Shown in pieces: positions 1-64,000 of a stretch of 64,000 bases of DNA. The notes under the pieces were generated by a model. It did no database searches. It was not told the DNA's origin and saw nothing but the letters and a program-made list of their open reading frames with translations. This stretch comes from Psychroflexus sp. ALD_RP9. GTDB taxonomy: Bacteria > Bacteroidota > Bacteroidia > Flavobacteriales > Flavobacteriaceae. Made by a program: the position numbers and the translations under genes. How positions within the stretch are numbered: the stretch's first letter is position 1; the number at the start of each line of letters is the position of its first letter. The stretch spans positions 1,550,001 to 1,614,000 of the forward strand of contig NZ_CP062973.1 in NCBI RefSeq assembly GCF_017311165.1, read 5' to 3'.

Positions 1-3000
1 ATTGGTAGCGCCACCTGCACCTGTAATATGCGTGTCTTGTTGCCAAGCGTTGGCGATGGTTGAACCATCAACCGCTGAACTGATCAAACGAAAAGCACGC
101 TTAGCAGGGATATAACGCTCGACTTCAACTGTTCCTGTGCCTGAAATAGTACCTGTAAACTCGTCTAATTGAGCTGTTGATGTTGCATTACTCTTAAAAG
201 TGATTGTTCCATAATTTACCATGTCATTAGATAAATTTAAACTAGCAGTAGGGTTGATATCGAGTGTTGCTCCATTATCTACAAAAATATTGTTAGTATT
301 AACATCACTTGAAATATCTGGTGTGCCACCAGCATTTACATATAAATTATCATTTGCAGAAATAAACCCATCAGGTTCGTTGGTCCATGCAGTACCGTCC
401 CAGAGATACACAGTAGATTCGCAAGAAACTGAAGCTGTAAAACCTTCTCTAGTAACTGATCCATCAGATTCTAGTACTAATGTAATACAGCCCGATGCTG
501 AAGTTGCTGCAATAGAAACACCAAGTAAATCACCTGAACCGGAAGCTGTTGTATCATCTCTATCCCAACACCACTGGGTTCCTCCAGCTGGTGGGTCTAT
601 TGTTGCTGCGCTTGTATTATTACCATCGTAAACAGTTAAGCCATCATAGCATCCTGTTCCATTGTTTTCAAAGCTAAATTCAGAAAAGTTAATGACTACT
701 TTGTCACCAGGATTATCTGGACAAATAGTTATTGTTTCATTAGCGCTACTTGAATAGTCAGAACCAACTCCTCCTGAATCTGTAGCTAAATCTCCAGCAC
801 AAAAATCTTTTAATGTTGTAAAACTAACTGCGCTTGACCAGTCACTTTTATCTCCACCGCCGCAATCACTTCTAACGTAGGCATCATAATCTGTATTCCC
901 AGATAATCCTGAAGCAGAAACACTTGTGCCAGTAACACCGTTTGCAGAATCTGCAAAAGGGCCAACATCTGGGTCATCACCAGAAGCCACAATTACCCAA
1001 TCGTAACCGCTGCTAGCAGTGGCTTCTAAATCCCAATCTAGGTCTACACCTGAAGAGGTAATGTTAGATACGGATAAGTTTTCTGGTGTGATACAGCTTG
1101 GAGCTTCTTCAAAAGTCACGTCATCTATAGCGATGTCATCTCTAAAACCACCTTCATCTGTTATCGTAAATCTGACCTGAGCGTCACCAGTAAATGTAAG
1201 TGAACTCAATGCTATTTCTTTTCTTTCCCAACCATTAGTATCTGCACTAAAGCTACCTACATTATTCCATGAACTTCCGTCATAAACTTCAACATCTAAA
1301 GTAGCGTTAGGATCTGAACCACTATCACTAATCATATAAAAAGCAACTTGCGGTGTAGTGAGTGAACTTAAATCTATAAAAGGACTTGTTAGTGTGCTTG
1401 GTCCTTGAGAGCCAGAATTATCAATCCATGCAAAATAGTTACCGCTATCGGTTGAGCCAGTAATAGTTCCGCCATCACCAATATTTTCACCAGCACCAGT
1501 AGTGTCGTAATTCCAAGCTTCGCCCCCAGATTCTGTCCAGCAATCAGGAGTTGCTCCTGCATTTTCAAAGTCTTCTGTCCATGGTAGAGATTCTGTATTA
1601 CAAGCTGTTGTAAAACTAACTGCGCTTGACCAGTCACTTTTATCTCCACCGCCGCAATCGCTTCTAACATAGGCATCATAATCTGTATTTGGAGATAATC
1701 CTGAAGCAGAAACACTTGTGCCAGTAACACCGTTTGCAGAATCTACAAAAGGGCCAACGTCTGGGTCATCACCAGAAGCTACGATTACCCAATCGTAACC
1801 GCTGCTAGCAGTGGCTTCTGTATCCCAATCTAGGTCTGCACCTGAAGAGGTGATATTAGATACGGCTAAGTTTGCAGGTGTGATACATGACGGGATTTCT
1901 TCAACTGTAAAGTCTGTAATATATAAATCATGGTCACTAAAACCACTACTTGCTACAGCATAAATACCAAATTTTACAGTTCCTGTATAACTTGATAAAT
2001 CATACGTATCAGTTTGTCCTGTATTTGATGGTTCAGAACCATCAGTGTATGTGCCTAAGCTGGTCCAGCTTGCTCCATCATCAGTTGAAATCACAAGACC
2101 AACTTCATCGTCAACAGAAAAATTAGCGGGTGTGCTTAAATTATTATAAGCTGAAGCTGCAATACCTAAAGCTAAACGATAATCTGTTGTCGTGCCTAAA
2201 TCAAAATTTTCAGTGACTAACCATTGTGCTGTAGTATTTGTATACATGTTATAATATGCACTATCATCACCGTTAAATGAATCACTTCCCCAAGATGATG
2301 TACCAGTTGAAGTTATATTAGTATTAGTTCCTGTAGCTTCCTCCCAACAATCATTCAAAAATGTGGTAAAACTTTCGGTATATGGGAAATTAATTACTGT
2401 ATTACAAAGCGTTGTAAAACTAACTGCACTTGACCAATCGCTTTTATCACCACCGCCACAGTCACTTTTAACGTAGGCATCATAATCTGTATTCCCAGAT
2501 AATCCTGAAGCAGAAACACTTGTACCAGTAACACCGTTTGCAGAATCTACAAAAGGACCAACATCTGGATCATCTCCAGAAGCTACGATTACCCAATCGT
2601 AACCGCTAGTTGCAGTTGTTTCTGTATCCCAATTTAAGTCGACTGTTGAAGAACTAATACTAGATGTAGTTAGATTAATTGGTGCAATACAAGATGGAGC
2701 ATCATCATAGTTTACAGTTACTGACCAAGTACCGTCATCTACCTTATTGTAGGTAGTATTACATCCCGTTGGTGTAAAACCTGGCCCATAGGTTCTGTAG
2801 ACATCAAGTTCGAAAGTAATACTGGTGTCTGTTAACCCGTCAGCAAGCGTAATTGTTCTATTATATGAAAATGTACCTCCAGAACTTCCTGAACCGCTTA
2901 TAAATGATTCTTCATTACCATTATTGGTAACACGAATTCGACTTCTTTGCTCACTCTGCCAAGCTCCGCTAGCTGCAGTCATATCATAAGCAATATCTAC

Positions 3001-3264
3001 ACTAGTTACTATTTTGCCTGAAGGTATTGTAACTGTTAAAGAACCTGTTGCAGCTGAACATGCCATTGCATCACTTACATCAGTTGGTATGTCTCCACTG
3101 GTGTAGGTTTCAGTTACTGAACCTGATTGACCATAACTTGAAATATTAAATAAAATGAAACATGATATCAGAATTAGATTTATAGGTATTTTAAATTTGT
3201 TCTGATGAAAACTTAAAAAAGTTTTCCAGCTATTGTAATTTGAATTATTAGTTTTTTGTTGCAT
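1..3264 (-). CDS. Giant secreted FN3/CUB repeat surface protein (partial, C-terminus off window)
   Basis: The minus-strand frame that starts at the ATG at 3264 is open to the left edge (at least 1088 codons), so this is the N-terminal part of a larger gene. The first ~45 residues form a long signal peptide with a hydrophobic run (NLILISCFILFNISSYG, then Q). A beta-rich N-terminal domain follows, then three nearly identical fibronectin type III domains (about residues 189-287, 456-555, 720-819). Two different jelly-roll/MAM-like domains of ~165 residues lie between them. A CUB-like domain (about 820-945, with the typical YDGLTVYDG motif) comes next, then a region with VERYIPAKRAFRLISS, a sequence type common just before the C-terminus of Bacteroidota surface proteins. 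Known family role: cell-surface adhesion or glycan binding after export, usually by T9SS. The sorting tail would lie outside the window. The function is inferred from domains only. Confidence 0.85.
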   Translation of the reverse strand, partial: MQQKTNNSNYNSWKTFLSFHQNKFKIPINLILISCFILFNISSYGQSGSVTETYTSGDIPTDVSDAMACSAATGSLTVTIPSGKIVTSVDIAYDMTAASGAWQSEQRSRIRVTNNGNEESFISGSGSSGGTFSYNRTITLADGLTDTSITFELDVYRTYGPGFTPTGCNTTYNKVDDGTWSVTVNYDDAPSCIAPINLTTSSISSSTVDLNWDTETTATSGYDWVIVASGDDPDVGPFVDSANGVTGTSVSASGLSGNTDYDAYVKSDCGGGDKSDWSSAVSFTTLCNTVINFPYTESFTTFLNDCWEEATGTNTNITSTGTSSWGSDSFNGDDSAYYNMYTNTTAQWLVTENFDLGTTTDYRLALGIAASAYNNLSTPANFSVDDEVGLVISTDDGASWTSLGTYTDGSEPSNTGQTDTYDLSSYTGTVKFGIYAVASSGFSDHDLYITDFTVEEIPSCITPANLAVSNITSSGADLDWDTEATASSGYDWVIVASGDDPDVGPFVDSANGVTGTSVSASGLSPNTDYDAYVRSDCGGGDKSDWSSAVSFTTACNTESLPWTEDFENAGATPDCWTESGGEAWNYDTTGAGENIGDGGTITGSTDSGNYFAWIDNSGSQGPSTLTSPFIDLSSLTTPQVAFYMISDSGSDPNATLDVEVYDGSSWNNVGSFSADTNGWERKEIALSSLTFTGDAQVRFTITDEGGFRDDIAIDDVTFEEAPSCITPENLSVSNITSSGVDLDWDLEATASSGYDWVIVASGDDPDVGPFADSANGVTGTSVSASGLSGNTDYDAYVRSDCGGGDKSDWSSAVSFTTLKDFCAGDLATDSGGVGSDYSSSANETITICPDNPGDKVVINFSEFSFENNGTGCYDGLTVYDGNNTSAATIDPPAGGTQWCWDRDDTTASGSGDLLGVSIAATSASGCITLVLESDGSVTREGFTASVSCESTVYLWDGTAWTNEPDGFISANDNLYVNAGGTPDISSDVNTNNIFVDNGATLDINPTASLNLSNDMVNYGTITFKSNATSTAQLDEFTGTISGTGTVEVERYIPAKRAFRLISSAVDGSTIANAWQQDTHITGAGGATN
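815..2676 (-). repeat. Three 266-bp DNA repeats encoding FN3 domains
   Basis: Copies lie at 815-1080, 1607-1872 and 2411-2676, about 0.8 kb apart, and differ from each other by only scattered substitutions. Each encodes an FN3 domain with SGYDWVIVASGDDPDVGPF and CGGGDKSDWSSAVSFTT. The DNA between the copies is unrelated. Copies 815-1080 and 1607-1872 are the closest pair. The near-identity suggests recent duplication or gene conversion within the gene. Confidence 0.9.
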
Positions 3265-3598
3265 GCTTTTTCGTTTTTAATTGTTAGTATTTTAAATATG
3301 GATAGATAAAATTAATAATTTATTAACATAAAAAAGACAATAATGGTAAATTTTTTCAAAAAAATTAAAATAGGATAATAAATGTGGTTATTGTTGAGTC
3401 ACTACAAAACCAATTGAATTCTAGGGTTTGTACTTAGAATCGATGCAAAAGTGTTTATAATTTATCTCAGGAAACAGCTAAAAAAAACTATCAAGATACT
3501 TTAATTTTAATGTATCATTCATTTAAACCTATTTTGTTTACAGGTTATTTTGTAATGATGATCTGTAATTGAAATGTGTAATAATAAAAGCTATTTAA
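3265..3598. other. 334-bp gene-free gap
   Basis: The gap is very AT-rich. It is the upstream region of the giant surface protein and lies beyond the 3' end of the phosphoesterase gene. I saw no TAnnTTTG promoter element on the minus strand, no RNA gene and no strong terminator. Confidence 0.6.
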
Positions 3599-4816
3599 CT
3601 AAGCCTTTTTCAATTTAATAACACTTATTTCTGGCCATATACCAACTCGCCCTGGATAGGCTAAGAAGCCAAAACCTCGATTAACATTAATGAATCGATT
3701 TTCATGTTTATAAATGCCAGCCCATTGTTTATAACGGTATTGAACAGGACTCCACTTAAACCAACCAGGTATTTCGATGCCAAATTGCATGCCATGTGTA
3801 TGACCACTCAAGGTTAGTTGTAAATTTTTGGGATGTTTGTGTAAAACTTCATCCCAGTAAGATGGGTCATGACTCATAACGACTTTAAAATCTTTAGGTG
3901 ATAAACTTTCACAAGCTTTATCGATATCACCAGCCTTTTTAAAACCGCCTTTTCCCCAATTTTCTACACCAATAAGGTGTAAGTTTTGTTGATTTCTAGA
4001 AATTTTTATGTGTTCATTGCGCAGTAATTGCCAACCCATTGCCTTGTGTGTATTAACAAAGTCACTGAAGTTTTTTTGCTTTTCGGCTTCAGTTTCCCAA
4101 TCGTGATAGTCACCATAATCGTGGTTACCTAAAATAGAATAAACACCATCTTTAGACTTCAACTTTGAAAACGTATCTAACCAGGGTTGCATTTCTTCCG
4201 CTAGGTTGTTCACCAAATCTCCTGTAAATAATATACAATCAGAGGCTTGTTCATTGATTAAATTAACTGCATATTCAATTTTTTGCTTGTTATCGAAACT
4301 TCCAGAATGTATATCGCTAATTTGTGTGATTTGATAACCATCAAAAGCTTCAGGTAAGTCTTCAAAACTGAGTTCGTAGGTTAAAACTTTAAAATTATAC
4401 TTGCCTTTGTACATGCCGTATAATAAAGAAATAAAAGGGATTGCACCTAGGCCAAGCGCTAATTGGCTTACAAATTTACGTCGGGAATTGCTGTATGCTT
4501 TTGATTGTTTTGAGGTGTTTATTTTGTGCCAGAAAAATTTTAAAAACCGCGTTAAATCTTCAAAAAATAGTATAATGATGCTTGTTGCTTTTAATGCAAA
4601 TACACTTAAAAATAAACCGATAAAAAAACCACGATTTCCGCCAAAAGTGCCGCCAGTGACAGGTTGGTTGAAGCTATAGAGCATCAAAAAAAACGGGATA
4701 AGTGTTAAAAGTACAAAGCCAATGCGTATGGCCCAAGATTTACTTAACTTTTTAATGGCTTGAAAAGCATAAAATTCAAGGCTTAATAAAAATAATATTA
4801 AGAAAATCCACCGCAT
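3599..4816 (-). CDS. Membrane-anchored metallophosphoesterase
   Basis: This is a calcineurin-like phosphoesterase of the YkuE type. The metal-binding motifs appear in order: SDIHSG (DxH), FTGDLVNN (GD), ILGNHDYG (GNHD), VMSHDPS and LSGHTHG (GHTH). The N-terminal ~110 residues contain about three membrane segments, and a TAT-like RR is followed by a hydrophobic stretch near residue 115, so the catalytic domain is expected outside the cytoplasm, as in UDP-diacylglucosamine or phospholipid hydrolases of this family. I chose the ATG at 4816 (405 aa). A TTG at 4831 would add five residues. The substrate cannot be told from the sequence. Confidence 0.9.
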   Translation of the reverse strand: MRWIFLILFLLSLEFYAFQAIKKLSKSWAIRIGFVLLTLIPFFLMLYSFNQPVTGGTFGGNRGFFIGLFLSVFALKATSIIILFFEDLTRFLKFFWHKINTSKQSKAYSNSRRKFVSQLALGLGAIPFISLLYGMYKGKYNFKVLTYELSFEDLPEAFDGYQITQISDIHSGSFDNKQKIEYAVNLINEQASDCILFTGDLVNNLAEEMQPWLDTFSKLKSKDGVYSILGNHDYGDYHDWETEAEKQKNFSDFVNTHKAMGWQLLRNEHIKISRNQQNLHLIGVENWGKGGFKKAGDIDKACESLSPKDFKVVMSHDPSYWDEVLHKHPKNLQLTLSGHTHGMQFGIEIPGWFKWSPVQYRYKQWAGIYKHENRFINVNRGFGFLAYPGRVGIWPEISVIKLKKA

Positions 4817-4910
4817 CTTTTTTTCTGGCAAATATAATCGGCTTCTTCAGCCTAAGTTTATATTTTAAAATTAAATTAGCGTTTGAGGGAAGTAGTTTCA
4901 ATTTCCCATT

Positions 4911-4918
4911 TACCTTTG
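4911..4918 (+). promoter_or_regulatory. Flavobacterial -7 element upstream of hemW
   Basis: TACCTTTG matches the Bacteroidota TAnnTTTG promoter element and ends only 4 nt before the hemW ATG, which predicts a leaderless or nearly leaderless transcript. No good -33 TTTG at the usual spacing was found; the nearest is at 4882-4885. Confidence 0.5.
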
Positions 4919-4922
4919 TGTT

Positions 4923-6056
4923 ATGTCTGGTATTTATATTCATATTCCATTTTGTAAACAAGCTTGCCATTATTGTGATTTTCATTTTTCAACCACACGC
5001 AAACATCAATCTAGAATGGTTAAAGCCATTTGTCAAGAATTAAAACTGCGTAAAGAAGACATAAATTCTGGTATAAATACCATTTATTTTGGTGGTGGGA
5101 CGCCGAGTTTATTGAGTAAAACTGAAATTAACCAGATCCTGCAAACAATTAAGGCTTATTTTGAGGTTAATTCGCAAGCTGAAATTACTTTAGAAGCTAA
5201 TCCAGACGATTTATCTGATGAGTATTTAAAAGAAATAGCTTCAACTGAAATAAATCGCTTAAGCATTGGTGTACAATCTTTTTTTGAAGACGATTTAAAA
5301 TTGATGAATCGTGCACATGATGCAACCGAAGCTATAAATTCAATTAAATTAGCCAAAACCTATTTTGATAATATTAGTATCGATTTAATTTATGGAATTC
5401 CTAATATGAGTATTCAAAAATGGGAAGCCAATTTGGCACAGGTTTTTGAGTTTGATATTCCACATGTATCATGTTATGCTTTAACAGTAGAACCTAACAC
5501 TGCTTTAGAACGCTTTATTGCTAAAGAAGTAATTGCTCCTGTTAATGATGATTTGGCCCGCGATCACTATGATGTTTTGCAAATACAAATGCGAAATAGA
5601 GGTTATAAAAATTACGAATTTTCGAATTTTGGGAAACCCAACTTTTATTCACAAAATAATTTAGCTTATTGGACAGGCAAACCCTATTTAGGTATTGGTC
5701 CATCAGCACATTCGTTTAATGGATATCAACGTTCCTGGTCGATTAAACATAATATTAAGTACTTAAAAGCTATTGAAGCTAAACAGTTACCTTTAGAGAT
5801 TGAACATCTTACAACAACCGATCGCTTTAATGAATTTATTATGACCCGTTTACGCACTAGTTTAGGTGTTGATTTAAATGAAGTAGAAGCAAAGTTTGGC
5901 TTAACTTACCGGGCTTATTTAACAGACCAACTTCAACCTTTATTAAAAGACCAATTGGTTAGTGTCAACTCAAACGAAGTTATTCATGTAACTGAAAACA
6001 ATAAGTTTTTAACGGATGGTATTTCAGCTGAATTATTTAAGCTCAATTTAGAATAA
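4923..6056 (+). CDS. hemW: HemW-like radical SAM protein
   Basis: 377 aa. The N-terminus IYIHIPFCKQACHYCDFHF carries the CxxxCxxC radical SAM cluster motif with the extra Cys-Asp-Phe typical of HemW. GGGTPSLL (SAM-binding) and the HemN C-terminal domain (SLGVDLNEVEAKFG) follow. Proteins of this type were long annotated as oxygen-independent coproporphyrinogen III oxidase; HemW is now regarded as a heme chaperone. The size fits HemW (about 375-400 aa) and not the longer HemN (~450 aa). The gene stands alone, divergent from the phosphoesterase, with its own promoter-like element 4 nt upstream. Confidence 0.93.
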   Translation: MSGIYIHIPFCKQACHYCDFHFSTTRKHQSRMVKAICQELKLRKEDINSGINTIYFGGGTPSLLSKTEINQILQTIKAYFEVNSQAEITLEANPDDLSDEYLKEIASTEINRLSIGVQSFFEDDLKLMNRAHDATEAINSIKLAKTYFDNISIDLIYGIPNMSIQKWEANLAQVFEFDIPHVSCYALTVEPNTALERFIAKEVIAPVNDDLARDHYDVLQIQMRNRGYKNYEFSNFGKPNFYSQNNLAYWTGKPYLGIGPSAHSFNGYQRSWSIKHNIKYLKAIEAKQLPLEIEHLTTTDRFNEFIMTRLRTSLGVDLNEVEAKFGLTYRAYLTDQLQPLLKDQLVSVNSNEVIHVTENNKFLTDGISAELFKLNLE

Positions 6057-6268
6057 TTAATACTGAGTCAAGCAAATTAAATTATTTTCATCGAAACTTT
6101 ATGGTTTAAATTATGGCTTACTTTAAAAAGTAATTTACTTCATTAAAGTATCAAAGATATCAACCATCTTTAGAAATTGAATGAGAGGTTTTAGCAGTTG
6201 AAACCTAAAACCTAAATCTTAATGCCATATATTTATAATTAATTTAAGGTTAAATTACTTCATTAATT

Positions 6269-8110
6269 ATGCGTTTACTTTTTCTTTTATTTTGTTTTAG
6301 TTTGACTCTTCAAGCACAAAACGACAGTTTACAAAAATTAATTAAGCAAACTAATATTAAAGATACAACCTATGTTAATCGATTACTATTGCTAAGCCAA
6401 ACCTACAATAATACTCATATAGACTCTCAGGTCAAGGTTTTACAAAAAGCTAAAAAAATAACAAAACGAAAAAACTTTCTGCAATTAGAAGCAAAAACAA
6501 ATGTAGAGTTAGCGCGCGCCTACCGAAAACAAGGCATTTATGATTCAGCAATTGCAAATGCCCTTAATGCTAAGAGAATTTATGATCGATTAAAGTTAAA
6601 ACCTAATCAATTACTCGCTAATTGCGTTTTAACCACACTTTACCGAGATCAAAAATATTATGATAAAGCTTTAGAGCTCAATAAAATAAATCTTAGTTTG
6701 GTTAAAAATGATGCATTAAGTCCTAGTTTAGGGCGTTATTATTTCGATTTAGGCACTACCTATCGCGCATTAGATAGCTTAAAGTTAGCAGAATTTAATT
6801 ATATAAAATCATTAGAAATTGCGAAAGAAACTGGTTTTAAGCCAGGTGAGAATTTTATGAAATTATCGTTGGGGCAATTGTATAAAGTCATGGATAAATA
6901 CGACAAAGCTGAAGCTTACCTTAAGGAAGTTTTGCCAGTTTATACTCAGCAAAACAACAAAGCTAATGTTGCGCTGATTAACTACGATTTAGGCACCATT
7001 GCCTCATTGCGTGCTAATCATCAAGCCTCAATTCCTTATTATGAAAAAGCGCTAAAAATTTATACAGAATTAGGTCGACTCCAATTCATTAAAGATATCA
7101 ATCAAAAGTTATTTATCGCTTACAATATTATACAAGATGTGGCTAAAGCCAAAGCAGCAAACCAGCAATTTATTGTTTATAAAGACTCGATAGAAAGTCA
7201 AAAAAGAGATGCTTTAATAGCCGAAATGAAAACTAAATTTGAAACTGACCAAATCGCTGCTGAAAATAAGTTGAACAAAAAACGAGCAGAATTAGCAGAA
7301 GCTGAAGGGCAACGGAATCTTATTTTTCTCATTGCTTCAATCATACTTATTCTTTTACTAGTAGCTGTTTTCTTATTTTATTCTGCAAAGCAAAAAGAAG
7401 CTAAAAAAGCAGCTTTAATCAAGCAAGAATTAAAAGCTTCACAGCAGCAATTGGCTTTAGAGAAACAATATAGAGACAGTGAGTTAAAAGCATTAAAAGC
7501 GCAAATGAATCCGCACTTTATATTTAATGTGCTTAATTCTATTCAAGAGTTTATCGTATTGAACAAGAAAGACTTAGCAAGTGAATATTTAGCTACTTTT
7601 GCAGAATTAATTAGAAGTTATTTGTTTTTTAGTAACAGAGGAAGCTTAACTTTAGAAGAAGAAGTCGATACACTTGAAAAATATCTAGAATTAGAACAGT
7701 TACGCTTTAGCCAAAATTTTAAATATCAAATTTTAACCGATTCAATAATTGATCTAGACAGCATCGAGATTCCAACAATGATAATCCAACCTTATGTAGA
7801 AAATGCCATTAAACATGGGTTGTTTCATAAAAAAGGAGACTGCAATCTTAATATTAATTTTAGTTTAGAAACTCAAAGTGTTTTAAAATGCATTATCACT
7901 GATAATGGTATTGGTCGAGCAAAAGCCAAGGTTTTAAATAAAAAGAAAAGCAAACTCAACCAATCTTTTGCAAGTCAAGCAACAGCTTCACGACTAGATT
8001 TACTCAATCAAAAAAGCTTTGAAAAAATAGGCGTTAAAATAACAGATTTAATAGAAAATAATGAGCCTAAAGGCACAAAAGTATCGTTAACTATACCAAT
8101 AAAAAACTAA
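6269..8110 (+). CDS. TPR-containing LytS-type sensor histidine kinase
   Basis: 613 aa. A signal peptide (LLFLLFCFSLTLQAQ) is followed by an extracytoplasmic array of tetratricopeptide repeats to about residue 300, a coiled coil, a single membrane helix at about 349-372, and a cytoplasmic His_kinase domain. The phospho-acceptor His sits in AQMNPHFIFNVLNSIQEF (about residue 416). The GHKL ATPase N-box is VENAIKHGL (about 510) and the G-box is DNGIGR. This layout is common in Bacteroidota TPR-kinases of the LytS/YehU class. The response regulator gene starts 6 bp downstream, so the two form a two-component operon. The signal sensed is unknown. Confidence 0.93.
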   Translation: MRLLFLLFCFSLTLQAQNDSLQKLIKQTNIKDTTYVNRLLLLSQTYNNTHIDSQVKVLQKAKKITKRKNFLQLEAKTNVELARAYRKQGIYDSAIANALNAKRIYDRLKLKPNQLLANCVLTTLYRDQKYYDKALELNKINLSLVKNDALSPSLGRYYFDLGTTYRALDSLKLAEFNYIKSLEIAKETGFKPGENFMKLSLGQLYKVMDKYDKAEAYLKEVLPVYTQQNNKANVALINYDLGTIASLRANHQASIPYYEKALKIYTELGRLQFIKDINQKLFIAYNIIQDVAKAKAANQQFIVYKDSIESQKRDALIAEMKTKFETDQIAAENKLNKKRAELAEAEGQRNLIFLIASIILILLLVAVFLFYSAKQKEAKKAALIKQELKASQQQLALEKQYRDSELKALKAQMNPHFIFNVLNSIQEFIVLNKKDLASEYLATFAELIRSYLFFSNRGSLTLEEEVDTLEKYLELEQLRFSQNFKYQILTDSIIDLDSIEIPTMIIQPYVENAIKHGLFHKKGDCNLNINFSLETQSVLKCIITDNGIGRAKAKVLNKKKSKLNQSFASQATASRLDLLNQKSFEKIGVKITDLIENNEPKGTKVSLTIPIKN

Positions 8111-8116
8111 ATCCTT

Positions 8117-8869
8117 ATGAAAGCCATTATTATAGATGATGAACTAAAGGCAAGAAACCTTTTAAAAGTTTTAATTGAAGAAAATTGCCCAAAAATAACT
8201 GAAATATATCAAGCCGAAAATTTACTTGAAGGTATTAATATTATAAAATCTGTACAACCTCAATTAGTATTTCTAGACATAGAAATGCCAGAATATTCAG
8301 GCTTAGAAATTTTAGATTTTATAAGCAAAGAAGATTACAACTTTGAAATTATCTTTACGACAGCATATCAAGAATACGCCATTAAAGCTATTGAACTTTC
8401 AGCTATTGATTACTTACTCAAACCAGTAAGAGCCAGTAAAATTAAAAAAGCAGTTGATAAGGCTATTGAATTTATTGGAAAGTCTAAGATTAATAAAAGA
8501 TTAGAAGAACTTAAATCTGTTTTTAAATCTCATGAATTTAAGAAAATTGGTTTACCTGTAAACGATGGTGTTGAGTTTGTTGCCTTTAAAGATATTATAC
8601 TATTTGAAGCAGATGGTATGTACACAAAAATTTTTACAAAGCATGAACATAAATCTCTACACATCAGTAAGCCTTTAAAATTTTTCATGGATACGCTAAA
8701 TCAAGTTGGTACTTTTTATAGACCACACCGATCTTATTTAATCAACTTAAATTACATCAAAAAATACGTTAAATCTGATGGTGGCTATATTGTGATGGAT
8801 AATGGCAAGTCAGTTTCTTTATCTAAGAGTAAAACCGATGAGTTTATGAAAATGATGCAAGACATCTAG
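8117..8869 (+). CDS. LytTR-family response regulator
   Basis: 250 aa. The receiver domain (1-120) has the acidic pair DDE near the N-terminus, the phospho-acceptor Asp in VFLDIEMPEYSG (about residue 54) and the conserved Lys in LLKPVR. The C-terminal LytTR DNA-binding domain (about 140-248) carries FYRPHRSYLINLNYIK, the hallmark of the family. It is the partner of the TPR kinase encoded just upstream. The large secreted protein gene 133 bp downstream is a possible target, which is inference from proximity. Confidence 0.94.
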   Translation: MKAIIIDDELKARNLLKVLIEENCPKITEIYQAENLLEGINIIKSVQPQLVFLDIEMPEYSGLEILDFISKEDYNFEIIFTTAYQEYAIKAIELSAIDYLLKPVRASKIKKAVDKAIEFIGKSKINKRLEELKSVFKSHEFKKIGLPVNDGVEFVAFKDIILFEADGMYTKIFTKHEHKSLHISKPLKFFMDTLNQVGTFYRPHRSYLINLNYIKKYVKSDGGYIVMDNGKSVSLSKSKTDEFMKMMQDI

Positions 8870-9002
8870 CTTTAAAATTACGGCTCAAACATAATATTGA
8901 CTTTTTTTCTTCAGCAATTGAAACTCAAGTTTCAGAAATTCAAGGTAAAAATAAGGTGGTATCTAAAGTAGTTTTGATTTCAAACCATAAAACTAATTAA
9001 TC

Positions 9003-12000
9003 ATGAAATCTAAACTACTTTTTAGTGTATTCATTGCACTTTTTTTTAACCATTCTATACAATCTCAAACTTGGGCTCCTTTAGGAAGCCCCCAATTTTC
9101 TAATGATCCTAGCTTTGTAGAAACCGAAGTTTCTCCAATAAATGGCAATTTGTACGTAGCTTATGTAGATGCTTCAGATCAGAATCACCTAAAGGTGATG
9201 CAATACGATGGCAACAATTGGGTTGCTGTTGGGTCAACCGTTTCCACGAGTGGAAATGTATCTTTTCCTGATATAAACTTCAACCTTTTTACCAACGAAC
9301 CTTGGGTTGCTTATCGAGAAGATATTTCTGGCACAGGTCAACTCATGGTGAAACGCTTTGATGGAACAAATTGGATTGAAGAAGGAAATAACATTGGGTA
9401 TAACGGCAATGAACCTACAGAACGTATTCAAATACACTTTGAAAATTTTGGAAATGGCGAAGCTTACGTTGCTGCAATTTATGAAGGAAGTTCTTCAAAC
9501 AGTGTAGCTATAGTAACTAACAAAACAGGTTCATGGACAACAGAACACGTTGCGGCAACGAGTAACGTAATTCCTTATGGCTTAGACTATGACTCTTGGG
9601 ATAGAATTTTTTATGCAAGAACTTCGAGCAGTACAAGTATTGCATACATAGATCAACCTAACGGAAGTTGGGCAAACACCTATTCTTCATTTCCTTCAAT
9701 GGCCAACAATTTTGCAAAGGGATTTGGAGCCACATCAAATGGAGTAAACACAAATTTTAAACTCATTACTTTTCAAGATTTGAATATTCAAGGCCCTAAT
9801 AATTTATTAGTAGCAAAATTTACCAATAGTTACAACCAATTTCCCTTACCTGAACAAGCTGGCGAACCTATTATGTTTGAAACCTTGCAACTTGAGCGTC
9901 AACCTAATAGTTTAACAGATTATGTCAGTTTTGTTAAAGCGAATGGCGAAGTTATCGTAGTCAAAAATGATGAAAGTTTAAGCTCGCCAACCAATCCTTT
10001 TGGCGGAGTAAGTACTATTTACAGCGGAACTTTAAATATTGGAGCTAATGAGACTGTAGCAGACCTAACAGTTTCTAATACAGGTGAAGTTTTTATGACT
10101 TACAAAGATGGTAATAGTCTTACAACAAGAGAATACCTTCCTAACTTCCAACTTACAAGAATCTATGTAGATGCTAACGCAACCGGTGCAAATGACGGTA
10201 GCAGTTGGGCTGATGCATTCACCGATTTACAAACTGGTATAAATGCTGCTGGTAATACCATTGAAAAAACAGTTTGGGTAGCACAAGGTACATACAATCC
10301 GGGTAGTAATCGTAATGACTCTTTTGAAATTGATTTTAATTTAGTCGGAGATGACATTAAGCTCTATGGTGGTTTTGATGGTTCGGAAACAAATTTAACA
10401 GACAGAGATTGGCGGAATAACCCAACTATTTTAACCGGCGATGTTAATGGTAATGATGACGCTAATTTAACCTACACAAATACAACAAGAGCTGAAAACA
10501 ACTATAATGTCGTGCGCGTTTTAGGGTCTGATAATGTTACAATTGATGGGTTTACTCTTACAGGTGGTCATGCCAACAATGTTTCTGGATCACCATCTCA
10601 AAACAGAGGTGGCGCTATATTTAAAGATGGTGTAGCCTTAAATTTCACGCTTGAAAATTGCATCATTACTAACAATGTGAGCAACAGAGAAGGAAATGTA
10701 AACTTGCAAACCTTTAATGGTCAAACTTCCACTATAAAAGTTCAAAACAACATTTTTAGATATAATCTATCAAGATATGCAAGTGGCTTGGAAGTTTTAG
10801 GTTTACAACAATCAAACGTAGTTGCAAATATTTACGGTAACTTATTTTACGAGAATAAAGCTGAAGATATTGGAAGTGGCGCTTCTCTTTCTGGCAGTTC
10901 TATGGCTATTTTTTCTAACTCTTCAACCATAACAGCTAATCTTATCAACAACACTTTTGTTAATAATTATGACACTGGTACTATAGATTCTTCTATAGAT
11001 AAAGGAACTGTTATTTTAAGAAGATTTGGAGTTTCAGGGCAACCTACTCCTTCTTTAGACGCAAACGTCCACAACAATGTTTTTTTTAATAACTACATCA
11101 CCAACGGAAATGTGTTAAATACAAATGACATTGGTTTGATGAATCAAACATCTAATTTGATCAACAATTTAGATTTTTCGCACAATTTAACGGCTAACGA
11201 ATCAAGTTTAGCTGCAAGAGCTACTAATTTAACCACATCTAATAATTTAGATGTCAATCCTTCTTTTGCAAACGAACAGGCCGAAGATTTTAGCTTGGCT
11301 TCTAATTCTGCTGCGATAGATGCTGGTGACAATTCTGTTGTTCCTACAGAATTGACAGAAGATTTAGGAGGAAATAATAGAATTGAAAACACTACTGTTG
11401 ATATTGGTGCTTATGAATTTTCTGGCTCAGTGGCAGACGTTACAGCTCCAACCGTTATTACGCAAGACATTACTGTTTTACTTGACGCAAATGGTAATGC
11501 TACAATCACACCAAGTGAAATTGATAATGGTTCTACTGATGATGTTACAGCTCAAAACGATTTAGTATTGAGTTTAGATATCTCAAATTTTGATTGTGAT
11601 GATTTAGGTGTAGATCCCATTGTAACACTTACAGTAGAAGATGAAGCCGGAAATAGTGCTACAGCTACCGCAATTGTTACAGTACTAGATTTAATTGCAC
11701 CAACTGTGGTTGGACAAGATATAACCGTCGCTATAGATGAATTTGGTGTTGCAACAGTTGATCCTAATGAAATAGATACTGGTTCTACTGACAACTGTGG
11801 CATAAATTTAATTGATACTTATGACAATATTTTTGACTGCTCGCAACTAGGGGTTAATCAAGCTACTTTATTAGTTAACGATTTTAGTAATAACGTAAAT
11901 GCATTAACTGTAAATGTAACTGTAGTAGATAATGATGGACCAACTGTTGAAACACAAGATATCACGGTTCAACTAGATGCCAACGGCCAAGCTACAATTA

Positions 12001-12662
12001 CAGCTGCAGATATTGACAATGGAACAACAGATAATTGTACAGTTAGCAATTTATCTCTTGATGTGACTAGCTTTGATTGTTCAAATCTTGGTGCAAATAC
12101 GGTTACGCTTAGTGCTGAAGATGCGTCTTCAAATGTTAATCAAGCAACTGCGACAGTAACCATTGTAGACCAATTAGCACCAACACTTACAACACAAGAT
12201 ATCACTATAGATTTAGCTGGAAATAATTCAATTAGTATTTCACCATCTGATGTTTTAGATCAAGTTTCAGATAATTGTACAACTAGCGCTAATGTTAACT
12301 TGAGTCTTGACCAAGACACATTTACAAGTGCTGGTGTTTATACTGTTAATCTTACAGCAGAAGATGCTCAAGGAAATTCAGTTGTCGTAACAGCTGAAGT
12401 TACAGTTGATAACACATTAAGCATTAATGAGCAAGTTGCTGAAAATGTTGTAAAACTGTATCCTAATCCTGCAACTTCAATCCTAAAAATTGAATCTAAT
12501 ATGATAATTGAAACTGTTGAAATCTATGATCAGCTTGGTCGTTTAGTTTTAATTTCAAATTCAACCACTCTCAATATTCAGCAATTACAAAGCGGTTTGT
12601 ATTTTGTTAAAATTAAAAGTGCAAAAAATCAGATTGTGAAGCGTTTAATAAAGCCTGAATAA
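9003..12662 (+). CDS. T9SS-exported beta-helix/HYR surface protein
   Basis: 1219 aa. A signal peptide (LLFSVFIALFFNHSIQSQ) is followed by an N-terminal beta-propeller-like region to about 380 and a right-handed beta-helix region from about 385 (IYVDANATGANDGSSWADAF). That region ends in a choice-of-anchor-Q-like segment (AIDAGDNS ... DIGAYEF, about 770-807). Four HYR/Ig-like repeats of ~85 residues come next, each opening with an APTV-QDI-V motif (about 809-1136). The tail is a type A T9SS sorting domain (VKLYPNPATS ... SGLYFVKI, 1148-1219). It is predicted to be secreted or anchored at the outer surface by T9SS. The binding partner is unknown. Confidence 0.92.
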   Translation: MKSKLLFSVFIALFFNHSIQSQTWAPLGSPQFSNDPSFVETEVSPINGNLYVAYVDASDQNHLKVMQYDGNNWVAVGSTVSTSGNVSFPDINFNLFTNEPWVAYREDISGTGQLMVKRFDGTNWIEEGNNIGYNGNEPTERIQIHFENFGNGEAYVAAIYEGSSSNSVAIVTNKTGSWTTEHVAATSNVIPYGLDYDSWDRIFYARTSSSTSIAYIDQPNGSWANTYSSFPSMANNFAKGFGATSNGVNTNFKLITFQDLNIQGPNNLLVAKFTNSYNQFPLPEQAGEPIMFETLQLERQPNSLTDYVSFVKANGEVIVVKNDESLSSPTNPFGGVSTIYSGTLNIGANETVADLTVSNTGEVFMTYKDGNSLTTREYLPNFQLTRIYVDANATGANDGSSWADAFTDLQTGINAAGNTIEKTVWVAQGTYNPGSNRNDSFEIDFNLVGDDIKLYGGFDGSETNLTDRDWRNNPTILTGDVNGNDDANLTYTNTTRAENNYNVVRVLGSDNVTIDGFTLTGGHANNVSGSPSQNRGGAIFKDGVALNFTLENCIITNNVSNREGNVNLQTFNGQTSTIKVQNNIFRYNLSRYASGLEVLGLQQSNVVANIYGNLFYENKAEDIGSGASLSGSSMAIFSNSSTITANLINNTFVNNYDTGTIDSSIDKGTVILRRFGVSGQPTPSLDANVHNNVFFNNYITNGNVLNTNDIGLMNQTSNLINNLDFSHNLTANESSLAARATNLTTSNNLDVNPSFANEQAEDFSLASNSAAIDAGDNSVVPTELTEDLGGNNRIENTTVDIGAYEFSGSVADVTAPTVITQDITVLLDANGNATITPSEIDNGSTDDVTAQNDLVLSLDISNFDCDDLGVDPIVTLTVEDEAGNSATATAIVTVLDLIAPTVVGQDITVAIDEFGVATVDPNEIDTGSTDNCGINLIDTYDNIFDCSQLGVNQATLLVNDFSNNVNALTVNVTVVDNDGPTVETQDITVQLDANGQATITAADIDNGTTDNCTVSNLSLDVTSFDCSNLGANTVTLSAEDASSNVNQATATVTIVDQLAPTLTTQDITIDLAGNNSISISPSDVLDQVSDNCTTSANVNLSLDQDTFTSAGVYTVNLTAEDAQGNSVVVTAEVTVDNTLSINEQVAENVVKLYPNPATSILKIESNMIIETVEIYDQLGRLVLISNSTTLNIQQLQSGLYFVKIKSAKNQIVKRLIKPE

Positions 12663-12681
12663 TATGATTTTATAGTGTGTG

Positions 12682-12709
12682 AAACCTGCCAATTAAGGCA
12701 GGTTTTTTT
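12682..12709 (+). terminator. Rho-independent terminator of the T9SS protein gene
   Basis: A 9-bp perfect stem (AAACCTGCC / GGCAGGTTT) with a 6-nt loop AATTAA is followed by a run of T. It lies 20 bp after the stop at 12660-12662 and rules out a start of the next gene at 12675. Confidence 0.9.
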
Positions 12710-12716
12710 ATATTTG
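12709..12716 (+). promoter_or_regulatory. -7 promoter element overlapping the terminator T-run
   Basis: TATATTTG matches TAnnTTTG exactly and ends 6 nt before the ATG of the MmcQ/YjbR gene. Its first bases are the end of the preceding terminator's T-run. A leader of only a few nucleotides is predicted. Confidence 0.55.
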
Positions 12717-12722
12717 AATCTT

Positions 12723-13097
12723 ATGAATGTAGAAGAATTTAGAGTCTTTTGTTTGGCAAAAGCTCGTACAACTGAAGAATTTCCTTTTGATCAGGACACT
12801 TTAGTTTTTAAAGTTTTGGGTAAAATGTTTGCGCTAACGTCACTTAAAAAGTGGGAGCAAGGAGACTTTTCTGTGAATGTGAAATGTGATCCAGAATATG
12901 CACAAGAGTTAAGAGCTAAATTTCCAGACCATGTGTTACCTGGTTATCATATGCATAAAAAACATTGGAACACTATTAAAATTCAAGACACACCTTTAAC
13001 CGAACGTCTTATCAAGCATTTGATTAATCATAGTTACGATTTAGTGGTAAGTAAGTTACCTAAGAAGAAACGCGAGCTGTTGAAAGAGAATTATTGA
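12723..13097 (+). CDS. MmcQ/YjbR family protein
   Basis: 124 aa from the ATG at 12723; the longer frame from 12675 would run through a terminator hairpin and is rejected. MNVEEFRVFCLAKART-EEFPF, LVFKVLGKMFAL and the W(N)T-K...LIKHLINHSYDLVV tail are typical of the MmcQ/YjbR (CyaY-like fold) family, small proteins with a double-wing DNA-binding fold and no firmly established function. The 3' end overlaps the convergent lipoprotein gene by 7 bp. Confidence 0.88.
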   Translation: MNVEEFRVFCLAKARTTEEFPFDQDTLVFKVLGKMFALTSLKKWEQGDFSVNVKCDPEYAQELRAKFPDHVLPGYHMHKKHWNTIKIQDTPLTERLIKHLINHSYDLVVSKLPKKKRELLKENY

Positions 13098-14533
13098 TTG
13101 TTTATTTTTTCAAGTAATTTTTCATTTCTCATCAATGCTTCGTAATTTACACCAAACTCATCTTCACCTTCTTTTGGTGTATAAAATTTAATGTTGTCAT
13201 TTACAATAGCTTTAGCTAATTTTAAATTTCCAAGTTCATAATGTATTTCAGCAATCAACAAATCAAGATCACGTTTGTAATCTTCTACTAATGATGATTG
13301 TTCCTGTTTAAAAGTTTTGATGATATTTAAATCTTCTTTGGCCTCATCTTTTTTATCTAATCTTGCTTTTGTTTGAGCCATTAGAGCTATGACATACATA
13401 TCTTCAAAATCGAGCTTTTCTTTTTGAATAGTCTTCTTATAAATGGGCTCAAAATAGCTTTTAGCTAAGTCGTTCTTTTCGTCTTTTCTTGCTACTGAGA
13501 AAGCTGTAAATCTAAGCTGATTTAAATCGTCTGCATCAAAAAATCGCGATTGCTTAATTACATCATCAAAAACATTGTAAAATTTTGGGAAGTTGTTCTC
13601 TTTAATCAGCAAATCGATATAGTTCTTGTAAAATCGTTTTATAAACCAGTTTTGAGATTGTAAAGCCCGAGAACTAATAAGGCTTGTTTCATTAGTTGTG
13701 TTTAATTTTTTAATCTTGTTATTAATGATAGAATAGGTTTCTTCAGAAATAGCTTTGTTATATAAATCATCTAAATGATAGTCGAGGATATCACTTACTT
13801 TTAAATACTCAAATTCTATATCTTTAAGTTCTTTTTTGAGATAATAATTATAATCACTATTGAAGTATAAAGTGTCGCTTTGCGTGAGCCTCACGTAGTG
13901 TTTTGGTCCAGCTTTAGATTGTTTTATAATTTTATATTTCGAGGTTTCTTCAAATTCTACAACGGTATCTGTTGAATATGTTGTTTTGTACATTTTAAAA
14001 TGAGATGAAGAGATGTTACCTTTTTTGTAGTTTATTTTATAATCAGTAAAGTATCTATCTTCATCTTGGTCTTCAGTTGTTATGACTTGTTTAAGGCTGT
14101 TGTTTTTGGTGTAAGTAAATAGTTTGGTGTTACCAGAAGTTTTATTTTTTCCAGTGTATGGATTGTAATCTTTTAAATCATTTGTTTTTAACGGGAAAAT
14201 ATTTTTATACGTGGCCAAGACTTCTTCTAATTCATAGTTAACCATGTCATTAGACTTAATTTTGCTAAGTATAGAATGTAAAGTGTCGCTTTTATAAATA
14301 AAATAGCGATGGGTTTCACGAAATTTATCTTGACTGAATTCACTTTTAATTAAACCATTGGGGTAATAGGTAATTTTTGTTTTAAATTGATTTGTTGGTT
14401 CAAAGTCTTTTGTAGTTGAATTAACTAGTTCAGTTTTTACAGGTTGATTATTATAACGTGACCAGTAATTTTGAGATTTTGATTGACAACTTATACATAT
14501 TAATGCAATTAATAAACATTTAACTTTACTCAT
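13091..14533 (-). CDS. Predicted lipoprotein of unknown function
   Basis: 480 aa. The N-terminus KVKCLLIALICISCQSKSQ is a lipoprotein signal with a plausible lipobox Cys. The body is rich in Lys, Asn, Tyr and Asp. Its first half resembles MORN-like antisense repeats (TYYPNGLIKSEFSQDKF), and the C-terminal half looks alpha-helical, perhaps TPR-like (EIHYELGNLKLAKAIVND). I do not recognise the family. It follows the LuxR regulator gene on the same strand, separated by a strong hairpin. Confidence 0.8.
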   Translation of the reverse strand: MSKVKCLLIALICISCQSKSQNYWSRYNNQPVKTELVNSTTKDFEPTNQFKTKITYYPNGLIKSEFSQDKFRETHRYFIYKSDTLHSILSKIKSNDMVNYELEEVLATYKNIFPLKTNDLKDYNPYTGKNKTSGNTKLFTYTKNNSLKQVITTEDQDEDRYFTDYKINYKKGNISSSHFKMYKTTYSTDTVVEFEETSKYKIIKQSKAGPKHYVRLTQSDTLYFNSDYNYYLKKELKDIEFEYLKVSDILDYHLDDLYNKAISEETYSIINNKIKKLNTTNETSLISSRALQSQNWFIKRFYKNYIDLLIKENNFPKFYNVFDDVIKQSRFFDADDLNQLRFTAFSVARKDEKNDLAKSYFEPIYKKTIQKEKLDFEDMYVIALMAQTKARLDKKDEAKEDLNIIKTFKQEQSSLVEDYKRDLDLLIAEIHYELGNLKLAKAIVNDNIKFYTPKEGEDEFGVNYEALMRNEKLLEKINNQ

Positions 14534-14546
14534 AATAAAAAAATTA

Positions 14547-14590
14547 AATCGGGTGTAAATAATTAGCCCTCATGTAATTTACACCCGATT
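14547..14590 (-). terminator. 14-bp perfect inverted repeat between luxR-type gene and lipoprotein gene
   Basis: The arms at 14547-14560 and 14577-14590 (AATCGGGTGTAAAT and its complement) enclose a 16-nt loop. On the minus strand a T-rich stretch follows, so it can terminate transcription after the LuxR gene. It ends 13 nt before the lipoprotein ATG, so in a read-through transcript it could also mask that start. Confidence 0.65.
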
Positions 14591-14667
14591 GTTAAATAAT
14601 AGATTGTTAATGTTTAACAAATTTAAATTTTGTTAGTTTTTTTTGCAATACCACAATAGTGGTAATT

Positions 14668-15420
14668 TTAGAGGTAATTATCTTTAAATTGAAATAACTC
14701 AGCTTGATTTTTAAGGTTTAATTTATGGTAAATATTTTTTACGTGAGAGTGAATAGTACCCTTGGCGAGGTATAATTTATCGGCAACTTCAGCTTTTGTG
14801 TAGCCTTGACAAATCAGCTCAATTATTTCAATTTGCCGTTTACTTAATTGCTCTTTTTCTAAAGAAGTTCTATGGTCGCATAAATCTTTCATCTCACCAT
14901 CTTTTTTAGCACGTAAAATTCCTCTTACGCCTTGGTATTTATGGCTAGATTTTAATATAATTCCAGTTGAAATTTTAGGTGTAAAGTTATGATCGAAAGC
15001 AGCATAAGAACTATATTCTACCACAGGTTCTAAACTATTCGAAACTTTATTTTTAAACCTGTAGTAAAGTTCAAATACTGCACTTTTTTGCTGATTTTGT
15101 TTAAGTTTTAAAAAACAGTTTTGCAATTTTGGAAATACTTGGTCAACCAGTAATTTGTAGTCTGAATGATGTATAATTTCTGGTAATATCTTAGTTCCAG
15201 TTTCTTTAAAAATTTTTGGCTTTACACCTGTTAAATCGTAAGCATGATTATTTATAAATTCATAATCTTGTGTATTCAGGTTAAGGATGTAAAATAAGGT
15301 TTTTGAAGCAATGCTAAACCTTTCAGTTGATTTATATTCTTCAATTAAAGCCTTGATTTCAGAGCTGGAAACCTGGGTTTTTTCTTTTAGTAAACTTAAA
15401 TAGGCGTTATATTCATTCAA
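14668..15420 (-). CDS. LuxR-family transcriptional regulator
   Basis: 250 aa. The C-terminal helix-turn-helix is LSKRQIEIIELICQGYTK, then AEVADKL and GTIHSHVKNIYHKL, a clear GerE/LuxR motif. The N-terminal ~180 residues have a PAS-like pattern. No in-frame ATG exists in the N-terminal region, and an in-frame stop lies just upstream, so translation probably starts at the TTG at 15420. It is divergent from the MutS-like gene and could regulate it or the lipoprotein downstream; the targets are not evident. Confidence 0.88.
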   Translation of the reverse strand: MNEYNAYLSLLKEKTQVSSSEIKALIEEYKSTERFSIASKTLFYILNLNTQDYEFINNHAYDLTGVKPKIFKETGTKILPEIIHHSDYKLLVDQVFPKLQNCFLKLKQNQQKSAVFELYYRFKNKVSNSLEPVVEYSSYAAFDHNFTPKISTGIILKSSHKYQGVRGILRAKKDGEMKDLCDHRTSLEKEQLSKRQIEIIELICQGYTKAEVADKLYLAKGTIHSHVKNIYHKLNLKNQAELFQFKDNYL

Positions 15421-15468
15421 AGCATAATATTTGTACTATAAAAGTAAGTAAAAGCTTTTTATTTCGGC

Positions 15469-15476
15469 TATTTTTG
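15469..15476 (+). promoter_or_regulatory. -7 element of MutS-like gene
   Basis: TATTTTTG fits TAnnTTTG and lies 17 nt before the ATG at 15494. No -33 box was recognised. Confidence 0.4.
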
Positions 15477-15493
15477 AAAAATATTTAAAATTC

Positions 15494-17254
15494 ATGAACA
15501 TTTATTCAACTTATATAAATCGACATTTAAAAACACGTCGAAATCTAAATAAAAAGCTCCTACAATCTAGCCTTATTCGTATTAGTGTGTTTTTACTAAC
15601 TATTGCTTCCTTAATTTGGTTTTGGGGCGAAGCAAAATTCATGGTGGCGACCTTATTGTTTAGTGTTATTGCTTTTGTGATTCTGGTTTCAAGACATCAA
15701 AATATCAAGCATAAAAAAACTATTGTTAAGCGTTTAATTTCAATTAATGAAAATGAATTAAAAGCACTTAATGGAGATGTTTCAATGTTTAAAAATGGTG
15801 AAATCTACAAAGACGATCAGCATGTTTTTAGTGCCGATTTAGATATGTTTGGTGATCGCAGTTTTTTTCAATTCATAAATCGAACAGCAACCAATGAAGG
15901 TGAAAGGCGATTGGCAGATTTGCTTCTTAGTAACGAGTATCACAAAATTTCTGAAAAACAAGCGGCTATTAAAGAGCTAGCAAAAAAAATTGAATTTAGG
16001 CAACAATTCACGGCAGAAGCTGATGCAGTTCAACAAGAGGTCTCAAACCATGCGATTGTTGATTTTTTTAAAAATCATAAAGCATTTATTCCAAAATTGA
16101 TGCAATGGTTACCAAATCTATTTGCAATACTTTCAGTTTTTGTGGCAACTGCTTATTTTCTGGATTACTTAAAGCTGAGTCAGTTAGGTTTATGGGCATT
16201 AATCGGCTTGGTAATCACAGGTGTTTACGTTAAAAAAGTGAGTGCATTTTCATCTCAAATTAATCAAATTCAAACCTATTTTGCTAATCAGCAAAATGTA
16301 GTTCATTTAATTGAAAACGAAAGCTTTAGTGCCGAATTATTGAAGCGTTACCAATCTAATGTAGTATCTGAACAGCAAAAAGTGTCAGATTTAATTGGCC
16401 AATTTAATAAATTGGTTGATGGTTTCGAACAGCGAAATAATATGTTATTAGGCGTTGTCTTAAATGCATTCTTGTTGTGGGACTTACGTTATGGTTTTAA
16501 ACTTGAAACCTGGATAAAAAATCACGGTCATAAGGTAGAGCAGTGGTTAACAAGCGTTAGCAGTTTTGACGCCTATCATAGCTTAGCTAATTTTGCCTAT
16601 AATCACCCTCATTTTACGTATCCTGAGTTAACTGAAACAGGTCGTATTATTTTAAAATCAAAAGAAGCTGTTCATCCATTAATTCCAAAAAATGAAGCGG
16701 TTACCAATAGTTTTGAGCTTCATGACAATCATTTTTGGATTGTAACTGGTGCAAATATGGCAGGTAAAAGTACCTTTTTAAGAACTGTTGGTTTGCAAAT
16801 AGTTATGTCTAATTTAGGCTTACCAGTTAGTGCAAAGCACGCTATTTACAAACCCATTCCAGTAATTACAAGCATGCGAACAGCCGATTCTCTTCAAGAT
16901 GAATCCTCTTATTTTTATGCCGAATTATCCCGGTTGAAATTTATTATCGATACAATAAAAGACCAAGCTTACTTTATTATTTTAGATGAAATCTTAAAGG
17001 GTACTAATTCTAAAGATAAAGCTGAAGGTTCTCAGAAATTTATTCAGAAGTTAAACCAGACCTCGAGTGTTGGTATTATTGCCACGCATGATATAAGCTT
17101 ATGTGATTTAGCCGAAAACCATACCAACTTGTTTAACTATCATTTCGACGCTGAAATTTTAGACGATGAACTTAATTTTGATTATCAACTAAAACCTGGC
17201 GTTTGTCAAAATATGAATGCTTCATTTCTAATGAAGAAAATGGCCATTACTTAA
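15494..17254 (+). CDS. Membrane-associated MutS-family ATPase
   Basis: 586 aa. Two hydrophobic segments lie near the N-terminus (about 28-70) and more around 200-245. A MutS core/lever-like helical region follows, then the MutS ABC-type ATPase with Walker A TGANMAGKST (about 418), Walker B FIILDEILKGTNS (about 495) and the switch motif IIATHDISL. The mismatch-recognition domain I and the Smr domain of MutS2 are both absent. Such shortened MutS relatives with membrane segments are widespread in Bacteroidota and usually annotated as DNA mismatch repair protein MutS. A repair role is not supported by the domain content. The 3' end overlaps the convergent gene by 4 bp. Confidence 0.87.
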   Translation: MNIYSTYINRHLKTRRNLNKKLLQSSLIRISVFLLTIASLIWFWGEAKFMVATLLFSVIAFVILVSRHQNIKHKKTIVKRLISINENELKALNGDVSMFKNGEIYKDDQHVFSADLDMFGDRSFFQFINRTATNEGERRLADLLLSNEYHKISEKQAAIKELAKKIEFRQQFTAEADAVQQEVSNHAIVDFFKNHKAFIPKLMQWLPNLFAILSVFVATAYFLDYLKLSQLGLWALIGLVITGVYVKKVSAFSSQINQIQTYFANQQNVVHLIENESFSAELLKRYQSNVVSEQQKVSDLIGQFNKLVDGFEQRNNMLLGVVLNAFLLWDLRYGFKLETWIKNHGHKVEQWLTSVSSFDAYHSLANFAYNHPHFTYPELTETGRIILKSKEAVHPLIPKNEAVTNSFELHDNHFWIVTGANMAGKSTFLRTVGLQIVMSNLGLPVSAKHAIYKPIPVITSMRTADSLQDESSYFYAELSRLKFIIDTIKDQAYFIILDEILKGTNSKDKAEGSQKFIQKLNQTSSVGIIATHDISLCDLAENHTNLFNYHFDAEILDDELNFDYQLKPGVCQNMNASFLMKKMAIT

Positions 17255-17952
17255 GATTTAATGAGGTTGATAATTGATTTTTTTTCTTCATTAATAATGC
17301 GCCTTTCAATGTAATAAGCATCAAAATCTGAAGCTTGATAGGTTTGTAACTCTTTTTTTGAAATGTCTTTACCGTTTATTTTAACTAGATAGCCTTCATC
17401 AAAAATCCATTGCTCAAATTTAAATTGTTCAATAGGTTTTGTATTTGGCTTCTGATTAAAAATAGGTAAAAAGCCAGGTAATTTTTCCGCATTTACTTGT
17501 TGTTTAAAAGTCATTTTTTTATAAATGTTTTTTACAAAATCAAGTTCAATTTCTCTGTAATAGCGATTAGCTTCTGGCGTGTTTTTCCAAGTTTTTACAA
17601 GCGTATTGTATTGTGTAATCATGGCTTTGGTTACAGGTGAATTAGACGAAAAATTAGTGATAGAAGAACGCTGAATATTTAAGATATCGACTTCAGTTTT
17701 TTTAAATTCATTTTTAACAACTTCAATTAAACTATCTGTTGAAGTATTGTCTACTTCAATATTTGCACTAATCAATTCGTCTTCATTTTGCGAATTAATA
17801 AAGTCACTTATAACCTGAGATAAATCTTTTATTGAAGTTTTTTTGTTTTCAACTTCCACTTGATTATTGTTGATAAGTCTTATCGAAATTTGTCTCTGTG
17901 CACTTACGTGACAGGTACTTAAAATAAAAAAAAGGAATAAAATTGGTTTCAT
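17251..17952 (-). CDS. Secreted protein of unknown function
   Basis: 233 aa. A signal peptide (PILFLFFILSTCHVSAQ) is followed by a mixed alpha/beta body without cysteines or a recognised domain. The mature protein is predicted to be periplasmic. It is convergent with the MutS-like ATPase gene and divergent from the small anchored protein at 18023. No family was recognised. Confidence 0.75.
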   Translation of the reverse strand: MKPILFLFFILSTCHVSAQRQISIRLINNNQVEVENKKTSIKDLSQVISDFINSQNEDELISANIEVDNTSTDSLIEVVKNEFKKTEVDILNIQRSSITNFSSNSPVTKAMITQYNTLVKTWKNTPEANRYYREIELDFVKNIYKKMTFKQQVNAEKLPGFLPIFNQKPNTKPIEQFKFEQWIFDEGYLVKINGKDISKKELQTYQASDFDAYYIERRIINEEKKSIINLIKS

Positions 17953-17989
17953 AATTTTCTTTCAAATTTAATGATTAAATTTTTATTTC

Positions 17990-17997
17990 TATATTTG
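17990..17997 (+). promoter_or_regulatory. -7 element of small secreted protein gene
   Basis: TATATTTG is an exact TAnnTTTG match, 25 nt upstream of the ATG at 18023. Confidence 0.55.
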
Positions 17998-18022
17998 CAT
18001 CTATCTAGATGACATCCAATTT

Positions 18023-18247
18023 ATGAAAAAGTTGTTTTTAATTTTACTAATTCTTGGTTTGGTTTCAACAAATCTTGTTCAAGCACAACCAGGCGGCGGA
18101 ACACCACCACCACCTCCAGATGGCACTGAAGATGGTTCAGGTTCAAATACAGATGATGTTCCATTACCTATCAATTCATTTTTGTTATTAGGTTTAGGCG
18201 TCGGCGCAGTAGCTGGTGTTAAGTCTCTTTCTAAGCCTAAGAAATAA
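18023..18247 (+). CDS. Small secreted protein with proline-rich linker and C-terminal anchor
   Basis: 74 aa. A signal peptide (LFLILLILGLVSTNLVQAQ), a short Gly/Pro/Asp linker (PGGGTPPPPPDGTEDGSG), a motif VPLPIN, a C-terminal hydrophobic helix (SFLLLGLGVGAVAGV) and a basic tail KSLSKPKK make up the whole protein. The layout (signal, linker, Pro motif, helix, Lys tail) resembles the PID-CTERM class of Bacteroidota sorting signals, but the usual PID tripeptide is replaced by PLPI. Function unknown. A clear promoter element lies upstream, and the 3' end overlaps the convergent glycosyltransferase gene by 54 bp. Confidence 0.78.
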   Translation: MKKLFLILLILGLVSTNLVQAQPGGGTPPPPPDGTEDGSGSNTDDVPLPINSFLLLGLGVGAVAGVKSLSKPKK

Positions 18248-19564
18248 ATACTTTAATATTATTAGATATATTAAACAGTATTCTACAATTAGTATTATTG
18301 TTAGTTCTTTTACTGTTTCAGTTTTATAGCTGATATAACTCAATATAATCGTAGCACTCCAGATTAACAATAGTTGTTTAGTCAATAAGCTTTTGTTTAT
18401 TAGTCCTACTGAAAGTGGTAAAATTAAATACCAAGGATGTACAGTTGTTGCTAATAAAAAATATATTAAAAAAATTAAACTCATTTTTTTTAGAAAGTTA
18501 ACAGAGTTATTGCGCTTATAATTCCAAAAACTAATAGCCATAATACTCATAAAGATTAATATTGCAAGAAACTTTCCGATGGTGGCAATAGCATTATAAC
18601 CAACCGTTAAATAGCCAATTTCACGAAGTATATAATATATAGAAGCGTTAAACTCAAACGTAGAAAACCAAAGACCAAGACTCTCACTATAATTATTAAG
18701 TAGTTGTTGGTCAACAAAATGTAGATAGCTTGTTAAACTCAAAATAAGCGTTAGGCAACAGAGGTATAAACCTTTAATTACAGATTGATGTAGACTTTTA
18801 CTATAACGATAGCTTAAGACAAGTGGTAAAATAATTAAAGGTAATAGTTTTGAAATAATAGAAATTGATAATAAAATTACTGATAAGTGATAGTATTTTT
18901 TGACTATAAAAAAATATAAAAATCCAAAAAAGAAGCACATCATAACTGCTTCAAAATGAAGGTTTCCTGTTAACTCTATTAAAATTAAAGGGTTTAAAAA
19001 TAGCCAAAAAATAGATTTTAAGTAGATTTTGAAGTGTCTCATCAATTGCCACATGAACCAAAAAATACCTAGTTCAGCGAGCCAATTAACTATGCGTAAA
19101 CCGTAGATGTAAGTTGTAATATTTTCTCCACAAATTTTATAAAGTAAGGTGTAAATAAGTTGTGCAAATGGCGGATAATTAGTGTAATTGAGAGCACTTA
19201 ATTTCCCCATTTTACGATATAGTGTTTCGGTAAATTGGTTGTGTTCAATACTAAAATTCTCCCAAAGTGTTTGAGGTAGATTGACATAAACATTAAAGCC
19301 TTTTGCGTTGAGCATACCGTCCCAAATAAAGCGATAGAAATCTTGAGACAAGGCTGGAAAATAGTCCCAAAGTAATAGGCGAGAGGCTAAGCTTAAAATA
19401 ATTAATTCAAAAACACTGCTTTTTTGATATTTAATCAAAATAAATAGCAATGTAAATACACTTAAGTATATACCGATTAACTGAAAATGCTCATAACGTT
19501 TGGTTTGGCTTAAGAAAATAATTCCTAACAAGAATAATAGGTGTAACAACACTTTTAATAACAT
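18194..19564 (-). CDS. Multi-spanning GT-C type glycosyltransferase
   Basis: About 456 aa from the ATG at 19564 (a TTG at 19594 would give 466 aa). It has about 11-12 hydrophobic helices and an early loop (SQDFYRFIWDGMLNAKGFNVYV, split by the first helices) carrying the acidic residue pattern of GT-C enzymes. NYPPFAQLIY and a late TTVHPWYL are typical of the GT87/mannosyltransferase-like group that uses polyprenyl-phosphate sugars. It is the last gene of a three-gene operon with a polyprenyl-phosphate sugar synthase and a processive GT2. Predicted role: transfer of a lipid-linked sugar on the periplasmic side. The substrate is unknown. Its C-terminal end overlaps the convergent small gene. 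Confidence 0.83.
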   Translation of the reverse strand: MLLKVLLHLLFLLGIIFLSQTKRYEHFQLIGIYLSVFTLLFILIKYQKSSVFELIILSLASRLLLWDYFPALSQDFYRFIWDGMLNAKGFNVYVNLPQTLWENFSIEHNQFTETLYRKMGKLSALNYTNYPPFAQLIYTLLYKICGENITTYIYGLRIVNWLAELGIFWFMWQLMRHFKIYLKSIFWLFLNPLILIELTGNLHFEAVMMCFFFGFLYFFIVKKYYHLSVILLSISIISKLLPLIILPLVLSYRYSKSLHQSVIKGLYLCCLTLILSLTSYLHFVDQQLLNNYSESLGLWFSTFEFNASIYYILREIGYLTVGYNAIATIGKFLAILIFMSIMAISFWNYKRNNSVNFLKKMSLIFLIYFLLATTVHPWYLILPLSVGLINKSLLTKQLLLIWSATIILSYISYKTETVKELTIILIVEYCLIYLIILKYLFLRLRKRLNTSYCADA

Positions 19565-19599
19565 GCTGTAAATATGTGTGTTGAGAAACTTCAACTTTT

Positions 19600-21060
19600 C
19601 TAATTTTTAGATAAGATAGACTGGTAAAACACAAATCCAAAGCCAACAAATAACATCAAATGAAAACTGATTAAGCCAAAATCTTCAACTTTAAAAGCAC
19701 TATAGATTCCAAAACCAAAATATAAAAAAAGTAAGAATTCAATAAAATTAACCCAATTAATTTCTCGTGTAGTGTAAACGTTTCCTTGTAGAACATTATT
19801 AAACTTAGGTGTTCTTATAAAAGCTGATTTCTTTTGGAAATGTCCTTCTAATACCGCAATACTATTATGTAAAGATAGACCCATAGCCACTGAAAAAAAT
19901 AAAATAAAGAGCCCTAGAAATTTTAAAAAACTGTAAAAACTTTTACCATATAGCTCTTTAAAACTATACCAATAAGCAATTAAAAAGAAAAGGCTACTAA
20001 TACCAAACACGCTTAAAGCGAAAAAAACCAATTTGAGTTCTGGGAATAAGGATTTGATATATAATATTGGAATACTAAGAACAGCGATTAATAAAATTAA
20101 TAAAAATAAGCTGCTGTTTAGTAGATGATAAAAGCTATGAAATTTTGAACCTATTGAAATGTTTGAACTTTTTAAAACATTAAAAAAGTTTTTGCTGAAG
20201 TTTTCGGCTGCACCTTTGTTCCATCTAAATTGCTGAGATCTTGCAGCACTCATAATAGCTGGAAGTTCGGCTGGTGTAACAACATCTTTTAAATAAACAA
20301 ACTTCCAGTCTTTTAATTGAGCGCGATAACTTAAATCTAAATCTTCAGTTAGCGTATCGCCTTGCCAATTCCCGGCATCATAAATACAAGATTTCCGCCA
20401 AATGCCAGCAGTGCCATTAAAGTTGATAAAATGTTTAGCTTGGTTTCTTCCGACTTGTTCTATCGTAAAATGAAAGTCTAAAGCAAAAGCCTGTATTTTA
20501 GTGAGTAAATTAGTATTTCGGTTGAGGTGTCCCCAACGGGTTTGCACAACACCAACTTGGTCATGATAAAAATGAGGTAATGTTATTTTAAGCCAGTCTT
20601 TTTGAGGTAAAAAGTCGGCATCAAACACAGCTATAAATTCGCCTTTTGCAACTTCTAAACCTTCTTTTAAAGCACCTGCCTTGAATCCCGTTCGTGATTT
20701 TCTTTTGTGGTGTTTAATATCAAAACCTTGGGTTTTATATTGATTAATAAGTTTACTTGTCGTATAAACTGAAGTATCTGTAGAGTCATCTAATACTTGT
20801 ATTTCAAACAAATGTTTTGGGTAATCTAACTTTATAATATTAGTGATAAGTCGCTCAACAACGTAAGCCTCATTATATATTGGTAGTTGTATAGTGACTT
20901 GTGGCCAGGTTTTGTATGCTCTTGTCTTTGGTTGTTTATGCCGATTTTTAACGAAACTGACTAATAGTTGTAATTGAGCGATACTATAAATAAATATTTG
21001 AAGTAGTGCAAAGCTGTATATTGCAATTATAGTAAAGCTAACAATTTTATTTAATAGCAT
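19600..21060 (-). CDS. Membrane family 2 glycosyltransferase (cellulose-synthase-like)
   Basis: 486 aa from the ATG at 21060; the longer frame begins with TTG at 21078. An N-terminal membrane helix is followed by a GT2 catalytic domain with VLDDSTD, the DxD motif AVFDADFLPQ, the catalytic TLTEDLDLSYRAQ and QQFRWNKGAAE (Q-x-x-RW). Several C-terminal helices follow. This is the CESA/CelA-like arrangement also seen in ceramide glucosyltransferase and glucomannan synthase relatives. The start overlaps the upstream gene by 14 bp, showing translational coupling with the polyprenyl-phosphate glycosyltransferase. Confidence 0.9.
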   Translation of the reverse strand: MLLNKIVSFTIIAIYSFALLQIFIYSIAQLQLLVSFVKNRHKQPKTRAYKTWPQVTIQLPIYNEAYVVERLITNIIKLDYPKHLFEIQVLDDSTDTSVYTTSKLINQYKTQGFDIKHHKRKSRTGFKAGALKEGLEVAKGEFIAVFDADFLPQKDWLKITLPHFYHDQVGVVQTRWGHLNRNTNLLTKIQAFALDFHFTIEQVGRNQAKHFINFNGTAGIWRKSCIYDAGNWQGDTLTEDLDLSYRAQLKDWKFVYLKDVVTPAELPAIMSAARSQQFRWNKGAAENFSKNFFNVLKSSNISIGSKFHSFYHLLNSSLFLLILLIAVLSIPILYIKSLFPELKLVFFALSVFGISSLFFLIAYWYSFKELYGKSFYSFLKFLGLFILFFSVAMGLSLHNSIAVLEGHFQKKSAFIRTPKFNNVLQGNVYTTREINWVNFIEFLLFLYFGFGIYSAFKVEDFGLISFHLMLFVGFGFVFYQSILSKN

Positions 21061-21742
21061 ATTTAAAAATCCAACCAATTATTTTAACGCCTGCAAATAT
21101 AGCGCCTTTAATTGTTCCTGAGACTTTAGAATCGCCTATTCTATTACGGTAATTTACTTTGACTTCCGTATATTTAAGGTGGTGCTTTAAAGCTTTTAAT
21201 TGCATTTCAACTGTCCAGCCATAGGTTTTGTCTTCCATATTTAAAGCTTTGAGTTTTTCATATTTAATGGCTCTAAATGGTCCTAAATCTGTATACTTTG
21301 CGCCATAAAATAAACGCATGAGGCTGGTTGATAGCCAATTACCAAATATTTGTGGAAATGTCATAGATCCTTTTTCACGTAAGGATGAAGCTCTAGCGCC
21401 AATTACAAAATCGTAGTCGCCAGTTTCTATTGGTTTTAAAAGTTGAGGCATTTCTTCTGGAAAATCACTAAAGTCACCATCTAGAAAAACAACAATATTT
21501 GTTGAGTCATCTAATCGTTCAAGATAGTCTAAGCCTTTTAAACAGGCGTAACCATAGCCACGTCTAGGTTCGTTTAGTACCGTCGCGCCATGTTGCTTTG
21601 CCACAGCTTCGGTTTGGTCTGTAGACCGGTTACTTACCACAATAATTTCAGTGATGTTGCTTGGTATAGCATCAATTACTAAACCAATAGAAGCTTCTTC
21701 ATTAAATGCTGGTATAATAACTCGTGTAGATTTCTTTTTCAT
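21047..21742 (-). CDS. DPM1-like polyprenyl-phosphate glycosyltransferase
   Basis: 231 aa GT2 enzyme with VIIPAFNEEASIG at the N-terminus, FLDGDFSDFPEEM (DxD) and the conserved YGWTVEMQLKAL segment. It resembles dolichyl-phosphate mannose synthases without membrane helices, which transfer a sugar from a nucleotide donor to polyprenyl phosphate. It is first in the operon with two further glycosyltransferases and would supply their lipid-linked donor. The sugar (glucose or mannose) cannot be told. Confidence 0.9.
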   Translation of the reverse strand: MKKKSTRVIIPAFNEEASIGLVIDAIPSNITEIIVVSNRSTDQTEAVAKQHGATVLNEPRRGYGYACLKGLDYLERLDDSTNIVVFLDGDFSDFPEEMPQLLKPIETGDYDFVIGARASSLREKGSMTFPQIFGNWLSTSLMRLFYGAKYTDLGPFRAIKYEKLKALNMEDKTYGWTVEMQLKALKHHLKYTEVKVNYRNRIGDSKVSGTIKGAIFAGVKIIGWIFKYAIK

Positions 21743-22052
21743 CTTATCTTAAGACCAATTTGTCCCGCAAAATTAAATTATTAAAAATTTTATGTAGAGT
21801 TTTAACTTCATTTAACAGCAGATTCTGTCGTGGACTTAAACCGTTACTTTGTTTTTCTCGTAAATATTGTAAAGTTGGTTGCAAATTTTAAAACAGCAAC
21901 ACTCATAGGTTGATTTTTGTTTTTAATTGTTTTATTCGTGAGTGTTATGAGTGATAGTGTTGTTTTGGGTTGCGGCTATTATAGCCGCAACTTTTTTAGA
22001 AATTGAAGCATTTTAGTATATTTTTTTAATAGATTTAGGAAAAATTTCTAAA
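21743..22052. other. 310-bp gap with inverted repeats upstream of the sigma factor gene
   Basis: No ORF stands out. The gap holds an inverted repeat CAACACTCATA (21897-21907) that can pair with either of two downstream segments (21939-21946 or 21946-21962), a strong orphan terminator (21969-21997), and a small hairpin (22034-22052) touching the sigma factor ATG. Together these look like a regulated leader or a small RNA. Confidence 0.55.
21969..21997 (+). terminator. Orphan intrinsic terminator in the sigma factor leader
   Basis: An 11-bp perfect stem (GTTGCGGCTAT / ATAGCCGCAAC) with minimal loop is followed by six T residues. On the plus strand there is no gene upstream for it to end, since the previous gene runs the other way, so it probably terminates a small RNA or attenuates the sigma factor transcript. 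Confidence 0.75.
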
Positions 22053-22583
22053 ATGCAACCTGACTTCCTTATTGAACGATTGCAGCGTAAAGATGAAAAA
22101 GCCTTTGCAAAGCTTTATGACCTTTATTCTGAAAATATTTTAGGGGTAATTATGACCATAGTAAAAGACCAAAGTATAGCTGAAGAAGTAATGCAAGATG
22201 TATTTGTAAAAGTTTGGAATAAAGCTCAAACTTATAATAAGTCTAAAGGGCGTTTTTTTACTTGGCTACTCAATATTGCTCGAAATTCTGCGATTGATCG
22301 TGTAAGATCTAAAGCTTTTAAAAATACTTCGAAAAATCAAGATATTGAAACATTTGCCTTTTTCTTACAAGATGATACTGATCTAGATAAAGCTTCAGAA
22401 AGTATTGGAATTAAAAAGTTTGTGAATAAGTTAAAACCAATGTGTATAAAATTAATTCAATTACTATACTTTCAAGGGTTTTCTCAAAAAGAAACTTCAG
22501 AGACCTTAGATATTCCGTTAGGAACAGTCAAGTCTAGAAATAGAGCTTGCTTAAACACATTACGAACTTCATTAGAAGACTAA
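22053..22583 (+). CDS. ECF-type RNA polymerase sigma factor
   Basis: 176 aa. Sigma region 2 (AFAKLYDLYSENILGV, EEVMQDVFVKVWNKA) and region 4 (LYFQGFSQKETSETLDIPLGTVKSR, split here as LYFQGFSQKE and TLDIPLGTVKSR) are both clear. Size and layout fit sigma-K-like (SigK/RpoE) ECF factors. The anti-sigma gene starts 6 bp downstream, and its RskA-like domain fits the SigK/RskA pairing. The long leader with an orphan terminator suggests extra control at the RNA level. Confidence 0.93.
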   Translation: MQPDFLIERLQRKDEKAFAKLYDLYSENILGVIMTIVKDQSIAEEVMQDVFVKVWNKAQTYNKSKGRFFTWLLNIARNSAIDRVRSKAFKNTSKNQDIETFAFFLQDDTDLDKASESIGIKKFVNKLKPMCIKLIQLLYFQGFSQKETSETLDIPLGTVKSRNRACLNTLRTSLED

Positions 22584-22589
22584 TAAGCT

Positions 22590-23381
22590 ATGAAACCACA
22601 AGACTACATTACATCTGGATTATTAGAACTTTATGTTTATGGTGTTTTAGATGAACATGAAAACGAACAGATTTCTAGTTTGATTAATAAGTATCCTGAA
22701 ATTAGAGTTGAAGTTGAAGATATTGAATTAATTTTGATGGAACTTTCAACTGAAATATCACCAGCAGCTTCCCCAGAATTAAAAATATCTATTTTAAAAG
22801 CAATTGGATCGAAAGAATCGATTGAGAATTCTAAAACATCTCGTTCAATTTCAGTTTTAGGTGTTATAGGTTGGGCCGCGAGTTTGCTGCTTTTAGGTGG
22901 TATATTATGGCTTTTTAACCTAAATTCTAACCTTGAAACTGAAGTAAAAGTAAGTAATGCTAATCTTGATACTTTAGAAGAACAGCTTAATCAAAAAGAA
23001 CGCGTCATCGCCAATTATGAGTCAACTTTAGAAGTTATAAGAGACAAAGATATTACCGCTTATAGTTTACCAGGAAATAAGCCAGTTGCTCCAGATGCTT
23101 ATGCAAAAGCTTTTTTAGATAAAAAAAACAACAAGGTTTACCTTGATTTAGCAGGCTTGCCAGAACCGCCTGAAGGTATGGTTTACCAAGTTTGGTCTCT
23201 AAAACTCGATCCATTAACACCAACAAGTATTGCTGTTTTAGATCAGTTTAATAGCGATCAGGATAAAATTTTTGAAATCAGTAATCTACCAGAAACCGAA
23301 GCTTTTGGTGTTACTCTTGAGCCTGAAGGTGGAAGTGAATCGCCAACTTTAGAACAATTATATGTTTTAGGTACGGTCTAA
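22590..23381 (+). CDS. RskA-like anti-sigma factor
   Basis: 263 aa. An N-terminal cytoplasmic anti-sigma domain (LELYVYGVLDEHENEQI), one membrane helix (VLGVIGWAASLLLLGGILWL, about 87-108), a periplasmic coiled coil, and a C-terminal anti-sigma-K factor RskA domain (MVYQVWSLKLDPLTPTS, ETEAFGVTLEPEGGSESPT) are visible. It holds the upstream sigma factor inactive until a periplasmic signal releases it. The HxxxCxxC zinc motif of other anti-sigma factors is absent. The 3' end overlaps the convergent polyferredoxin gene by 4 bp. Confidence 0.92.
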   Translation: MKPQDYITSGLLELYVYGVLDEHENEQISSLINKYPEIRVEVEDIELILMELSTEISPAASPELKISILKAIGSKESIENSKTSRSISVLGVIGWAASLLLLGGILWLFNLNSNLETEVKVSNANLDTLEEQLNQKERVIANYESTLEVIRDKDITAYSLPGNKPVAPDAYAKAFLDKKNNKVYLDLAGLPEPPEGMVYQVWSLKLDPLTPTSIAVLDQFNSDQDKIFEISNLPETEAFGVTLEPEGGSESPTLEQLYVLGTV

Positions 23382-24963
23382 GATTTTTTTAGAAAGTCTT
23401 TTAAATCAACATCATTACCTAACAAGATATCTTCTGAATTAATGCGTTGATCTAAATTATCATTTTCAAGCTTTAAAACACCTCTTGGGCAAACATTAGC
23501 GCAAATACCACAACCCACACAAGATGATCTGACAATATTTTCTCCTTTTTGGGCGTAAGCTCTCACATCAATACCCATTTCGCAGTAAGTAGAGCAATTA
23601 CCGCAAGAAATGCATTGCCCACCATTTGTTGTGATTCTGAATTTAGAAAATAATCGTTGTTGTAATCCTAAAATCGCAGCCATTGGGCATCCGAAACGAC
23701 ACCAAACCCGATTACCGAAAATAGGGTAAAAACCAGTGCCAATAACACCTGAAAAAATACTACCAATTAAAAAACCATAACTACTTCTCAATGTTTCAGC
23801 TTCAAACAAAAACAATTGTTGTTGGTAGCCATCAATAAAATGCATACTTATTAATGAACTGATGATTATAAAAAAAGCAATTGCAGCATATATGGCATCT
23901 TTTTGTAAAGCGTCTCGCTTAAAAATCATGATTAAAGCAAAAACTAGACTCAAAATAATCATTACAGCGATTAAAAATGTAGATCGTGTTAACCAATACT
24001 TCGTTGTGTCATTTCCTAGATATGAGTATACAACAGCAATTGTTGCCAATGTAATAAATACGGTAACTAAGTGTATAAGCCAACGTTCAAAACGCCATGC
24101 ACTAATTGATTTGTTACTTAAGTGTCGAAAAGAATCACCTGCTGTTTCAGCTAGGCCACCACAGCCGCAAACCCAAGAGCAATACCAACGTTTGCCGTAT
24201 TTGAAGGTTAAAATTGGCGTGATAATAAAGATTGAAATGATTCCGAAAATAAGTAAAGCAAGTCCAATTGAACCTGCATTTATAAATTGATCAACCCGAT
24301 ATTGTTCAAAGTTATAATAGTTTAATGGCCAAATATTTTTCAAATCATAATAAGGTAAGCTGAAGTTTTTTGAATTTAAGCGTGCCATTAGTTCTGGTAT
24401 AATAAAGGCAAAACTTAATTGAAAAAACATTACAGATATGGTTCTGACTTTTTGATAGGCGTTATGACGGTATTTAAATAAAGCTTTAACGCCAAAGAAT
24501 AAAATCGCAATTGTATAAAGTGTACCGTAAACAAACCATTGACTTGCCGGATTACCACTTAAAACATAGCTTAAAGGGTCAAATAAAGCGATAAGTCTTT
24601 TATTTGGTCCGTTTTTAACAAGTCCCAAAATTTCAGGATAAAAATAGAGTATAATGTAAAACCCAGTTAAACTCAAACCTAATAAATAAGCCCAGAAACC
24701 ACGGTTTGTTAAATTGCTGAGGTAAATAAAATTGTTTTTAACACCTGGTGACTGATTTTTATAGGTTGATTTGGCATACCAAACAATGCCAATACTTATT
24801 AAACTTAGCGAAGAAAGTAAAGCAATTAATTGATTAACGACTTCAATTTTAAATACAGCTAAAACCAAAATAAAAAGACCTGAAAAGCCAGTAAACAAAG
24901 CTATTTTTTGCTGAGCGTTTAAATTGTTTGCTGAAGCAGTAGCTGAAATATTTGCACTCGTAC

Positions 24964-24967
<4 letters not shown>
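23378..24967 (-). CDS. Membrane polyferredoxin (NapH/CcoG-like 4Fe-4S protein)
   Basis: 529 aa with about nine membrane helices. Two cytoplasmic Cys pairs lie in loops (YCSWVCGCGG and WCRFGCPMA). A C-terminal double 4Fe-4S ferredoxin domain follows (CISCGNCSTYCEMG, CVGCGICANVCPRG). The layout fits quinol-linked NapH/NosR/CcoG-type electron carriers. The gene overlaps the FAD oxidoreductase gene by 4 bp (ATGA), so the two are translationally coupled and likely form one electron-transfer unit. The electron donor and acceptor are unknown. Confidence 0.88.
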
Positions 24968-26262
<1,295 letters not shown>

Positions 26263-26323
26263 AACTTAATTTTAAGCAACTAATCTACTTATTTTAAATT
26301 AGGTTATTCTTAAATAATTTCAT

Positions 26324-26357
26324 AAAAAAAAGCTGTCAAAATTAATTGACAGCTTTT
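26324..26357 (-). terminator. Terminator of sucA-sucB operon
   Basis: A 9-bp stem (AGCTGTCAA / TTGACAGCT) with a 6-nt loop has a run of seven A on its left, which reads as T on the minus strand. It lies just after the sucB stop and has T residues on the right too, so it may work in both directions. Confidence 0.88.
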
Positions 26358-26379
26358 AATATCTAAGATTCGTCTATAT

Positions 26380-27642
26380 TTAAAGTTCAAGTGCTTTTTT
26401 GATGTCGCCATCCATCAATAAATTGCTTGGATCTTCAAGCGCTTCTTTTATGGCTACTAAGAAACCAACTGATTCCCGACCATCAATAATTCGGTGATCA
26501 TAAGATAATGCAACGTACATCATAGGTCTAATAACTACTTCACCATCAATAGCTACTGGGCGTTCAATGATATTGTGCATGCCTAAAATTCCACTTTGTG
26601 GTGGGTTAATAATTGGTGTTGAAAGCATAGAGCCAAATACACCACCATTTGAAATAGTAAACGTTCCGCCAGTCATTTCGTCAACCGTTATTTTACCATC
26701 TCTTGCGCGGGTCGCTAAACGTTTCACTTCTTGCTCAACACCTCTAAAGCTGAGATTTTCAGCATTTCTAATCACAGGAACCATTAAACCTTTTGGGCCT
26801 GAAACAGCTATGCTAATGTCTTTATAGTCATAGGTAATCATTTCCTTACCGTCAATCATACTATTAACAGAAGGAAATTTGTCTAAAGCTCGTACAACTG
26901 CTAAAGTAAAAAATGACATAAAGCCAAGGCTAACACCATGTTTTGCTTTAAAGTCTTCTTTGTATTGAGCTCTCAAGTCAAAAATTGGCTTCATATCAAC
27001 CTCATTAAAGGTTGTTAACATGGCTGTTTCATTTTTAGCACTCACTAAACGCTCTGCCACTTTACGTCTTAACATCGACAATTTACTTCTGCTTTCAGCT
27101 CTTGAACCATTGCCAGGTGTTCCCATCGATGGTTTAGCTTCAGCATTCATAGCGTCTTCTTTGGTAATTCTTCCATCGCGGCCAGTGCCTTTGACATCTT
27201 TTGGGTCGATATCTTTTTCGGCTAGAGTTTTCTTGGCAGCTGGTGAAGGACTTCCAGAAGCGTAAGTTTTTTCTTGACTATCTTCTTTTTTTGAATTGTC
27301 TTCAGTAGAAGTTTTGCTTTCATCTGTTTTTTCTTCTTTCTGCTTATCAGATTCTTTATTGTCTGAAGTTTTTTCAGAAGTATTACCGCTATCATCTGGT
27401 TTCTTAGCATCGGTGTCGATAAGGCAAACTACTTCGCCAACCTCAACAACATCGCCTTCTTCAGCTTTTAAGGTTATTACACCGCTTGCTTCAGCTGGTA
27501 ATTCTAAAGTTGCTTTATCTGAATCTACTTCAGCTACTGCTTGATCTTTTTCAACGTAGTCGCCATCCTGGACTAACCATTCTGCGATTTCAACTTCGCT
27601 AATTGACTCGCCCGGTGAAGGGACTTTCATTTCTAAAGCCAT
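26380..27642 (-). CDS. sucB: 2-oxoglutarate dehydrogenase E2, dihydrolipoyl succinyltransferase
   Basis: 420 aa. Lipoyl domain with the modified Lys in [14 protein letters not shown] (about residue 43), a charged Lys/Glu/Ser-rich linker (about 80-125), the peripheral subunit-binding domain ([20 protein letters not shown]), and the C-terminal acyltransferase with the catalytic HRIIDGRE. It transfers the succinyl group to CoA in the citric acid cycle. It lies 24 bp downstream of sucA in the same operon. The E3 gene is not in the window. Confidence 0.96.
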
Positions 27643-27666
27643 AATCTAAATATTTCGTAATCTTAA

Positions 27667-30465
27667 TTATTTATTTTTATAATCTAATATACAATTGTCT
27701 TTTGAAGCATCAAAAACATAATCGATAACTTCTTGGTGACGTTTTTTTGATCTTGCTGGGCTGCCTGCTGCTGGCGAACTATAAAAACGTCTACTGCAAA
27801 CTCTAAATTCTCTCGCTTTTGGGTACTGTAGTAACAGGTGACTGTAAGCACCCATGTTTCTTGGTTCTTCTTGAGCCCAGACGATGTCGTCTGCGTTTTT
27901 ATACTTATCTAAAATTGTTTCTATTTCTTTTTCTGGAAGTGGAAATATTTGTTCTAAACGAATTAAAGCCACATTTTTAATTTCGTTTTCTTCTCGGTGT
28001 TTTAACAAGTCGTAGTAAAATTTACCTGAGCAGAATACCACTGAAGTTACCTCTTTTACTTTGGCTTCTTTGTCGTCTATTACGGGATAAAACTGGCCTT
28101 TTGCTAACTCTTCTTTAGTTGAATTGACCTTTGGGTGGCGCAATAAACTTTTTGGTGTAAAGACGATTAAAGGTTTTCTGAATTTAAGCTTCATTTGTCG
28201 TCTTAACAAATGATAAAAATTGGCTGGTGTAGTGCAGTTAGCTACATACATATTGTCTTTTGCGCACAACTGAAGGTAACGTTCCATACGCCCAGATGAA
28301 TGTTCAGAGCCTTGGCCTTCATACCCATGAGGCAATAACATTACGAGTCCATTTTGGGTTTTCCATTTATCTTCAGCTGCTGAAATGTATTGGTCTATCA
28401 TAATTTGAGCACCATTGCTAAAGTCACCGAATTGTGCTTCCCAAATGGTTAAGGTTTGCGGGCTTGCCATGGCGTAACCATAATCAAAACCAACAACAGC
28501 ATATTCAGATAGAAGAGAATTATAGATGTAAAAATTTGCCGCATCTTTGTCTAAGTGATTATGAGGCACATACTCTTCTTCACTTTCTTCAACTTTAATG
28601 ACGGCATGACGGTGAGAAAACGTACCACGTTCAACATCCTGACCGGTAATTCTAACATCATGGTTTTCTTTGAGTAGAGTTGCATAAGCTAATAATTCGC
28701 CCATTGCCCAATCAAGCTTATTGTCTTCAAAATACATTTTGTGACGAGACTTAATTAAGCGATCTACTTTGCGTAAAAATTTTTTATCTTTTGGTAAACT
28801 AGTTAATTTGTCTGCTAGCTGGTCAAGCTCTTTTAGGTTAAATGATGTATCAACATCTTCAAGCATATCATTTCTATCGCCATTTTCAAAGCCATCCCAT
28901 TCTTCTTGAAGTATTTTTGTAACAACACTATTTTCTTCTTTTTTAGAAGATTCATAATCTTCTTCTAATTTAGACTTATAGTTATTTTCAATTTCATCAA
29001 TATAAGATTGATTAATGATGTTGTCATCTAATAATTGTTTAGCGTATATATCTCTTGGGTTATCGTGTTTCCCTATTGCCTTATATAGTTTTGGTTGTGT
29101 AAAACGAGGTTCATCGCCTTCGTTATGACCGTATTTTCTGTAACCTAATAAGTCGATAAAGACATCACGGCCAAATTTCATACGGTAAGCTAATGCAAAA
29201 TCCATAGCATGAACCACTGCTTCAGCATCATCAGCATTAACGTGTAAGACAGGCGATAAGGTAACCTTTCCAACATCGGTACAATAGGTAGATGAGCGGC
29301 CATCAGTATAGTTTGTAGTAAATCCGATTTGATTGTTGACAACAATGTGTATTGTTCCGCCTGTTTTATAACCATCGAGTTGTGCCATCTGTACAATTTC
29401 GTAGGCAATTCCTTGTGCAGAAATAGCCGCATCACCATGCACAACAATAGGTAAAACCTTTTGCTCTTCACCTAAATGGTGGTCATCTTGTTTTGCTCGT
29501 GCAATTCCTTGAACAACAGCGCCTACTGTTTCGAGATGTGAAGGATTGGGTGCGATATTTAAATTAATTTCTTTACCAGAATCGGTTTTACGTTTTGATG
29601 TCCAACCTAAATGATATTTAACGTCTCCATCAAATCCATCAACTTCATAATCTTTTCCTTGAAATTCATTATATATGTCTTTCGGACTTTTACCAAAGAT
29701 ATTTGCTAGTGTATTTAAACGGCCTCGATGTGCCATACCCATAACAAATTCTTCTACACCTTGATTTGCTGCACCTTCAATTAAAGCGTCAAGTGCTGGA
29801 ATTAAGGTTTCATTACCTTCAAGTGAAAAACGCTTCTGACCTACAAAGTTTTTATGTAAGAAGCTTTCAAAAACAACTGCTTCGTTAAGTTTCCTTAAAA
29901 TATTTTTCTTTTGGTCAGTAGAATATTGGGGTTGGTTTTGGTTGGTGTAAATTTTATTTTGAATCCAGTCAATTTCTTCTGGTTTTCTTATATAGGCATA
30001 CTCTACACCAATCGAGTCGCAAAAGACATTTTCTAAAAAATCTATAATTTGCTTCAATTTTGCTTTACCAATGCCTATAACTTCACCTGCTTCAAATTCG
30101 GTATCTAAATCATTCTTAGATAAACCAAAATTCTCTAATGTTAATTTTGGTTGATAATCGCGTCTTTCTCTAACGGGATTGGTTTTTGTAAACAAGTGGC
30201 CACGATGACGATAGCCATCTATTAAGTTAATCACTTGAAACTCTTTTTGAACGTTTTCAGGTATTTTGACCTGAGTTTTTTCATTAGTTTCAGCATCTCT
30301 TAATGTAACTTCTTGAACTTCATTAGAGTTGCTTTTTCCAAAATCAAAACCTTGAAAAAATGCTCTCCAACTCGGCTCAACAGCATCTGGATATTTTAAA
30401 TATTGATCGTAAAGTTCAGCGATTTGTTGCGGGTGCACCGCATTTAGAAAAGAAAATTGGTCCAT
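27667..30465 (-). CDS. sucA: 2-oxoglutarate dehydrogenase E1
   Basis: 932 aa, the normal family length. The N-terminal arm (FLNAVHPQQIAELYDQYL, WRAFFQGFDFG), the active-site segment GMAHRGRLNTLAN, the thiamine diphosphate site GDAAISAQG and the C-terminal QEEPRNMGAYSHL are all present. It decarboxylates 2-oxoglutarate and hands the succinyl group to E2, encoded directly downstream. A TAATTTTG promoter element lies 29 nt upstream of the ATG. Confidence 0.97.
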   Translation of the reverse strand: MDQFSFLNAVHPQQIAELYDQYLKYPDAVEPSWRAFFQGFDFGKSNSNEVQEVTLRDAETNEKTQVKIPENVQKEFQVINLIDGYRHRGHLFTKTNPVRERRDYQPKLTLENFGLSKNDLDTEFEAGEVIGIGKAKLKQIIDFLENVFCDSIGVEYAYIRKPEEIDWIQNKIYTNQNQPQYSTDQKKNILRKLNEAVVFESFLHKNFVGQKRFSLEGNETLIPALDALIEGAANQGVEEFVMGMAHRGRLNTLANIFGKSPKDIYNEFQGKDYEVDGFDGDVKYHLGWTSKRKTDSGKEINLNIAPNPSHLETVGAVVQGIARAKQDDHHLGEEQKVLPIVVHGDAAISAQGIAYEIVQMAQLDGYKTGGTIHIVVNNQIGFTTNYTDGRSSTYCTDVGKVTLSPVLHVNADDAEAVVHAMDFALAYRMKFGRDVFIDLLGYRKYGHNEGDEPRFTQPKLYKAIGKHDNPRDIYAKQLLDDNIINQSYIDEIENNYKSKLEEDYESSKKEENSVVTKILQEEWDGFENGDRNDMLEDVDTSFNLKELDQLADKLTSLPKDKKFLRKVDRLIKSRHKMYFEDNKLDWAMGELLAYATLLKENHDVRITGQDVERGTFSHRHAVIKVEESEEEYVPHNHLDKDAANFYIYNSLLSEYAVVGFDYGYAMASPQTLTIWEAQFGDFSNGAQIMIDQYISAAEDKWKTQNGLVMLLPHGYEGQGSEHSSGRMERYLQLCAKDNMYVANCTTPANFYHLLRRQMKLKFRKPLIVFTPKSLLRHPKVNSTKEELAKGQFYPVIDDKEAKVKEVTSVVFCSGKFYYDLLKHREENEIKNVALIRLEQIFPLPEKEIETILDKYKNADDIVWAQEEPRNMGAYSHLLLQYPKAREFRVCSRRFYSSPAAGSPARSKKRHQEVIDYVFDASKDNCILDYKNK

Positions 30466-30493
30466 ATGTGGATATACAATTGTATTTGTTATA

Positions 30494-30501
30494 CAAAATT
30501 A
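30494..30501 (-). promoter_or_regulatory. -7 element of sucA operon
   Basis: On the minus strand this reads TAATTTTG, a match to TAnnTTTG, 29 nt upstream of the sucA ATG. No -33 box was identified. Confidence 0.45.
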
Positions 30502-30712
30502 CAATTTATAACTAAACTACGATTTTTTTAAGGCTTTTTATGATTTCATTTTGAAGCTTAGCTTATTTCATTAAAATCATATTTTTTATAATAATTTGAG
30601 ATATTTATAAAATTAAAGTGCTTTATTGTATTTACTTCAATTGAACTGGCTGTGTTTAATTTGTTTTTACGAATTTTTAATTTGCTAAATAGCTATAGTT
30701 AATCTATTTTTA

Positions 30713-30766
30713 AATAAGGTTTTGATGCTTCAAATTATTTTAGCATACTTATCTTAAAACCTTATT
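30713..30766. repeat. Nested inverted repeat in the sucA/prenyl synthase divergent region
   Basis: The outer arms AATAAGGTTTT (30713-30723) and AAAACCTTATT (30756-30766) are perfect complements. The inner arms ATGCT (30725-30729) and AGCAT (30742-30746) can extend the stem with a one-sided bulge. It could be a DNA site for a dimeric regulator or an RNA hairpin about 60 nt before the prenyl synthase ATG. Confidence 0.6.
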
Positions 30767-30827
30767 ATTTTCTAAATAACATCTTTTCAATTTTCTAAAA
30801 AGTTTATTTTCGCTCAAAATCAGTGTA

Positions 30828-31793
30828 ATGAATTCTTTAGCACAATATAAATCTGAGTTTCTAGACTTTTTAAAGTCTTATGATATTAATGAAACTCCAA
30901 AGCAGCTTTACAAACCCATAGATTACATTTTAAATTTAGGAGGAAAACGGATGCGACCAATTTTGGTCATGATGAGTGCCGAAATTTTTTCAGGTCAGTA
31001 CAAACAGGCTATGCATGCTGCATTAGCTATAGAGATGTTTCATAATTTTTCTTTAGTGCATGATGATATTATGGATGATGCGCCTTTAAGACGTGGTCAA
31101 AAAACTGTTCATGAAAAATGGGATTTAAATACCGGTATTTTATCGGGTGATGCCATGCTTATTCTAGCTTACCAGTTGTTTGAGCATTATCCTGACAAGC
31201 AATTTAAACCACTCGCAAAGTTGTTTAGTAAAACTGCTATAGAAGTTTGTGAAGGTCAGCAATATGATATCGATTTTGAGCAACGCGATGACGTTAGTAT
31301 AGAAGAGTACTTAAAAATGATTGAGTATAAAACAGCTGTCTTAGTTGGAGCAGCATTAAAAATGGGTGCTATAGTTGCTAACCAAGATGAACATACCCAG
31401 GATTTAATTTATGATTTTGGTAGAAACTTAGGAATTGCATTTCAAATACAAGACGATTACTTAGATGCTTTCGGAGATCCAGAAAAATTTGGTAAACAAG
31501 TTGGCGGTGATATCATTGAAAATAAAAAAACCTACCTATACTTAAAAGCACTTGAAAATGATTCATCTGGTCAACTAGAGCACTTATTTAGTATAAGCCC
31601 TAAAAATCCTGAAAGTAAAATTAATACTGTAAAATCTATATATGATGCTACAGGTGCAACTAGATTTGTTAAGAATGAAATTAAGAATTATACCCAAAAA
31701 GCTTATAAATCTCTAGATGATATAGATATTCCGCATCAACAAAAAGAAATTTTAATCGAATTTGGAGATTTTTTGATGAATCGTAGTGTGTAA
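30828..31793 (+). CDS. Polyprenyl diphosphate synthase
   Basis: 321 aa trans-isoprenyl diphosphate synthase. GGKRMRPILVMM, the first Asp-rich motif VHDDIMDDAPLRRG, GDAMLILAYQLFE and the second Asp-rich motif QIQDDYLDAFGD, then GKQVGGDI, are all present. Alanine and leucine rather than bulky aromatics precede the first Asp motif, so the product chain length (geranylgeranyl or longer) cannot be fixed by eye. It supplies prenyl chains for quinones or carotenoids. A terminator follows. Confidence 0.92.
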   Translation: MNSLAQYKSEFLDFLKSYDINETPKQLYKPIDYILNLGGKRMRPILVMMSAEIFSGQYKQAMHAALAIEMFHNFSLVHDDIMDDAPLRRGQKTVHEKWDLNTGILSGDAMLILAYQLFEHYPDKQFKPLAKLFSKTAIEVCEGQQYDIDFEQRDDVSIEEYLKMIEYKTAVLVGAALKMGAIVANQDEHTQDLIYDFGRNLGIAFQIQDDYLDAFGDPEKFGKQVGGDIIENKKTYLYLKALENDSSGQLEHLFSISPKNPESKINTVKSIYDATGATRFVKNEIKNYTQKAYKSLDDIDIPHQQKEILIEFGDFLMNRSV

Positions 31794-31813
31794 AAATAAA
31801 TTGCGTTTTCTTC

Positions 31814-31846
31814 AAAAAAGAGATCTTAATAAGGTCTCTTTTTTTT
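31814..31846 (+). terminator. Terminator of prenyl synthase gene
   Basis: The stem GAGATC / GGTCTC (one G-T pair) with flanking A and T runs forms a hairpin 20 bp after the stop, ending in a run of T. Confidence 0.8.
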
Positions 31847-31880
31847 ATTGTTAAGGTTTTGTAAAACTATGGAAACTTAT

Positions 31881-31910
31881 TTTGTTTTTAAAGTTTCCGG
31901 TGTAGTTTTG
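31881..31910 (+). promoter_or_regulatory. Promoter of the TetR-efflux operon
   Basis: TTTG (31881-31884) and TAGTTTTG (31903-31910) are 18 nt apart, close to the Bacteroidota -33/-7 consensus. The -7 element ends 8 nt before the ATG, so the TetR transcript should be leaderless or nearly so. Confidence 0.6.
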
Positions 31911-31918
31911 CAGCCGAA

Positions 31919-32524
31919 ATGAAAATTGACATTTTACATAAAGCAGCAGATATGTTTCTTGAATTTGGGTTCAAGAGTGTGACTATGGATGATTTAGCCA
32001 CTGAAATGCGTGTTTCCAAAAAAACCATTTATGAGCACTACAATAATAAATCTGATTTAGTTGAAGCCGTTACTCAGCACATTAAAAATCAAATTAATGA
32101 TGAAATACATCAAGTTATTGCTCAAAATTTCGATCCTATTCAGGAAATGATTGAAATAAAAAATACAGTAATGAAAAGGCTGAAAAACGAAAAAGCCTCA
32201 CCTCAATACCAATTACAAAAATATTATCCTAAAATTCACGAAAAACTTAAAAACTCACACGTTTGTACAATGGATCAATGCTGTACAGAAAATGTTGAGC
32301 GTGGTGTAAAAGATGGATTTTATAGAGACGATTTAAACATTGTATTTGTTGTTCGTGCTTATATTTCTGGAATGCTAAATATTAAAAATGAAGACCTGTT
32401 CAAATCAACAGATTTAAGCCCCAAACAACTTTACGAAGAATTTTTAATTTATCACCTTCGAAGTATTACTACATTAAAAGGTAAAAACCGACTAGACGCT
32501 TTATTAAACATACACACCAAATGA
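31919..32524 (+). CDS. TetR-family regulator
   Basis: 201 aa. The N-terminal TetR helix-turn-helix is FGFKSVTMDDLATEMRVSKK then TIYEHYNNKSDLV. The C-terminal ligand domain is variable and has HVCTMDQCCTENVERG in the middle. It is first in an operon with TolC, MFP and RND genes and overlaps the TolC gene by 4 bp (ATGA). Predicted to repress this operon and respond to an efflux substrate. Confidence 0.93.
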   Translation: MKIDILHKAADMFLEFGFKSVTMDDLATEMRVSKKTIYEHYNNKSDLVEAVTQHIKNQINDEIHQVIAQNFDPIQEMIEIKNTVMKRLKNEKASPQYQLQKYYPKIHEKLKNSHVCTMDQCCTENVERGVKDGFYRDDLNIVFVVRAYISGMLNIKNEDLFKSTDLSPKQLYEEFLIYHLRSITTLKGKNRLDALLNIHTK

Positions 32525-33873
32525 AAAAACAAACCTTAACCTTACTTCTTTTGTTATGTGTTAATTTAACATTTTCACAAGATGAAAAAGTTTATAATTT
32601 TACGCTGCAAGAAGCCATCAATTTTGCTACAGATAGCGCTTATGCTAATATCAATGCTCAAAAAGATGTGGCTATTGCGCTTAAACGTAAGTGGGAAACT
32701 ACAGCCGACGGCTTACCGCAAATTAGCGGTCAAGTCAATTACGAAAACAACCCTAAACTAACAGTTACACCATTACCAGCAGAAATTGTAGGTGGTGAAC
32801 CTGGAACAACAGTGCCTGTTACATTTGGCCAACGCCACAACATGAGAGCAACAGGAACCGTTAATCAGCTTATTTTTGATGGTTCGTATATTGTTGCTTT
32901 ACAAGCAGCCAAAACCTTTTTAGAATATTCGGCTAATGCCAAAGAAAAAACAGCACTTGAGGTACGTAAAAATGTAATTACGGCTTATGGAAACGTGCTC
33001 TTAGCTAAAAATTCAATAGAAATTACCCAAAACAACTTAAATGAAGCACTCGATAATTTAAATGAAACACGTAAAATTTACGAAAATGGTTTAGCTGAAG
33101 AAGAAGATGTCGAGCAGCTACAAATTACTAGTCAGCAGCTAAAAAGCCAATTAAGAAATGCTGAGCGAATGTATAATATCGCTAAGGAAAGTTTAAACAT
33201 GGTTTTAGGAATCGACGTTTCGGTTGAAGTTATTTTAGAAGATACTTTAGAAAATCTAGCAGCTAAAGAAGCTATGCTGCAAACCGAAACTCAAGAATTT
33301 AATTTTGAAAATACTATTGATTATAAAATTGCTAAAAATCTTGTAGAACAGCGAGATTTAGAGTTAAAACTTCAGCGAAGTCAAGCATTGCCAAGTTTGT
33401 CGGCTTTTGCTAACTACGGAGCCACTAGTTTTGGCAATCAATTTGAGTTTTTTGAAAGCGGTACAGATTGGTTTGAATTTGCAACCATTGGTGTAAGTTT
33501 AAATGTACCTATTTTTAGTTCATTTAAGCGTGATGCCCAAACGCAACAAGCCAAAATAGAGCTCGAAAAGGCAAAGTTACAACGCAAACAAACCATTAAT
33601 CAAATTCAATTAGACTTAAACTCAGCGCAAAGCGATTTCGATTTTGCAGTTGAAAATTACACGATTGCACAAAAAAACTTAAACTTAGCAGAGCGAATTC
33701 AGCAAAAAAATGAAGTAAAATTTAAAGAAGGCTTAGCCTCAAGTTTTGAACTTCGTCAAGCACAAACCCAACTTTATCAAGCACAAAATGAGTATTTACA
33801 AGCTATGCTTAACCTAATCAATACAAAAGCCGAACTCGAAAAAGTTAAAAATACACCTTTACAATCTAATTAA
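32521..33873 (+). CDS. TolC-family outer-membrane efflux channel
   Basis: 450 aa. A signal peptide (QTLTLLLLLCVNLTFSQ) and two OEP repeats with long coiled coils are visible, including LAKNSIEITQNNLNEALDNL in the first and LAERIQQKNEVKFKEGLASS in the second. It forms the outer-membrane duct of a tripartite RND pump. It is coupled to the TetR gene upstream (ATGA) and followed 4 bp later by the adaptor gene. Confidence 0.94.
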   Translation: MKKQTLTLLLLLCVNLTFSQDEKVYNFTLQEAINFATDSAYANINAQKDVAIALKRKWETTADGLPQISGQVNYENNPKLTVTPLPAEIVGGEPGTTVPVTFGQRHNMRATGTVNQLIFDGSYIVALQAAKTFLEYSANAKEKTALEVRKNVITAYGNVLLAKNSIEITQNNLNEALDNLNETRKIYENGLAEEEDVEQLQITSQQLKSQLRNAERMYNIAKESLNMVLGIDVSVEVILEDTLENLAAKEAMLQTETQEFNFENTIDYKIAKNLVEQRDLELKLQRSQALPSLSAFANYGATSFGNQFEFFESGTDWFEFATIGVSLNVPIFSSFKRDAQTQQAKIELEKAKLQRKQTINQIQLDLNSAQSDFDFAVENYTIAQKNLNLAERIQQKNEVKFKEGLASSFELRQAQTQLYQAQNEYLQAMLNLINTKAELEKVKNTPLQSN

Positions 33874-33877
33874 AGCC

Positions 33878-35053
33878 ATGAAAAATTTACTAAACATAAG
33901 TCTTTTAAGTCTGTTATTAATTACCGCATCTTGTAATGAAAAACAACAAACGGTAGAAGAAGTTATTAACTCTAACGACCCTGAGTTAATGCGCCAAAAA
34001 CGGACAGAGTTATCTACTCAACAGCGACAACTAAATGCTTCAATTGAAAAATTAAATCAAAAAATTGAAAGTTTCGAAGAAGCTAATTCATACAGTTTAG
34101 TTGAAGTAAATCAAGTTGATACAATTACCTTTAATCATTATGTTGAGGTTCAAGGAGATGTTCAAACCGACGAAAACATTCTCATTTATCCTGAGTTTAG
34201 TGGAGTTTTAGAAAAAATTTACGTTAGTGAAGGTGATCAAGTTTCTAAGGGACAATTACTAGCTAAAATTGATGATGGTGGCTTACGCGATCAATTACAA
34301 GAGCTTAAAACACAATTAGAATTGTCTAAAACACGGTTTGAGCGCCAATCTAGATTATGGGAACAAAACATCGGTTCAGAAATTCAATATCTTGAGGCTG
34401 AAACCGCTTATAAGTCAATGAAAGAGAATGTAAAGCGTTTGCAAGAGCAGCTTAATAAAACTGAAATTCGCGCTCCATTTGCAGGTAAGATAGATCAAAA
34501 ATTAACCGATCAAGGTGAAGTTGTAAGTCCTGGAATGTCTCCAGTTTTTAGGTTAATAAATTTAAATGAAATGTATATAAGTGCTGAAGTTCCTGAGCAG
34601 TATTTAAGTGCAATATCCCTAAATACTTCAGTTGAGGTAAGTTTAACTTCGGTTAATGAAATATTTTCAGCAGAAGTTATACAAATTTCAGATTATATAA
34701 ATCCTGCTAATCGAAAATTTTCAATCAAAATTAGCATTCCGTCAGGAAAAAAAGTAGTTAAACCCAATTTAATGGCCAAAGTTAAAATTAATGACTACAC
34801 AAATAATAATGCAATTGTAGTTAAAGAAAGCATTATGCAAGAAACGGCTAGCGGAGAACAAGTGATTTACGTATTCCAACCAGAGAATGAAAATATAGGT
34901 ACGGCCGAAAAGGTTCAAGTTGACATCGGTAAGTCTTATAATGGTTTTACTGAAATAAAAAACGGACTTAAACCAGGCCAGTATGTTATAACTAGTGGAT
35001 CAAGGTCTGTAAGAAATGGAGAAAAAGTTCGAATTGAAACGCCTTTAAAATAA
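33878..35053 (+). CDS. RND efflux periplasmic adaptor (MFP) lipoprotein
   Basis: 391 aa. A lipoprotein signal peptide with lipobox LLLITASC is followed by an N-terminal coiled coil and a biotinyl-lipoyl-like barrel (YPEFSGVLEKIYVSEGDQVS). A helical hairpin comes next, with ELKTQLELSKTRFERQSRLW and IRAPFAGKIDQKLTDQGEVV flanking it, then beta-barrel and membrane-proximal domains. It bridges the inner-membrane pump to TolC. It lies between the TolC and pump genes at 4 and 7 bp spacing. Confidence 0.94.
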   Translation: MKNLLNISLLSLLLITASCNEKQQTVEEVINSNDPELMRQKRTELSTQQRQLNASIEKLNQKIESFEEANSYSLVEVNQVDTITFNHYVEVQGDVQTDENILIYPEFSGVLEKIYVSEGDQVSKGQLLAKIDDGGLRDQLQELKTQLELSKTRFERQSRLWEQNIGSEIQYLEAETAYKSMKENVKRLQEQLNKTEIRAPFAGKIDQKLTDQGEVVSPGMSPVFRLINLNEMYISAEVPEQYLSAISLNTSVEVSLTSVNEIFSAEVIQISDYINPANRKFSIKISIPSGKKVVKPNLMAKVKINDYTNNNAIVVKESIMQETASGEQVIYVFQPENENIGTAEKVQVDIGKSYNGFTEIKNGLKPGQYVITSGSRSVRNGEKVRIETPLK

Positions 35054-35060
35054 GCGAATT

Positions 35061-38000
35061 ATGGCCAAAAACACTTACAAAGAATTCGGGATATCGTCAT
35101 GGTCTATTGATAATAAAATGACGGTTTATGTTATAACAGCTATTATATTATTAGGCGGTTTATTATCTTATTACAGTATGCCAAGAGAGGCATTCCCTGA
35201 AATTGTTGAAACTAAAATTTATGTAAGTTCTATTAATCCAGGAAACTCTGTTGAAGATATTGAAAAATTTATTACAGAACCTTTAGAAGAAGAATTCAAA
35301 AATGTAAAAGGTGTTCGCGAAATTACATCAACAACCATGCAAGATTATTCTATGGTAATTGTTGAGTTTGAGGAAGATATTGAAGTCCCTAATGCAAAGC
35401 AACTTATTAAAGACAAGGTCGATCAGGTTAAGTCTGAAACCACTTGGCCAACTTTAGATAATGGTGCTAAAGTAGAGCCTAACGTTTTTGATCTCAATAT
35501 TTCAGAAGAAATGCCGATTTTAAACGTCAATTTTATTGGCGATTACAAAACTCAAAAGCTAAAAGATTTTGCTGAACATCTACAAGATAAAATAGAGCTT
35601 TTACCTCAAATTAAAGAAGCGAGCATTCGTGGTGTAGACGAAAAAGAAGTTGAAGTAGCTGTTGATATTTATAAAATGAACGCTTCTAAAGTATCTTTTG
35701 ATAATATAATTAACGCGATTAGGTCTGAAAACACAACCATATCTGGAGGTAATGTGATTAAAAATGGTTTGCAGAAAAACATTCGTGTTATCGGTGAAAT
35801 AGATAAGCCTAATCAACTTGAAAATATTGTAGTCAAGTCTGATGATGGTACAGTTTTTCTAAGCGATATCGCACAGGTAAATTTTCACGAAAAAGACCCA
35901 ACAACCTTTGCAAGAAACCATACTAAACCTGTTGTTATGCTCGACGTTAAAAAGCGCGCAGGAAAAAATATGATTGAAGCTGTCGAGCAAATTAAAGTGC
36001 TAGTTAAACAAGAACAAAATAACTATTATCCAGAAGATTTAGATATAAGTATTACTAATGACCAGTCTGTTAAAACCGAAAATCAAGTTAACGATTTAGT
36101 AAACAACATCATTTTTGGTGTTATATTAGTTGTAGGTGTTTTAATGTTTTTCTTAGGTTTTAGAAATGCCTTATTTGTTGGTATTGCGATACCTTTATCG
36201 ATGTTTTTAGCCTTGACAGTATTATCATCACTTGGGTTTACATTAAATACAATGGTGCTATTTGGCTTAGTGATGGGATTAGGAATGCTTGTAGATAATG
36301 GTATTGTTGTTGTCGAAAATGTGTACAGCTTAATGGACCAAGGTATGCCAAGAATTAAAGCTGCCAAACAAGGGATCGGTGAAATCGCGTGGCCAATTAT
36401 AGCTTCAACCGCAACTACTTTAGCTGCATTCTTCCCACTTGGACTTTGGCCAGGTACCATAGGTAAATTTATGATTTACTTTCCAATCACACTTTCAGTA
36501 GTCTTAACATCATCACTTTTTGTAGCATTGGTAATCAACGCTATGTTGACTTCTCAGTTTATGAAAATTGAAGAAGAAGAGTTCACTAAAAAGCAACTTA
36601 TTAGATGGAGTTTAATTCTTTTTATAGTTGGGCTTGCCTTAGTTGTTTCTGGATTTGTATTAGATTTTGGAGCCTTCAGAGGTATTGGTAACCTTGCTAT
36701 ATTTACAGCAATTATGTTATGGGTTTACAAGTTTTTACTACTAAAAGCCATAGAATACTTTCAGTTTAAATTGCTTAAGAAGTTAGAATATTTTTATGAA
36801 AAAACATTAAGGTTTGCTTTGTATAAAAAGATGGCATATGTTTTCTTTTTTGGAACCGTTGCCTTATTGATTATGGCCTTTTTCTTAGTTGGCGTAGCTC
36901 AACCAAAAGTTTTGTTTTTTCCAGAAAATGAACCAAACCAAATTATGACTTATATCGAGTACCCTGAAGGTACTGACATTGATAAAACTAATGCATTAAC
37001 CAAAAAAGTTGAAGCCAAAATTTACGATGCCATCAAAAAGTACGAAGATGAAGACGGCTATAACTTTATGGTAGAATCTGCCATTGCTCAAGTTGGTAAA
37101 GGAGCCGGAAACCCAAATACCAACAGTGGTATGGCTAATGAAATGCCACATAAAGGAAAAGTCACTTTAACATTACGCGAGTTTAAGTTACGTCGTGACA
37201 TATCTAGTACTCAAGTGTTAACCGAAGTTAGACAAGCTGTAAAAGGTTTTCCTGGAGTTTCAATTATCGTAGAAAAAGATGCCGTTGGTCCACCAGCTGG
37301 TTACCCAATTAACCTTGAAATTAAAGGTGAAAATTACGACGAAATGCTAGCTGAAGCTGAAGAAGTTAGAACATTTATCAACGAACTTAATATTGATGGT
37401 ATTGAAGAGTTAAAGATAGATGTAAATAAGTCTAAGCCAGAGCTAGAACTACGTATTGATCGTGAAAAAGCTGGCGAATTAGGAATTTCTGCAGCAATGA
37501 TAGGTCAAACTATTAGACGATCTGTCTTTGGTCAGGAAGCCTCAACCTTTAAAGATAATGACGAAGATTATGAAATCAATGTTCGCTTTAACGAATCTCA
37601 GCGTTATGATGAAAATGCTATATTTAATCAGCCAGTTACCTTTAGAAATCTGAAAGGTCAAATAGTTCAGGTGCCAATATCAGCTTTAATTAAAAATAAT
37701 CCGACAGCGACTTTTAATGCAATTAAGCGTAAAGACCTTAAACGTGTTATTACAGTTTATTCTAATGTTTTAGCAGGATATAACCCTACTGAAATTGTTA
37801 ACGCTATTAAAGAAGAATTGAAGTATTATGATAAGCAAGAAAATATGACTTATCAATTCACAGGTGAACAAGAAGAACAAGCTAATAATATGGACTTTTT
37901 GTTGAAAGCTTTACTATTAGCACTAGGTAGTATTTTGTTAATTTTAGTAGCTCAATTTAATTCGATATCAAAACCTGTAATTATTTTATCAGCTGTAATT

Positions 38001-38498
38001 TTAAGTTTAGTTGGTGTATTGTTTGGCTTGGTTATTTTTCAAATGGATTTTGTGGTCATTATGACGATGATGGGTGTAATTTCGTTAGCTGGAATTGTGG
38101 TCAATAATGCCATTGTTTTAGTCGACTATACGCAAATACTAATTGATCGTAAAAAAGAGGAAAATAATGTAGAAGACGACCAGATGTTAAGTAGAAATGA
38201 TTACTTTGAATTAATTACTGCCGGTGGAAAATCTCGTTTAAGACCAGTATTATTAACCGCAATAACTACTGTTTTAGGTTTAATACCTTTGGCCATAGGT
38301 TTAAACATAGACTTCTTTTCGTTATTTACAGATTATGATCCAAAAATTTACATGGGTGGCGATAACGTTGTTTTTTGGGGACCTTTAGCTTGGACAGTAA
38401 TTTTTGGGTTAATTTTTGCTACATTCTTAACCTTAGTTGTTGTACCAGTGATGTTTTATTTAACTATTAGAGCAAAGTTAAGGTTTAAGAAAGTGTAA
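35061..38498 (+). CDS. RND-family efflux pump, inner-membrane subunit
   Basis: 1145 aa AcrB/ACR_tran-type transporter. The first membrane helix is at about 20-37, a large periplasmic loop follows (MPREAFPEI onward), and helices 2-6 begin near residue 345. The proton-relay region VMGLGMLVDNGIVVVENV carries the conserved Asp pair area, and the second half has GVISLAGIVVNNAIVLVDY. An insertion of two extra helices around residues 510-560 makes it longer than AcrB (1049 aa). It may pump multiple drugs or hydrophobic compounds; the substrate is unknown. Confidence 0.95.
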   Translation: MAKNTYKEFGISSWSIDNKMTVYVITAIILLGGLLSYYSMPREAFPEIVETKIYVSSINPGNSVEDIEKFITEPLEEEFKNVKGVREITSTTMQDYSMVIVEFEEDIEVPNAKQLIKDKVDQVKSETTWPTLDNGAKVEPNVFDLNISEEMPILNVNFIGDYKTQKLKDFAEHLQDKIELLPQIKEASIRGVDEKEVEVAVDIYKMNASKVSFDNIINAIRSENTTISGGNVIKNGLQKNIRVIGEIDKPNQLENIVVKSDDGTVFLSDIAQVNFHEKDPTTFARNHTKPVVMLDVKKRAGKNMIEAVEQIKVLVKQEQNNYYPEDLDISITNDQSVKTENQVNDLVNNIIFGVILVVGVLMFFLGFRNALFVGIAIPLSMFLALTVLSSLGFTLNTMVLFGLVMGLGMLVDNGIVVVENVYSLMDQGMPRIKAAKQGIGEIAWPIIASTATTLAAFFPLGLWPGTIGKFMIYFPITLSVVLTSSLFVALVINAMLTSQFMKIEEEEFTKKQLIRWSLILFIVGLALVVSGFVLDFGAFRGIGNLAIFTAIMLWVYKFLLLKAIEYFQFKLLKKLEYFYEKTLRFALYKKMAYVFFFGTVALLIMAFFLVGVAQPKVLFFPENEPNQIMTYIEYPEGTDIDKTNALTKKVEAKIYDAIKKYEDEDGYNFMVESAIAQVGKGAGNPNTNSGMANEMPHKGKVTLTLREFKLRRDISSTQVLTEVRQAVKGFPGVSIIVEKDAVGPPAGYPINLEIKGENYDEMLAEAEEVRTFINELNIDGIEELKIDVNKSKPELELRIDREKAGELGISAAMIGQTIRRSVFGQEASTFKDNDEDYEINVRFNESQRYDENAIFNQPVTFRNLKGQIVQVPISALIKNNPTATFNAIKRKDLKRVITVYSNVLAGYNPTEIVNAIKEELKYYDKQENMTYQFTGEQEEQANNMDFLLKALLLALGSILLILVAQFNSISKPVIILSAVILSLVGVLFGLVIFQMDFVVIMTMMGVISLAGIVVNNAIVLVDYTQILIDRKKEENNVEDDQMLSRNDYFELITAGGKSRLRPVLLTAITTVLGLIPLAIGLNIDFFSLFTDYDPKIYMGGDNVVFWGPLAWTVIFGLIFATFLTLVVVPVMFYLTIRAKLRFKKV

Positions 38499-38568
38499 GA
38501 TGATGCTTTATGTTTAGCTTGTATAAATTTTTATTACATTAGTAAGTCGAAACCAACATCAAACTCTT

Positions 38569-38871
38569 ATGACAAAGTTTGGAGAATTAATAGATCTAGA
38601 AAAACCAGTTTTGCTGAATTTTTTTGCAGATTGGGATGAAAACTGTGAAGTGATTCATGAAACATTGAAAGATGTTTCAGCAGCGGTTGGAGATTCGGCT
38701 AAACTAATAAAAATCAATGCAGAATCTAATGAGCAACTAATTGAAGCTTTACGCGTAAAAAACCTACCTACTTATATGCTTTATAAGTCAGGTGAGATGG
38801 TTTGGCGTCAATCAGGTGTATTATCGGCAAATGATTTGATTATAAAGATTGAAGAAACAGCCAATAAATAA
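38569..38871 (+). CDS. Thioredoxin-fold protein with incomplete active site
   Basis: 100 aa. The fold is clear (LNFFADWDENCEVIHETL, KINAESNEQLIEALRVKNLPTYMLYKSGEMVWRQSG, split by the central sheet), with the cis-Pro in NLPTYML. The usual WCGPC is replaced by WDENC, so only the second Cys remains and a normal dithiol reaction is not possible. It could act on mixed disulphides or as a chaperone-like partner. It stands alone 70 bp after the efflux operon. Confidence 0.88.
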   Translation: MTKFGELIDLEKPVLLNFFADWDENCEVIHETLKDVSAAVGDSAKLIKINAESNEQLIEALRVKNLPTYMLYKSGEMVWRQSGVLSANDLIIKIEETANK

Positions 38872-38907
38872 GCGATAAAATTATTTTTCAAAAATTGTAT
38901 CAATAAG

Positions 38908-38939
38908 TTTGGCAAAATTAAAAAAGCCCTCTATATTTG
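38908..38939 (+). promoter_or_regulatory. Promoter of tRNA-Ser/tRNA-Pro
   Basis: TTTG (38908-38911) and TATATTTG (38932-38939) are 20 nt apart, a full match to the Bacteroidota -33/-7 promoter. It lies 30 nt upstream of tRNA-Ser. Confidence 0.8.
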
Positions 38940-38969
38940 CACCCGCATTTAGATAAGTTCTTAAATATT

Positions 38970-39053
38970 GGAGAGGTGGCAGAGTGGTAATGCAGCAGAT
39001 TGCTAATCTGTCGACGGTCAAACGTCGCCAGGGTTCGAGTCCCTGTCTCTCCG
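38970..39053 (+). tRNA. tRNA-Ser(GCU)
   Basis: 84 nt. The acceptor stem GGAGAGG pairs with TCTCTCC with a final G-T wobble, the anticodon loop TTGCTAA gives anticodon GCT at 39002-39004, a long variable arm (GACGGTCAAACGTC) marks the serine class, and the T arm is CAGGG TTCGAGT CCCTG. The CCA end is not encoded. Confidence 0.96.
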
Positions 39054-39108
39054 CAAGATATAAGATAATTTGATTTAGCGATACCATCAAATTATTTAAA
39101 ATACTATT

Positions 39109-39183
39109 CGGGGTGTAGCGTAGCCCGGTCATCGCGCCTGCTTTGGGAGCAGGAGGTCGCAGGTTCGAATCCTGCCACCCCGA
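39109..39183 (+). tRNA. tRNA-Pro(UGG)
   Basis: 75 nt. The acceptor stem CGGGGTG pairs with CACCCCG, the anticodon loop TTTGGGA gives TGG at 39144-39146, and the T arm GCAGG TTCGAAT CCTGC is complete. CCA is not encoded. It is 55 bp after tRNA-Ser, probably in the same transcript. An integrase gene lies 280 bp downstream, so the 3' end of this tRNA is the likely integration site of the element that follows. Confidence 0.96.
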
Positions 39184-39221
39184 CTTTTCAATTTAGTAAA
39201 TACTACTAAATAATAACTAAT

Positions 39222-39253
39222 AAGCTGTAAATCATCGATTTACAGCTTTTTTT
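39222..39253 (+). terminator. Terminator downstream of tRNA-Pro
   Basis: An 11-bp perfect stem (AAGCTGTAAAT / ATTTACAGCTT) with a 5-nt loop is followed by a run of T. It ends the tRNA transcript 39 bp after tRNA-Pro. Confidence 0.9.
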
Positions 39254-39305
39254 ATGTCTTCAAGATACTAGATTCTACTATATTTTATGATATAAAAAGT
39301 GACCA

Positions 39306-39406
39306 ATTCGGTTACCTATTCGGTTACCTCTTTTTTTTGTAAATACAGTAAAATCAGTATATTTGAGCCATAATCATTAAATATGGTAGACTTTCCTCGG
39401 TTACCT
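39306..39406 (+). repeat. CGGTTACCT repeats upstream of the integrase gene
   Basis: ATTCGGTTACCT occurs twice in perfect tandem (39306-39317, 39318-39329), and CGGTTACCT occurs a third time at 39398-39406, 77 bp from the second. They lie between tRNA-Pro and the integrase gene, where arm-type binding sites of the recombinase or operator sites would be expected. Confidence 0.65.
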
Positions 39407-39462
39407 ATTTCATAACACAATTACTTGTATTGAGATTTTCGATTAACCACAAATCGAAAATT

Positions 39463-40683
39463 ATGAAACCAAATCTTGTTATTTTAGTATGGGCAAACAA
39501 GTCCAAAAGAAACAGCCGTAATCAAATTCCGCTTTATTTAAGACTTACTGTGTCAGGTAAAAGAGCAGAGATAAGCTTAAACGAAAAGGTAGATATTAAA
39601 CTTTGGGATGCCAAATTTCAAAAAGTAAAAGGGAGCTCTAATGAGGCAAGATCCATTAATCATACCATAGATACAGCCAAAGCAAAAATCAATGCATTGT
39701 GTGATGAAGCTCAAAGAGCTGGTGAATTTATTACACCTACTTTGATAAAAAATAAATTTTTAGGAAAAGATATCAAATATGAAACGCTTTCTCAGCTTGT
39801 CGATTATCACCAAACAAAAATGAAGAATTTTCTAAAGCCAGGCACTCTAAAAAATTATTTTACCACAAAAAAATACCTTGATAAGTTTGTTGAAACTAAC
39901 CTCAAAACAACGGATGTTTTCATAAGGCAAGTTAATTACAAGTTTATAATCGACTTTGAAGATTTCTTGCGAAAGCAGAATGGACTTCAAAATAATGGTG
40001 TCATGAAACACCTAGAACGCCTAAAAAAATTAATGAATTTAGCTGAGGACCTTGAATGGATTAAAAAGAATCCTGTTAAACGTTATAAGCTTAGGTTTGA
40101 TGAGGTTGATACAGGCTATCTATCGCAAAGCGACTTAAATAAGGTAATTCAAGCTGAATTTGAGAGCCAAACACTTAATGTGGTGAGAGATGTTTTTGTA
40201 TTTGCTTGCTATACTGGTTTAGCTTATTCAGATTTGAAGAAGCTTTCAAAAGAAGAAATTACAATCGGTATCGACGGCCAAAAGTGGATACACACCAGAC
40301 GCCAAAAAACCAACGCAGTTGTAAGAATTCCTCTGTTAGATATACCTTTACAAATAATTAAAGACTTTGAAAATCACCCTAGAGTTAAAGATTCTGATAA
40401 TTTGTTACCAGTATTCTCAAACCAGAAAATGAATAAATATTTAAAAGACATAGCTAAAAAGTTAGGCATTAAGCAACGTTTAAGTTCACATATTGCAAGA
40501 CACACTTTTGCGACAACTGTTACGCTTGCTAATGGTGTTCCAATTGAAAGTGTATCTAAGCTTTTAGGTCATAGAAAGCTATCAACAACACAAATTTATG
40601 CCCGCATAATTGATACTAAATTGTCTGAAGACCTAAGGGGTATCAGTCAATCTTCTAAACTGAAAAATAGGAATATTTCGTAA
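39463..40683 (+). CDS. Tyrosine recombinase (integrase), CTnDOT type
   Basis: 406 aa from the ATG at 39463; the frame opens at a TTG at 39430, but a hairpin (39435-39461) and the position favour the ATG. An N-terminal arm-binding domain, a SAM-like core-binding domain (FEDFLRKQNGLQNNGVMKHL) and a catalytic domain are present. HIARHTFATT gives the HxxR pair and TTQIYARI the nucleophilic Tyr. Box I reads YTGLAYSDL, so the first catalytic Arg is replaced, as in IntDOT and many Bacteroidota integrases. It is the integrase of the element next to tRNA-Pro. Confidence 0.93.
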   Translation: MKPNLVILVWANKSKRNSRNQIPLYLRLTVSGKRAEISLNEKVDIKLWDAKFQKVKGSSNEARSINHTIDTAKAKINALCDEAQRAGEFITPTLIKNKFLGKDIKYETLSQLVDYHQTKMKNFLKPGTLKNYFTTKKYLDKFVETNLKTTDVFIRQVNYKFIIDFEDFLRKQNGLQNNGVMKHLERLKKLMNLAEDLEWIKKNPVKRYKLRFDEVDTGYLSQSDLNKVIQAEFESQTLNVVRDVFVFACYTGLAYSDLKKLSKEEITIGIDGQKWIHTRRQKTNAVVRIPLLDIPLQIIKDFENHPRVKDSDNLLPVFSNQKMNKYLKDIAKKLGIKQRLSSHIARHTFATTVTLANGVPIESVSKLLGHRKLSTTQIYARIIDTKLSEDLRGISQSSKLKNRNIS

Positions 40684-40723
40684 TAAATATTTAGCAATAC
40701 ATAATAAAAAAGTTAAATAAATA

Positions 40724-40731
40724 TATATTTG
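40724..40731 (+). promoter_or_regulatory. -7 element of rteC-like gene
   Basis: TATATTTG, an exact match to TAnnTTTG, 30 nt upstream of the ATG at 40762. Confidence 0.5.
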
Positions 40732-40761
40732 TTAGTCTGTATAACTAACATCTACCTATTT

Positions 40762-41574
40762 ATGAAATATAAATCAGTGATGGATAACTTTTATGCAGAG
40801 TTATCTAAAGTTGAGTCTCGTAATGAAGATATAATAAGACGATCTGAAACTATAATTGAAATCTCTAAGCAACACCTTTATCGCTTAAAATCTTTATACT
40901 ATTCTGATACTGATAAATCTAAAGACTTACAGATTAGATTTTTTAAGGAACTCAAACCAGTAATTGCCAAAACTATTTTTTACTATACAAAAATCAGATG
41001 TTTAGAATTTAGTTTAAATGAGGTTTCAATAGATAAAGCAGATAAAATTATCACCAAATCCTTCAAGAAAATTGATAAGTTTTTGGATAAACATATGGAG
41101 TTTATTTACAATTTAAAGCATAACGAAGAGAAAGCAACATTTACGTATTTTACAACTAAGCAAGAATTAGCTTCTCCAGTAAAATTATTTAAGGAAAATC
41201 CATACCATGATATAAGCGATTGCTATTACAGTGATATTTATGCGGAGTATCAAGCCTACATAGAATTTAAATCTTATCTTGATAACAGAAACAAAAAGAA
41301 AACGCTTCAACATATTGATCTTAATCGTTTGTGGAGAAAACAAGCTTGGACGGCTACTTCAACTGATTTTATTGAACTTGTTTATGCACTATACCATTCT
41401 AATTCAATTAATAATGGGCAAGTCACTATTAAAGAAATAGTTCAGAGTTTAGAAGCTGCCTTTGAGGTGAAGCTACCTAAAGATTATTACAAAACTATAG
41501 ATGACATAAAGCAACGTAAAGAAGTTGCCAAGTTTATTAATCGTTTAGAGTTTTCATTAATTAATAACACATAA
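40762..41574 (+). CDS. RteC-like regulator of element excision
   Basis: 270 aa from the ATG at 40762 (a TTG 33 bp earlier would overlap the promoter element). The N-terminal helical region (IRFFKELKPVIAKTIFYYTKIR with CLEF) and the C-terminal winged-helix-like segment (RKQAWTATSTDFIELVYALY, QSLEAAFEVKLPKDYYKTID) match the RteC family. In the conjugative transposon CTnDOT, RteC switches on the excision genes. Here it sits between the integrase and an excisionase-like gene, consistent with that role, but the target in this element is not known. Confidence 0.87.
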   Translation: MKYKSVMDNFYAELSKVESRNEDIIRRSETIIEISKQHLYRLKSLYYSDTDKSKDLQIRFFKELKPVIAKTIFYYTKIRCLEFSLNEVSIDKADKIITKSFKKIDKFLDKHMEFIYNLKHNEEKATFTYFTTKQELASPVKLFKENPYHDISDCYYSDIYAEYQAYIEFKSYLDNRNKKKTLQHIDLNRLWRKQAWTATSTDFIELVYALYHSNSINNGQVTIKEIVQSLEAAFEVKLPKDYYKTIDDIKQRKEVAKFINRLEFSLINNT

Positions 41575-41699
41575 AAACAACATCATATGTTAAAATACTA
41601 CCTGGTATAGACCTCATATCGGGTAATTTTATAGTTGGTTAGTTTGATTTTTGCTCAAGGAAAGTCTCAATACAAGTATTAATCAAAAAATTATTAATT

Positions 41700-41966
41700 A
41701 TGCCAACTAAAATTTTAACTGTTGAAGATCTCGCTGATTTCAAAAGTGATATTTTCAACAAAATTGATGAAATCAAATCTATTCAAAATCAACAAGTTTC
41801 AAAACGCTGGTTGAGAACTGATGAAGCAGCAGAGTATCTTAATATTGCTAAAAGCACCTTACAAAATTATAGGATTAATAAGGTAATACCAGCGAGTAAA
41901 ATTGCAGGATCTTATTACTATGATATCCAGGATATCGATCGCTTGTTGTTAGATAAGAAAATCTAA
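41700..41966 (+). CDS. Excisionase-like helix-turn-helix protein
   Basis: 88 aa. After a short coiled N-terminus, the MerR/Xis-like winged HTH reads RWLRTDEAAEYLNIAKSTLQ, then NYRINKVIPASKIAGSYYY. Proteins of this type in Bacteroidota elements act as excision factors or regulators. It is followed 2 bp later by the replication initiator gene, so the two are cotranscribed. Confidence 0.87.
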   Translation: MPTKILTVEDLADFKSDIFNKIDEIKSIQNQQVSKRWLRTDEAAEYLNIAKSTLQNYRINKVIPASKIAGSYYYDIQDIDRLLLDKKI

Positions 41967-41968
41967 CC

Positions 41969-42622
41969 ATGAACTACATCGAACACCTTAACCAGGCGTT
42001 CCATCAAATTTATCAAGACAACCGCTTAAGGCCTACACATATTGCATTGTACATGGCCCTATTTCAATTCGCTAATGCCAGCCGATTTAAAACCGAATTT
42101 CAAGCGGCTAGGGCAGAGCTCATGCAATATTCAAAAATTGGCTCAACCAAGACTTATTACAAATGCCTTGATGAATTACAACGGTGGAACTACATCGGTT
42201 ATCAGCCCTCCAAAAATGTTTACCAAAGCAGCAAATTTAGCATAAGTAAATTTTACATATCAGGTAAACAAGCGGTAAACAAGCAGGAAACAAGTGGTAA
42301 ACAAGCACTACCACCATATATAAATATATACAAACTATATAAAGATTATAAATACTATAAACAGCTGAAGCCAAATTTTAAAAATGAAATTATACTGTTT
42401 TTTAAAAATGAAAACACACCAGATCAATTCGATTTTAAAACTGAAGCTGAAAAATTCATCAGCTTTTATGAGAACTTAAATTGGTGCATAGGCCAACAAG
42501 CTGTAAACGACTGGAGACCACTGGCCAAAAAATGGCTACAATCGGCTGAAGCTTTTAGTAAGAAACCAAAAGATCAAAACCATCAACTTAACACCCACAA
42601 AAGTTATGACGAACCGCTCTAA
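41969..42622 (+). CDS. Replication initiator-like protein with internal iterons
   Basis: 217 aa. The N-terminal winged-helix region (RPTHIALYMALFQFANASRF, then LDELQRWNYIGYQPS) resembles the DNA-binding domain of plasmid, phage and ICE initiators. The C-terminal ~60 residues (KFISFYENLNWCIGQQAVND, then WRPLAKKWL) resemble the DnaD-like domain found in phage and ICE replication proteins. The linker GKQAVNKQETSGKQA is encoded by four tandem 11-bp repeats, followed by a Tyr/Lys-rich stretch from AT-rich DNA. The following gene, a helicase loader, overlaps by 17 bp. The pair matches the initiator/loader logic of lambda O and P. The function is inferred from domains and context. Confidence 0.78.
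   Translation: MNYIEHLNQAFHQIYQDNRLRPTHIALYMALFQFANASRFKTEFQAARAELMQYSKIGSTKTYYKCLDELQRWNYIGYQPSKNVYQSSKFSISKFYISGKQAVNKQETSGKQALPPYINIYKLYKDYKYYKQLKPNFKNEIILFFKNENTPDQFDFKTEAEKFISFYENLNWCIGQQAVNDWRPLAKKWLQSAEAFSKKPKDQNHQLNTHKSYDEPL
42263..42360 (+). repeat. Iteron array and AT-rich tract, candidate replication origin
   Basis: Four head-to-tail 11-bp units begin at 42263, 42274, 42285 and 42296. Three are perfect GGTAAACAAGC and the third is AGGAAACAAGT. Directly after them comes a ~50-bp stretch that is almost all A and T (42315-42360). Iterons followed by an AT-rich unwinding region inside an initiator gene is the classic arrangement of lambda-type origins. Confidence 0.7.
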
Positions 42623-43301
42623 ACTTCAACAGGTACTCAAGAAAACAGCCAACGGTAAAACCTTCAACCTTGCCGAAAATAAACAGCAACATTGGTACTA
42701 CGATTTCAAAACAACACTCAATTTTCTTCAAGCAAAAGGCCAAGAACGATTCGGTCATCAGTTTAAAATTGAAGCAACCGACCATGAACTGATTTATAAG
42801 CTGTGCATCCTTATGATTCAAGATGAAGTTAATGCTCAAAAAAACGGACTCCAACTGAATAAAGGCATCTTGCTATCAGGACCAGTTGGTGTCGGTAAAA
42901 CCTCACTGATGCAGCTCATCCCTGAAATCTGTTATCAACCACCATTATATCAATTGGTGCCAACGCGCGAAATTATATTCGCTTATAATGAACACGGCAG
43001 CAAGATCATCACCCAATATGGTAGTCATAACACCTATTGTTTTGACGATTTAGGTTTAGAACCTACAGGCCGATTTTATGGTAAAGACGCAAATGTCATG
43101 GCTGAGGTTATGCTTAGCCGTTATGAGTACTATCGCAAGTGCTATCGACAAAAATATTTCTTTAAACGAAAAGTCGCACATTTTACCACCAACCTCAACG
43201 CCAGTGAAATAGAAAAGCGCTACGGAAAGCGAGTAAGGTCTAAACTTCGCGAAATGCTAAACCTCATCGCTTTTAATGCTGAAACTAAAGATAAACGTTA
43301 A
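42606..43301 (+). CDS. DnaC/IstB-like AAA+ helicase loader
   Basis: 231 aa. Walker A GILLSGPVGVGKTSLM (about 80-95), Walker B TYCFDDLGLE, sensor 1 AHFTTNLNASEIEKRYG and an Arg finger region RVRSKLREML are in the order of DnaC-type ATPases. Predicted to load the host DnaB helicase at the element's origin. It overlaps the initiator gene by 17 bp. Confidence 0.86.
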   Translation: MTNRSKLQQVLKKTANGKTFNLAENKQQHWYYDFKTTLNFLQAKGQERFGHQFKIEATDHELIYKLCILMIQDEVNAQKNGLQLNKGILLSGPVGVGKTSLMQLIPEICYQPPLYQLVPTREIIFAYNEHGSKIITQYGSHNTYCFDDLGLEPTGRFYGKDANVMAEVMLSRYEYYRKCYRQKYFFKRKVAHFTTNLNASEIEKRYGKRVRSKLREMLNLIAFNAETKDKR

Positions 43302-43317
43302 CTAAAATCAATGACTC

Positions 43318-43959
43318 ATGAACCGCATTTATACTGAAACCCAACAACACCTCACTACACCTTATGGCAACCCTCAACATTTTTGGACCTGGTTTAAAGA
43401 TAACCACCACATGACCATTAACAATCCAAGCGGTCATAGCTTAAAAGAATTTATGGATTGGTTTAAAATTCACTTAGGCTACTACTGCAAAGCTTTGTAT
43501 TATGAAGTCAGTTTTGGCGACCATGAAAATGAATTTATCTTTTCAGCCGCAGGTAATCCAGATCATTTTGAAGCCTTAACCACATTAGTTGATGCAGCAC
43601 CTCAACTGCCAAAGACTAAAATTATGGCTTTTCATTTGCCTTGCATTACAGACCAAGACATCGTGCTGGGTAACTCAAAACTCGAAGCCGAAAACTTCAG
43701 TATTTATAGCCATCAACTGCGCTTCACGATCGATTATACCTGTCCAGAAACCAAACGAAAAGGCATCACCATTTACAGCGATCAAGTCAACAAAATATTA
43801 GACCAACAAGAACTGGCCAATCATATTATGTTCTTCTTAACCGATTACTTAGGTGAAATTGAATTCTTCAATCACATCGCCTCAGTAGATGTCGACCAGC
43901 TTTACCTTAAAGAAGTCACCAAACCAATATTAAACTTAAAACAAACACTAGGTATTTAG
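43318..43959 (+). CDS. Unknown protein of the element's replication module
   Basis: 213 aa, soluble, with no signal peptide or membrane helix. It has many aromatic and His residues in the first 90 residues (FWTWFKDNHHMTI, LGYYCKALYYEVSFGDHENE) and an acidic pattern DQDIVLGNSKLEAENFS in the middle. It follows the helicase loader by 16 bp and is probably cotranscribed. I do not recognise the family. Confidence 0.75.
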   Translation: MNRIYTETQQHLTTPYGNPQHFWTWFKDNHHMTINNPSGHSLKEFMDWFKIHLGYYCKALYYEVSFGDHENEFIFSAAGNPDHFEALTTLVDAAPQLPKTKIMAFHLPCITDQDIVLGNSKLEAENFSIYSHQLRFTIDYTCPETKRKGITIYSDQVNKILDQQELANHIMFFLTDYLGEIEFFNHIASVDVDQLYLKEVTKPILNLKQTLGI

Positions 43960-44007
43960 CCATCCAAATAAATATATTGCTTTCAGTAAATTATAGTTGT
44001 AAATGTT

Positions 44008-44015
44008 TATATTTG
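44008..44015 (+). promoter_or_regulatory. -7 element upstream of the DUF1801-like gene
   Basis: TATATTTG, an exact TAnnTTTG match, 90 nt upstream of the ATG at 44106. No clear -33 box. Confidence 0.4.
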
Positions 44016-44105
44016 GTAATAAGATAAACTATAACTAACCAAAATCGTACGCGTTATAAAAGCAAGAGTTCTATGTTGTTTAAAAATTTAAAAAAATGAA
44101 TAACG

Positions 44106-44576
44106 ATGAATAATTCAAGAGAAGAGCAAATATTGAATGAATATCTCTCAGTATATCATGAACCAGTAAGGGATATTTGTTTGAAATTAAGAAGCTTTGT
44201 AGTAAAGAGCCAACCTGAAGCAAATCAACTAATATATGACGGATATAATGCAGTTTCGATTGTATTTTCGTTAAGCGATAAAATGCGGGACGCCTTTTGT
44301 CACCTTGCAGTTTATAAGAACCACGTAAATTTCGGTTTTAATAGAGGAGCAGAAATAAAAAATCCTGAGTTAAAACTAGAGGGTAAAGGTAAGCTGATTA
44401 GACACTTTAAAGTGAAAGACATGGAAAATCTTCCAAAAAAAGAGCTATCAATTCTATTGAAAAAAGCAGTCGAAATATCTTTATTAAAAAATCCGAATCT
44501 AAAAACTGATAGCCCAAAAAGTAAAATATTGATAAAACCAACATCTGGAAAAAAGCTAAGGCCTAAACTTTCTTAA
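44106..44576 (+). CDS. DUF1801 (YdhG-like) domain protein
   Basis: 156 aa. The pattern VRDICLKLRSFVVKSQPEAN, VSIVFSLSDKMRDAFCHLAV, KNHVNFGFNRGAEIKNPELK, LEGKGKLIRHFKVKDMENLP fits the DUF1801/YdhG fold, whose function is not established. A basic tail (SKILIKPTSGKKLRPK) follows. It sits between the replication module and the methyltransferase operon as part of the cargo. Confidence 0.82.
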   Translation: MNNSREEQILNEYLSVYHEPVRDICLKLRSFVVKSQPEANQLIYDGYNAVSIVFSLSDKMRDAFCHLAVYKNHVNFGFNRGAEIKNPELKLEGKGKLIRHFKVKDMENLPKKELSILLKKAVEISLLKNPNLKTDSPKSKILIKPTSGKKLRPKLS

Positions 44577-44580
44577 TAAT

Positions 44581-44597
44581 AAAATGTGCCACATTTT
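44581..44597. repeat. 17-bp palindrome after the DUF1801-like gene
   Basis: AAAATGTG and CACATTTT flank a single C, starting 5 bp after the stop codon. It may be a weak terminator or an operator for the downstream regulator and methyltransferase genes. Confidence 0.4.
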
Positions 44598-44656
44598 CCA
44601 CTGTTCACAGAACTCATATAAAACGTACAATATAAATATTATCAAGAATAAGTTTA

Positions 44657-44664
44657 TATATTTG
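44657..44664 (+). promoter_or_regulatory. -7 element of the regulator/methyltransferase operon
   Basis: TATATTTG, an exact TAnnTTTG match, 28 nt before the GTG start of the broken XRE regulator. It is probably the promoter that drives the methyltransferase operon. Confidence 0.5.
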
Positions 44665-44691
44665 CGTCTATCATTAAATAAGTTCGTAAAA

Positions 44692-44876
44692 GTGGAAATC
44701 AAGAGAATTAAAATTGTTTTTGCTGAAAACATAAAGAGAAACAAATGTTTGGCAGAACGAATTGGCAAAATGAGTCAACAGTTTCTTAACGGTATTCAAA
44801 TGAACGTAAACAACCTCTGGAAAACGTACTCAAAGTTGCAAGTGCTTTTGAGATTAATATAAAATTTACTTTTTAA
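44692..44876 (+). pseudogene. Broken XRE-type regulator gene upstream of the methyltransferase
   Basis: From the GTG at 44692 the frame reads VEIKRIKIVFAENIKRNKCL, then AERIGK, a typical short helix-turn-helix regulator. At the A-run 44767-44770 the frame is lost. Reading on one frame over gives NESTVS, a stop (TAA at 44787-44789), then RYSNERKQPLENVLKVASAF and EINIKFTF to the stop at 44874-44876. So one missing A and one stop codon break the gene. The intact ancestor would be a ~61-residue Cro/C.protein-like regulator. Such regulators often precede restriction-modification genes and control them. An alternative 92-aa frame over this region is an artefact of the shift. Confidence 0.72.
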
Positions 44877-44899
44877 AATCAATCATACTTAAAATTATT

Positions 44900-46126
44900 A
44901 TGAGTGTTAAGAAAACATATATTGACCTGTTTGCTGGTTGTGGTGGTCTTTCACTCGGTCTTTATAATTCTGGCTTATGGAAAGGACTATTTGCTATTGA
45001 AAAAAGTCCAGATGCGTTTGAAACATTTAGTCACAATCTAATTAAGAACAACAACCATTTCAATTGGCCTGATTGGTTGCCGAAATCACATCACGATATC
45101 AATGAAATTATTAAAAACTATAGTAGCGAATTAACATTATTAAGAGGGAAAATTGATTTGGTAGCTGGTGGACCTCCTTGCCAAGGTTTTTCAACTGCTG
45201 GGAAAAGAATGGAAAATGACTCAAGAAACAAATTAATCAAATCTTACATAAAGTTTATTCGTCATGTACAACCAAAAGTTATCTTTTTTGAAAATGTAAA
45301 AGGTTTTACTCAAAAATTTGATAAAAATAAAATTCAAGGAAAAGTATATTCAGAATATGTAAAAAATGCATTAGAATATACTCCAAAAGGCGAAAAATAT
45401 TTAGGGTATAAAGTAGAAGGTCGTCTTATTGATTTTTCGGAATATGGTGTTCCGCAAAAAAGAACTCGTTTCATTTTAGTAGGTATTAGAAAAGATATTG
45501 CCAAAAGAACAAAACCGATAGATTTTTTTGATTTAATAAGAAAAGAACGAGAAAAATTCCTTGTTAGTAAAGGTATTGGTCTAACAAATAGTTTGGAAGA
45601 TGCTATATCAGACTTATTAAGAATTAATGAAACAGCATCTCCAGACACGCCATCATTTAAGACTGGGTTCTATAACAAAATTAAATCTGAATATCAAAAA
45701 CTTTTAAAAGGAGATTACGCAAAAAAAATTCCTGACAGTCATAGATTTGCAAAGCACAATGCGTCTACCGTTGAAAAATTTGAATATATTCTTAAAAACG
45801 GAGCTAGAAACAAATCGCTATCAGACGAAATAAAAGAAAAATTTAATCTTAAAAAAAGAACTATAATTCCATTATCTGGAACTACTCCTACTCCAACAAT
45901 TACTACTTTACCAGATGATTATGTGCACTATTGTGAACCTAGAATTTTAACAGTTCGAGAATATGCAAGAATCCAGTCATTTAACGATTGGTATGAATTT
46001 AAAGGTAAATACACAACTGGTGGAAAAAGAAGGACACAAGAAGTGCCTCGTTATTCACAAATTGGCAATGCAATCCCACCTTTATTCGGTGAACAAGCTG
46101 GAATTACAATAAACAACTTGATTTAA
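44900..46126 (+). CDS. DNA (cytosine-5) methyltransferase
   Basis: 408 aa. Motif I DLFAGCGGLSLGL, motif II AIEKSPDAFETFSHN, catalytic motif IV GGPPCQGFSTAGKR with the active Cys, motif VI FFENVKGF, motif VIII QKRTRFILVG, a target-recognition region (about 230-340), motif IX REYARIQSFNDWYEF and motif X QIGNAIPPLFGE. All catalytic parts are present, so the enzyme should be active. Its recognition site is unknown. No restriction endonuclease gene is next to it. The GHKL ATPase gene starts 2 bp after its stop, so methylation and signalling appear to be one unit. Confidence 0.94.
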   Translation: MSVKKTYIDLFAGCGGLSLGLYNSGLWKGLFAIEKSPDAFETFSHNLIKNNNHFNWPDWLPKSHHDINEIIKNYSSELTLLRGKIDLVAGGPPCQGFSTAGKRMENDSRNKLIKSYIKFIRHVQPKVIFFENVKGFTQKFDKNKIQGKVYSEYVKNALEYTPKGEKYLGYKVEGRLIDFSEYGVPQKRTRFILVGIRKDIAKRTKPIDFFDLIRKEREKFLVSKGIGLTNSLEDAISDLLRINETASPDTPSFKTGFYNKIKSEYQKLLKGDYAKKIPDSHRFAKHNASTVEKFEYILKNGARNKSLSDEIKEKFNLKKRTIIPLSGTTPTPTITTLPDDYVHYCEPRILTVREYARIQSFNDWYEFKGKYTTGGKRRTQEVPRYSQIGNAIPPLFGEQAGITINNLI

Positions 46127-46128
46127 TT

Positions 46129-48504
46129 ATGCAGAAACCACTACAATTTAAAATAAGTTCTGCATTAAAAAATATAATTGGCAGAGACTTAATTACAGAT
46201 GATTTTATTGCAGTTTTTGAGTTAGTTAAAAACGCATATGATGCCCACGCAACAAGAGTTGATGTTATTTTCGAAGATATTTATTCTGACAATGGAAAAA
46301 TAATTATCAAGGATAATGGCAAAGGCATGAGCTATCAAGATTTACTTGCTAAGTGGCTTTTTGTAGCTCGTTCATCAAAAAAAGAAGGAGACGAGGAAGA
46401 TAGTTATAAAAATTACAGAGATAAAATTAAAGTTAAGAGAGCTTACGCAGGAGCTAAAGGCATTGGTAGATTTTCTTGTGACAGATTAGGTAGTGAACTA
46501 TATCTTGAAACTATAAAAGATGAAAAAAACGCAAAAGTAGAAGCTTTAATAACCGATTGGAACAAATTTGAAGAAGACAGTAATAATGAATTTGTAAATG
46601 TAAGCGTCTTACACGAGACGTTAAAAAAGAGTTCATATGGTATTGAAAACGGAACAGTCCTTGAAATTTCCAATCTTAATAGTTATTGGGATAGGAAGAA
46701 GTTTGAAAGACTCAAAGATTCATTAACAAGACTAATAAACCCCTCAACTATTCAAGATGAAGATTCATTTAAAATTTTTCTCTCTGTTGAAGAAGAACGA
46801 GAAGGTGACCTAAAACAAAAAAAGAAAAATAATAAACTTGTTGAGAAAGGTAACTTGGATAAATCTGAGGTAGACTATTTTGATATAATTAATGGTGAAA
46901 TCAAAAATCCAATTTTTGAGACCTTGCAATTGAAAACTAGCTATATAGAGTCAAATGTTCAGAAAGATAAAATTGTCACTACATTATATGAAGCAGGTCA
47001 ACTAGTTTATAAAATAATAGAAAAAAATCCTTTTAAAGATTTAATAAATATTCACTATTCAATTTATTTCTTAAACCATTCAGCCAAGTTAACTTTTGCA
47101 AGAAGGATGGGTGTAGATTCAGTTGAATATGGTCATATTTTTGTCTATAAAAACGGTCTAAGAATTTATCCCTATGGCGAAAGATGGGAAGACCCTTTTA
47201 AAATGGATAATAGAAAGGCTCAAGGATATAGCAGGTATTTAGGCACTAGAGAGGTTTTAGGCTACATTTCTATTAATGGTGAGAATAATAACCTTAGAGA
47301 AACTTCAAGTCGTGGAGATGGTTTTATAAGAACTAAATCTTATGAAAATTTGGAAACTCAATTCTATGAAACACTAAAAAAATTAGAAAAATATACTATT
47401 GAAATTACAGATTGGGGGAATTTCTTATCTGAGAATGATTACATTAATATTAATGAATCTTTTATTAAAAATAAAGGAAAAGAAAATGAAAGGGAATTTA
47501 ATGTTAATGATAATTTAAGTAAACTAATTTCAAACTTATCAAATTCAAAATCTGTTGTTAGTTTTGAAATTGCTCCAAATATTTTAAGCCTCTTAGAATC
47601 AAAAAGCGAAGGTTCTGCGGAAGGAATATTAAAAAACATTTCAGATTCTTTAAATGACAATAATTTTGATAAAAATGAAGTCAAAAAAACCATCAAAAGT
47701 GTAGAGAAAAAACTCTCTGATTTAAAGAAAAGCAAAGAAGAAGCAGAGGAAGAAGCGCTTGAAAAACATATTGAGAATGAAGGTCTCAAAGCTGAACTAG
47801 ATTCTGAAATTGCAAATCGGTTGTTTAGTGATTCTGTTATAGGAAGAGAGAAGAAAGACCTTTTAAGTCTTCAACATCAAATAACTCATACAGCAAATAA
47901 TATTTCCTGGTCGCTAGATAAACTTACCGAGCTTATTGAGAATGAAGAATCAAAGGATAAACTTTTAAATCGTGTTCAGAATATTAGTTTAGAGGTACAA
48001 AAAATAGTTAGTTCTTCAAGATTTGTCACCAAAGCTAATTTTAGCACTGAAGCTAGTCGAATTACCGAAGACATTGTTAGCTTTATCAATCACTATATCG
48101 AAAAAATATATGTCCCAAATGATTCCTATATACATTCAAGAAATCAAATCGAAATAAATATAAAAACTCCTAAAAACCTTAAAAAAGTAATGAGTTTTAG
48201 GCCACTTGAAATTACAGTTCTACTTGACAACTTATTTGTAAACTCAAGAAAGGCAGATGCAACTAAAATTGATTTGACTTGGATTAAAACTAAAGATAAT
48301 CTATTGTTAAATTTTAAGGATAATGGTAACGGTATACCTGATGAAATTTTAAGTAAAATTTTTAACTTTAAATTCAGCACAACTGATGGTTCCGGTATAG
48401 GGTTATATCACACGAAAAAAATACTAAAGAAATATAATGGAAATATTATTGCCTCAGAAAATATTTCTGAAGGTGCTGAATTTCAAATAACATTACCAAT
48501 ATGA
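46129..48504 (+). CDS. Soluble dual-GHKL ATPase/histidine-kinase-like protein
   Basis: 791 aa, no membrane helices. The N-terminal GHKL ATPase resembles MORC/Hsp90/MutL: N-box FELVKNAYDAHATRVDV (about 30-45), G1 DNGKGMS (about 62) and G2 GAKGIGRFS (about 108). A central domain (about 200-440) and a long Lys/Glu coiled coil (about 500-575) follow. Then comes a histidine-kinase dimerisation-like helix with HQITHTANNISWSLDKL (about 583) and a second GHKL domain with LLDNLFVNSRKADA (N-box), DNGNGIPDE and GSGIGLYHTKKIL at the C-terminus. Predicted role: a cytosolic sensor that uses ATP-driven clamp closing and passes a phosphate to the next gene's receiver domain. It overlaps that gene by 4 bp (ATGA). 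The ligand is unknown. Confidence 0.87.
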   Translation: MQKPLQFKISSALKNIIGRDLITDDFIAVFELVKNAYDAHATRVDVIFEDIYSDNGKIIIKDNGKGMSYQDLLAKWLFVARSSKKEGDEEDSYKNYRDKIKVKRAYAGAKGIGRFSCDRLGSELYLETIKDEKNAKVEALITDWNKFEEDSNNEFVNVSVLHETLKKSSYGIENGTVLEISNLNSYWDRKKFERLKDSLTRLINPSTIQDEDSFKIFLSVEEEREGDLKQKKKNNKLVEKGNLDKSEVDYFDIINGEIKNPIFETLQLKTSYIESNVQKDKIVTTLYEAGQLVYKIIEKNPFKDLINIHYSIYFLNHSAKLTFARRMGVDSVEYGHIFVYKNGLRIYPYGERWEDPFKMDNRKAQGYSRYLGTREVLGYISINGENNNLRETSSRGDGFIRTKSYENLETQFYETLKKLEKYTIEITDWGNFLSENDYININESFIKNKGKENEREFNVNDNLSKLISNLSNSKSVVSFEIAPNILSLLESKSEGSAEGILKNISDSLNDNNFDKNEVKKTIKSVEKKLSDLKKSKEEAEEEALEKHIENEGLKAELDSEIANRLFSDSVIGREKKDLLSLQHQITHTANNISWSLDKLTELIENEESKDKLLNRVQNISLEVQKIVSSSRFVTKANFSTEASRITEDIVSFINHYIEKIYVPNDSYIHSRNQIEINIKTPKNLKKVMSFRPLEITVLLDNLFVNSRKADATKIDLTWIKTKDNLLLNFKDNGNGIPDEILSKIFNFKFSTTDGSGIGLYHTKKILKKYNGNIIASENISEGAEFQITLPI

Positions 48505-49409
48505 AAATAGATTACAAAGTTATATGGATTGAAGATAAATTTGAAGAAGAAGAGAATCCGTTCACAGACATTAAAAATTATTTGGTTGATTATTTAAAAT
48601 CGGAACATTATTTCAAAGTAGATATCAAAACATTTGAAAATGTTGAAAATTTCAAAAAAGCTGTATTAAAAGATGATTATGATTTAATAATTACTGATTA
48701 CCATTTAAATGATGGTAAATTAGGTAGTGAAGTAATAGACTTCATAAGAAGAGAAAACAATATTGCTACTGAAATATTTTTCTATTCTGCAAAACAAGGT
48801 TTAGATGTCAATAATAAGTTAATCAATAATAATAGAGTTACTTTTTATCCTTTATCAGGCAATAGTTATAGAGATTTGCGAAGTGAAATAAAAAACTTAA
48901 TTGATTTGACATTACGAAAATTCAATCATATTGTGACAATGAGAGGTATGATTATGCACGAAACAAGTAATTTAGATGAAAAATCTCTTGAGATTGTAAA
49001 AAACTATTTTGAAGAAAAAAGTGATGAGGATATTATAAATGCATTATTTGATGAAATAATATCCTTCCATAAAGAGAAATTAGGTAAAGCAGAAAAGTAT
49101 AAGAAAAATTCCAGATTAGAAAAAATTATTGGAGATCCAGTAGCTTTTTCAGCAACTCAAAGAGCAAATACTTTATCTAATATTATTGATAAAGAAGGTC
49201 TAATAAATTTTATTGCGGATTATAAAAAAGAAATTCTTCTAGTTAGAAATCAATTTGCTCATGCAATATTAGATGAGGAAAAACAGGTTTTTAGAACAAA
49301 AGGAGGAAAAGAATTTAATCAAGAGCTTTGTAAAAAAATTAGAAAAGACATTAGTATTCACATTGATAACATTAATAAATTAAGGTCACAATTAAAATCC
49401 AACGCATAA
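48501..49409 (+). CDS. Receiver-domain protein with HEPN-like C-terminal domain
   Basis: 302 aa. The N-terminal ~130 residues form a response-regulator receiver domain: acidic residues in VIWIEDKFEEEE, phospho-acceptor Asp66 in LIITDYHLNDG, and Ser96/Lys98 in FFYSAKQG. The C-terminal all-helical region (about 135-300) has two RX4H motifs, R148-H153 in MRGMIMHE and R249-N250-H254 in LLVRNQFAHA. The second matches the HEPN RNase signature R-N-x3-H. No DNA-binding motif is seen. Predicted role: a phosphorylation-controlled effector, possibly an RNase, driven by the upstream kinase-like protein. HEPN assignment is by motif and helical pattern only. Confidence 0.83.
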   Translation: MKIDYKVIWIEDKFEEEENPFTDIKNYLVDYLKSEHYFKVDIKTFENVENFKKAVLKDDYDLIITDYHLNDGKLGSEVIDFIRRENNIATEIFFYSAKQGLDVNNKLINNNRVTFYPLSGNSYRDLRSEIKNLIDLTLRKFNHIVTMRGMIMHETSNLDEKSLEIVKNYFEEKSDEDIINALFDEIISFHKEKLGKAEKYKKNSRLEKIIGDPVAFSATQRANTLSNIIDKEGLINFIADYKKEILLVRNQFAHAILDEEKQVFRTKGGKEFNQELCKKIRKDISIHIDNINKLRSQLKSNA

Positions 49410-49475
49410 AGCCATTCACATTTGCAATTCGCTGCAGCCATGACACTAGCTAAAAACTGCAAATGAGTATGGCTT
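49409..49475. repeat. 18-bp imperfect inverted repeat after the defence-like operon
   Basis: The arms at 49409-49426 (AAGCCATTCACATTTGCA) and 49458-49475 pair at 16 of 18 positions around a 31-bp centre. The left arm begins at the last base of the stop codon. It can form a long hairpin and end transcription, or mark the right end of the element. Confidence 0.5.
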
Positions 49476-49713
49476 TCTTCCAAAGTTGAATGAATAACAA
49501 TTAGCTAGAGTCTGTAAACACAATAACTTATAACAAAAATGGTAAAATTTTGTATAATATAGTATTTTGTTATTGCTAACTATTAACTTAAGTTAAATCG
49601 TTTAGAACATCAAAGCGAAACCTCCTCAATTAATCACGATCTAAAATGAATATTTGGAGGAGCTTATATTTGTTTTAAAATAATTCTCTTATTTTTGAAT
49701 AAAGCTAAAGCTT
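49410..49713. other. 304-bp gap between cargo operon and secretion operon
   Basis: It contains the imperfect inverted repeat (to 49475) and a TATATTTG promoter element (49665-49672). No gene was recognised. The right border of the integrative element may lie here. Confidence 0.5.
49665..49672 (+). promoter_or_regulatory. -7 element of the type II secretion-like operon
   Basis: TATATTTG, an exact TAnnTTTG match, 41 nt upstream of the first ATG of the operon at 49714. Confidence 0.5.
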
Positions 49714-50151
49714 ATGGTTAAAAAATATTTGTCTAAACATTCAACAGTTTTTTTGAAAAAAAAACTTCCTGCCTATAACCTTCAGGAAATCCTGATCGTT
49801 TTAGCTATTATTGGCATATTGTTATTAATAGCTCTACCTAACTTAATGCCATTAATAAGCAAAGCCAAAAGTGTAGAAGCCCAAACCCAATTAAAGTACC
49901 TTTACAATGCACAAACTACGCATCGCTATATGTATTCTAAATATGCAATGGAGTTAGAAGCTTTAGATTTTGAGGCGCCGAGAACAGTAGAGGAAAATGG
50001 GAATGCAAACTACAGCTATGAAATTCTAAAAGTTGATAACAATAGCTTCAAAGCAAGAGCAACGGCCGTAACAGATTTTGATGGAGATGGGGTTTTTAAT
50101 GTTTGGGTAATCGATGAAAATGGAATTCCAAAACAAGAGGTTAAAGACTAA
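49714..50151 (+). CDS. Major prepilin/pseudopilin (GspG/PilE-like)
   Basis: 145 aa. A positively charged leader (MVKKYLSKHSTVFLKKK) ends at LPA, followed by the type IV prepilin helix YNLQEILIVLAIIGILLL with Glu at +5. The cleavage residue is Ala instead of the usual Gly. A beta-rich C-terminal domain follows (TDFDGDGVFNVWVIDENG), with a calcium-site-like Asp pattern (DFDGDG). It opens an operon encoding prepilin peptidase, GspE, GspD and GspF, so it is the likely major subunit of the pilus or pseudopilus. Confidence 0.9.
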   Translation: MVKKYLSKHSTVFLKKKLPAYNLQEILIVLAIIGILLLIALPNLMPLISKAKSVEAQTQLKYLYNAQTTHRYMYSKYAMELEALDFEAPRTVEENGNANYSYEILKVDNNSFKARATAVTDFDGDGVFNVWVIDENGIPKQEVKD

Positions 50152-50156
50152 CCTAA

Positions 50157-50633
50157 ATGTGGTGGCTAAAAATCATTTCAGCTGTTGTACTATTTGCTAT
50201 TGTTTATCAAGACCTCAAATATAGGGCAGTTAGTTGGTTTTGGTTTCCAATTTTAGCTATTGGTTTAGGCACTTTACACTACTTAAATTCACTTTTTGAA
50301 GTATTTGTTTTACATTCACTAATCAATTTAGGCTTTGTACTTTTAATACTCATTCTGCTTTATGCTTATATAAGTTTTAGAGGTAAATATAAGTTTTCAA
50401 AAGCTATGGGTAGTGGTGATGTAGTCATGTTTATAGCTTTAAGCCCCGCTATGGCAAGTATAACTTTTATCGTATGTTTTATTTTTTCTATTTTACTAGC
50501 CATGATATTGTCTTTGGTATTTAATAAAAAAGATAAAAAGAATATTCCCTTAGCAGGTTATATGGCGGTGTTTTTTACATTTATATATCTTGCATATTGG
50601 AATGGTTTTTTGACTCAATTATATACAATTTAA
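50157..50633 (+). CDS. Prepilin peptidase (A24 family, short form)
   Basis: 158 aa with about six membrane helices. The two catalytic aspartates of A24 peptidases are seen in YQDLKYRAV and in GSGDVVMF (the GxGD motif). The N-terminal cytoplasmic methyltransferase domain with its zinc cysteines is absent, so it probably cleaves without methylating. It should process the prepilin encoded 5 bp upstream and the two minor ones downstream. Confidence 0.9.
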   Translation: MWWLKIISAVVLFAIVYQDLKYRAVSWFWFPILAIGLGTLHYLNSLFEVFVLHSLINLGFVLLILILLYAYISFRGKYKFSKAMGSGDVVMFIALSPAMASITFIVCFIFSILLAMILSLVFNKKDKKNIPLAGYMAVFFTFIYLAYWNGFLTQLYTI

Positions 50634-50640
50634 ACTTACA

Positions 50641-52038
50641 ATGGCACAACTTCAGATACAAACACATCTCAAACAACTGGTTTCAGACGAACAGGCGTAT
50701 TTGTATCGTATTATTCCGGTTGCATATGATCAAGACTCTATAAGTTTTCTGACTGATAAGGTTACAACTGATAAAACTAGAGAGCTTCAAATTCTATTCG
50801 ATAAAACCGTATTTCTGGAAGAAGAATCAGCTTCAAAGATAGATGAATTACTTTCCTTTAATTTTAGAAAAAAACAACAGTCTTCTCAGTTTAATTATTC
50901 AGAAGATTTTATTCTAAATTTGCTTTACAATGCTAAATCTGTTTCTGGGAGTGATATTCACTTAGAGCCTTATGAGGATAATGCAAGAATACGTTTTAGA
51001 ATTGATGGTAAACTAATTGAACAACATATTGTTCGTTTAGAAGATTACCCTGTTTTGGTCAATAAAATTAAAATCAAAGCCAATTTAGATATTTCTGAAA
51101 AACGTTTGCCTCAAGATGGGCGCATTAGTATTAATGCGAAGGGAGAAGAGTTTGATATCCGCGTGTCTAGCCTACCGACACTTTACGGAGAAAAGATCGT
51201 TATGCGGATTCTTAATAAAGATGCAAATGCTCTTGATATCCAAGATTTAGGAATGACAAAAAAGGAGTTGCGAGAATACCAAGAGCAAGTCCAAAAACCA
51301 AATGGGATTATTTTAATTTCTGGTCCAACAGGATCTGGTAAAACCACAACGCTTTACGCTACTTTAAAACAGCTTAACACCAACGAAACGAATATTCTTA
51401 CCATTGAAGATCCTATCGAATATACACTGAAAGGCATCAACCAGGTTCAACTTAAGGAAAGCATAGGCTTAGATTTTCCTAATACTTTAAAAACATTCTT
51501 ACGGCAAGACCCCGATATTATAATGATAGGAGAGATCAGAGATGCCAAAACGGCCAATATGGCTGTTAGAGCGGCTCTCACGGGACATTTGGTGTTGTCA
51601 ACAATTCATACAAATTCAGCCTGGGCAACCATCAACAGACTGATAGATATGGGTATCCCGTCTTACTTACTAGCAAGTACATTAAATATGTCTTTAGCCC
51701 AGCGTTTACTGAGAACACTTTGCCCGCATTGTAAAACTAAAAACCCAGCTGATCCAAATGATTTTCCTGAGCATTATAAAATACCAAAAGACTTACAAAC
51801 TTATTACAAGCCGGTAGGTTGTCCGGAGTGTTATTATACAGGATATTCGGGCAGGAAAGCCATTTATGAAATTATTCCGATAATTAAAACACTCAAAGAA
51901 AAAATAAAAAATAATGATTTAGAGATTGAAGATCATTGCATTGAACATAATATTACTAATTTGCGACAAAACGCACTTCAACTTTTAAAGGAAGGGCAGA
52001 CCTCTGCTAAAGAAGTCTATCCATTTTTATTAGATTAA
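50641..52038 (+). CDS. Secretion/pilus assembly ATPase (GspE/PilB)
   Basis: 465 aa hexameric ATPase. N2-type domain with SGSDIHLEPYEDNARIRFRI, Walker A GPTGSGKTTTLYATL (about 228), Asp box, Walker B RQDPDIIMIGEIRD, His box LTGHLVLSTIHTN, and the C-terminal zinc site CPHC (about 361) with CPEC (about 395). The N1 domain is short compared with PilB. It powers subunit assembly through the GspF platform. No retraction ATPase (PilT) gene is present, which favours a secretion or non-retracting system. Confidence 0.95.
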   Translation: MAQLQIQTHLKQLVSDEQAYLYRIIPVAYDQDSISFLTDKVTTDKTRELQILFDKTVFLEEESASKIDELLSFNFRKKQQSSQFNYSEDFILNLLYNAKSVSGSDIHLEPYEDNARIRFRIDGKLIEQHIVRLEDYPVLVNKIKIKANLDISEKRLPQDGRISINAKGEEFDIRVSSLPTLYGEKIVMRILNKDANALDIQDLGMTKKELREYQEQVQKPNGIILISGPTGSGKTTTLYATLKQLNTNETNILTIEDPIEYTLKGINQVQLKESIGLDFPNTLKTFLRQDPDIIMIGEIRDAKTANMAVRAALTGHLVLSTIHTNSAWATINRLIDMGIPSYLLASTLNMSLAQRLLRTLCPHCKTKNPADPNDFPEHYKIPKDLQTYYKPVGCPECYYTGYSGRKAIYEIIPIIKTLKEKIKNNDLEIEDHCIEHNITNLRQNALQLLKEGQTSAKEVYPFLLD

Positions 52039-52044
52039 AGAGAT

Positions 52045-54240
52045 ATGAAAATAAAATTGAATCGATTAGATTTTAAAATTATAGCCATTATCTTGGTTTT
52101 TCTGCTTTTTCAGAATACCTATGCTCAAGACAATTCAAGATTAGATAGTTTGCGAGTAAAACTGACTGAGCTTGCTAAATCTAACGAAGGCTTAAGCGAA
52201 AAGTTTGAAACTGAACTCAACATTAGTAATGTGACTTTACAAACGCTTCTAATGGGTGTTGCAGAAATCCATAACATCAATATTAATGTTGATAGAAGTG
52301 TAACTAATATTTCTGTGACCAATAATTTTCAGGATGTAAATATCATTGATTTATTGGTTTTTCTTTGTAAAGAGTTCAAGTTAACAATAGATTTTACAGG
52401 TAACATTTTATCCTTTAAAGCTTATAATCCACCAGAGGTGATTCAAAAAGATCCATTTGAAGTGAAATATGAAGCAAATGATCGGGTGTCTTTAGATATT
52501 CGAAACCAAAAACTTTTTGAAGTCGTCAAAAAGATTTCTGCTGAAACTGGAAAAAACCTAGTGTATAAACCTGGCCTAGAAAACACGTCTATTAATGTTT
52601 ATACTAATAATGCAAGATTTGAAAGTGCTATGAAGCAATTGGCTATTTCTAATGGCTTAAGTATTGAATATTCAGAAGATAATTTTATAATCTTGACGAA
52701 GCAAACGGAAGAATCTAACTTCAGTTTTAATATTGATGCAAGGTCTAAAATTGGTTATGAGGTCATAGATAAGCAAGATAAATTACTTAAGGTCAATTTT
52801 AAAAACACACCAATCAAAGACATTATAAATGCTTTATCCTTAGATTTAAATTTAAATGTGTTCACAGCATCACCGCTTGATGAAGCTGGACAGATAACCT
52901 TTGTGGCTAAAGAGATTTCATTTGATGAACTGATTAAGAAAATGTTTGAAAGTAATTCAAGTCAGTTAAAAACATCACAACAAAATAATCAAAACAATAA
53001 TCAAAATTTTTCAAGTAATACTAGAGCCCAATTGTCCAACAAGACTACAAATTTTACCTTCAAAAAAGAAAAAGGCATTTATTATTTTGGAACAGAATCT
53101 CAACTCAGCTTAAGAAAAGTTGAACTCATTCAGTTAAAACACCGTTCTGTAGAGCTCTTGTCTGATCCTTCAGGTGGTATGACTTCCAGAAGAAGTGGCG
53201 GTGGTAGAAACCTGAATATAGGTTCTAATGCCGCTTTTAATTCGTTCAACAGCTCATTTAACTCTAGAGGCCTTAATAATGGGCTAAATCGCCAAAATAA
53301 TAATCAAAGCAACTTCCAACAACCTAATAATAGCAATTTAAGTCAATCTCAAAGTTCTAATATTTTAGAACTTATCCCAGAAAACCTCACGCAAGACCTA
53401 AAAATTAAAGTTGATGTTGAACAAAACAGCCTTTACGTTAGTGGCTCAAGCCAAAAGATTAATCGATTAAGAGATTTTTTAGAGGGTATAGATAAAGCAG
53501 TACCTGTTGTATTAATTGAAGTAATGATCATTGAAGTAAGTCGTAGTTCAGTTGTAGAAACGGGTATAAGTTGGGGAATCGGAGAGGAACCAGCTTCAAC
53601 TCAGGGCGGTCTCTATCCTCAAACAGATATCACACTTGGGGCTAACACGATTAATCGAGTCATTGGTGGTTTTGATGGTTTTGGCTCTTTTAATTTAGGC
53701 CAAGTCGTACCTAACTTTTTTGCCACTATTAAAGCCATGGAGGCTAATGGCAACTTAAAAATACGCTCAACGCCTAAGCTTTCCACATTAAGTGGTCACA
53801 GGGCCACATTCTCGAATGGCCAAACCTCTTATTATACTGTTACACAGCAAAATATTGTATCAGGAAATAATCCAGTAACCAATACCATTACTAATTTTGT
53901 GCCGATTGATGCAGAATTAGGCCTTACTGTTAAACCCTTAGTGTCTGGTGATGGTCAAGTCACACTCGATATTTTCGTAATTCAATCTAATTTTGGCCAG
54001 CGTATTGAAGAAAATGCACCGCCTGATATCAATTCCAGAGAATTCAGTTCTCTAATTCGGGTACGGAACGGTGATATTGTGGTTTTAGGTGGCTTAGAGG
54101 AGCAAACCAAGGATGATTCAGGCTCAGGCGTACCTTTGCTCGCGAGAATACCTGTGATTAAATGGTTGTTTAGTCAACGAAGACGAGAAGATTCAAAATC
54201 TAAATTAACCATTCTGATTAAACCAACTGTAATCAACTAA
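52045..54240 (+). CDS. Secretin (GspD/PilQ-like)
   Basis: 731 aa. A signal peptide (IIAIILVFLLFQNTYAQ) is followed by STN/N-type domains (LQTLLMGVAEIHNINI; IKDIINALSLDLNLNVF), an Asn/Gln/Ser-rich insert (about 310-330 and 395-440), and the C-terminal secretin barrel with VPVVLIEVMIIEVSRS, RSTPKLSTLSGHRATF, and IRVRNGDIVVLGGLEEQ ending in VPLLARIPVIKWLFS. It forms the outer-membrane gate. No separate pilotin gene was recognised unless one of the operon's lipoproteins serves. Confidence 0.95.
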   Translation: MKIKLNRLDFKIIAIILVFLLFQNTYAQDNSRLDSLRVKLTELAKSNEGLSEKFETELNISNVTLQTLLMGVAEIHNININVDRSVTNISVTNNFQDVNIIDLLVFLCKEFKLTIDFTGNILSFKAYNPPEVIQKDPFEVKYEANDRVSLDIRNQKLFEVVKKISAETGKNLVYKPGLENTSINVYTNNARFESAMKQLAISNGLSIEYSEDNFIILTKQTEESNFSFNIDARSKIGYEVIDKQDKLLKVNFKNTPIKDIINALSLDLNLNVFTASPLDEAGQITFVAKEISFDELIKKMFESNSSQLKTSQQNNQNNNQNFSSNTRAQLSNKTTNFTFKKEKGIYYFGTESQLSLRKVELIQLKHRSVELLSDPSGGMTSRRSGGGRNLNIGSNAAFNSFNSSFNSRGLNNGLNRQNNNQSNFQQPNNSNLSQSQSSNILELIPENLTQDLKIKVDVEQNSLYVSGSSQKINRLRDFLEGIDKAVPVVLIEVMIIEVSRSSVVETGISWGIGEEPASTQGGLYPQTDITLGANTINRVIGGFDGFGSFNLGQVVPNFFATIKAMEANGNLKIRSTPKLSTLSGHRATFSNGQTSYYTVTQQNIVSGNNPVTNTITNFVPIDAELGLTVKPLVSGDGQVTLDIFVIQSNFGQRIEENAPPDINSREFSSLIRVRNGDIVVLGGLEEQTKDDSGSGVPLLARIPVIKWLFSQRRREDSKSKLTILIKPTVIN

Positions 54241-54243
54241 CTT

Positions 54244-55428
54244 ATGTTAGAAGCTTTACATACCAAATTATACGGACAACTATTTTATGGGGTTGAAGTT
54301 ACTAGTTTTATAGATGACGATTTAGTTTTTCAAATGACGGCACTGAAAGCTATTAAAGGAGAACTCAATATAGTGGGTTTCTCAGATCAAATTAAGTTTG
54401 AAAAAAATAATAAAAAGAAGGTTAAGGCTAATTTAGTTGTTAATACTGTACAAGTGCTGAACCGAGTTTCAACACGACTTGCTGGTAATATAGAACATAG
54501 TATAGATCAATTATTTCCTAATTTAGATATAAGTCAGTTTTATTATCAAAGCTATAACTATGAAGGACAACAATTCATTAGCATTTGTCGAAAAAAACAT
54601 ATCGATGGAATCGTTGCGGCCTTAAAAAAAATGAATATTAATGTTGATAACATCTGCCTTGGAAACACAGTCGTGAGTGTTCTAAAAGAATTTTCATCAA
54701 TAGAATCTCTTACAACATCAAATGCAAGAATAAATTTAAAGAATGTATTAGAGATAGAAAAAAGAGATAACATTAAAACAAAACTCTACTCGATAGAAGG
54801 TATTGATATTAATAATTTTTACATGCTTTCTTTCCTTGCTGCAGCCAATCAAAGTTTATCTCTTTTTGATACGGAAAATAATTTAGACCACCTCCTAAAA
54901 TTTTCTCATGAAGAGCATAAGCAATATTTGATTTTTTATTATGGTTTGCGTTCATCTGTGATTACTATTTTAATGATTCTAATGGTAAATTTTTACTATT
55001 TCAACTCTTACTACGATGATGTGAGCAACAATCCAAATGTTGAAAATGAAAGTTTAAAAAAAACATATGCTAGTTTAAAAGCCGAAGTCAATCAAAAGGA
55101 TAAACTCATCAATCAGATTTTACAAAACCAAAGTTCGTCAACATCTCAAATTATAAATGATCTCATTAAAACATTACCAGCAACCATTCAGCTTTCTGCA
55201 ATTGCTTTTCAACCTTTAAGTAAAAGCATTAAGAAGGGAAAACCCATAGAACTTGCCTCTGGTAAAGTCGTTATAAAAGGAGAAACAAATGTAAACGGCA
55301 GCTTTACCACGTGGAATACAAGCTTAGAAAACTTAGATTGGGTAAACAATGTCACTATAACCAAGTTTCAAGCTGTTGAGAAGTCTGGCAACCATCAATT
55401 TGAACTAAAAATTCAGATGAATCAATGA
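54244..55428 (+). CDS. GspL/PilM-PilN-like inner-membrane assembly protein
   Basis: 394 aa. The N-terminal ~225 residues are cytoplasmic and by position and pattern could be a diverged actin-like PilM/GspL domain. One membrane helix (VITILMILMVNFYYFNSYY, about 238-257) is followed by a coiled coil and a small PilN-like periplasmic domain (LPATIQLSAIAFQPLSK, GKVVIKGETNVNGSF). It should link the ATPase to the periplasmic ring. It is 3 bp after the secretin gene and overlaps the next gene by 4 bp. The family assignment rests on layout and operon position. Confidence 0.72.
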   Translation: MLEALHTKLYGQLFYGVEVTSFIDDDLVFQMTALKAIKGELNIVGFSDQIKFEKNNKKKVKANLVVNTVQVLNRVSTRLAGNIEHSIDQLFPNLDISQFYYQSYNYEGQQFISICRKKHIDGIVAALKKMNINVDNICLGNTVVSVLKEFSSIESLTTSNARINLKNVLEIEKRDNIKTKLYSIEGIDINNFYMLSFLAAANQSLSLFDTENNLDHLLKFSHEEHKQYLIFYYGLRSSVITILMILMVNFYYFNSYYDDVSNNPNVENESLKKTYASLKAEVNQKDKLINQILQNQSSSTSQIINDLIKTLPATIQLSAIAFQPLSKSIKKGKPIELASGKVVIKGETNVNGSFTTWNTSLENLDWVNNVTITKFQAVEKSGNHQFELKIQMNQ

Positions 55429-55937
55429 GCTATAAAAAGAAAAATATCAGTTTAGTAATAGGGGTTTTGTTATCCTGTCTTTTAGCCTATCAATTTGCCA
55501 TAAAAAATACGCTTGAACTCAAATCTGAGTTGAGGTTAATCAAAGCTAATAAAGCGAAAGAGCAAATGATTCAAACTGAAATAAGAAAACTAAGTGCGCA
55601 AAAACACTACTTAGATTCTTTAATTTCTGTCAATAAAATTACGACGACTAACCTTCAAAATGAACTTTTGGTCACCTTAAACAGCTTGTCTGAAAAACAC
55701 AAAGTAAACATTTCTAATTTTGATGAACCCCACATTGACTCCATCAAAGGCATAGTTAATACATTTCATAGGTTTGTCTTGAAAGGAAATTATAAGCAAA
55801 TTATCAACGCCATCTATGATTTAGAATACGATAGAAATCTCGGTCAGTTGGTTTCCCTACATTTTAAAAAGCAAAGAGATTACAGAAGAAATAGCGTATA
55901 TTTAACCGCTGATGTTTTAATTAAAAACACACAATAA
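55425..55937 (+). CDS. GspM/PilO-like protein
   Basis: 170 aa. A short cytoplasmic tail, one membrane helix (ISLVIGVLLSCLLAYQFAI), a coiled coil (ELKSELRLIKANKAKEQMIQ) and a small alpha/beta domain (VNTFHRFVLKGNYKQIINAI) match the GspM/PilO layout. It is coupled to the GspL-like gene by an ATGA overlap and abuts the next gene with no spacer. Confidence 0.75.
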   Translation: MSYKKKNISLVIGVLLSCLLAYQFAIKNTLELKSELRLIKANKAKEQMIQTEIRKLSAQKHYLDSLISVNKITTTNLQNELLVTLNSLSEKHKVNISNFDEPHIDSIKGIVNTFHRFVLKGNYKQIINAIYDLEYDRNLGQLVSLHFKKQRDYRRNSVYLTADVLIKNTQ

Positions 55938-56642
55938 ATGAGTATTAAAATACAACATAAAAAATTAGCGCTACTATTCATTGCTACCTTGATGTTGGGT
56001 TGCCAAAGTATACAAAGTTCGTTTGGGAAATATACAACAAATAATAACCGCGAAGCCATGTTAACTACAGTTGGGTATGAGGATAAATCACTTTTAGAGC
56101 CCAGTAAATTTAGAAGTTTTACCACCATCCAAACTGAAGTGCCCTTGATGGTTCATGTTAAAAGCGACAGCATTAAACTACCTAAAAAACAACAAGTAAA
56201 ATTTGACTATAAAGAAGTTCAGGTGGACAGTTTATCAAGACTTAAAAAACCCGTTATCGTTATCAGCATATTTAATAAGCAAGACCTAATTGGGCATATT
56301 AATGCTCAGGTTGATTTAACAGCAAGACCCAATCTTGAAATCGTTACCGAAATAATGCTTAAAAACAAATCAGGTTTTGATGTTCTTGTAAATGCAGATA
56401 CAAAGTATTTTCAATTCAACTCTAGACAAAACGCATACGAATTAATATATTATAAAGAAGGTAGTCAAACTAGACTAAGTATAAATTCAGATGATATTTT
56501 AGGCTACAAAAGTTTGTTTTTATGTTGCACTAATACATTTGGGGAGTTAAAAGTCACCAACCTTAGCGAAAGTAAGTGCCCAGCTAATAGTTTTAAAACG
56601 CTTAACGATAAATCCAAAACTGAGAATTATGAAAGGTTTTAA
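55938..56642 (+). CDS. Operon lipoprotein of unknown function
   Basis: 234 aa. Lipoprotein signal with lipobox LMLGC (about residue 23). The mature part is beta-rich. It lies directly after the GspM-like gene and overlaps the next lipoprotein gene by 14 bp. It could serve as a pilotin or secretin partner, which is only inference from position. No family was recognised. Confidence 0.75.
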   Translation: MSIKIQHKKLALLFIATLMLGCQSIQSSFGKYTTNNNREAMLTTVGYEDKSLLEPSKFRSFTTIQTEVPLMVHVKSDSIKLPKKQQVKFDYKEVQVDSLSRLKKPVIVISIFNKQDLIGHINAQVDLTARPNLEIVTEIMLKNKSGFDVLVNADTKYFQFNSRQNAYELIYYKEGSQTRLSINSDDILGYKSLFLCCTNTFGELKVTNLSESKCPANSFKTLNDKSKTENYERF

Positions 56643-57024
56643 ACAAATCACAATTGTAATAGTTTTTTTTATTAGCCTCACTTCGTGTGAGGAAATTATT
56701 GAGGTGGCAGATATTTCAAATCAGACGGTTATGATTCTAGCGCCCCTTGATAATACCCAGATAGATACGCTTAATGTTAAGTTTAATTGGAATTTAGTTA
56801 ATGATGCCAATCAGTATAGAATTCAAATTGCAGAACCTGGTTTTGTAGATGCTCAGCAAATTTTAGTTGATGAGTTAATTAATGCTGTAGATTCATTAAA
56901 TACAGGAAATAGCTTCGATTATGAGTTCACTAATGATGGTGTCTATGAATGGCGTGTGAAAGCGTTGAATGCGAATTACGAAACGCCATTTACAACGGCT
57001 AGCTTTATGATAAATACTCAGTGA
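56629..57024 (+). CDS. FN3-like lipoprotein
   Basis: 131 aa. Lipoprotein signal (ITIVIVFFISLTSC) followed by one FN3/Ig-like domain (FNWNLVNDANQYRIQIAEPG, DGVYEWRVKALNANYETPFT). The fold is like the extracellular modules of Bacteroidota surface proteins. It lies inside the secretion operon and may be exposed on the cell envelope as a substrate or partner. Confidence 0.8.
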   Translation: MKGFKQITIVIVFFISLTSCEEIIEVADISNQTVMILAPLDNTQIDTLNVKFNWNLVNDANQYRIQIAEPGFVDAQQILVDELINAVDSLNTGNSFDYEFTNDGVYEWRVKALNANYETPFTTASFMINTQ

Positions 57025-57518
57025 TGAAACCTAAGCAACTCAAAACTATAGGACTTTTAGTTGTTGTTCTGATCATTTGGGGCTATTTGATTTATAGTGT
57101 ATTTGATTCAATTAATCCAGACCTTAGTAATGGATCATTAAAAAGCCAACAACCTGCCTTTAAAAAAAATACAGAACAAGTATCTAAAGAAAAATTAAAC
57201 TTACATATTCCTGAAAGAGATCCTTTTTTAAATATTACTTTAGTTAAACCCAGACCGAAAATTAAAGCGTCCCAATCAAAACCGCCTAAGACTACGGTCG
57301 ATTTGAAGGCAATTTGGTCTGATATTACTTACAAGGGAATAATCGCTAAAAAAAGCACTAATCAGTATTTATTTTTAGTGGATTTTAAAAGTAATGAAGT
57401 GATTTTAAAACTTCAGCAATCTTACCAAAACTACAAATTAATCAATGCTAATAATGAAAGCATTACCTTAAAATATAAATCCTATACCAAAACAATACCT
57501 GTTTCAAAATCGTTCTAA
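57024..57518 (+). CDS. GspC/PilP-like inner-membrane protein
   Basis: 164 aa from the ATG at 57024, which shares a base with the upstream stop (TGATG). A GTG one codon earlier is possible. One membrane helix (IGLLVVVLIIWGYLIYSVF), a linker with IPERDPFLN (the DPF motif seen in PilP and GspC linkers) and a Lys/Pro stretch precede a small beta domain (WSDITYKGIIAKKSTNQYLF). It should contact the secretin. The next gene begins at the last base of its stop. Confidence 0.72.
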   Translation: MKPKQLKTIGLLVVVLIIWGYLIYSVFDSINPDLSNGSLKSQQPAFKKNTEQVSKEKLNLHIPERDPFLNITLVKPRPKIKASQSKPPKTTVDLKAIWSDITYKGIIAKKSTNQYLFLVDFKSNEVILKLQQSYQNYKLINANNESITLKYKSYTKTIPVSKSF

Positions 57519-58792
57519 TGCGAAGATTAAGTCGATATAAGCTTAGAGCTAATGCCTTACAATTTGTGGTGTATATTGTAGTAATTGTGGCAATTTTATT
57601 GTCAATGTTGCTCTTGTATATTCATCTAAATAACAAGTTAATAGCTCAAAGTAATGCTCAAATTGAAGCGATAGAATTGGCTAATCAAGGTCTTTACGAA
57701 TCTTTATCGAAGAATTTGATTTACGACGACACACTGACGCAAGAACTTGATAATCAAAAGTCTTGTAAGCTATTAAAACAGCATTGGGGTGTGTTCAATT
57801 TGGTCAAATCCTTTGCTAAAGTTCGAGACAAAACTTTTCAAAAAATAGCACTAGTTGGTGGGAAAACCCCTTTTACTAAAGATTTAGCTTTATATATACA
57901 AGATAATAATCAAGCACTTGTACTTGTCGGGGATACGAATATTAAAGGGAGTGTGTATTTAGGGACTTACGGGGCAAAACCTGGCCAAATATCTGGCATA
58001 GGATATACTAATAATCAACTCATTTACGGTAATATCAGTCGTTCTAGGATGCTACCTAATCTAGCCATAGAAAACCAAAGCTACATCAAATCTATAGAAA
58101 GCAAATTTTTGAATGATAGTGAAACTTTAAATTATTTTGATGTTGATACAACAAACCACCTTAGCCAAAGCTTCTTTCAACCTACAGCTTTTTATATATC
58201 AAATCAACAAATCAGCTTATTTGCTAAAAATTACGCAGGTAAGGTAATTATTCAGTCCAAACAAAAAATTTATGTCGATGCAAGTTCAAATCTAAAAAAT
58301 GTGATACTAATTGCCCCTTCAATTTCAATTGGTGAAAATTTTAAAGGTGCTCTTCAGGCTTTTGCTACAGATCAAATTGAAGTGGCTTCTGGCGTAACCT
58401 TAGACTACCCATCAGTATTGCTTTTAAATCCTAAAGATAATTTTAGAAATTCAAACATTCCTAAAACCACGATTGAGCCTAATACTGAAATCAATGCCGC
58501 TATTGCATATCTAAAAGGGAGCAATCCCCAACTTGAAAATAATGTTACTAGCCATATTCACATCAAAGAAAATGCAATAGTGAATGGGCAAATATTCAGT
58601 AGTTATAACCTAAACTTAGAGGGGCAAGTCTATGGTCATGTAATTACAAACCAGTTTTTAACGCCTTATCGGGGGTCTTATTACATCAATCATGTTTTTA
58701 ATGTAAATATAGCTTCAAAACCTGTTTCTCCTCATTTTTCAGGATTGTTGTTTCAGTCTAATCTCAAAAACATTGCCCTATGGTTAAATTAA
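57518..58792 (+). CDS. GspK-position protein with bactofilin-like tail
   Basis: 424 aa. The N-terminus (RYKLRANALQFVVYIVVIVA, then ILLSMLLLYI) is a pilin-like hydrophobic helix without the +5 Glu and without a clear cleavage site, as in GspK, the tip pseudopilin. The C-terminal half is a run of short beta-strands (VIIQSKQKIYVDASSNLKNV, IHIKENAIVNGQIFSSYNLN, LEGQVYGHVIT) like bactofilin or polymer-forming beta-helix proteins. Position just before two minor pseudopilin genes supports a tip or GspK/PilX role. I know of no described family with this exact combination. Confidence 0.7.
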   Translation: MRRLSRYKLRANALQFVVYIVVIVAILLSMLLLYIHLNNKLIAQSNAQIEAIELANQGLYESLSKNLIYDDTLTQELDNQKSCKLLKQHWGVFNLVKSFAKVRDKTFQKIALVGGKTPFTKDLALYIQDNNQALVLVGDTNIKGSVYLGTYGAKPGQISGIGYTNNQLIYGNISRSRMLPNLAIENQSYIKSIESKFLNDSETLNYFDVDTTNHLSQSFFQPTAFYISNQQISLFAKNYAGKVIIQSKQKIYVDASSNLKNVILIAPSISIGENFKGALQAFATDQIEVASGVTLDYPSVLLLNPKDNFRNSNIPKTTIEPNTEINAAIAYLKGSNPQLENNVTSHIHIKENAIVNGQIFSSYNLNLEGQVYGHVITNQFLTPYRGSYYINHVFNVNIASKPVSPHFSGLLFQSNLKNIALWLN

Positions 58793-59100
58793 AATCTGCA
58801 ACATTATTAGAAACCCTTGTTGCCACTGCTCTGATTTTGGTGATATTTTTAGTTTCAGGATTAATTATTAATAATTTAGCTAAAAACACCATACAGAATA
58901 ATCACCAAAGTATAGAAAATAAATTAAAGTACTTAGGCTATTTTTCAAAACACAAAAAGATGGCATTGCCTTATAAAACAACCTATAAAAACTGGCATAT
59001 TAAAGCTAATTTTGATTCTGTATCAAAGCAAATCAACTTAGAGGCTTGGCAAATAAATGGGAGTAAAAGCTTAAATAAAACGGTTTATGTATTGGAATAA
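58780..59100 (+). CDS. Minor pseudopilin (GspI-like)
   Basis: 106 aa. Short basic leader MVKLKS, then ATLLETLVATALILVIFLVS with Glu at +5 of the type IV prepilin helix. A short beta-rich tail follows (WHIKANFDSVSKQINLEAWQ). It overlaps the upstream gene by 13 bp and the next by 14 bp. It is probably a tip component processed by the operon's prepilin peptidase. Confidence 0.82.
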   Translation: MVKLKSATLLETLVATALILVIFLVSGLIINNLAKNTIQNNHQSIENKLKYLGYFSKHKKMALPYKTTYKNWHIKANFDSVSKQINLEAWQINGSKSLNKTVYVLE

Positions 59101-59557
59101 AAAGTTTAAAGCTTATACGCTTTCTGAAATTATTGTGGTGCTGATCTTAACAAGTATCGTGGTGGGTTTAGCATTAAGCGCATTAGGCTTAATTCAACAA
59201 CAAATGACGGCATTGCGTTACAACAACGAAAATAACTTTCAAATAAAATCCTTAGAGACCAAACTTTCTATTTTATTCAACCAATCGCAGAGTATTAAAA
59301 TTGTTGATAATCAAGTCTATTTTTATCGATTAGAGGATACTTTAATTACAAAAATGAGTCCCAACGCATTTATTATTAATCAAGACAGTATAAAACTAGA
59401 AGTTACAAATTTAAAGTCTTATTTTAGGGGAGAGGCCAATAAAACAGGTAATATTGATGCACTATCCTTAGAAATTAAATTGCATAAGGAGATATCAAAA
59501 ACATTATTTGTGTCGAGAAGCAACGATGCCAAAACTAAGCTTGAGCAATGGGAATAA
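59087..59557 (+). CDS. Minor pseudopilin (GspJ-like)
   Basis: 156 aa. Leader MYWNKKFKA then YTLSEIIVVLILTSIVVGLA with Glu at +5 after an Ala cleavage residue. The periplasmic part has a YFYRLEDTLITKM strand region. It overlaps both neighbours (14 bp and 10 bp) in the tightest part of the operon. Predicted tip component with the GspI-like and GspK-position proteins. Confidence 0.82.
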   Translation: MYWNKKFKAYTLSEIIVVLILTSIVVGLALSALGLIQQQMTALRYNNENNFQIKSLETKLSILFNQSQSIKIVDNQVYFYRLEDTLITKMSPNAFIINQDSIKLEVTNLKSYFRGEANKTGNIDALSLEIKLHKEISKTLFVSRSNDAKTKLEQWE

Positions 59558-60690
59558 AGATTGAAAATAAATTAAAGCACAAGCATCAAAAACTAAAGTC
59601 CACTTCAGAAGAAAAGGAAAATTGGCTAAAGCGTGACATTGCACTTTTTGGCCAAAAATTTGGTTCTACAACTAAATCTTACTTTTATACCGAATTACAT
59701 ATCCTTTTAGAATCAGGAATTAGCTTAAAACAAAGCCTTAGTGTTATTCAAGAAGGCTTGAAGAAAAAAACTGAAAAAGATATCATTTCAAAACTCTCGG
59801 ACAAAATTATAAAGGGTGCTAGTTTGTCTGATGCTATGAAAACCTTTGATCATTTTTTGAAATATGAATACTTCAGTATAAAAATTGGTGAAGAAACAGG
59901 TACTTTATCAAAAGTCGTTAAACAATTGGCCGATTATTTTGAACGTAAAACCGAATACCGTAAAAACATTATAAGTGCGTTAACCTATCCCTTAATTATT
60001 TTATCAACGGCTGTTTTAGTTATTTTATTTATGCTGAGGTATGTTGTCCCGATGTTTGAAGAAATCTTTAGACAGCAACAGGTTGAGCTGCCTGGTATCA
60101 CTCTATTTATTGTAAACGTTTCACAGTTTATCCAAAGCTATGCCTGGGGTATAATCATTAGTTTTGTTGTACTCATAATGTTGTTTTTTTGGCTAAACAA
60201 AAACGACAAGTTTAAACAATTTCAGCAAGGGGTTTTATTCAGAATTCCTGGGGTTAATACAATATTAAAAGTGGCTTACACCACTCAGTTTATTCAAGCG
60301 ATGAGTATTTTGTTATCGGCAAAAGTCCCTATGCTTAATGCCTTATACTTGGTCAAAGATATGATTGGTTTTTACCCGCTAAAATTGAGGCTAAATACAA
60401 TCATTCATGACATTCAAAAAGGGATGTCGCTAAGTCAGGCCATAGCAAAACATAGCGATTTTTTTAAAGCTGATGTGATGGCTATGGTAAGTGTAGCTGA
60501 ACAGACAAATGCAACGGCTTATATTTTTGATAAGCTGAGTCATCGCTACAACAATATGCTTCAGCGGCAATCTAAAACTTTAAGCACGTTTCTTGAGCCA
60601 ATCATTATCCTGATCGTTGGAGTTTTTGTTGGCTTTATTTTGGTTGCCATGTATCTTCCGATGTTTAAGTTGAGTACAGTGATGGGATGA
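59548..60690 (+). CDS. Platform protein (GspF/PilC)
   Basis: 380 aa. Two T2SSF domains of ~120 residues, each with the LLESGISLKQSLSVI / LLSAKVPMLNALYLV type motif, and three long membrane helices (about 148-170, 195-215, 350-375) including TYPLIILSTAVLVILFMLRY and PMFEEIF. It anchors the GspE ATPase and guides pilin extraction. It is the last gene of the operon. Confidence 0.94.
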   Translation: MGIKIENKLKHKHQKLKSTSEEKENWLKRDIALFGQKFGSTTKSYFYTELHILLESGISLKQSLSVIQEGLKKKTEKDIISKLSDKIIKGASLSDAMKTFDHFLKYEYFSIKIGEETGTLSKVVKQLADYFERKTEYRKNIISALTYPLIILSTAVLVILFMLRYVVPMFEEIFRQQQVELPGITLFIVNVSQFIQSYAWGIIISFVVLIMLFFWLNKNDKFKQFQQGVLFRIPGVNTILKVAYTTQFIQAMSILLSAKVPMLNALYLVKDMIGFYPLKLRLNTIIHDIQKGMSLSQAIAKHSDFFKADVMAMVSVAEQTNATAYIFDKLSHRYNNMLQRQSKTLSTFLEPIIILIVGVFVGFILVAMYLPMFKLSTVMG

Positions 60691-60876
60691 TGGTTAAAGC
60701 TATGCAAGATTAATAAAACTGAAGTCCTCCTTATGTCGAAAGTCAAGTGTGTTGTAAAATGATAATAGTTAGGCATAAAATATTCTGGACTAAAATTCAA
60801 CTGTTGCAATTACAATAGGCCGTATCCACAAATAGTAACTTATCAAAACCTCACTATACAGTGGGACATTTTACGC

Positions 60877-61314
60877 ATGAAGACTACTTATAAAAACAAC
60901 TATCACCCATTAATTATACTTTTGTATACAAGTGGGATGCTTTCTGAACAGAGTATAAAGCAAATTCCACGAACAACTCGGTATAATTGGCGGAAGTTCA
61001 AGTATGACAATTATCATGGGTATGAATGGGCACAACCTTACATCAATGATTTTGATGATATTAAAGAGGTGTTTCAAAGTATGTTTACAGCGCGTGCAAT
61101 TAGAACCATCTTAAAAGCTAGACGTGGGTATTATAACATGTTAGGTGAATTCTCTCATCATAAGAATTTGATGAATATGCAGGCCAATAGCATAGTTACC
61201 TCAGTAGAAGAGATGGCTCAATTTTCTGGTGTGACTGTTAAGAAAGCTTGTCAGTTTTATGGGATTTCAAAAGATTGGTATTATACCAAAAAAAGAAAGT
61301 CCTTTGTGCATTAA
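60877..61314 (+). CDS. IS3-like orfA, HTH protein
   Basis: 145 aa. Helix-turn-helix regions (MLSEQSIKQIPRTTRYNWRK and VTVKKACQFYGISKDWYYTK) typical of the upstream frame of IS3-type elements. It runs into the transposase frame over a 67-bp overlap. The overlap holds a run of seven A then G (61288-61295), where -1 slippage could fuse the two frames. Confidence 0.78.
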   Translation: MKTTYKNNYHPLIILLYTSGMLSEQSIKQIPRTTRYNWRKFKYDNYHGYEWAQPYINDFDDIKEVFQSMFTARAIRTILKARRGYYNMLGEFSHHKNLMNMQANSIVTSVEEMAQFSGVTVKKACQFYGISKDWYYTKKRKSFVH

Positions 61315-62201
61315 GCCCAATTAAAAAATGTTATCGTCAATATGCTAACCAATTAACAGTACATGAAATTAGCTCGATTGAGCATTTAGTTAAAAGTCAA
61401 GAAAATATTTCTAAACCATTATCTACCATTTATTATGATGCTATGAATAAAGAGGTCGTAGCTTGCGGGCTTACAACATTTAGAAAATACGCTAAAGCAC
61501 TTGGCTATGTCAAACCAAAACTTTTAAAACCTAAACCTAAGAAAGGCTTTAAAACTAACTATGTATTTGAATGGCTTCATATTGATGTGACTAATATACA
61601 AACTCTAAATGACGGTGTTCAAAAAGTGGCTTTTGTAAAAGATAATTACTCTTCTGCGTTGCTTCATGTCAAATCTACATCGGGAAGTGCTAGCAGTTCT
61701 TTTATCACTAGACTCTTACAGGAAACTTTTCAGTAATATAAATTGTACAACTTTAAAAAAGACATTCACATTCTTTCTGATGGTGGTTCTGAAAACAAAG
61801 GTGAGGTTCTCTCTTGGATAAAACATGCTTGTGCTGAGCGTAGACGAAGTATCAATGCACCACCAGTAGTGAAAAAGATAACGGCAATGACCGCTGAATT
61901 TCCGTTCTCCAATGCCATGCCTGAAATCACTCATCGTATTTATAAATCAGAGTTTATGGGTGGTAAACAATCAGAAGACCTGGCATCACACATTGTAAGC
62001 CTTAATGACTTTATGGAATATTATAATTACAACAGGTATCCTTGTCGTCTTTACGGCAAAACACCTATGCAAATCGTAGAGGGTGAAGACATTGATAAAA
62101 CCATGTTTTCTGAAATTCTCAGCCAAGCTAAAGTAAATAGGTTAGAAGAGAATAAAAACTTTAATGAATGTGTTGCCAAAATAGGATGTAATAAATCATA
62201 A
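61248..62201 (+). pseudogene. IS3-like DDE transposase, interrupted
   Basis: The frame encodes an rve/DDE core: first Asp in WLHIDVTN, second in ILSDGGSENKGE, Glu in the AMTAEFPFSNAMPEITHR part, then a C-terminal YYNYNRYPCRLYGKTPMQIV. An in-frame TAA at 61734-61736 splits it into two pieces (61248-61736 and 61743-62201, same frame). The region 61828-61852 encodes ACAERRRS, which interrupts an otherwise smooth WIKH-INAPPVVKKIT sequence and matches a dispersed repeat. The transposase is therefore probably inactive. Confidence 0.78.
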
Positions 62202-62372
62202 AAACAAAATCAGATCGTAAAATTTGATTTTTAAATCGACTCGTTTTAAAACCTATTTTCAATAGGTCAATGAATTTCTAAAAAGCGTAAAACAGCTTTT
62301 TAAATTGTCCTAACTCTTAATCACTCTATTTCAGCACTGTCCCAACTCCTGTGCTGAGCATAGCCGAAGCAT
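61830..62372 (+). repeat. Two copies of a dispersed GCTGAGC-TAG-CGAAG repeat
   Basis: TGTGCTGAGCGTAGACGAAG begins at 61830 inside the transposase frame, and TGTGCTGAGCATAGCCGAAG begins at 62350 in the gap after it. The 23-bp cores differ at three positions. Similar CTTCGRCT-CGCTCAGC sequences are familiar as dispersed repeats in flavobacterial genomes. Confidence 0.6.
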
Positions 62373-62662
62373 TGGAACACTTTTATCGCGGTTTTAACGA
62401 TTTGTAACCTCGATTCGCTCGATGAAGCAGAGAGGAAATCTATATATACGCTAATTGATTCGCTCATCTCAAAGAAAAAACTTAAAGACAACCTCTCTAA
62501 TCTTATCGCTTCTTGATGATTTTAACTAAAATTTAACTGTGATACATATATGTTGCTTTTAATGCATATTTGTAACATATTGTTCTCATAAAAAAACCAC
62601 CTCAATAAAGGTGGCGCATCTCTTTATAATCTCGGACTGCAAGTGCTAGCGAGCGAGTCAGT
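62202..62662. other. 461-bp gap with IS end, repeat and terminators
   Basis: It contains a hairpin ACCTATT/AATAGGT (62251-62267), a terminator-like stem AAAAAGC/GCTTTTT (62280-62301), the dispersed repeat (62350-62372) and the terminator of the convergent membrane protein gene (62590-62614). No gene is seen. Confidence 0.65.
62590..62614 (-). terminator. Terminator of RHS/immunity operon
   Basis: The stem CCACCT/AGGTGG with a 6-nt loop is followed on the minus strand by a run of seven T, 49 bp after the stop of the membrane protein gene. Confidence 0.85.
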
Positions 62663-63004
62663 TTAATTTTGAGATTTATAAATATTAAAAATATTATAAA
62701 GTATAATTAATGTAAATATCGGTAAAACATAGAAAAATTTCATATAAACGATTAAATCAGAATCAAACTGAATGTATATTACATAATATGAAAAAGTAAA
62801 TATAAGGCAAATCAAAGCCTTCTTTAATAAATTTATGTTATTGACTTTCATAAAGACATAATCAATTAAAAAAAATGTTAATATTGTTAATATGAAAATT
62901 AAAATATTATTAAAATAATAATTAATTGTATCAGCAGAGTTTTCATCTATATATAGTAAAAATAAATAGATGAAAAATATTAAAATTATGTATATAACTT
63001 TCAC
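62663..63004 (-). CDS. Small four-helix membrane protein, candidate immunity protein
   Basis: 113 aa, starting with GTG at 63004. Four hydrophobic helices (VIYIILIFFIYLFLLYI, LIFILTILTFFLIDYVF, ALICLIFTFSYYVIYI, FYVLPIFTLIILYNIF) make up almost all of it. It begins 5 bp after the stop of the RHS gene on the same strand. A small gene directly downstream of an RHS toxin C-terminus is usually its immunity gene. No family was recognised. Confidence 0.72.
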   Translation of the reverse strand: MKVIYIILIFFIYLFLLYIDENSADTINYYFNNILIFILTILTFFLIDYVFMKVNNINLLKKALICLIFTFSYYVIYIQFDSDLIVYMKFFYVLPIFTLIILYNIFNIYKSQN

Positions 63005-63009
63005 TTTTT

Positions 63010-64000
63010 TTATTTTCTATTATCAGAAACTATTTTATCATGATTATTCATAGATTCAATGGTACTTAAATATGTACTTGTTTTTGATTGTGCAAATGTT
63101 AGGGGAGTTACAACTAAATTAAATCTGCTAAAACCTTTCTTAAACCAACTATATAAGGCTGGAGCAGAAGAAACGCCTGCCGTGTCTAGTAAAGCTTTTT
63201 CGTTTCCATCGGACATTTGATGTCTCATAACAGCATATTGTTTTGGTGTCATACTGCCAGACCTTCTTCCGCTACCAACTTTTATTTTACTTATAAGGTT
63301 GCCTTCTTTATCTAAGTTTGGGGTTTCTATCCATTTATTACCCCACAAAACATATTCTTTACCATTATCTAAAATTACAGATTCACCATTTAAATAAAAA
63401 CTTGTATTAGGTAATTCATTTGAACATAATACACTACTATCTTTTCTTAATCTATTCATCCTTTTTTGACTCGGAGTTTTTTCATTGTCATTATCATTTC
63501 CTGTATTGCTGTCACCACCACCGTTATCACTACTACTACCATCATCAGCAGAATCATCTCCTTCAGCACTATTATCAGTGTTATTTTGAATATAATCTCT
63601 AAAGAAATCCTGTGCATCTTGCCCAGTAAAAGTAATGACATTTCCATCTTCACTAACTTCAGAATCCGCTCCAGATGGGTCTGCCCAAAACACCGGGTTA
63701 TTATCAAATGCTGAATAAGTAGAATATTCATAATGCGTTACCGGGTCAATGGCATTCCATCGTGCAATTGCAGGATCATAAAGACGAAGTTCCATTTCGT
63801 AAAGATTTAACCCTAAACTCTCTTCAAGCTCAACACCATTATATTTAAACTTACTCGCCACAGAATTGACGTTACCTGAAGTTACATTATTATACCCCTT
63901 GTGTTTCAGTCCAAAAGGATAGTAATTGTTCTCTTCAACAATTTCTGTATTCGCATCAATAGACCCATTTCCATCCGAGTCTTTATAGGACAATCTAATA
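63010..64000 (-). CDS. RHS repeat-associated polymorphic toxin, C-terminal part (partial)
   Basis: The frame is open beyond the right edge, and the visible part is the C-terminal ~330 residues. ENNYYPFGLKHKGYN and KYNGVELEESLGLNLYEMEL with RLYDPAIARWNAIDPVTHY form the RHS core that marks the end of the shell. PVFWADPSGA is the usual junction. The variable tip (~200 residues) has an Asp/Ser/Asn-rich linker, then a domain with FYLNGESVILDNGKEYVLWG and MTPKQYAVMRHQMSDGNEKA. The tip toxin type was not recognised. An immunity-like membrane protein gene follows at once. Confidence 0.85.
   Translation of the reverse strand, partial: IRLSYKDSDGNGSIDANTEIVEENNYYPFGLKHKGYNNVTSGNVNSVASKFKYNGVELEESLGLNLYEMELRLYDPAIARWNAIDPVTHYEYSTYSAFDNNPVFWADPSGADSEVSEDGNVITFTGQDAQDFFRDYIQNNTDNSAEGDDSADDGSSSDNGGGDSNTGNDNDNEKTPSQKRMNRLRKDSSVLCSNELPNTSFYLNGESVILDNGKEYVLWGNKWIETPNLDKEGNLISKIKVGSGRRSGSMTPKQYAVMRHQMSDGNEKALLDTAGVSSAPALYSWFKKGFSRFNLVVTPLTFAQSKTSTYLSTIESMNNHDKIVSDNRK

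Follow-up and report, generated by a model that had tools for sequence, protein, structure and literature searches.

A three-gene operon of Psychroflexus sp. ALD_RP9 raises the question of what a cytosine DNA methyltransferase (MTase) does in the company of a kinase-like protein and a receiver protein, with no restriction enzyme in the operon. The operon lies in a window of 64,000 nucleotides (contig NZ_CP062973.1, positions 1,550,001 to 1,614,000), which is the whole stretch of DNA that was analysed and to which the positions given below refer unless a genome or locus is named.

Organization of the operon

The three open reading frames (ORFs) were found exactly where a sequence-only reading of the window had placed them, with a gap of 2 bp between the MTase and kinase genes and an overlap of 4 bp between the kinase and receiver genes (Table 1). 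That reading had also called the C5 enzyme intact. The MTase motifs FAGCGG, PPCQGFS, ENVKGF, QKRTRF and GNAIPP were all detected in order, together with matches to Pfam DNA_methylase (5.6e-55), NCBIfam dcm (TIGR00675; 153.4 bits against a cut-off of 100.65) and PADLOC MTase_II (2e-81); the PADLOC class of this enzyme is type II or DruM/DrmMII-like. We take the target-recognition region to be formed by residues ~205 to 340, a placement between the motifs that follows the usual layout of such enzymes. Scans of the three proteins with Pfam, PADLOC and NCBIfam revealed no restriction enzyme in the operon; of the MTase and restriction endonuclease that make up a type II restriction-modification (R-M) system, only the MTase was present. 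A PADLOC REase_II match on the receiver protein (E 0.022), the best of the weak PADLOC matches of this protein, was taken as noise.

Table 1. Positions in the window of the operon and of features at the near end of the island
Feature	Coordinates	Strand	Extent	Basis and remarks
C5 cytosine DNA MTase	44900..46126	+	408 aa	Pfam, NCBIfam and PADLOC matches
Dual-GHKL kinase-like protein	46129..48504	+	791 aa	Two Pfam GHKL domains; H-box-like His583
Receiver protein	48501..49409	+	302 aa	
Receiver domain	48501..48857	+	residues ~1-119	Putative phospho-acceptor Asp66
C-terminal helical HEPN-like domain	48858..49409	+	residues ~120-302	R249-N-x-x-A-H254
tRNA-Pro	39109..39184	+		ARAGORN; 3' end is the likely island attachment site
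Island tyrosine integrase	39430..40683	+		Pfam Phage_integrase 2.4e-18, Arm-DNA-bind_5 1.5e-11
RteC-like island regulator	40729..41574	+		Pfam RteC 9.7e-32

Conservation and distribution of the three-gene unit

Genomes were scanned with the aligned sequences of the third protein, which yielded 67 loci; the neighbouring genes there were identified by ORF calling and phmmer. The same three-gene order, which the sequence-only reading had suggested looking for in other genomes, was complete at 59 of the 67, in addition to the window's own copy and a contig from the viral collection (L071). At the other eight loci, the kinase or receiver ORF starts within ~760 bp of a contig end. Both intergenic gaps were 60 bp or less at 56 of the 59 trios, the exceptions being L020, L052 and L068. 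Counted among the 59 were L061, which was accepted on a tblastn match and whose receiver was entered by hand, and three loci at which the MTase ORF is short, being either at a contig end (L007, L031) or split into two ORFs (L013). Conservation of the three-gene unit far exceeds chance.

Going by record titles, most trio hosts were Bacteroidota; trios were also present in Campylobacterota, Gammaproteobacteria, Verrucomicrobia-related lineages and two Methanimicrococcus archaeal metagenome-assembled genomes (MAGs). Many of the hosts are MAGs, and single odd hosts could be binning errors. Within the Bacteroidota, the receiver-HEPN protein is rare and patchy. A profile search of 296 Bacteroidota genomes, in which up to seven candidates were scored per genome and loci were possibly missed, detected full-length matches in the window's genome and two others and partial, more distant matches in three further genomes; the other matches seen were short and covered the receiver only. 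No relatives were found in the plasmid and phage collections, and the viral contigs contained a single relative, L071, out of 13 pattern matches.

Pairwise distances of the three proteins were correlated (rho of 0.66, 0.54 and 0.57; 0 of 999 permutations each) across 55 loci, with broken or missing ones dropped and undefined distances set to 80. Such a correlation is expected of a unit; shared host descent alone could also yield it. At L039, a 460-bit kinase lies beside a 164-bit MTase, which suggests a swap of the MTase. Target regions of MTases vary generally. Between L045 and L048, identity was 79% for the kinase, 65% for the catalytic half of the MTase and 34% for its target region, and this greater divergence of the target region fits, and is only suggestive of, specificity diversification.

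The surroundings of 66 loci were searched for Pfam HNH_2, Vsr and Metallophos genes. Within 1.5 kb, strong HNH matches were detected at 6 loci, Vsr at 5 and a calcineurin-like phosphoesterase at 5; the other 60 had no strong HNH match, and the HNH-less form is hence the common one. The earlier statement that no restriction enzyme is present therefore holds for the operon itself and not for the neighbourhood of every copy. One HNH_2 endonuclease family adjoins trios L005, L012, L016, L029, L052 and L070 as well as L119 (441 bits), a locus of the PF19192 system considered below; the trio and that system can, judging from these proteins, recruit the same HNH_2 nuclease. A Metallophos (calcineurin-like) gene overlaps or abuts the receiver-HEPN gene at L034, L043, L053, L054, L062 and L026, mostly in Campylobacterota; L026 sits at a contig end and is additional to the 5 of 66.

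The receiver protein and its C-terminal domain

The N-terminal part of the third protein has the receiver fold with the acidic pocket and putative phospho-accepting Asp of two-component systems. It matched Pfam Response_reg at 1.7e-5, below the curated cut-off, and the tail had no convincing Pfam match. Conservation was assessed in a 66-row set. Left out of it were L020 and L068, whose receiver ORFs are short or broken, and L061, where the entered coordinates did not correspond to an exact ORF; L026, L041 and L046 were added, as were L071 and the copy in the window itself. The residues previously proposed for phosphotransfer and for the HEPN motif, Asp66 and His254, were each conserved in 66/66, while the usual receiver Lys at the end of beta5 was found in 0/66 at columns 113 to 116.

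The sequence-only reading had pointed to RX4H motifs in the plural, and both strings exist. The motif R249NQFAH254 is conserved (R249, A253 and H254 in 66/66; N250 in 64/66) and provides the R-x4-6-H pattern of HEPN domains; RNx[FLMY]AH was present in 120 of 120 database proteins among the matches listed, the window's own included. An N-x-x-A spacing between R and H is typical of HEPN motifs. The first string, at residues 148 to 153, was rejected as a HEPN motif; R148 and G149 are conserved in 66/66, but position 153 is His in only 18/66. Identity of the C-terminal domain to that of the window drops to 17 to 30% in distant members, and R249, A253 and H254 are still invariant. This invariance despite low identity has the appearance of a catalytic pattern, and RNase activity of the domain is putative.

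Modelled alone, the C-terminal domain was confidently predicted to be helical (pLDDT 90.8). The three Pfam families matched most often by the 66 members at E <= 1 were all HEPN families (HEPN_MAE_28990 in 13, RiboL-PSP in 11 and Swt1 in 9), followed by ApoB100_C (7/66). The best HEPN-family E value among the members was 2.1e-6, and the matches with bits shown were all below the curated cut-off. L053 matched HEPN_RiboL-PSP at 6.9e-6 over profile positions 41 to 188 of 191; the window's own domain had no HEPN profile match in Pfam. When 10 diverse members were scanned singly, four (L045, L053, L065 and L066) matched a HEPN-named model at E <= 0.5, L067 matched Abi_2 (0.0099) and five matched neither. 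Abi_2 is a HEPN relative (PMC3710099).

Structural and profile comparisons were also performed. A fold search with the model of the whole receiver-HEPN protein (VIA-align) gave, among the best 50 matches listed, only ones that cover the receiver part. The model of the C-terminal domain had no PDB match at E <= 0.001, and the missing HEPN chains are not evidence against a HEPN domain; a profile search of PDB sequences returned four rows (best E 0.028), which were taken as chance. Alignment by hhalign with seven RiboL-PSP proteins (one of which, L131, is probably in the wrong frame) gave P 0.13, and 0.91 when reversed. With 120 MAE_28990-type proteins, the RNxxAH motifs were aligned at P 0.012 (P 0.27 reversed), the score being 22.8 against a maximum of 20.6 over 30 shuffles, and an unrelated control, the helical region of the kinases, did no worse (0.0054); this alignment is therefore not counted in favour of HEPN. 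Because the R and H are invariant, the N-x-x-A spacing is present, the domain is helical and its commonest Pfam matches are HEPN families, we consider it quite probable that this is a HEPN domain.

The dual-GHKL protein and its changing partners

The two GHKL domains of the earlier reading were recovered by Pfam in one protein adjoining the C5 MTase gene, with HATPase_c_3 at the N terminus (3.1e-24, residues 27 to 158) and HATPase_c at the C terminus (4.1e-23, residues 695 to 790). Ahead of the HATPase_c core, as in two-component kinases, lies a conserved H-box-like His, H583 (66/66). In the 62-row kinase set, which omits the cut kinases of L009, L012, L043 and L049, residues E31, N35, D62, G64, G66, G108, K110, G111 and G113 of the N-terminal domain and H583, N705, G756 and G758 of the C-terminal half were each present in 62/62. 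PADLOC matches of this protein were weak (best 5.8e-4).

A search of the 296 genomes with the second protein (E <= 1e-20; up to three candidates scored per genome, with loci possibly missed) detected at least 21 loci in 19 genomes, all of which except the window's own were fetched and read. Two were set aside, namely, a remnant in G182 with an MTase-like ORF near it and a locus in G099 that runs into a contig end. A DNA MTase was present beside the kinase at 19 of 19 assessable loci, comprising 17 C5 enzymes (called by their match to trio MTases, with L200 and L201 also checked by Pfam), one N6/N4 enzyme (G023) and one N6 enzyme (G148). Homologues occurring mostly without an MTase and outside mobile elements had been named as grounds for abandoning the sequence-only reading; on the MTase side it was not refuted by these loci, and mobility was looked at for the window's copy only. 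At L204 (G148) and L206 (G023), N6 (Eco57I-like) or N6/N4 MTases replace the C5 enzyme. The N6 MTase of G148 comes after the receiver-like gene plus one more gene, and in G167 and G207 the MTase is downstream of the kinase on the opposite strand.

Wherever the contig extends far enough (18/18 loci), the ORF after the kinase gene begins like a receiver. The RN-x-x-A-H motif was found in 6 of these 18 proteins; the other 12 were judged receiver-like by eye from a hydrophobic-DD start (D-E in L196), and of the 7 that were scanned with Pfam, one matched Response_reg (3.5e-5) and six had no match. Since MTases were neighbours at 19/19 loci but the tails of the receiver-like proteins differ between loci, the MTase-kinase core appears to be broad and the output protein to be swappable between relatives.

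Shared features were noted by eye in the third proteins of L198, L199, L201 to L203 and L205 and the PF19192 proteins of L072 and L076, consisting of a common C-D stretch (often P-x-C-D) and a terminal R-x-G; these may represent an unnamed output domain. Another output arrangement is seen at L196:7639-9049 and L197:8980-10354, where a short third protein (231 to 238 aa) precedes another small one (221 to 240 aa), with no convincing Pfam match for either.

Location on an integrative island

The proposal that the operon is cargo of an integrative element was borne out by a tRNA-Pro island with integrase and RteC genes (Table 1), a terminal repeat and other defence genes. A 17-bp repeat, CTGCCACCCCGACTTTT, at the 3' end of tRNA-Pro (39172) recurs at G000:1671011, and a 16-mer at 39314 recurs at G000:1670934. 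Synteny of the window with relatives stops at 39184 to 39211. In the close relative G306, the match to the window (94%) stops at 39211 and resumes at G000:1671055 (at 96% and 91%), so that ~82 kb with the operon are absent there from this site. An integrative island whose site is empty in a close relative is the setting by which mobile defence cargo is recognized.

At the far end of the island (G000:1657105-1666522, L172) are genes for the MTase and the specificity subunit of a type I system, an AbiEii-like gene and candidate defence genes of the PDC-S05 and PDC-S11 types. Six genes were scanned in this region, one of which had no match. Directly downstream of the operon and inside the island, positions 49714 to 54240 contain a pilin-like gene (ComP_DUS 3.7e-4, below cut-off) and genes for a type IV leader peptidase, a T2SSE ATPase and a secretin. 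The pilin-like gene had matches in 4 of the 27 genomes of the genus, counting that of the window. Two large ORFs with identical first 60 residues, as far as shown, lie elsewhere in the island (L173, G000:1614003-1628790). PADLOC scans of eight other window genes gave a weak match for 42606-43301 (best 3.1e-4) and none for six; the gene at 54244-55428 had a weak REase_II match (2.8e-6) over part of the profile. Ten neighbours in nine loci were picked by hand as possible defence genes or as lying close by, an illustration only, and five of these proteins in four loci matched PADLOC at 1e-5 (two at L045 and one each at L061, L048 and L044).

Comparison with described systems

The sequence-only reading knew of no described system with this composition, a claim that had to be given up. 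Bellieny-Rabelo et al. (2021; PMC8011034) reported that the HEF_HK and Response_reg_2 families are linked in 91.6% of 644 regions, often with C5 MTases upstream, and suggested a possible two-component system tied to, and controlling, R-M. As in the window, the C5 MTase gene precedes that of a soluble protein carrying both HATPase_c_3 and HATPase_c domains (HATPase_c_3/HEF_HK/HATPase_c in their kinase), which is paired with a response-regulator-like protein, and the neighbourhood is R-M-like, with HNH_2 and Vsr genes. The window's kinase, however, has no PF19191 (HEF_HK) match at E <= 10, using a Pfam library that detects HEF_HK in L123 (8.8e-29) and L119 (7.1e-20). Similarly, PF19192 (Response_reg_2) was not detected in the window's receiver protein at E <= 10 or in its own genome, and this 302-aa protein has a HEPN-like tail, whereas PF19192 proteins have 525 to 575 aa. 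Seven PF19192 loci above cut-off in the 296 genomes have the order MTase, large kinase-like ORF (confirmed as a kinase by Pfam in L119 and L123) and PF19192 protein. The window's MTase matched their MTases with 40 to 63 bits, and its kinase matched those of three loci with 65 to 76 bits and none at 1e-5 in the other four. The word HEPN occurs 0 times in PMC8011034. To judge from the domains, the operon is a new version of this architecture with a different output domain.

Detocs combines a histidine kinase with a receiver-effector in defence; its sensor and effector are different, and it is not known to include an MTase. A PADLOC 2.0.0 scan of the trio gave no Detocs match, from a library that may not include Detocs. 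The paraMORC GHKL ATPases described in R-M loci by Iyer et al. (2008; PMC2292703) resemble the window's protein in having an N-terminal GHKL ATPase adjoining cytosine MTases and, at times, Vsr. The window's protein has in addition another GHKL domain as a kinase core and is partnered by a receiver protein; neither "receiver" nor "response regulator" appears as a term anywhere in that paper. R-M loci can also encode paraMORC-HEPN(Ymh) fusions (Anantharaman et al., 2013; PMC3710099), in which a GHKL ATPase and a HEPN domain are likewise coupled next to an R-M system; there, the HEPN domain is fused straight to the ATPase, whereas here it would reside on a separate receiver protein. In the portion of PMC13373217 available, ssDNA activates the GHKL kinase CapK, and a VapC RNase is under the control of CapK/CapS-like proteins, so that a GHKL kinase senses DNA state and steers immune expression or an RNase via phosphorylation, as may be the case here. 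In contrast, CapK phosphorylates a Ser of a STAS protein, and no MTase or His-Asp transfer was found in that portion. No methyltransferase-GHKL-receiver-HEPN system was recognized among the literature matches listed, mostly without subscription papers, or in the available parts of PMC12137116, PMC8195603, PMC7159879 and PMC12839542, nor was a mechanism for the 2021 sister system seen among the literature matches listed.

Proposed mechanism and alternative explanations

We infer that the operon has a role in defence. The C5 MTase, for which the intact motifs predict activity, would mark host DNA at its own sequence. The MutL/MORC-like N-terminal ATPase of the dual-GHKL protein would respond to DNA state, the most likely trigger being foreign DNA that is unmarked or replicating, and the C-terminal ATPase would phosphorylate the protein's own His583, from which the phosphate would pass to Asp66 of the receiver, as the invariance of these residues suggests. 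The receiver would then release the fused HEPN domain, and RNA cleavage via R249 and H254 would halt growth of the infected cell. Our confidence in this mechanism as a whole, as that of a defence module on a chromosomal island, is evenly divided. More tentatively, the operon may belong to a large, mostly undescribed superfamily of two-component immune systems coupled to methylation. In these, an MTase (C5, N6/N4 or N6) would mark self, a double-GHKL protein with MutL-like and kinase parts would detect where marks are missing, and phosphotransfer from His to Asp would switch on one of several interchangeable effectors fused to receivers, which in this operon would be a HEPN RNase.

The same arm could instead benefit island retention, with the MTase acting as an antitoxin and the kinase, receiver and HEPN domain killing cells that lose the island and its methylation. 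This explanation, which is not exclusive of defence, is consistent with the integrase and att-like repeat of the island and with an MTase that was never absent where assessable. We consider it unlikely, as addiction alone leaves unexplained both the divergence of the target-recognition region between close systems and the other defence genes of the island. It is somewhat less likely still that the kinase senses DNA damage or ssDNA instead of methylation, in which case the MTase would be a passenger or would shield the host's DNA against a nuclease acting alongside; the presence of some DNA MTase at all 19 assessable kinase loci is more than expected of a passenger, even though CapK is a precedent (PMC13373217, in the part available), the MTase differs in L039 and two kinase loci have N6/N4 or N6 types.

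Control of R-M genes by a two-component regulator, as proposed for HEF_HK/Response_reg_2 in PMC8011034, would make the C-terminal domain a non-catalytic dimerization or binding module. The HNH or Vsr genes near some trios and the lack of a clear match in the HEPN fold tests are compatible with such a role, but the catalytic pattern of R249, A253 and H254 in distant members argues against it, and with strong HNH matches near only 6/66 loci there is usually no recognized nuclease to regulate; we regard this explanation as decidedly unlikely. It is very improbable that the operon is the remnant of a type II R-M system whose restriction subunit was the GHKL protein itself or whose HNH enzyme was lost. 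The N-terminal GHKL domain does match the BbrUII/HgiDII restriction enzymes in NCBIfam weakly (73.2 bits against a cut-off of 550), and an HNH gene adjoins some copies, but the C-terminal half is a core of kinase type in which the His and the N/G-box residues are invariant, and the HNH-less form is the commoner one.

If the proposed relay from methylation sensing to a HEPN RNase is correct, DNA methylation, His-Asp signalling and RNA cleavage would be linked in one three-gene unit, and this would explain how an apparently orphan MTase pays its way without a restriction enzyme. The invariant RNase-like motif gives a concrete output to an architecture published in 2021. Should the superfamily also be real, restriction would shift from DNA cutting to phosphorelay-driven RNA cleavage and growth arrest.
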